Assembly: GCA_934247125.1 (NCBI GenBank)
Contig: CAKQIZ010000027.1
Location: 1 to 20,988, forward strand
DNA length: 20,988 nucleotides
DNA from: an uncultured Clostridia bacterium
GTDB lineage: Bacteria > Bacillota > Clostridia > Peptostreptococcales > Anaerovoracaceae
Direction: 5' to 3'
Every line of letters begins with the position of its first letter. Within the stretch, counting starts at the first letter, position 1. The position numbers were made by a program, and so were the translations under genes. Shown here one piece after another: positions 1 through 20,988 of the stretch. Below the pieces are notes generated by a model. The model was not told where the DNA came from. It saw only the letters and a list, made by a program, of their open reading frames with translations, and searched no databases.

Positions 1-246
1 GAGATTTCTGACTCTGATAAACCGGATGCGCTTGAGACATAGTATTCTTTAAGAACGGGAAATTCTGCGTATCAAGTCGACCAATGCTCACAAGCACGAT
101 CAACACTTCTCCTTGAGAGTGTCCTTTTACGCCTATCTGAGAACATCCCCTTTACAAGTGGTATATATTAAACTTATAGAAGTATATTGCGCCGTACAGG
201 CGCGACTGTATAAACCAAATGATCTGAATCTGTTCCGACCGGCATT
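1..246. other. non-coding stretch, no gene seen
   Basis: No open reading frame with a ribosome binding site was found on either strand. The stretch is AT-rich and contains one recognisable structure: the segment at about 82-160 resembles the segment at 511-566 (shared CCAATG-TCACAAGCA and CATCCC-TTTACA-GTG blocks), with a roughly 25-bp length difference. This suggests an old, decayed duplication. It may be the 3' flank of a gene lying to the left of the window, but nothing in the sequence proves that. Confidence 0.4.
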
Positions 247-498
247 TGTGTAATATTTAGGATATCGAAGAAATATTGCACATCCGGGCTCGGATTTGTG
301 CAGAAATGATAGTTCTCAAAAAAATATTACACATGATTTTGTGCGGGATCGCATGCAAAACGCCAAAATCGCATGAAAAAGCAGCTTTTTTGTAAAAATC
401 ATCCATATTCTTGTGTAATACAAAACGAAATTCACGGAAAACTGCACAGATGAGGAATGAGATGTGTAATGATTTTCAAAAAAGAGAAATCCTACACA
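247..498. repeat. four 36-37 bp imperfect palindromes (TGTGYA...TRCACA)
   Basis: Four elements start with TGTG(T/C)A and end with T(G/A)CACA: 247-282 (36 bp), 297-333 (37 bp), 412-448 (37 bp) and 463-498 (36 bp). The octamer TGTGTAAT occurs exactly at 247, 412 and 463, and its reverse complement at 326. The gap between members of each pair is 14 bp in both cases, and the pairs are offset by 165-166 bp. A further TGTGCAGAAATG at 579-590 repeats the one at 297-308. The interiors are AT-rich and poorly conserved. The spacing suggests a decayed tandem array or a set of protein- or RNA-structure sites; no function is assigned. Confidence 0.55.
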
Positions 499-622
499 TC
501 AGCCGGACCCCAATGATCACAAGCATAAGCAACTTGCACATCTCCCGAAAGCATCCCTTTACAGTGATTCCCACTATCTGTGCAGAAATGCTTATATCAT
601 CAATCTCTCTGCTATACGCATG

Positions 623-708
623 AAAAAGCCGCCTGGATGCCGTTAGTCACTCTGAGTCGGTCTAAATCGGTCTGAATCGGTCTGACTCTGTACGGCAAGG
701 CGGCTCTT
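623..708 (-). terminator. rho-independent terminator of the APC permease gene
   Basis: Read on the minus strand, the outer stem AAGAGCCGCC / GGCGGCTTTT (one mismatch) is followed by a T run. Inside it is a second stem, TGCCGT / ACGGCA. The stop codon of the permease lies about 85 nt upstream. The large apical region holds three copies of a 10-bp unit (TCGGTCTRAA-like, about 657-686), which is unusual for a terminator. Confidence 0.7.
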
Positions 709-710
709 CT

Positions 711-777
711 CTGAAAGTCGGTATTATTGAGAAATATCGCTTCCACAGGGAACATTGTTTCCGCAGGGGACTTTCAG
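711..777. repeat. 9-bp inverted repeat CTGAAAGTC/GACTTTCAG
   Basis: A perfect 9-bp inverted repeat lies at 711-719 and 769-777, between the permease stop codon and its terminator. The interval contains two near copies of TTCCRCAGGG at about 741-767. In the permease mRNA it would form a second 3' UTR stem-loop. No run of U follows it, so it is not a terminator by itself. Confidence 0.45.
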
Positions 778-793
778 ATAAATGTAATTGTTA

Positions 794-2497
794 CTATATA
801 TCAGATAATTTCTTTTCAGGTTCTACTTTCTTCGAGAGAATATAGAATACTATGCATCCGATGACGCTTATCGCTGTGATTATGTACAGTCCGTTCTGTA
901 ATATGTTCAGCAGTACGTCTATATTGGCATTAGGGAACATACCGTCAAAATAATCCTCTGCCACAGGGCCGTCTCCTGAATCCCAGCCTTCGTACCACGG
1001 TGCAAATAATATCTCGATCATATTGAATATCGACATTATCATGAGCAGGAACGCGATCTTTCTTGTATCTCCCTCTGCAAGGCCTGTTTTCGGATTCACC
1101 GGGAACTTCACGCTGTCTTTCTTCGTGAGTCCGCCGTATCGTCTTCTCCAGATGAAGTAGAGCAGCGGTCCCGTCATCAGACCTACCATACCTCCGAGGA
1201 AATAGTCAGCTCCGTTTATCATCAGTGCAAATAAAGCAACGAAGATCGGCACTATGCAGATAAGTTTGAAGAAGCCGTCACCGCCGGGCACTCTGAACTT
1301 ATACTCCTCCTTCGGGATACGCTTTCTAAGAATAATAGCCGAAATGTATATCATGATGTATGATGCAGCCAGCATAGTCGTGTCAAGTATGATGATAAGA
1401 CCGAACGGGCACATGCACAGTACCAGGCTGAATATGCCTATCGAAAGAACTGATACATACGGAACACCATTTTTCTTGTCACACTTTACCATGACCGGCG
1501 GAGCCAGATTGTCATCTGCCAGTGAGAAGAAGCCTCTCGAACCCGATGCGATATATGTATTGAATATCGAGCACTGTGCGATTATCGCGATCAGTATAAA
1601 GAACGTACCGAATCCTGCGCCCCAGAACGTTGCAACTACGTCACCGTAACCTACTCCTGATCCGTCGGGACCCCATTCGGTCCATCTGCCCATCGAACCG
1701 AGACCTGCGACCGTAGGCAGGATATATGTCGCCATGATCAGCGGTATCGTGATCAGCGTTCCCTTAGGGATGACCTGTGGATCTTCTATCTCACCTGCGA
1801 TAGTTGACATAGATTCGTAACCCGAATACATCCACATTATAACGGATATGCCTCCTGCGATCAGCAGGAACCAGTCTTTGACTCCCGTTGCTTCATATGC
1901 AGTCATCTGGAATGAAATAGTATCGGCTGTTTCTGCGTTGCCTCCCCAGTTAAGGAATCCGCATACGGCAACCATCGCAAATGCTACCATTACCAGTATC
2001 GAAAGGATCGTGCTTATGATACCTACGTCCCTTATACCCTTGATATTGATCAGCACGAAAATAATTATCATTGCAGCTTTTATAACAAACTCTGCAGGCT
2101 TTGACAGATCCCATTGTGAGGCAGCATATCCACCTGCCAGTATAACGTATGACACGTTATCGATATATATGGAGATCGTTCTCCACCATCCTGCCTGGAA
2201 TCCCCAGAATTCACCGAGTGCCTCCTGCACCCACTTGTAGTATCCGCCTTCCTGCGGTCTTACTGAACCGAGCTCCGATGCCACACTTCCCAAAGGCAGC
2301 GCCCATACGAACGGCATCACACACAGCATCACGATAGTAAGCCCCGGACCACACTGCGGGATAGCTTCTTCTATCCCGTAACATCCGGCAGCAACCAGAC
2401 AGAAGATCATGAACACTACAGTAGGAACACCTATCTTTTTCTTTTTAAGTCCATGCTCGCCGACTCCCGCATTCATTGTCGCTTTATTGTCAGACAT
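794..2497 (-). CDS. APC-superfamily amino acid permease
   Basis: This 567-residue integral membrane protein belongs to the amino acid-polyamine-organocation transporter superfamily. It should import or exchange an amino acid or polyamine across the cytoplasmic membrane, but the substrate cannot be read from the sequence. About 12-14 hydrophobic segments are visible. The first holds a Gly-rich unwound-helix motif near residues 37-54 (AAGCYGIEEAIPQCGPG). The sixth region, near residue 225, carries GYESMSTIAGEIEDP, typical of the family. The C-terminus is longer than in a standard 450-residue permease, adding two hydrophobic segments around a charged loop. The start is supported by AAGGAGG (2505-2511, minus) seven bases before ATG. 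It lies 165 nt downstream of the histidine kinase gene and has its own candidate extended -10. Confidence 0.9.
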   Translation of the reverse strand: MSDNKATMNAGVGEHGLKKKKIGVPTVVFMIFCLVAAGCYGIEEAIPQCGPGLTIVMLCVMPFVWALPLGSVASELGSVRPQEGGYYKWVQEALGEFWGFQAGWWRTISIYIDNVSYVILAGGYAASQWDLSKPAEFVIKAAMIIIFVLINIKGIRDVGIISTILSILVMVAFAMVAVCGFLNWGGNAETADTISFQMTAYEATGVKDWFLLIAGGISVIMWMYSGYESMSTIAGEIEDPQVIPKGTLITIPLIMATYILPTVAGLGSMGRWTEWGPDGSGVGYGDVVATFWGAGFGTFFILIAIIAQCSIFNTYIASGSRGFFSLADDNLAPPVMVKCDKKNGVPYVSVLSIGIFSLVLCMCPFGLIIILDTTMLAASYIMIYISAIILRKRIPKEEYKFRVPGGDGFFKLICIVPIFVALFALMINGADYFLGGMVGLMTGPLLYFIWRRRYGGLTKKDSVKFPVNPKTGLAEGDTRKIAFLLMIMSIFNMIEILFAPWYEGWDSGDGPVAEDYFDGMFPNANIDVLLNILQNGLYIITAISVIGCIVFYILSKKVEPEKKLSDI

Positions 2498-2519
2498 ACT
2501 TCTTCCTCCTTAAACAACG

Positions 2520-2537
2520 AATAATTACAATAATTAC
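2520..2537. repeat. tandem 9-bp repeat in the permease leader
   Basis: AATAATTAC occurs twice back to back (2520-2528 and 2529-2537), just upstream of the permease ribosome binding site. Related octamers ACATTTGT lie at 2536-2543 and 2556-2563. Such short AT-rich direct repeats may be regulatory or simply slippage products. Confidence 0.4.
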
Positions 2538-2549
2538 ATTTGTCTGTAT

Positions 2550-2594
2550 ATTTTAACATTTGTTTATTAATCGTTTCTGAAGGAGTTTATTAAT
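2550..2594 (-). promoter_or_regulatory. candidate permease promoter with 10-bp direct-repeat operator
   Basis: On the minus strand an extended -10 box, TG-T-TAAAAT, lies at 2550-2558. There is no good -35. Instead GTTTATTAAT (plus-strand orientation) is repeated exactly at 2562-2571 and 2585-2594, 23 bp apart, covering the -35 region and upstream. Direct repeats replacing a weak -35 are the usual arrangement for an OmpR-type activator. The neighbouring response regulator is therefore a natural candidate, but this is inference. Confidence 0.4.
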
Positions 2595-2662
2595 AATCCT
2601 GAAGTGTTTCTAAGATCCACTATACTTTCTGCCGGAGCATATGTGTGCCCTGCGACAAATGA

Positions 2663-4009
2663 TCATCCCCCGAACATCACGGTTATGCTGAAAGTCTCGC
2701 TGCCCTGCTTTATATCGCAAAGCCCGCCGGCTCTTTCCATGAGTTTCATTATGCTGCGAAGTCCTATGCCGCTGCTCTCGACACCGCCCCCGACCCCGAC
2801 GCCGCTGCCTGAGGCCGGCACTTTACTGCACCCTGAGCTGTCGGATACACCCGCCACGGTGTTCTCAAACACAAACCCCGCATATCCATCCTGCGACACG
2901 GACCTTATCCTTACCGGCTCACCGGCATCTGCGTACTTTACGATATTAGAGACGATGTTATTGAGTATGCGGTCGATATCCTCGCTGTACACCGACACCT
3001 CCTGCTCATACCACTCTATCGACGTCTCCGTGCGAAAACCCTGCTGCTCCAGATATTCCACCACGCCGGAAAGCGCTTCCGAAAAAACATTCCTGAAAGT
3101 GTCCTCCATATCCGGAAGCTCTGCAGTATCCTTTTCCAGCGAATATTTGAAGATCCTGTCCGTGAGATACTTTATCCTGTGCAGCTTATCATCTATACGA
3201 TCCACGTAATGCATCATCTGTTCCTCATTTTCATATTTCCCGTGCTTTATCGCTTCCGTATATATCATCACGGCCGTCAGCGGCGTCCTGATATCGTGCG
3301 ACATATCCGTGACCATCCTGCTGTTCAGCGCTTTGAGTTCTTCCTCTTTCTCGAACTGATGCAGGATCGACTTCCTGAATGCGTCTATGCTCTCGCCCAG
3401 CGCCGCCAGCTCATTGCGCCCCTTTACAGTGACCTCGTACTCCAGATTGCCTCCCTCCAGGATCTCGATATCTTCCTTGAGCTTCCTGACATACTTTATC
3501 ATCCGGCTCACACCCGCCATCACTATGAAGAAAAAGATCGCAAAGCACACGTCCAGCTCGGCTATCAGCGCACGATAATAGAACTGATATGTGTAATTCC
3601 CGGCAAAATAGACATCGAATGTCCCATCTGCGAACACAATCTTTCGTGCATGAGTTTCATCCGATAGATCACTCTCTACCGATTCTCCCTTGAACGGACC
3701 GCCGGATTCATATATCCATGAATCGTCCTGGTATATCTCGAACCAGATCCGCTTCTGTTCGCGTGTCCACTCGCCAAGCGCTTTCCTGTCTGTCGAGCTG
3801 ATATCGTTTTCTGTCACGAACTCCTGCAGTTTTTCAGCATACATATCGTTCTGCCGTTCGACATAACTTGACGCCTCGAGGTATTTGCTGATCGCTTTTG
3901 TGGAGATCCTGTCCGCAGCTATGAAAAGGGATGCAGCTATTGCAAATGCCAGCGCTATCAGGATCGCCAGCTGTCCTGCAAGTGTCTTTCTGTTACTTAT
4001 CAGATGCAT
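2663..4009 (-). CDS. sensor histidine kinase
   Basis: This 448-residue membrane sensor kinase partners the adjacent response regulator. Domains in order: N-terminal membrane helix (about 12-32); a roughly 115-residue outside sensor region; second membrane helix (about 147-168); HAMP-like linker (170-222); HisKA with the H-box SHDIRTPL and phosphoacceptor His238; HATPase_c with N-box LNNIVSNIVKYA (349-360) and a G-box SSGIGL (412-417). The usual DxGxG box is not recognisable; the strand FVFENTV runs instead into a Gly/Ser-rich linker (about 388-411) that replaces the ordinary ATP lid. Its ATG overlaps the 3' end of the regulator gene by 17 nt, implying translational coupling. No terminator is evident before the permease, so read-through is possible. 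The inducing signal is unknown. Confidence 0.92.
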   Translation of the reverse strand: MHLISNRKTLAGQLAILIALAFAIAASLFIAADRISTKAISKYLEASSYVERQNDMYAEKLQEFVTENDISSTDRKALGEWTREQKRIWFEIYQDDSWIYESGGPFKGESVESDLSDETHARKIVFADGTFDVYFAGNYTYQFYYRALIAELDVCFAIFFFIVMAGVSRMIKYVRKLKEDIEILEGGNLEYEVTVKGRNELAALGESIDAFRKSILHQFEKEEELKALNSRMVTDMSHDIRTPLTAVMIYTEAIKHGKYENEEQMMHYVDRIDDKLHRIKYLTDRIFKYSLEKDTAELPDMEDTFRNVFSEALSGVVEYLEQQGFRTETSIEWYEQEVSVYSEDIDRILNNIVSNIVKYADAGEPVRIRSVSQDGYAGFVFENTVAGVSDSSGCSKVPASGSGVGVGGGVESSGIGLRSIMKLMERAGGLCDIKQGSETFSITVMFGG

Positions 4010-4715
4010 TGAACCTGTATCCTTTCCCCCATACTGTGTGGATATACTCGGGATTCTTTGGATCGTTTTCTATTTTCATCCTGAGCTTTCTTATATGCAC
4101 CATCACGGTATTGTTCGATATGTAAAAATACGGCTCGTTCCATACCGACTCGTAGAGGTTTTTAGTGGAAAATATCCTGCCCGGATTTTTTATCATCAGC
4201 AGGAGCATCCTGTACTCTATTTCAGAAAGCTCTATTTTACGGCCGTCACGGAAGACCTCATTGTAAGTCGTACTGACTTTCAGCGATTTTCTGACGATAT
4301 ACCCCGCTTCTTCGATGATCGGCTGCTCCGGTATATCTTTGCCTTTGTAGACGGTGTATCTCCTCAGAAGGGCCTTCGTTCTGGCCAGCAGCTCCGAATA
4401 TGTGAACGGCTTTACCAGATAGTCGTCTCCGCCGGCCATAAAACCTATGAGCTTGTCCGACTCCTGCGACTTTGCAGTAAGGAAAAGGACCGGGACGTTG
4501 GATATCCTGCGGATCTCTTCGCAAGTCTTTAGTCCGCTGATGCCCGGCATCATGATGTCGAGTATCACGAGATCGATGTCGCCGGAGAAAAGGCGCAAGC
4601 CTTCTTCTCCGCTCCCTGCCTCGGTTATTCTGTAGTTTTCACCGCTGAAAAGTATCCTGATGCCCTCGCGGATATCTTCATCGTCTTCTATCATTAATAT
4701 CGAGTATTCTTTCAT
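3993..4715 (-). CDS. OmpR-family response regulator
   Basis: This 240-residue DNA-binding regulator has a receiver domain at about 1-118 and a winged-helix Trans_reg_C domain at about 140-236. The acidic pair Glu10-Asp11-Asp12, phosphoacceptor Asp53 (LVILDIMMPG), Thr80 and Lys102 (LVKPF) are all present, so phosphorylation by the neighbouring kinase is expected. The C-terminal half ends with the family motif VWGKGYRF. The ribosome binding site AGGTGA lies a few bases before ATG. The gene heads a two-gene operon with the kinase and has a good sigma-70-type promoter about 140 nt upstream. Likely targets are its own operon, the permease and the giant adhesin, judged only from adjacency. Confidence 0.94.
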   Translation of the reverse strand: MKEYSILMIEDDEDIREGIRILFSGENYRITEAGSGEEGLRLFSGDIDLVILDIMMPGISGLKTCEEIRRISNVPVLFLTAKSQESDKLIGFMAGGDDYLVKPFTYSELLARTKALLRRYTVYKGKDIPEQPIIEEAGYIVRKSLKVSTTYNEVFRDGRKIELSEIEYRMLLLMIKNPGRIFSTKNLYESVWNEPYFYISNNTVMVHIRKLRMKIENDPKNPEYIHTVWGKGYRFNASDK

Positions 4716-4855
4716 GCTTCACCTGCCTTTGTTCACGCTGCCTGCGAGCTGCGGACCGGGACTGCAAACTGCTGCATCTGCATACACCTGCTCCCGCATC
4801 TGTCACCGCATGCCGTCTGCAGATCTGCGGCCGCGACTGTCATTCTGATATCACA

Positions 4856-4885
4856 AGTATAATCTGCCACATATTTCTTAGTCAA
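4856..4885 (-). promoter_or_regulatory. promoter of the two-component operon
   Basis: On the minus strand TTGACT (4880-4885) and TATACT (4856-4861) are separated by 18 bp, a strong vegetative-type promoter. Transcription would start near 4849, giving a leader of about 135 nt before the regulator ATG. A perfect 14-bp palindrome TTAAGAATTCTTAA lies 15 bp upstream at 4901-4914 and could be an operator. Confidence 0.6.
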
Positions 4886-4900
4886 TCATTAACTCTGCCG

Positions 4901-4914
4901 TTAAGAATTCTTAA
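4901..4914. promoter_or_regulatory. 14-bp perfect palindrome, possible operator
   Basis: TTAAGAATTCTTAA is a perfect dyad immediately upstream of the -35 of the two-component promoter. Its place suits a regulator-binding site, but an AT-rich palindrome of this size may also be chance. Confidence 0.35.
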
Positions 4915-4918
4915 ATCG

Positions 4919-4978
4919 CCCGGTGTTGCTGCAGATCACCCGGTGTTACTACAGATCGCCGGGCGCACCTGCAGATAC
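4919..4978. repeat. three tandem 20-bp repeats
   Basis: Three head-to-tail 20-bp units at 4919-4938, 4939-4958 and 4959-4978 follow the pattern CCSGGYGYTRCTRCAGATCR, the third more diverged. They lie between the adhesin 3' end and the two-component promoter. They are adjacent to the GAAA-capped hairpin at 4979-5015. Confidence 0.65.
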
Positions 4979-5015
4979 GACAAGAGGACGATCGCTTTCG
5001 CGTCGCCCTCCTGTC
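4979..5015 (-). other. RNA stem-loop in the adhesin 3' UTR
   Basis: On the minus strand a 13-bp stem (11 Watson-Crick plus 2 G-U pairs) continues as CGC-GAAA-GCG with one bulged A. This makes a long hairpin capped by a GNRA tetraloop, 36 nt after the adhesin stop codon. The two G-U pairs work only in the minus-strand RNA, which argues it acts in the adhesin transcript. No T run follows, so it is not a classic intrinsic terminator. It may protect the 3' end or help termination. Confidence 0.55.
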
Positions 5016-5050
5016 TTAAATCAGATTGGATATGTCATTTTGGAATTTGA

Positions 5051-8000
5051 TTACTGCTTTATCTTTCTTCTTACGAGCACTGCTCCGCCTGCTGTCGCAG
5101 CCATCATCATCAGACCCAGAGCCACAGCCATGTTGCTGTTGTCACCTGTATCCGTGCCTGTTCCTGCAGGCTCGTAATGATTGGTGAATACGATGCTGCC
5201 ATCGCTCACTTCTGCGGTAAGCATGCCGCTGCCGTCATCCGTGACTGTTACCTTGATCTTGTAAACATGCTCGTCGTATTTAACGTTGGCCTGTTTGTCG
5301 TTCACTTCTGAAACAGTGTATTCATATACGCCTGCTTTTTTGAACTTCACAGTGTCAAACATGACTGCTCCTGTCTTGTCGTTCTTCGCCTCTGCGATCA
5401 CCTTGCCGTCCGCATCCTTCAGCTGGAATGTGAACTGTCCTGCCTCCAGAGCCTTGCCTTCAAGCTTCTTGACAGCTCCGACCGTCACTGATGTCGGCGC
5501 AGCCTTGTATTTGTTGCTGAAGGTGATGGCGTTCTTTTCTGCAGGAACTGCCTCATTATCAGTTATCATTGTGATCACCTGATGCTTTGCTTTGAGGGTG
5601 CCGTCGCCATTGTCGGTGATCTGCGTGTAAACAGTGTACAGCTGATCATCGTAAGTCACACCGCCTGCACTGCCCTTGACCTCACGTACTGTGTAAGTGT
5701 GGTTTCCAGGCTCAGTGTATGTGATGCGGCTGAATGTTACCTTGCCCTTTGCATCGTTGCTGCCTGTTGCGATCACTTCACCGCCTTCAAGCAGCTCGAA
5801 GCTGAATTCGCCGTCTCTGAGGTCTCTGCCTGTGAGATCCTTATCGATGCTGATCTGGTCGGTTATGCTCGATGGCAGTTCTCCGACTGTGTAGGTATTG
5901 GTAAATGTAAACTTCGGACCTTCCGCTGGATCGCATGTTGCTGTCAGTTTGCCGTTTCCGTCATCTGTGAGTGTGATCGTGAATGTCTTGCCTGTAACGG
6001 CATCCGGATCATTCGTCACGCCTGCAGCGCTGCCTGCCTCTGTCACCTTGTATTCAAATACCTTTGTTCTCGATTCGTCAGCAGCTGGTGCCACGTCCTC
6101 AAGATCGCTGAGCTTGAAAGTCGTCTTGCCAAAGTTCACGTTGCCGGCTGCATCGTTTTTCGCCGTTGTATTATCAGGCATCGGTGCACCGTCTGTGAGT
6201 GCTGTGATCGTGAATGTGAACTTGCCTGTGATATCGTTCGGTGTCAGACCTTCTGCATAAGACAGTGTCTTGCTGCCCGTCACGTTCACATCGACATCAT
6301 CTGTACCATACTGGTTGACGAATCCGAACTTGGATTTGCCGTCAGGATATTTCGTAACTGCTGTCAGCGTACCGTCTCCGTTATCCGTCACAGTAACCGT
6401 GAAATCAAACGTTCCTGAGGTCATGCTCACGCCTCCAGGAAGAGCCGAGCTGTCTTCGTAAACTCTGTAGCTCAGAGTGTAGACTGTCCTGCCGTCATCA
6501 TCGACAGACTTCACCGCATAGCCTTCTCTGACTGCATCGCTGAGTATCACAGCATTTTCACCTGCCGCCTCGTCTAAAGTCTTGTAGCTCAGCGAGCTGA
6601 ATGCGATATTGCCGCTGCTGTCGTTCTTCACGGTCTGAAGCACTTCGCCTTCACTGCCGTCCGCAGGTTTTGTGGCAAGCATGAATGTGAATTCATCAGC
6701 TTTCAATGAGCGCCCTGTCAGCGTCTTGTCTGCCTTGACATCTGCCTTTGTGCCGCCATCGGCGTCTGTAGAACCGTCATAACGGTTTTCGAAGCCTATA
6801 GCGATACCCTCCTGACCGGCTGCAGGCTCTTCCTTGCTTACAGTCTTGTTGAAGATCTTCTCGCCTGTAGTCGTATTTGTCAGTACGATATTTGCCTTGA
6901 GCGTACCGTCTCCATTGTCTATCGTCGTTATCTCCAGCTTATACTGGTTTTTATCGTATACATAGCCCTTATCGCTGCCCTTTGTCTCTGCAATGGTGTA
7001 AGTGTATGTCTTTCCGATATCTTCCTGAGTCAGGATCATTCCCAGTGAATCGATCAGTGTGCTCACTTCTGAATCATTTGCTGCCGGATTACCGAATACA
7101 GCACCTTCGTCAAGGCTTATGTTCATTTTATCTGCTGAAGCCTTGTCTTTCGCCTTGATGGTGAACTCGAACTGATCCTTCGCCATATCGTGTCCGTAGA
7201 GCACCTTGGTGACGCTTACTCCGCACACTTCATCAAGAGACAGGTCTTCTGTCTCGTATTTATTTGTAAATGTCCTGCTGCCCGCTACAGTTGTTACAAC
7301 TGCTTCAAGCTGGCCGTTTTCATTGTCTGTCACTGTGACCGTGATGGTTCTTGCTGCAGTATCGTATTTCACTCCTGCTGCACCACTGTCTCCAGGATCC
7401 TGTTCTTTAACTTCATATTCATAAGCGCCGGCCTTCGTAAATGTTATATTGCCAAAGCTGACAGGTGCTTTACCATCTGTCAGGTCAGCCTTGCTTACGG
7501 TTACCTCTGATTTCTCAGGCATCGGTGCGCCGTCTGTCAGAGCCCTTAATGTAAATGTGAAGCTGTCGCTGTCTTTCCAGTCGCGCCCCTTCAGGACTTT
7601 CTGGAATCCTTCTGTGATATCAACAGGGTCTGCAGCTGCAGCCTTGTAGCTGTTGTCGAATCTCACTGTAGGTATGCCTGCTTCTGCATCAGAGCTGTCG
7701 TAAACAGCTGTCTGCTCTGAACCGTCTGCTGCAGTCCACATGATTGTCGTCACTGTGTGCATCGTGCCGTCGCCATTATCCACGACTTTGATAGCAACTG
7801 TATATTCTGTGTCGTCGTATGTCACACCTATGAGATCTCCGGCAGCTTCTTGTACAGTATAAGTGTATGTCGTACCTGCGTTATCCTGAGTGAACACGAG
7901 TCCCTGCAGCTTCTTCATTGTCTCTGGTATGCCGGAAGCTCTCCTCTCGACATTTGTGAATTCCCTGTCGCTGTCGCTGATGGCAGGTGCGCCCTCTGAC

Positions 8001-11000
8001 GGTGTGATCTCGAAAGCAAATTCTCCCGCTTTCATTGTCCTGCCGTTGAGGACCTTTTCAATATTCAGTCCGCCGTTGGTGCTGTATGCATGAGATGCTT
8101 CGTATTTATTCTCGAATACTGCTCTGTCCGATGCATTGGAAACAGTACCGTTGTCATATGAAACCGCTGCCTCGAGCTGACCGTTGCCATCGTCTGTCAC
8201 TACGACAGTCGCCTTTGCAGTGTGACGGTCGTATGTCATTCCGCCGGCTTTCGGATCAGGTACAGTTTCCTTGATGTCAAAGGTGTATGTTCCTTCTTTT
8301 GTAAAGGTCACATCTCCGAAGTTGAAGCTTGTAGGCTTCTTGTTCGTTCCGCCAGATACGGATGCTCTGTCGCCGTTCTCTGCGATGGCAACCGTTCCAG
8401 CATTGATTGCTTCCTCTGTACTGTCGTCTCCTGCTGTCAGCGTGAACTCAAAGGTTTCATTCTCAAGCATATCTCTGCCTGTCAGTGTCTTGTCACCTCT
8501 GAGAGCAGTATCAGCATCAACTGTCAGTGTCACAGGATCTGCACTGTACGAGTTATTGAAAACAGGAACTCCAGTAGTTATTTCCCTGCCGTCAGCGTCC
8601 AGATACGTTCTGTCAACGATGACTGTATCCTTGCCATTGACTTTATCGATGTATACATTAAAACGTACAGTATACTTTGCAGTATCATATGTCACACCAT
8701 TGACTTTATAGCCGTTCTGAGCAGTAGCTCCTTCCGGGAGAACTTCCTCCATTGTGTACTCATATGATATAGGTTTTTCTATAGTTGCACCCTTTGCATA
8801 TTCTGCTGTCACTGTCACATTGCCGAATACGACACCTATACCGGTATTCGTTGTTTCGATGTAACTTTCTCCTCCAGGAAGCGGTGCTCCACCCTTCGCT
8901 GTGAGCCTGAAAGTGTACTCCCCGTCTTCAAGCTGTCTGCTGCCTGTGTAGTCAGTGAAGCTCTTTTTAGCTGCAACGTCCACATGTGCTGAATCAGCAT
9001 CGTATACATTCCTGAAAACTGCCGTATTGTCATTTATTATGACTGCATTCTCCAGCTCATCTCCATTATCGTCTCTGACCTGCTTCATGACTGCCTCTGC
9101 ATTGAGAGTGCCGTCCTTGTCAGTTACGGTAACTGTCACTGTGTATGCTGCGTATGAATATGATACGCCCAGCTTCCCGTCTGCAGCAGGGTCTTTCTCT
9201 ACGAGCCTGTATCTGTATGTTCCCGGCTCAGTGTATTTTATATCACCGAATGTCTTGTTTATATCATCAGCACTCTTGACCTGCACTACTGCAGTCTTGC
9301 CTGCTGCCGTGGTTGTGCTGTCCTCCGGCATCGGCATATCGCTGCCGTCAGCTACCAGGTAGAATGTGAACTCTGCATCTTTGAGATATTCCATATCCCA
9401 TGCGGAACCTCCGCTGGCTGTCACGAAGTCTTTTTTGAGCTTCAGGTTAGCTGATCCGTCAAGTGTTGCAGGATCTGCCTTATATGTGTTTGTAAAGGCT
9501 GCCGACGCAACATCGTTGCCCGGGATCGTGCCCTTTGCAAATACACCGCCGTTGTTATCCTTGCCTGTCTCTGCGTTGTCACCGGCGTTGTCCTGAGTAA
9601 CTGCTGCCGTAAAATGATCAGCCTTCGTCTCAGTCACAGTATACTCTGTTCCAGGTGCAAGACCGTATATCTTCAGAGTCTGTCCGCCTTTGAGAGTGAA
9701 TTTATCTCCCGGCTTTATCTTGAAAGACTCTCCGTCTGCTTCCGCTCCGGTGTATTTCTGTGCAGTATACTTGTCCTTGAGCTCACTGCCCTCTTTTGCT
9801 GTCAGTTCCAGCTTGTATTCGAACTCCTTGTTTTTCAGGCTTTCAGGAACTGCATGACCCTCCTCGGCCTTCACTGTCTTGCTGATATCCAGCTGTCCCG
9901 GAAGATCTAAAGTCATACGACCATTGTTGCCGAGATATGCGGTAATGCTGTTGCCATGGAAATCGTTTTCCCATACAGGCTTTATTGATCTGGAAGCCGT
10001 TCCCGTTTTATTCGCGCCATCTGCCTTATCTTCTGTAAAGTACGTCAGGCTGGTCGTTCTCGGTGTGCCTGCCGGGATGTAATACTGACTGGCCTTTTCA
10101 TCGTATCTGGCATATCCTTGCAGCAGCAGATTGCTGTTGCCCGGGATAGTCACTGTATTTATCTTCTTTTCTGCTTTACCGTCTTTCAGCTCATAGTAGT
10201 CACGCTGATAATAGTAAGTCGTTTCACCGCTGGTGTCTATCTCACCAGTTGCCGGGTTCTTACATTCTTTATCCGTGTACAGGAACGCATTGTTCTGGAA
10301 ATAATAGAAGTCATTTGTGGTCGCCGGTTCGAAGTATGAGTATGCGCCTATGCCTTCTGATGCTTCATCCTTTGAGTCCTTGTCATATTTGTTAGTGTAA
10401 AAACGCACATGACCTTCGTCATCCTTGTTGTCATTGATGTATGCCTGAAGGAGTGCATCAGGGTTTTCTATTTTTTCTGCAACACCGTCTTTGAGACTCA
10501 CATTATAGAAAAGACGCATAGGGTATGTCTCATCTATAGTCATGTTGCCGTCTTTGTCGATCTCGTAATATCTGAGCGGGATCAGGCTGGCAGGGATCTT
10601 CATTGTGACAAGATCGCCCACATTCAGCTGATTATCACCTGTAGCCTTTTCGACTGTTATCACGATATCTTTGAGATTTCCTTCCGGATATACATGGTTC
10701 GTATAAGGGATGGCATAGTCAAATGTATATTTTACTGTCGTTTTATTGCCTGCTGTTGTCTCTGTCCTGCTGTAGCCCTGAGTCCCGGATGTAAGCATCT
10801 GATCTGCATACAGCAGTGTGTTCAGGTCATCGACCTGCATATAGTCACCAAGCTGATCGGTGATCGTGATATATCCAGCCTGACTCGGGTCTTCTCCCTG
10901 ATCCACATGAGTCGGAGACTGCGCTGAAGATATGATCTCATCACCGATCTCAGTGAATATACTGTTCAGATCTGCAGCATCTGTTGCTGCCTTGTAGTAC

Positions 11001-12268
11001 TGAGTATCCTCGCCGCTGCCGTTCTTCGCACGTGTGCCGAGCTTATTATACTTTTCTGCATCAGGATAGTTGCTGGACATACCATGCATATATGCATTGA
11101 ACATCTCCTTGTCTGACCATCTGCCCCCGCCTGTATGCCCTGTGACGCCGGCATCCGCCTCTGAGAAAACACCTATAGTGTAGATGGTCGCGTCTTTCTT
11201 GATAGCCTTTGCAGAGTTTATAGCATTATTTGCAACGGTATCGTCGAATCCACTGTGATGGTTCGGCTGGCCGTCCGTAAAGAATATAACTATCCTCTTG
11301 ACATTCTTGCGCTCGCTGTTTTCTGCCTGATCATCCTTGCTCTGCTTTACGAGTTTCTGTGTAAAATCCATGGCATAATCTGCCGCAGTAGCACCTGCAG
11401 GCTGCAATGCATTTACTTTATTCTGCAGCTCTGACTTGTTATCATTGGTATATGCCTTGTAATTGCTTACTATCTGAGTGTAGTTATAAGTATTTTTGCC
11501 TTCTCGGTAAGTATCGTTGCCGATCTTATCAGTTTTATCTCCGGCAAACTTCACGATCGAGATGCGGCTCTTCAGGTTATCCGGCAGCTTGCCGTTCTCA
11601 GCTGCAGATCTGTCGATGAAACTGTTCACCGCATTCTTGAGCGTCGTCATCTTTTTTACACTATTATATTCATAGAACTGGTCATGACTGCTGTCAGTAT
11701 CGTCTGCACTGGTTTTAGGTGTCACATACTGCCTTCCTATCCCCAAAAAGCCACCATAATACCACCTTTTCTGTGAGTTGCTGTACTGCACTTCGGTATA
11801 CTCTCCGCTGCGCAGTATATAATACGTCTTGCTCGTATCCAGCTGATAAACTTCCTGATATCCACCGCTGAAATTATCCATACTGCCTGACACATCCAGT
11901 ACCAGCACTATATCGAGGGGTACTGTTGTCTGTCCCATTATCTTCGCTGTAGATGACAGTGCCGATAATCCCACGAGAAAATCCGAATCATTATCCTTCT
12001 TTATGGTTTTCGAATTTCCGTTTGGCTTCGTCAGTACAATATCCTCCGTTGACACGGACTTGTCCGTCCAGATACGGCCGACGTTCTTCGTGCTGTCATC
12101 CAGCGCGTTCGAGTCGTGCCAGTTGTTCACAGTCAGATCGTCCGCGACTGTGTTCTCAGCTGCACCTGCACTCTGTGGACATAGACATAGTCCGAAAACC
12201 ATGACTGCGGCTACCACAAATGCAAGTATCGATGCTGATAGCTTTCTTTTCCTGCTTAATACTCTCAT
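5051..12268 (-). CDS. giant surface adhesin: VWA domain plus ten Spy0128/FctA-type repeats
   Basis: This is a 2405-residue secreted, cell-surface protein. In order: a signal peptide (about 1-37, RKRK then a hydrophobic core ending SAGAA); a short N-terminal region with NVGRIWTDKSVS; a VWA domain (about 117-450) with MIDAS residues DVSGS (from Asp125), Thr294 and Asp332 (FFTDGQP); a roughly 340-residue beta-rich region; a Cna-B-like domain (about 792-929); ten tandem Spy0128/FctA pilin-type domains (about 937-2365); and a C-terminal hydrophobic helix ending RRKIKQ. The repeats keep the Lys, Glu and Asn (for example KTLTGR, IKE, FENKY) that form intramolecular isopeptide bonds. The expected LPxTG is replaced by GTDTGD. 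I chose ATG 12268 because AAGGAG precedes it and a signal peptide follows. The in-frame codon at 12412 lies in the promoter. The likely role is host or surface adhesion. Confidence 0.9.
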   Translation of the reverse strand: MRVLSRKRKLSASILAFVVAAVMVFGLCLCPQSAGAAENTVADDLTVNNWHDSNALDDSTKNVGRIWTDKSVSTEDIVLTKPNGNSKTIKKDNDSDFLVGLSALSSTAKIMGQTTVPLDIVLVLDVSGSMDNFSGGYQEVYQLDTSKTYYILRSGEYTEVQYSNSQKRWYYGGFLGIGRQYVTPKTSADDTDSSHDQFYEYNSVKKMTTLKNAVNSFIDRSAAENGKLPDNLKSRISIVKFAGDKTDKIGNDTYREGKNTYNYTQIVSNYKAYTNDNKSELQNKVNALQPAGATAADYAMDFTQKLVKQSKDDQAENSERKNVKRIVIFFTDGQPNHHSGFDDTVANNAINSAKAIKKDATIYTIGVFSEADAGVTGHTGGGRWSDKEMFNAYMHGMSSNYPDAEKYNKLGTRAKNGSGEDTQYYKAATDAADLNSIFTEIGDEIISSAQSPTHVDQGEDPSQAGYITITDQLGDYMQVDDLNTLLYADQMLTSGTQGYSRTETTAGNKTTVKYTFDYAIPYTNHVYPEGNLKDIVITVEKATGDNQLNVGDLVTMKIPASLIPLRYYEIDKDGNMTIDETYPMRLFYNVSLKDGVAEKIENPDALLQAYINDNKDDEGHVRFYTNKYDKDSKDEASEGIGAYSYFEPATTNDFYYFQNNAFLYTDKECKNPATGEIDTSGETTYYYQRDYYELKDGKAEKKINTVTIPGNSNLLLQGYARYDEKASQYYIPAGTPRTTSLTYFTEDKADGANKTGTASRSIKPVWENDFHGNSITAYLGNNGRMTLDLPGQLDISKTVKAEEGHAVPESLKNKEFEYKLELTAKEGSELKDKYTAQKYTGAEADGESFKIKPGDKFTLKGGQTLKIYGLAPGTEYTVTETKADHFTAAVTQDNAGDNAETGKDNNGGVFAKGTIPGNDVASAAFTNTYKADPATLDGSANLKLKKDFVTASGGSAWDMEYLKDAEFTFYLVADGSDMPMPEDSTTTAAGKTAVVQVKSADDINKTFGDIKYTEPGTYRYRLVEKDPAADGKLGVSYSYAAYTVTVTVTDKDGTLNAEAVMKQVRDDNGDELENAVIINDNTAVFRNVYDADSAHVDVAAKKSFTDYTGSRQLEDGEYTFRLTAKGGAPLPGGESYIETTNTGIGVVFGNVTVTAEYAKGATIEKPISYEYTMEEVLPEGATAQNGYKVNGVTYDTAKYTVRFNVYIDKVNGKDTVIVDRTYLDADGREITTGVPVFNNSYSADPVTLTVDADTALRGDKTLTGRDMLENETFEFTLTAGDDSTEEAINAGTVAIAENGDRASVSGGTNKKPTSFNFGDVTFTKEGTYTFDIKETVPDPKAGGMTYDRHTAKATVVVTDDGNGQLEAAVSYDNGTVSNASDRAVFENKYEASHAYSTNGGLNIEKVLNGRTMKAGEFAFEITPSEGAPAISDSDREFTNVERRASGIPETMKKLQGLVFTQDNAGTTYTYTVQEAAGDLIGVTYDDTEYTVAIKVVDNGDGTMHTVTTIMWTAADGSEQTAVYDSSDAEAGIPTVRFDNSYKAAAADPVDITEGFQKVLKGRDWKDSDSFTFTLRALTDGAPMPEKSEVTVSKADLTDGKAPVSFGNITFTKAGAYEYEVKEQDPGDSGAAGVKYDTAARTITVTVTDNENGQLEAVVTTVAGSRTFTNKYETEDLSLDEVCGVSVTKVLYGHDMAKDQFEFTIKAKDKASADKMNISLDEGAVFGNPAANDSEVSTLIDSLGMILTQEDIGKTYTYTIAETKGSDKGYVYDKNQYKLEITTIDNGDGTLKANIVLTNTTTGEKIFNKTVSKEEPAAGQEGIAIGFENRYDGSTDADGGTKADVKADKTLTGRSLKADEFTFMLATKPADGSEGEVLQTVKNDSSGNIAFSSLSYKTLDEAAGENAVILSDAVREGYAVKSVDDDGRTVYTLSYRVYEDSSALPGGVSMTSGTFDFTVTVTDNGDGTLTAVTKYPDGKSKFGFVNQYGTDDVDVNVTGSKTLSYAEGLTPNDITGKFTFTITALTDGAPMPDNTTAKNDAAGNVNFGKTTFKLSDLEDVAPAADESRTKVFEYKVTEAGSAAGVTNDPDAVTGKTFTITLTDDGNGKLTATCDPAEGPKFTFTNTYTVGELPSSITDQISIDKDLTGRDLRDGEFSFELLEGGEVIATGSNDAKGKVTFSRITYTEPGNHTYTVREVKGSAGGVTYDDQLYTVYTQITDNGDGTLKAKHQVITMITDNEAVPAEKNAITFSNKYKAAPTSVTVGAVKKLEGKALEAGQFTFQLKDADGKVIAEAKNDKTGAVMFDTVKFKKAGVYEYTVSEVNDKQANVKYDEHVYKIKVTVTDDGSGMLTAEVSDGSIVFTNHYEPAGTGTDTGDNSNMAVALGLMMMAATAGGAVLVRRKIKQ
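5170..9460 (-). repeat. ten diverged repeats coding for isopeptide-bonded pilin-like domains
   Basis: Ten consecutive coding repeats of about 110-165 codons each make up 60% of the adhesin. Each begins with a KxLxGR-like strand, has a GxTFTxxGxYxYxVxE centre, and ends with VTVTDNGDGxL followed by FxNxY. DNA identity between units is low, so they are protein-level repeats with little risk of recombination. Two units share a near-identical ALTDGAPMP segment. Confidence 0.8.
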
Positions 12269-12312
12269 TCTCAGCTCTCCTTCTTTTGAACTTCCCCTAT
12301 TTACGAAATACT

Positions 12313-12353
12313 TTGTAATATTGAGCGATATCAAAGTAAATCTTATATTACAA
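12313..12353 (-). promoter_or_regulatory. inverted repeat in the adhesin 5' leader
   Basis: TTGTAATAT (12313-12321) and ATATTACAA (12345-12353) form a perfect 9-bp inverted repeat spaced by 23 bp. It lies between the promoter and the adhesin start codon. It could be an operator or an RNA stem that modulates adhesin expression. Confidence 0.45.
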
Positions 12354-12402
12354 TTAGATTTTTTAATAGATATATGTAGAATCAGTTCTGTTGCGATTTT
12401 TA

Positions 12403-12431
12403 AGTATACCACATTACTCCTGTTATTTCAA
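12403..12431 (-). promoter_or_regulatory. adhesin promoter
   Basis: On the minus strand TTGAAA (12426-12431) and TATACT (12403-12408) are separated by 17 bp. Transcription would begin near 12396, leaving a leader of about 128 nt. This excludes the upstream in-frame start at 12412 and supports 12268. Confidence 0.65.
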
Positions 12432-12752
12432 TGTATTTTCACAATTCTGTTTTCAGTAACAATCGGAACTCACAGGTGCTTTTTGGCTTCCTTTAAAAGA
12501 GGGAGTGTGTAATCTTATAAATAAAAATTTCCATTAATATATATACATGTTCACCCTTTATTATCGGATCCGGGGAAATCCTAAAATATGCAAATATAAA
12601 TGTAGATAAAATCAGCGGCCTGAACCTGCGAAACATACAGTTGATGCTTTTGCAAAATCATGCGCGAATGTTTATACATGTTTATCCGCGACGTGTCCGT
12701 GAGAGTCCTGCAGGCGCACAGCCCGCAGTCTTTACATAAAAACTTCCCGTAA
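12432..12752. other. intergenic stretch, no gene
   Basis: No coding signal was found between the adhesin promoter and the tRNA terminator. The stretch is AT-rich near 12510-12560 and includes one copy of TGTGTAAT at 12506-12513, the octamer that recurs at the left end of the window. A short direct repeat of ATGTTTAT lies near 12668-12690. Nothing else stands out. Confidence 0.4.
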
Positions 12753-12784
12753 CAAAAAAAACGACCGGATGTTCGTATCCGGCC
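12753..12784 (-). terminator. terminator of tRNA-Arg
   Basis: On the minus strand the stem GGCCGGAT / ATCCGGTC (one G-U pair) is followed by an uninterrupted run of eight T. It starts right after the tRNA CCA end. Confidence 0.85.
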
Positions 12785-12789
12785 GCGTC

Positions 12790-12864
12790 TGGCACCCCTA
12801 GCAGGAATCGAACCTGCAACTAACCCTTAGGAGGGGTTTGTTATATCCATTTAACTATAGAGGC
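12790..12864 (-). tRNA. tRNA-Arg (anticodon CCU)
   Basis: This 75-nt cloverleaf has an encoded CCA end. The acceptor arm GCCTCTA pairs with TAGGGGT (with a G-U at the first pair). The D-arm is GTTA...TAAC, and the anticodon stem AACCC/GGGTT encloses the loop CTCCTAA, giving anticodon CCU. The T-arm is GCAGG-TTCGATT-CCTGC. It decodes AGG arginine codons. It is transcribed alone, with a promoter just upstream and a strong terminator just downstream. Confidence 0.93.
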
Positions 12865-12887
12865 ATATATGTGTTTTTTGCTCCACT

Positions 12888-12917
12888 ATGATATCACATG
12901 TGCGGGTGCTTTTTCAA
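12888..12917 (-). promoter_or_regulatory. tRNA-Arg promoter
   Basis: On the minus strand TTGAAA (12912-12917) and TATCAT (12888-12893) are separated by 18 bp. The -10 ends about 24 bp before the tRNA 5' end, a normal distance for a tRNA precursor. Confidence 0.6.
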
Positions 12918-12934
12918 GGGTTATATAAAAAGTA

Positions 12935-12953
12935 CGCGAAATTAATTATCGCG
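12935..12953. repeat. 19-bp imperfect palindrome CGCGA...TCGCG
   Basis: CGCGA and TCGCG flank an AATTAATTA-type core, forming a near-perfect dyad upstream of the tRNA promoter. It may bind a protein; no function is known to me. Confidence 0.3.
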
Positions 12954-13113
12954 CATTTCCGCAGGTTTCGCGGTGCAGTGATGCGTCCGGGATATCCGGT
13001 TTCGCAGTGAGACGATGACATGGCGTGCATCATAACGGTGTGGCCGCGGCGTTTGCAGATGTTTTTAGTCCAGATTGTTTTTTTGATGTTTTTCTGCTTC
13101 ATGCCTATATACA

Positions 13114-13137
13114 AAATATAGTACGCAGGTGTATAAT
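13114..13137 (+). promoter_or_regulatory. candidate -10 box for the small glycyl-radical-like gene
   Basis: A perfect TATAAT at 13132-13137 is preceded at 18 bp by a poor -35 (TATACA, about 13108-13113). Transcription would start near 13144, only about 20 nt before the ATG. Confidence 0.4.
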
Positions 13138-13163
13138 CTTACCCAGATAAAGGAGGTATCATC

Positions 13164-13460
13164 ATGGCAGTAAAAATAACGGGAAATGCAGATCCGCGCG
13201 AGGCTCAGGCTTACGTCGATTATCTGCAGGAAAAATACAACAGGAAGCTCGAGATGCTCGACGTGCATATCGACGGTGATTATGCAGATCTTAACTACAC
13301 GTTCTCGCATGTTCCTTTCGAGAGGATCAGGAGGATCACGGGCTATCTCGTTGGTACGATGGACAACTGGAACGATGCGAAGAAGGCCGAAGAGGCAGAT
13401 CGTGTAAAACATTCACTTGGCGGCGCTCAGGGCGCTGACGGTATGGAACAGCTTTCATAG
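13164..13460 (+). CDS. small stand-alone NrdD-like glycyl-radical domain protein
   Basis: This 98-residue protein has a C-terminal half resembling the C-terminus of anaerobic (class III) ribonucleotide reductase NrdD. The segment RRITGYLVGT (56-65), then WNDAKKAEE and DRVKH, matches the family pattern R-x-x-GYL...WN-x-(G/A)K-x-x-E. Gly60 sits where the radical glycine is found. It has no cysteine at all, so the NrdD zinc site and thiyl residues are absent and it cannot be a reductase alone. Residues 1-50 form a separate small region with no recognised motif. Ribosome binding site AAAGGAGG precedes the ATG. By analogy with GrcA/YfiD, a spare radical domain for pyruvate formate-lyase, it could be a spare or regulatory radical domain. 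That is inference. Confidence 0.65.
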   Translation: MAVKITGNADPREAQAYVDYLQEKYNRKLEMLDVHIDGDYADLNYTFSHVPFERIRRITGYLVGTMDNWNDAKKAEEADRVKHSLGGAQGADGMEQLS

Positions 13461-13512
13461 AGAGCGTCCCGGAAGCCCGGCAGCCCAGTGACTTACAACT
13501 TAGGAGAAAATA

Positions 13513-14391
13513 ATGACAACTCTGAACGGAATGTCGGAAAGAACGAAAGGAGCCGCGCTGATGTGCACCTCCGCGCTCCTCTTTTCGGCAATGCAGATAC
13601 CCATCAGCCTGTCCGGGACAACGATCCCGATAATGGAGCAGGTTTTTTTCAGAAATATCGTGACTCTGATACTGAGTTTCATACTCATAATTAGATCCAG
13701 AGGCTCGCTCTTTGGCACAAAAAAGAACCAGCCTCTTCTTTTTGTGCGCTCGACATTCGGTTTCCTGGGTCTTATCACCCAGTTCTACGCAGTGGCGCAC
13801 GCCAACCAGGGCGATGTATCCACGATGATGAAGCTGTCGCCTTTCATGATAACGCTGTGGGCAGCGATCTTCCTCAAGGAAAAGATCCGCAAAGTACAGA
13901 TACCTGCGCTGCTGATCGCCTTCCTGGGCGCGGCGTTCGTTGCGAATCCGGCGTTCAATTCGAACCTGCTGCCGCTTTTCATGGCGTTCCTGTGCGCATT
14001 CTTTTCAAGCGTATCGTACACGCTGCTGGCATACTTCAAGAATAAAGTCGACGGAATGACGATAATCATGCATTTTTCAACGTTCTGCGTGCTTGCATGC
14101 ATACCGTTCATGACATTCGATTTCGTGATGCCGACGTTCAAAGAGCTGCTCCTGCTGCTCCTTATCGGCGTGTTCGGCGGCTTCGGGCAGATCACACTGA
14201 CCTACGCATACAGGCTGGCGACCGCCGCCGAGATCAGCATTTACAACTATTCCGGCATCGTGTTCTCGATCATTCTGGGGTATGTTTTCCTCGGCGAGGT
14301 GCTGGATGTCACATCAGTCATCGGCTGCGCGCTGGTGATCGTCGCGGCTCTCATCACTTATATTTTTTCGGGGGGAAAGGCTGCGCACTGA
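13513..14391 (+). CDS. EamA/DMT-family permease
   Basis: This 292-residue membrane protein has about ten hydrophobic helices arranged as two EamA halves (about 10-145 and 150-288), the normal size and layout of drug/metabolite transporters. Family marks include FFRNIVTLIL near the second helix, the LSPFMITLWAAIFLKEK end of the first half and YNYSGIVFSIILGYVFLGE in the second. The substrate is unknown; relatives export amino acids or metabolites. Ribosome binding site AGGAG lies six bases before ATG. It starts 52 nt after the small glycyl-radical-like gene and is probably co-transcribed with it. A strong terminator lies about 200 nt downstream. Confidence 0.9.
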   Translation: MTTLNGMSERTKGAALMCTSALLFSAMQIPISLSGTTIPIMEQVFFRNIVTLILSFILIIRSRGSLFGTKKNQPLLFVRSTFGFLGLITQFYAVAHANQGDVSTMMKLSPFMITLWAAIFLKEKIRKVQIPALLIAFLGAAFVANPAFNSNLLPLFMAFLCAFFSSVSYTLLAYFKNKVDGMTIIMHFSTFCVLACIPFMTFDFVMPTFKELLLLLLIGVFGGFGQITLTYAYRLATAAEISIYNYSGIVFSIILGYVFLGEVLDVTSVIGCALVIVAALITYIFSGGKAAH

Positions 14392-14593
14392 CGGCTGTCA
14401 GGGCGGTAATGAGAACGTCACGGGTCATCAGGGAGACATCCCGGCGATCACATGAACTTCAGGGACGGCCTCTCGCTCCGCGGAGTGGCTGATGAGCATC
14501 CGCCGGACGTCCTCATGACTGCGTGCAGACCCGCAGCTGCAGCCTTTACATCACAGATCCGACACAAAAGGATACGCAACTTGTGCACATAAT
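14392..14593. other. non-coding 3' region of the permease transcript
   Basis: Two hundred bases of GC-richer sequence separate the permease stop from its terminator. No gene with a ribosome binding site and no strong repeat was seen. It would form a long 3' UTR. Confidence 0.35.
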
Positions 14594-14632
14594 GCGGCAG
14601 AGCAGGCTATCATCCGCTCTGCCGCTTGTTTT
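14594..14632 (+). terminator. terminator after the EamA permease
   Basis: A perfect 10-bp stem GCGGCAGAGC / GCTCTGCCGC with a 12-nt loop is followed by TTGTTTT. Its T-rich tail overlaps the -35 of the purB promoter. Confidence 0.85.
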
Positions 14633-14655
14633 ATCCCCCTTTTTTGTGATATAAT
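14626..14655 (+). promoter_or_regulatory. purB promoter
   Basis: TTGTTT (14626-14631) and a perfect TATAAT (14650-14655) are separated by 18 bp. Transcription would start near 14662, giving a leader of about 99 nt. Confidence 0.6.
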
Positions 14656-14661
14656 AATCGT

Positions 14662-14760
14662 TGTATGTGCTGAACACAGTCAGCATTTCTCGTCGAAGCG
14701 GGCCGATGGGAACCCGAAAAATGATATTTCCCGCACAGTGATTATAAAAGGAGTGAGATT
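14662..14760 (+). promoter_or_regulatory. structured 5' leader of purB, possible cis-acting RNA
   Basis: The leader holds one hairpin GCTGA / TCAGC (14669-14684). It also holds a second region where CGGG (14699-14702) can pair either with CCCG at 14713-14716 or, as GCGGG, with CCCGC at 14730-14734. These pairings exclude each other, as in a switch. The length suits a small riboswitch, but I could not match it to the purine, ZTP or PRPP classes known upstream of purine genes. The ribosome binding site AAAAGGAG follows directly. Confidence 0.4.
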
Positions 14761-16197
14761 ATGGATAATACGAAGAACTATACGAGTTCATTATCTGAAA
14801 GATACCCAAGCAATGAAATGAAATATCTTTTTTCACCTGAAATGAAATTCAGGACGTGGAGAAAGCTCTGGATAGCGCTTGCTGAGACGGAGCAGGAACT
14901 CGGGCTTCCGATCACGGATCAGCAGATCGCTGAGCTCAGGGCCGCAGCCGATGATATCAACTATGATGTTGCAAAGGCGCGAGAAAAGGAAGTTCGCCAC
15001 GATGTGATGTCTCACGTTTACGCATACGGTCTGCAGTGCCCTGATGCGAAGGGGATAATACATCTTGGAGCCACATCATGCTATGTCGGCGATAACACGG
15101 ACCTGATCATCATGACGAAAGGTCTTGAACTGATAAGAAAAAAACTGATAAATGTCATCTCGAATCTTGCGGACTTTGCAGAAAGATATAAAGCGCTGCC
15201 GACGCTGGGATTCACGCATTTTCAGCCGGCACAGCCTACGACGGTCGGAAAGAGAGCCACGCTGTGGCTGCAGGATCTCCTGATGGATCTCGAAGACCTC
15301 GACCACGTGCTCGGCACGATGAAGCTCCTCGGATCAAAGGGAACGACCGGTACGCAGGCAAGCTTCCTCGAGCTGTTTGACGGCGACATCGAGAAGGTGA
15401 AAAAGCTCGACTCTCTGATCGCGGAAAAGATGGGCTTTGACAGCTGCTATGCTGTATCGGGCCAGACGTATTCGAGAAAGGTCGACACGAGAGTGCTCAA
15501 CATCCTTTCCGGGATCGCGCAGAGCGCTCACAAATTCAGCAATGATATCAGACTGCTCCAGCATCTGAAGGAAATAGAAGAACCGTTCGAGAAGAACCAG
15601 ATCGGCTCATCGGCAATGGCGTACAAGAGAAACCCTATGCGCTCGGAGCGTATAGCCGCTCTTTCGAACTTCGTCATCGCAGGGGTCCTCAATCCGGCGA
15701 TCACAGCGTCGACTCAGTGGTTCGAAAGAACGCTCGACGACTCTGCAAACAAGAGACTCAGTGTTTCAGAGAGCTTCCTGGCTACGGACGGTATCCTGGA
15801 GCTTTACATCAATATAACTTCCGGTCTCGTCGTTTACCCTAAGGTGATAAACGCGAGACTGATGAGCGAGCTTCCATTCATGGCTACGGAAAACATCATG
15901 ATGGATGCCGTGAAGGCCGGCGGGGACAGACAGGTGCTCCACGAAAAGATCAGACAGCATTCAATGGCTGCCGGCAAGAGAGTCAAGGAAGAAGGCGCTG
16001 ACAACGATCTGCTCGACAGGATCGCTGCCGACCCGGATTTCAACATGACGAAGGAGCAGCTGCTCGCGCTGATGAAGCCTGAAAACTTTACAGGATGCGC
16101 AGAAAGCCAGACGGAGGATTTCCTCGAGACTTTCGTAAAGCCTGTCCTTGAAGACAACAAAGAAGCACTCGGCATGCATGCCGACATCAATGTATAA
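14761..16197 (+). CDS. purB: adenylosuccinate lyase
   Basis: This 478-residue cytosolic enzyme of purine synthesis splits SAICAR to AICAR and adenylosuccinate to AMP, releasing fumarate in both cases. It belongs to the fumarase/aspartase superfamily. The first conserved region is LGATSCYVGDNTD (102-114), the second THFQPAQPTT (152-161) with catalytic His153. The signature loop GSSAMAYKRNPMRSE (282-296) carries the catalytic serine. Length is normal for the longer clostridial and eukaryote-like form. ATG is preceded by AAAAGGAGTGAG. It leads an operon with purA 29 nt downstream, so both steps from IMP to AMP are made together. Confidence 0.96.
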   Translation: MDNTKNYTSSLSERYPSNEMKYLFSPEMKFRTWRKLWIALAETEQELGLPITDQQIAELRAAADDINYDVAKAREKEVRHDVMSHVYAYGLQCPDAKGIIHLGATSCYVGDNTDLIIMTKGLELIRKKLINVISNLADFAERYKALPTLGFTHFQPAQPTTVGKRATLWLQDLLMDLEDLDHVLGTMKLLGSKGTTGTQASFLELFDGDIEKVKKLDSLIAEKMGFDSCYAVSGQTYSRKVDTRVLNILSGIAQSAHKFSNDIRLLQHLKEIEEPFEKNQIGSSAMAYKRNPMRSERIAALSNFVIAGVLNPAITASTQWFERTLDDSANKRLSVSESFLATDGILELYINITSGLVVYPKVINARLMSELPFMATENIMMDAVKAGGDRQVLHEKIRQHSMAAGKRVKEEGADNDLLDRIAADPDFNMTKEQLLALMKPENFTGCAESQTEDFLETFVKPVLEDNKEALGMHADINV

Positions 16198-16226
16198 ATC
16201 ACATCATTAAGATAAAGGAGATTTAA

Positions 16227-17519
16227 ATGATCAAAGCAATCGTAGGCGCCAACTGGGGCGACGAAGGAAAAGGTAAAATCACCGATATGCTTTCGCAGGA
16301 TGCTGATATCATCATCAGGTTCCAGGGCGGGAGCAACGCGGGGCATACGATAAAGAACAACTACGGCAAATTCGCGCTTCACATGCTACCGTCAGGGGTC
16401 TTTTACGATCACACGACCAGCATCCTCGGAAACGGCGTTGCTCTCAACATCCCTTACATGTTCAATGAGATCCGTTCCATCGTGGAAAAGGGCGTGCCTA
16501 TGCCTAAGATCCTGGTTTCTGACAGAGCGCAGATCCTGATGCCGTACCACATCCTCTTTGATGAATACGAAGAAGAGCGTCTGGCAGGCAAGGCTTTCGG
16601 TTCGACTAAATCAGGCATAGCTCCGTTCTATTCTGATAAATATGCAAAGATCGGTTTCCAGGTGCAGGAGCTGTTCATGGATGAGGATCTTCTGCGTGAA
16701 AAGGTGGAAAGGGTCATCCTGCAGAAAAATGTGCTGCTGGAGCATCTCTACCACAAGCCTGCTCTCGATCCTGATGAGATCATGGTGACTCTGAAAGAGT
16801 ATAAGGAAATGGTAGCGCCTTACGTATGCGATGTTGCGCTTTTCCTCGATGAAGCTATAAAGAGCGGCAAGCAGATCCTGCTCGAGGGTCAGCTCGGAGC
16901 GCTCAAGGATCCTGACCACGGTATCTATCCTATGGTAACGTCTTCATCGACGCTGGCTGCGTACGGTGCGATCGGCGCGGGCGTTCCGCCTTATGAGATC
17001 ACTGATATCATCACTGTCGTAAAGGCGTACTCAAGTGCTGTCGGCGGCGGTGCATTCGTCAGCGAGATCCTCGATGAGGTCGAAGCTGAAGAGCTGAGAA
17101 AGCGCGGCGGCGACGGCGGTGAATACGGTGCTACTACGGGAAGACCTAGAAGAGTGGGCTGGTTCGATGCTGTCGCTACGAAATACGGCTGCATGACTCA
17201 GGGAACTACCGAGGTCGCTTTCACAGTTCTCGATCCACTGGGATATCTCGATGAGATCCCTGTATGCGTAGGGTATGAGATCGACGGCGAAGTAACAGAC
17301 AGATTCCCTTGCACATCAAAGCTCGAGAAGGCAAAGCCGGTGCTGAAGAAACTGCCGGGCTGGAAATGCGATATCACGGGTATACGCGAATATGACCAGC
17401 TGCCTGCGGAGGCTCAGAACTATGTTGACGAGATCGAAAAGCTGATCGGCTTCCCGATCACTTACGTTTCAAACGGGCCGGGCAGAGAGGATATCATAAA
17501 GAGGACACCTAAGCTGTAA
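16227..17519 (+). CDS. purA: adenylosuccinate synthetase
   Basis: This 430-residue cytosolic enzyme joins IMP and aspartate using GTP to make adenylosuccinate, the substrate of the PurB enzyme encoded just upstream. The N-terminal motif WGDEGKGK (10-17) contains catalytic Asp12, and NAGHTI carries catalytic His40. The GTP-binding and Arg-containing region TTGRPRRVGWFD lies near residue 305-316. Length is that of a full bacterial enzyme. AAGGAG lies seven bases before ATG. No terminator follows; the next gene, alr, is 117 nt away across a repeat-bearing spacer. Confidence 0.97.
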   Translation: MIKAIVGANWGDEGKGKITDMLSQDADIIIRFQGGSNAGHTIKNNYGKFALHMLPSGVFYDHTTSILGNGVALNIPYMFNEIRSIVEKGVPMPKILVSDRAQILMPYHILFDEYEEERLAGKAFGSTKSGIAPFYSDKYAKIGFQVQELFMDEDLLREKVERVILQKNVLLEHLYHKPALDPDEIMVTLKEYKEMVAPYVCDVALFLDEAIKSGKQILLEGQLGALKDPDHGIYPMVTSSSTLAAYGAIGAGVPPYEITDIITVVKAYSSAVGGGAFVSEILDEVEAEELRKRGGDGGEYGATTGRPRRVGWFDAVATKYGCMTQGTTEVAFTVLDPLGYLDEIPVCVGYEIDGEVTDRFPCTSKLEKAKPVLKKLPGWKCDITGIREYDQLPAEAQNYVDEIEKLIGFPITYVSNGPGREDIIKRTPKL

Positions 17520-17531
17520 ATGCGGTGTTTA

Positions 17532-17613
17532 TTATGTCGGCTGGCGCCGACAAATCAATGAAGCACCGCAAGGGTGTAACCTTTATGTCGGCTGGTGCCG
17601 ACAAATCAATGAA
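17532..17613 (+). repeat. duplicated 31-bp hairpin unit between purA and alr
   Basis: A 31-bp unit occurs at 17532-17562 and 17583-17613 with one difference. Each copy folds into GTCGGC-TGGY-GCCGAC. The first copy is also enclosed by GCGGTG / CACCGC (17522-17567), and the interval has AAGG-GTGTAA-CCTT. The unit length of 51 bp (31 + 20) is a multiple of three, and an open frame runs from ATG 17534 to TAA 17644, overlapping the alr ATG by 8 nt. It would encode 36 residues containing MSAGADKSMK twice. It lacks a good ribosome binding site, so coding is doubtful. A role in alr translation is possible. Confidence 0.6.
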
Positions 17614-17636
17614 AGGAGTGGAGGTTTTTCCAGAGG

Positions 17637-18776
17637 ATGTATAAAGATGCGATCAGAGCCGCATGGGCAGAAATCAATATTACGAACCTTGACTACAATA
17701 TAAAACAGATAAAAGACAAGGTCGGACCGGGCAAAAAGATAACCGGCATCATAAAAGCGGATGCTTACGGCCACGGTGCGGTCAAAGTTGCTACGGTACT
17801 GAGAGCTAACGGTATCGAATCTTTTGGTGTGGCAACTCTGTCGGAAGCTGTACGCCTGCGAAAGGCCGGCTTTATCCTCGAAGAAATCATCGTTCTGGGA
17901 CTGACTCCGGATCCTTACATAGATACGATCATCGAATACAGGCTCACACCTGTGGTCTGCGACTACGAAAATGCCGAAGCCATATCGAGGGCTGCAGCCA
18001 GGGCAAACATCATAATCAGCGGATATCTGGCAATCGACACCGGAATGGGTCGTATCGGATATGACACTGACAATTCATCATCGATCGATGATATCAGAAT
18101 GATAATGAACCTGCCGAATTTCAGGATCTCCGGACTTTTTTCACACTTTGCGGCGGCAGATTCGCTTGACAAGACGTACACTACAGTACAGGAACAGCGA
18201 TTCATGGTGTTTTACAAAAAGCTGCTGAATGCCGGTATCCCGATACCTTGCAGGACGCTCGCGAACAGTGCTGCGATCATGGAAGTGGCATCTTCGCACT
18301 ATGAAATGGTCCGCCCGGGTATCATAATGTACGGCTGCTATCCATCTGCGGAAGTCGACAGGAGCCAGATCGATCTGCGCCCGGTGATGTCGATAAAAGC
18401 GAACATCGTCCAGCTTAAAAAAGTTCCCGCAGGAAACTCGATCAGCTACGGTCGAAAATTCACGACGCGTCAGGACAGTCTTATCGCAACTATCCCGATC
18501 GGATACTCCGATGGCCTTCCCAGACCTTACTCAACAAAAGGCAAAGTCATCGTGAACGGCGTCTTTGCACCGATCGCAGGAACCATATGCATGGATCAGT
18601 GTATGATCGACGTGACCCACGTGCCTTATCCCAGGCTCAGCGACGAAGTCACGATCATGGGCAAGGACGGCATCTACGAGATCAGCGCAGAAGACATCGC
18701 AAAAGCAACGAATACCATAAACTATGAGATTCTGTGCGCATTCGGCCAGAGACTTCCAAAGGTCTATGTGTATTAG
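17637..18776 (+). CDS. alr: alanine racemase
   Basis: This 379-residue PLP enzyme interconverts L- and D-alanine, supplying D-Ala for peptidoglycan. The N-terminal barrel carries IIKADAYGHGA with the PLP lysine Lys40. The second catalytic residue, Tyr271, is in SISYGRKFT, followed by IPIGYSDGLPR. The C-terminal domain has GTICMDQCMIDV (315-326) and ends CAFGQRLPKVYVY. The start is less certain than elsewhere: GGAGG lies 12 bases before the ATG and AGAGG touches it. The N-terminal sequence IRAAWAEINITNLDYNI fits the family from this start. It probably shares the purB-purA transcript, and a terminator follows. Confidence 0.95.
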   Translation: MYKDAIRAAWAEINITNLDYNIKQIKDKVGPGKKITGIIKADAYGHGAVKVATVLRANGIESFGVATLSEAVRLRKAGFILEEIIVLGLTPDPYIDTIIEYRLTPVVCDYENAEAISRAAARANIIISGYLAIDTGMGRIGYDTDNSSSIDDIRMIMNLPNFRISGLFSHFAAADSLDKTYTTVQEQRFMVFYKKLLNAGIPIPCRTLANSAAIMEVASSHYEMVRPGIIMYGCYPSAEVDRSQIDLRPVMSIKANIVQLKKVPAGNSISYGRKFTTRQDSLIATIPIGYSDGLPRPYSTKGKVIVNGVFAPIAGTICMDQCMIDVTHVPYPRLSDEVTIMGKDGIYEISAEDIAKATNTINYEILCAFGQRLPKVYVY

Positions 18777-18815
18777 GCAAGTTGGCATCGCATAACAGAT
18801 ATCATATAATAAATA

Positions 18816-18871
18816 AAAAAGAGAGGATCGGCAGACCGGACTGCATGGGCTGCAATATTTCCTCTCTTTTT
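18816..18871 (+). terminator. terminator of the purB-purA-alr cluster
   Basis: AAAAAGAGAGGA (18816-18827) pairs perfectly with TCCTCTCTTTTT (18860-18871), with a 32-nt loop. The A-rich left arm and T-rich right arm make it work in both directions. Confidence 0.75.
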
Positions 18872-18986
18872 CCTATTATGCAGGTGTTTGGCGTATGTTG
18901 GCAGATGTTATCATATGTTGGACATGTGTTTCGTGTATCGCCATTAAGCGAATCGTTTCTGTCTAACTATGTCTTTAAATAGCGAT
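18872..18986. other. short non-coding stretch
   Basis: No gene was found. The heptamer ATGTTGG occurs twice within 18897-18923, and the stretch is T/G-rich on the plus strand. It leads directly into the 73-bp repeat array. Confidence 0.3.
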
Positions 18987-19242
18987 TACCAAAACTGTAC
19001 CTTCTGGCTATCTTCTTTAGTAAAATCACTGAAAAATCCTGCCTTTCAAGAGGATCTATTACCAAGAATCAAAATTCAGCCATGCTTATTTGGTAAAATT
19101 CTTCATGAAAATATGCTTTTTTTACATCTAAAATACCAAGAATCAGTAGCCGGTTTCTGATTTTTGGTATCCGGCATCAGAAAAAGAGCCGGAAAACCGC
19201 TGTTTTTACCAACAGCAGCCATCCGGCAAACGATTTTTGGTT
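18987..19242. repeat. array of four 36-bp palindromic elements at 73-74 bp period
   Basis: Elements at 18987-19022, 19060-19095, 19134-19169 and 19207-19242 are each exactly 36 bp. They begin TACCAA and end TTGGTA (TTAGTA in the first, TTGGTT in the last). Starts are 73, 74 and 73 bp apart, and the intervals are 37, 38 and 37 bp. By eye, neighbouring elements share about 22-23 of 36 positions, and the intervals also share a GAAAA...TGC core. The third element forms a 14-bp hairpin (19133-19146 with 19157-19170, one G-T). Alternative pairings are TTTCTGAT / ATCAGAAA (19154-19183) and GCCGG / CCGGC (19188-19227) enclosing CTGTT / AACAG. It is not annotated as CRISPR because the repeats are too diverged. 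Confidence 0.65.
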
Positions 19243-19318
19243 TTCAGCACGCACGTCTTAACTTCCAGCTCTATTCCAAGACTCTTCTGCCCAAAATACT
19301 CCATGCGATCGGCGCATC

Positions 19319-19933
19319 TTACAGCCTGTTTATTTCAGGCAGGCTGACGATCCTGCTGCAGACCCTTTCCGCGAGCGCCATATTATGCGTCACTACTGCC
19401 ATCCCCAGATCACGTTCACGCGCCCTTTCCAGCAGCAGCTCCCATATCTGTGCCTGCGTTATCACATCCAGCATCGTCGTGATCTCATCACAGACAAGAA
19501 ACTGCGTCTGCGGACCGAGCACCCTGGCGATACAGAAACGCTGCAGCTCGCCGCCCGAAAGCTCCGACGGCCATCGTTTCAGCCATTCACTTTCGATACC
19601 CATTGCTCTGAGCAGCTGCTCATCGGGCTCCCAGCATTCTTTCAGCGTCCGTTCCATCTTCCAGCGCGGATTCACCGCCTGCTCCGGGTGCTGATATATC
19701 ATCTGTACCGGAGAATACCCACGCTCAGGCAGCGGCTTTCCATCCAGCAGCACCTGCCCTTCCGTAGGCTTGATATAGCCCGCCAGGATCTTGGAGAGCG
19801 TACTCTTTCCGTATCCTGACGGCCCGGTGAGAGCCACCCGCTCACCGGTCTCGATCGTAAGATCCACATTTTTCAGGATCCACGGGCTCTTATTATTATA
19901 TCTGAAGCTTATATTCTCTGCTCTAAGTTGCAT
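19319..19933 (-). CDS. ABC transporter ATP-binding protein, DppF/OppF/NikE type
   Basis: This 204-residue cytosolic ATPase is the second of two that power a peptide- or nickel-type importer. Walker A is GPSGYGKST (about 38-46), the Q-loop is in MIYQHPEQAVNP, the signature is LSGGELQRF, Walker B is FLVCDEITTMLD, and the switch His is in VVTHN. It ends soon after the core domain, without the C-terminal extension usual in OppF (about 300 residues), so it is of the shorter NikE-like size or shorter. Its ATG overlaps the upstream ATPase gene by 11 nt, implying coupled translation. No clear terminator follows; a small ATGCG/CGCAT hairpin lies at 19303-19317. Confidence 0.9.
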   Translation of the reverse strand: MQLRAENISFRYNNKSPWILKNVDLTIETGERVALTGPSGYGKSTLSKILAGYIKPTEGQVLLDGKPLPERGYSPVQMIYQHPEQAVNPRWKMERTLKECWEPDEQLLRAMGIESEWLKRWPSELSGGELQRFCIARVLGPQTQFLVCDEITTMLDVITQAQIWELLLERARERDLGMAVVTHNMALAERVCSRIVSLPEINRL

Positions 19934-20987
19934 GGATACACCTCACTTCCCCGCCTCTCAAACGACGCATTTCTATCTCTCCGCAGCACTCCGCGGTCCT
20001 GCGTGTACATCTCGGTGCAAACAGGCAGCCTTCCGGAAGCTCACCGGCATACGGCTGAGTCCCGGATATCGGCTTGAAGCCATTCTGCGGCAGCGCCTCT
20101 ATGAATGCCCTGCTGTACGGGTGCCTGAGCGCACTGCCGTCACCCCTGAAATCCGACGCCGGACAGATTTCCACGGTAGTCCCCGCGTAAAACACAGCGA
20201 TCCTGTCTGCGACGTTCAGCGCCAGGTCGATATCGTGCGTTATCAGCAGCACTCCACAGCCCTGATCCGCCAGTTCGCGAAAATTCCTGAGAGTCTCCAT
20301 CGCCATTTCCAGGTCAAGACCCGGAGTCGGTTCGTCCGCTATTATCAGCTTCGCATTTTCCATCACCGCGGTCGATATCAGCACACGCCTCGCCATTCCG
20401 CCCGAAAGCTGGAACGGATACATATCCTCTGCTTCCTCCGCCAGACCGTATCTGCTGAATGCACGCTTGACCTTTTCCATAGTACCGCGCACACCTTTGA
20501 CCTGCCTGCCTACTTTCATCAGCGGATCGAGAAAATCCACAGACTGCGGGATGAACACGATCTCACTGCCGCGCAGCTCCGCTTTCCTCTCAGGAGACAG
20601 CGGCTCTCCATCAAACTCCATCGTACCGCTCATACTGCTGTTTTCCGGCAGTATCCCCAGCACCGAATGCGCCAGCAGGCTTTTGCCTGAGCCGCTTGAG
20701 CCGACCACTGCCATTATCTCGCCGGGATATACCTCGACATCAAGCGAATGTATCACCTCAAGATCCGTCTTGTTCCAGCCGCGATCATAACGACTGAATG
20801 AAATGGTCAGATCCTTTATATCGAGGAGAGGCTGCTGATCCGCACAGCCGTCGCACTCAAATGTTTCACGCTCTGACCTCCCGTTTTTTATATCGAATTC
20901 TGTTTTTTTGATTTCTTCTTTTTCTGTGATCATTTTTCCTGCCTTTTCATTTTCTCCGGGCTTGCACATCTGTATATCCATATGCAA
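19923..20987 (-). CDS. ABC transporter ATP-binding protein, DppD/OppD/NikD type
   Basis: This ATPase of up to 354 residues has Walker A GSSGSGKS, Q-loop FIPQSVDFLDP, signature LSGGMARRV, Walker B LIIADEPTPGLD and switch His in LITHD. The C-terminal oligopeptide-type extension HPYSRAFIEALP continues into a Cys cluster (GCLFAPRC, then CC and C), as in DppD/OppD. Substrate could be peptides or nickel. The start is uncertain: TTG at 20987, ATG at 20981 or ATG at 20933 (with AGGCAGG upstream) all fit. About 50 residues precede the ATPase core, which is longer than usual and includes ECDGC. The gene may therefore continue past the window edge. Permease and binding-protein genes should lie upstream, outside the window. 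Confidence 0.88.
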   Translation of the reverse strand: MHMDIQMCKPGENEKAGKMITEKEEIKKTEFDIKNGRSERETFECDGCADQQPLLDIKDLTISFSRYDRGWNKTDLEVIHSLDVEVYPGEIMAVVGSSGSGKSLLAHSVLGILPENSSMSGTMEFDGEPLSPERKAELRGSEIVFIPQSVDFLDPLMKVGRQVKGVRGTMEKVKRAFSRYGLAEEAEDMYPFQLSGGMARRVLISTAVMENAKLIIADEPTPGLDLEMAMETLRNFRELADQGCGVLLITHDIDLALNVADRIAVFYAGTTVEICPASDFRGDGSALRHPYSRAFIEALPQNGFKPISGTQPYAGELPEGCLFAPRCTRRTAECCGEIEMRRLRGGEVRCIHAT

Positions 20988-20988
20988 A

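What the first reader, a model, noticed from the sequence alone, without database searches (positions are those of the whole stretch)
18987..19242. Four exactly 36-bp dyads (TACCAA-N24-TTGGTA) at 73/74/73-bp period
All four elements have identical length and their bounding hexamers are inverted repeats. The intervals are 37/38/37 bp, close to CRISPR geometry, yet interiors match only about 60% between neighbours and the intervals are related too. The conserved parts are those that can pair, which suggests selection on structure (RNA or cruciform) inside an otherwise decayed tandem repeat. The third unit has mutually exclusive long stems. It sits between a terminator and an ABC operon that reads towards it. 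I know of no described element with this form.
Basis: seen in the sequence. Interest (0 to 1): 0.7.

Follow-up and report, generated by a model that had tools for sequence, protein, structure and literature searches.

The report
Phased four-site palindrome array
Between two genes of a Clostridia-like bacterium lie four evenly spaced 36-base elements with mirrored ends; the pattern is real and well beyond chance, but it was seen in this one sequence only and is more likely a row of protein-binding sites or an old repeat than a new RNA or a CRISPR.

Summary
The geometry is real. TACCAA lies at 18987, 19060, 19134 and 19207 (73/74/73 bp) with a right arm exactly 30 bp on: TTAGTA, TTGGTA, TTGGTA, TTGGTT, two of four exact. 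No such array arose in 100 dinucleotide shuffles. Selection on pairing is not supported: both arm changes break a pair, none of the six arm pairs is compensated, covariation equals shuffles (only four sequences). Structure is significant in the right half only: units 1-2 fold at z -0.9, while minus-strand hairpins in units 3-4 may be the ABC operon's terminators. The array was not found in relatives: 0 of 384 genomes for two units at one of the two spacings, up to 3 mismatches. Best reading: a helically phased four-site array for a dyad-recognising DNA-binding protein (0.4); main rival, a decayed lineage-specific palindromic repeat. Unexplained, one instance, modest interest.

The parts
18987..19022 (.). 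unit 1, TACCAA-N24-TTAGTA (right arm 1 mismatch)
19060..19095 (.). unit 2, TACCAA-N24-TTGGTA
19134..19169 (.). unit 3, TACCAA-N24-TTGGTA; 15 of 18 positions palindromic; the only unit that folds well alone
19207..19242 (.). unit 4, TACCAA-N24-TTGGTT (right arm 1 mismatch)
19023..19059 (.). interval 1, 37 bp
   Evidence: intervals not significantly related
19096..19133 (.). interval 2, 38 bp
19170..19206 (.). interval 3, 37 bp
19188..19227 (-). hairpin followed by TCTTTTTCT on the minus strand: possible terminator of the ABC operon, overlapping unit 4 and interval 3
   Evidence: inverted repeat I3; fold -27.7 kcal/mol, z -6.4; not listed by the consensus scan
19133..19170 (-). hairpin of unit 3 followed by TTTT on the minus strand: possible second terminator
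   Evidence: I1; z -4.1; not listed
17637..18776 (+). alanine racemase gene (alr) upstream
19319..19933 (-). ABC transporter ATPase, nearest named models of the nickel/peptide type but below their cut-offs; convergent with alr

Best explanation
A row of four binding sites for a DNA-binding protein that recognises two inverted half-sites (TACCAA and TTGGTA, 30 bp apart). The period of 73-74 bp is close to seven helical turns, so all four sites face the same side of the DNA and a multimer or nucleoprotein filament could assemble on them. The array lies between the 3' ends of alr and an ABC operon, so it is more likely architectural (a boundary or scaffold) than a promoter operator for either gene. 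Its right half overlaps possible terminators of the ABC operon. Shown: the geometry, the uneven conservation, the phasing at one common pitch, the convergent setting. Inferred: the protein, its binding, and any function.
For: Fixed 36-bp elements and even period beyond chance. Arms conserved far more than interiors, 2/48 against 35/96 departures. Arm changes are not compensated, as expected of sequence recognition rather than pairing. Period averages 73.3 bp; at 10.5 bp per turn the left arms fall at phases 0, 0.95, 0, 0.95 and the right arms at 0.86, 0.81, 0.86, 0.81. Intervals are constant in length though not measurably related in sequence.
Against: Among the genes scanned none beside the array is a regulator, and neither flanking gene starts here. 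The single dyad is not enriched in relatives: 14 places against 13 for the reversed control pattern in 91 genomes. The array is absent from the relatives searched. Interiors are related too, which a purely site-driven array would not need. The helical fit depends on the pitch: left arms spread over 0.15 turn at 10.4, 0.25 at 10.6, and out of phase at 10.0. The best plus-strand fold uses the arms.
Confidence: 0.4

Rival explanations
1. A decayed, lineage-specific palindromic repeat (of the REP, STAR or 'false-CRISPR' sort) whose four copies arose by duplication and now have no function; the shared arms are remnants.
For: Interiors are related in register (0.410, falling to 0.21-0.35 when slid by 1-3). 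Unit 3 looks like the intact palindrome (15 of 18 positions; the others 7, 8 and 9), unit 2 shares its first 12 bases and unit 4 is 83% like its right end over 18 bases. REPs lie predominantly between unidirectional and convergent genes (PMC3733652 abstract). No relative searched has the array.
Against: Neutral decay should not spare the twelve arm positions (Fisher p 1.2e-5, arms chosen after the fact). Intervals show no significant common ancestry. No other copy with up to 1 mismatch in the window.
Confidence: 0.28
2. A transcribed, structured RNA or terminator cluster: the right half holds the terminators of the ABC operon (minus strand), or the plus strand forms a branched RNA.
For: Plus strand of 18980-19250 folds at z -5.5, minus strand of 18980-19320 at z -2.7. 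Plus strand of 19130-19200 z -5.2; minus-strand hairpin 19188-19227 z -6.4 with a U-run; unit 3 hairpin z -4.1 on the minus strand with UUUU after it. The plus-strand fold pairs arms of units 2 and 3 and of unit 1 with unit 4. A promoter-like site (11 of 12) lies at 18782-18810 on the plus strand, though the number of such sites found, 3, is near the 1.8 expected.
Against: The left half folds no better than shuffles (z -0.92, 39 of 200), nor do units 1, 2 and 4 alone. No covariation beyond shuffles. The terminator scan lists neither hairpin; its one site is a weak stem at 19317-19303 on the minus strand, right after the ABC stop codon. No Rfam family reaches its gathering score here; eight weak matches, best E 0.41, all below it. 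A terminator pair does not explain four evenly spaced elements.
Confidence: 0.2
3. A fossil CRISPR array with 36-bp repeats and 37-38-bp spacers.
For: Geometry; elements related while intervals are not measurably so.
Against: Elements are only 50-64% identical to each other, whereas CRISPR repeats are nearly identical (PMC5294841 passage). No cas family among the ten window proteins scanned. Of the three intervals, two have no phage match and one has two hits at E 0.5. Conservation of the outer ends is not what CRISPR decay predicts (inference).
Confidence: 0.05
4. Remnant of a coding repeat: in each unit TAC CAA reads Tyr-Gln and the right arm Leu-Val, and both right-arm variants are synonymous.
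For: TTAGTA and TTGGTT still encode Leu-Val (letters; six frames).
Against: Periods 73/74/73 are not multiples of three, so the units alternate between two frames (arithmetic). No Pfam match to the six translations with E up to 5.
Confidence: 0.04

Closest known systems
REP / BIME palindromic repeats
   Same: 20-40-bp palindromes outside genes, often downstream of coding regions and between convergent genes (PMC3733652 abstract)
   Different: High copy number could not be tested; no further copy in the window and no enrichment in 91 relatives; strictly spaced; orientation cannot be told, direct and inverted similarity being alike for units 2-3 and 3-4
STAR-like elements and other 'false CRISPRs'
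   Same: Short repeats that resemble a repeat-spacer structure, without companion cas genes (PMC5294841 passages)
   Different: STAR repeats are GC-rich direct repeats; here the conserved parts are inverted hexamers in A+T-rich DNA, and Tandem Repeats Finder lists no array here
CRISPR arrays
   Same: 36-bp elements and 37-38-bp intervals
   Different: Element identity 50-64%, no cas family seen, ends rather than whole repeats conserved
Multi-site operators and nucleoprotein arrays (recalled, no call)
   Same: Inverted half-sites on one helical face at constant spacing
   Different: No gene starts beside it and no cognate regulator is known

Membership tests
CRISPR array | nearly identical repeats of 21-47 bp | tested here: not met
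   length met, pairwise identity 50-64%; definition from a passage of PMC5294841
CRISPR array | unrelated spacers of similar length | tested here: met
   37/38/37 bp, pooled identity p 0.18; intervals 1 and 2 borderline, p 0.054
CRISPR array | cas genes in the genome | not testable with these tools
   no genome held for the window; none among the ten window proteins scanned
REP / BIME | 20-40-bp palindrome outside genes | tested here: inconclusive
   36-bp dyads between convergent genes, but only unit 3 is strongly palindromic, 15 of 18; the others 7, 8, 9
REP / BIME | many copies in the genome | tested here: inconclusive
   no further copy with up to 1 mismatch in the 21-kb window; own genome not held
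structured RNA | covariation that keeps pairs | tested here: not met
   covariation score reached by 232 of 500 shuffles; only four sequences, so weak power
structured RNA | match to a known family | tested here: not met
   only a tRNA at gathering score in the whole window; weak matches only here
intrinsic terminator | stable hairpin followed at once by a U-run | tested here: inconclusive
   minus-strand hairpins with U-runs, z -6.4 and -4.1, but not listed by the consensus scan
protein-binding array | half-sites on one helical face | tested here: met
   all eight arms within 0.2 turn at 10.5 bp per turn; pitch chosen, so suggestive only
protein-binding array | a protein that binds it | not testable with these tools
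   needs an experiment

The most novel reading that the evidence does not exclude
A new kind of regularly interspaced palindrome array, with CRISPR-like dimensions but conserved mainly at the dyad ends, that serves as a phased nucleoprotein scaffold at the meeting point of two convergent transcription units.
Probability: 0.1. Interest if true: 0.6.

Novelty: new variant of a known kind. Interest (0 to 1): 0.35.

Why it matters
If the arms are held by selection, the array would point to an undescribed DNA-binding protein that works in phased multi-site arrays outside promoters. If not, it is a caution: an even spacing of 36/37 bp with short conserved ends can look like CRISPR or RNA without being either.

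Tried and rejected
Homologues of the region: blastn of 18777-19320 against the 80 alr loci gave best E 0.09. Blastn of 18880-19320 against plasmids and phages gave no match at E up to 1. Blastn of 18880-19300 against 149 relative genomes gave matches at E up to 1 per genome in 130, with at most four candidates scored in each and a capped list; the listed matches are short. The best, 32 bp at E 2.1e-5, in G106, lies in what looks by eye like a protein-coding stretch (not tested). Intervals against loci in hand gave short matches down to E 1e-4, but several of those loci had been fetched for matching this region, so that is circular.

Pattern searches: one dyad plus the next left arm, 1 of 149 genomes (G136), and by position that match lies inside a 626-aa reading frame. 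Two dyads with N37 between, up to 3 mismatches, 0 of 384; the same pattern matches the window twice with 1 mismatch, so it works. The N38 spacing was not run. Three left arms at period 72-74, 1 of 384 (G077), which looks by eye like a short coding repeat (not checked). Viral contigs: 31 stretches; at the fixed place none has a fourth arm within 1 mismatch, three have it within 2; taken as chance. Among the 80 alr loci (737,142 bases) one holds a dyad with up to 1 mismatch: L004, about 210 bases downstream of its alr, in what reads like a hairpin with a T-run. A single such match is near the chance rate by my arithmetic, but its place is noted below.

Architecture with other hexamers: of 207 loci held then (1.29 Mb), none has a four-fold periodic hexamer with dyad partners; 8 have a periodic hexamer without.

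Synteny: DNA downstream of alr was printed for 10 of 80 loci; none shows the array, and by eye some share neighbours with each other (L001 with L002, L002 with L004, L008 with L010) but not with the window. The window's two ABC proteins had no tblastn match at 1e-20 in the 80 loci. ABC homologues at E 1e-50 or better occur in 46 of 394 genomes. DNA downstream of six was printed, two of them cut by contig ends at 200 bases or less; the scan found no array in the ABC loci held (L081, L165-L193).

Literature: a search for papers holding both hexamers as words gave one staphylococcal paper, seen as a listing only. Searches were seen as listings; from them passages of PMC5294841 and the abstract and section list of PMC3733652 were read. 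No full text was read, and I make no claim that such an array is absent from print beyond these four searches.

Full report
What is there. The window is from a Clostridia-like bacterium: the best alr relatives (84% and 78% identical) are metagenome genomes labelled Firmicutes or Bacillota, Clostridiales and Eubacterium. Between the end of alr (18776, plus strand) and the end of an ABC ATPase gene (19319, minus strand) lie 542 bases of A+T-rich DNA (39% GC over 18780-19320, 48% over the window). Four TACCAA hexamers, the only ones on the plus strand of the window, start at 18987, 19060, 19134 and 19207. Exactly 30 bases after each start comes TTAGTA, TTGGTA, TTGGTA or TTGGTT.

Is it chance? A generic scan for any hexamer repeated four times with even period (40-120 bp, tolerance 1) finds this array alone in the window, with its dyad partner, and none in 100 dinucleotide shuffles. 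Of lags 20-129, the region's best self-match is at 73 (38% identity). The array is real.

What is conserved? Across the four units, 2 of 48 arm letters depart from the column majority, against 35 of 96 interior letters (counted; Fisher p 1.2e-5; arms chosen after the fact). Interiors are related in register: 0.410 against 0.252 in letter shuffles, 0 of 5000 reaching it, and 0.21-0.35 when slid by 1-3. Without the three columns next to each arm the signal weakens (0.352 against 0.243, p 0.009). Intervals are not distinguishable from shuffles (0.293 against 0.265, p 0.18), with intervals 1 and 2 borderline in a gapped test (p 0.054).

RNA or DNA? In the 36-mer alignment the six arm pairs are formed in 22 of 24 cells; both exceptions are uncompensated mismatches. 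Over twelve pairs, 72.9% are formed against 73.2% in shuffles; two inner pairs have a change on both sides (123 of 500 shuffles do as well), and the covariation score is reached by 232 of 500. The true register pairs better than slid ones (35-48%), which is expected because the structure was drawn from these sequences. Four sequences give little power. Units 1, 2 and 4 alone fold no better than shuffles; unit 3 does (z -5.5). But the left half, 18980-19130, has z -0.92, so the significant structure lies on the right. There the minus strand offers a 55-nt piece folding at -27.7 kcal/mol (z -6.4) with UCUUUUUCU after the hairpin, then the unit 3 hairpin with UUUU after it. These follow the ABC operon's stop codon and could be its terminators, although the consensus scan lists neither and names a weak stem at 19317-19303 instead.

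Phasing. The mean period, 73.3 bp, is 7.0 turns at 10.5 bp per turn; the left arms fall within 0.05 turn of one another and so do the right arms. Other pitches fit less well. Constant spacing with unrelated intervals and rare, uncompensated arm changes is what a protein-binding array would show. This is my best reading (0.4). A decayed palindromic repeat comes next (0.28).

Relatives. No second array was found: 0 of 384 genomes for two units with up to 3 mismatches (one of the two spacings), one chance-like match each in 149 and 384 genomes for looser patterns, no blastn match in plasmids or phages. The single dyad is as frequent as its reversed control, 14 and 13 places in 91 genomes. None of the 10 alr loci read (of 80) has the window's downstream arrangement, and the ABC homologue loci held do not show the array. 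The window's own genome is not held, the main limit of this work.

CRISPR. Dimensions fit, identity does not: 50-64% between elements, where CRISPR repeats are nearly identical (passage of PMC5294841). No cas family was seen among ten window proteins. No interval has a convincing phage match.

Verdict. A real, unexplained, single-instance feature with a plausible DNA-level explanation and a possible ordinary explanation for its strongest RNA structure. Interest 0.35.

Noticed in passing
18782-18871: A promoter-like site TTGGCA-17-TATAAT (11 of 12; three promoter-like sites found, 1.8 expected) begins 5 bases after the alr stop codon and is followed at once by a 12-bp perfect stem (18816-18827 with 18860-18871) that folds at z -4.1: alr terminator or a small RNA gene.
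   Followed up: partly
18895-18921: Direct repeats beginning ATGTT at 10-bp spacing, upstream of the array: possibly a phased regulator site.
   Followed up: no
L004:5514-5549: One dyad TACCCA-N24-TTGGTA about 210 bases downstream of alr in a relative, inside what reads like a hairpin with a T-run; a second, similar hairpin-like stretch follows it by eye.
   Followed up: partly
5051-12412 (-): A 2453-aa protein with a VWA domain and ten FctA (Spy0128-like isopeptide) stretches.
   Followed up: no
4915-4957: Tandem repeat of 20 bp (2.2 copies) upstream of a two-component system and just downstream of the 2453-aa protein's gene.
   Followed up: no
19200-20988: GC rises from about 36-39% in the array to 52-59% in the ABC genes. 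Of 25 genomes close by alr, one has an ABC homologue at 73% identity; the other listed matches (capped list) are at 43% or less, so the operon may be acquired.
   Followed up: partly
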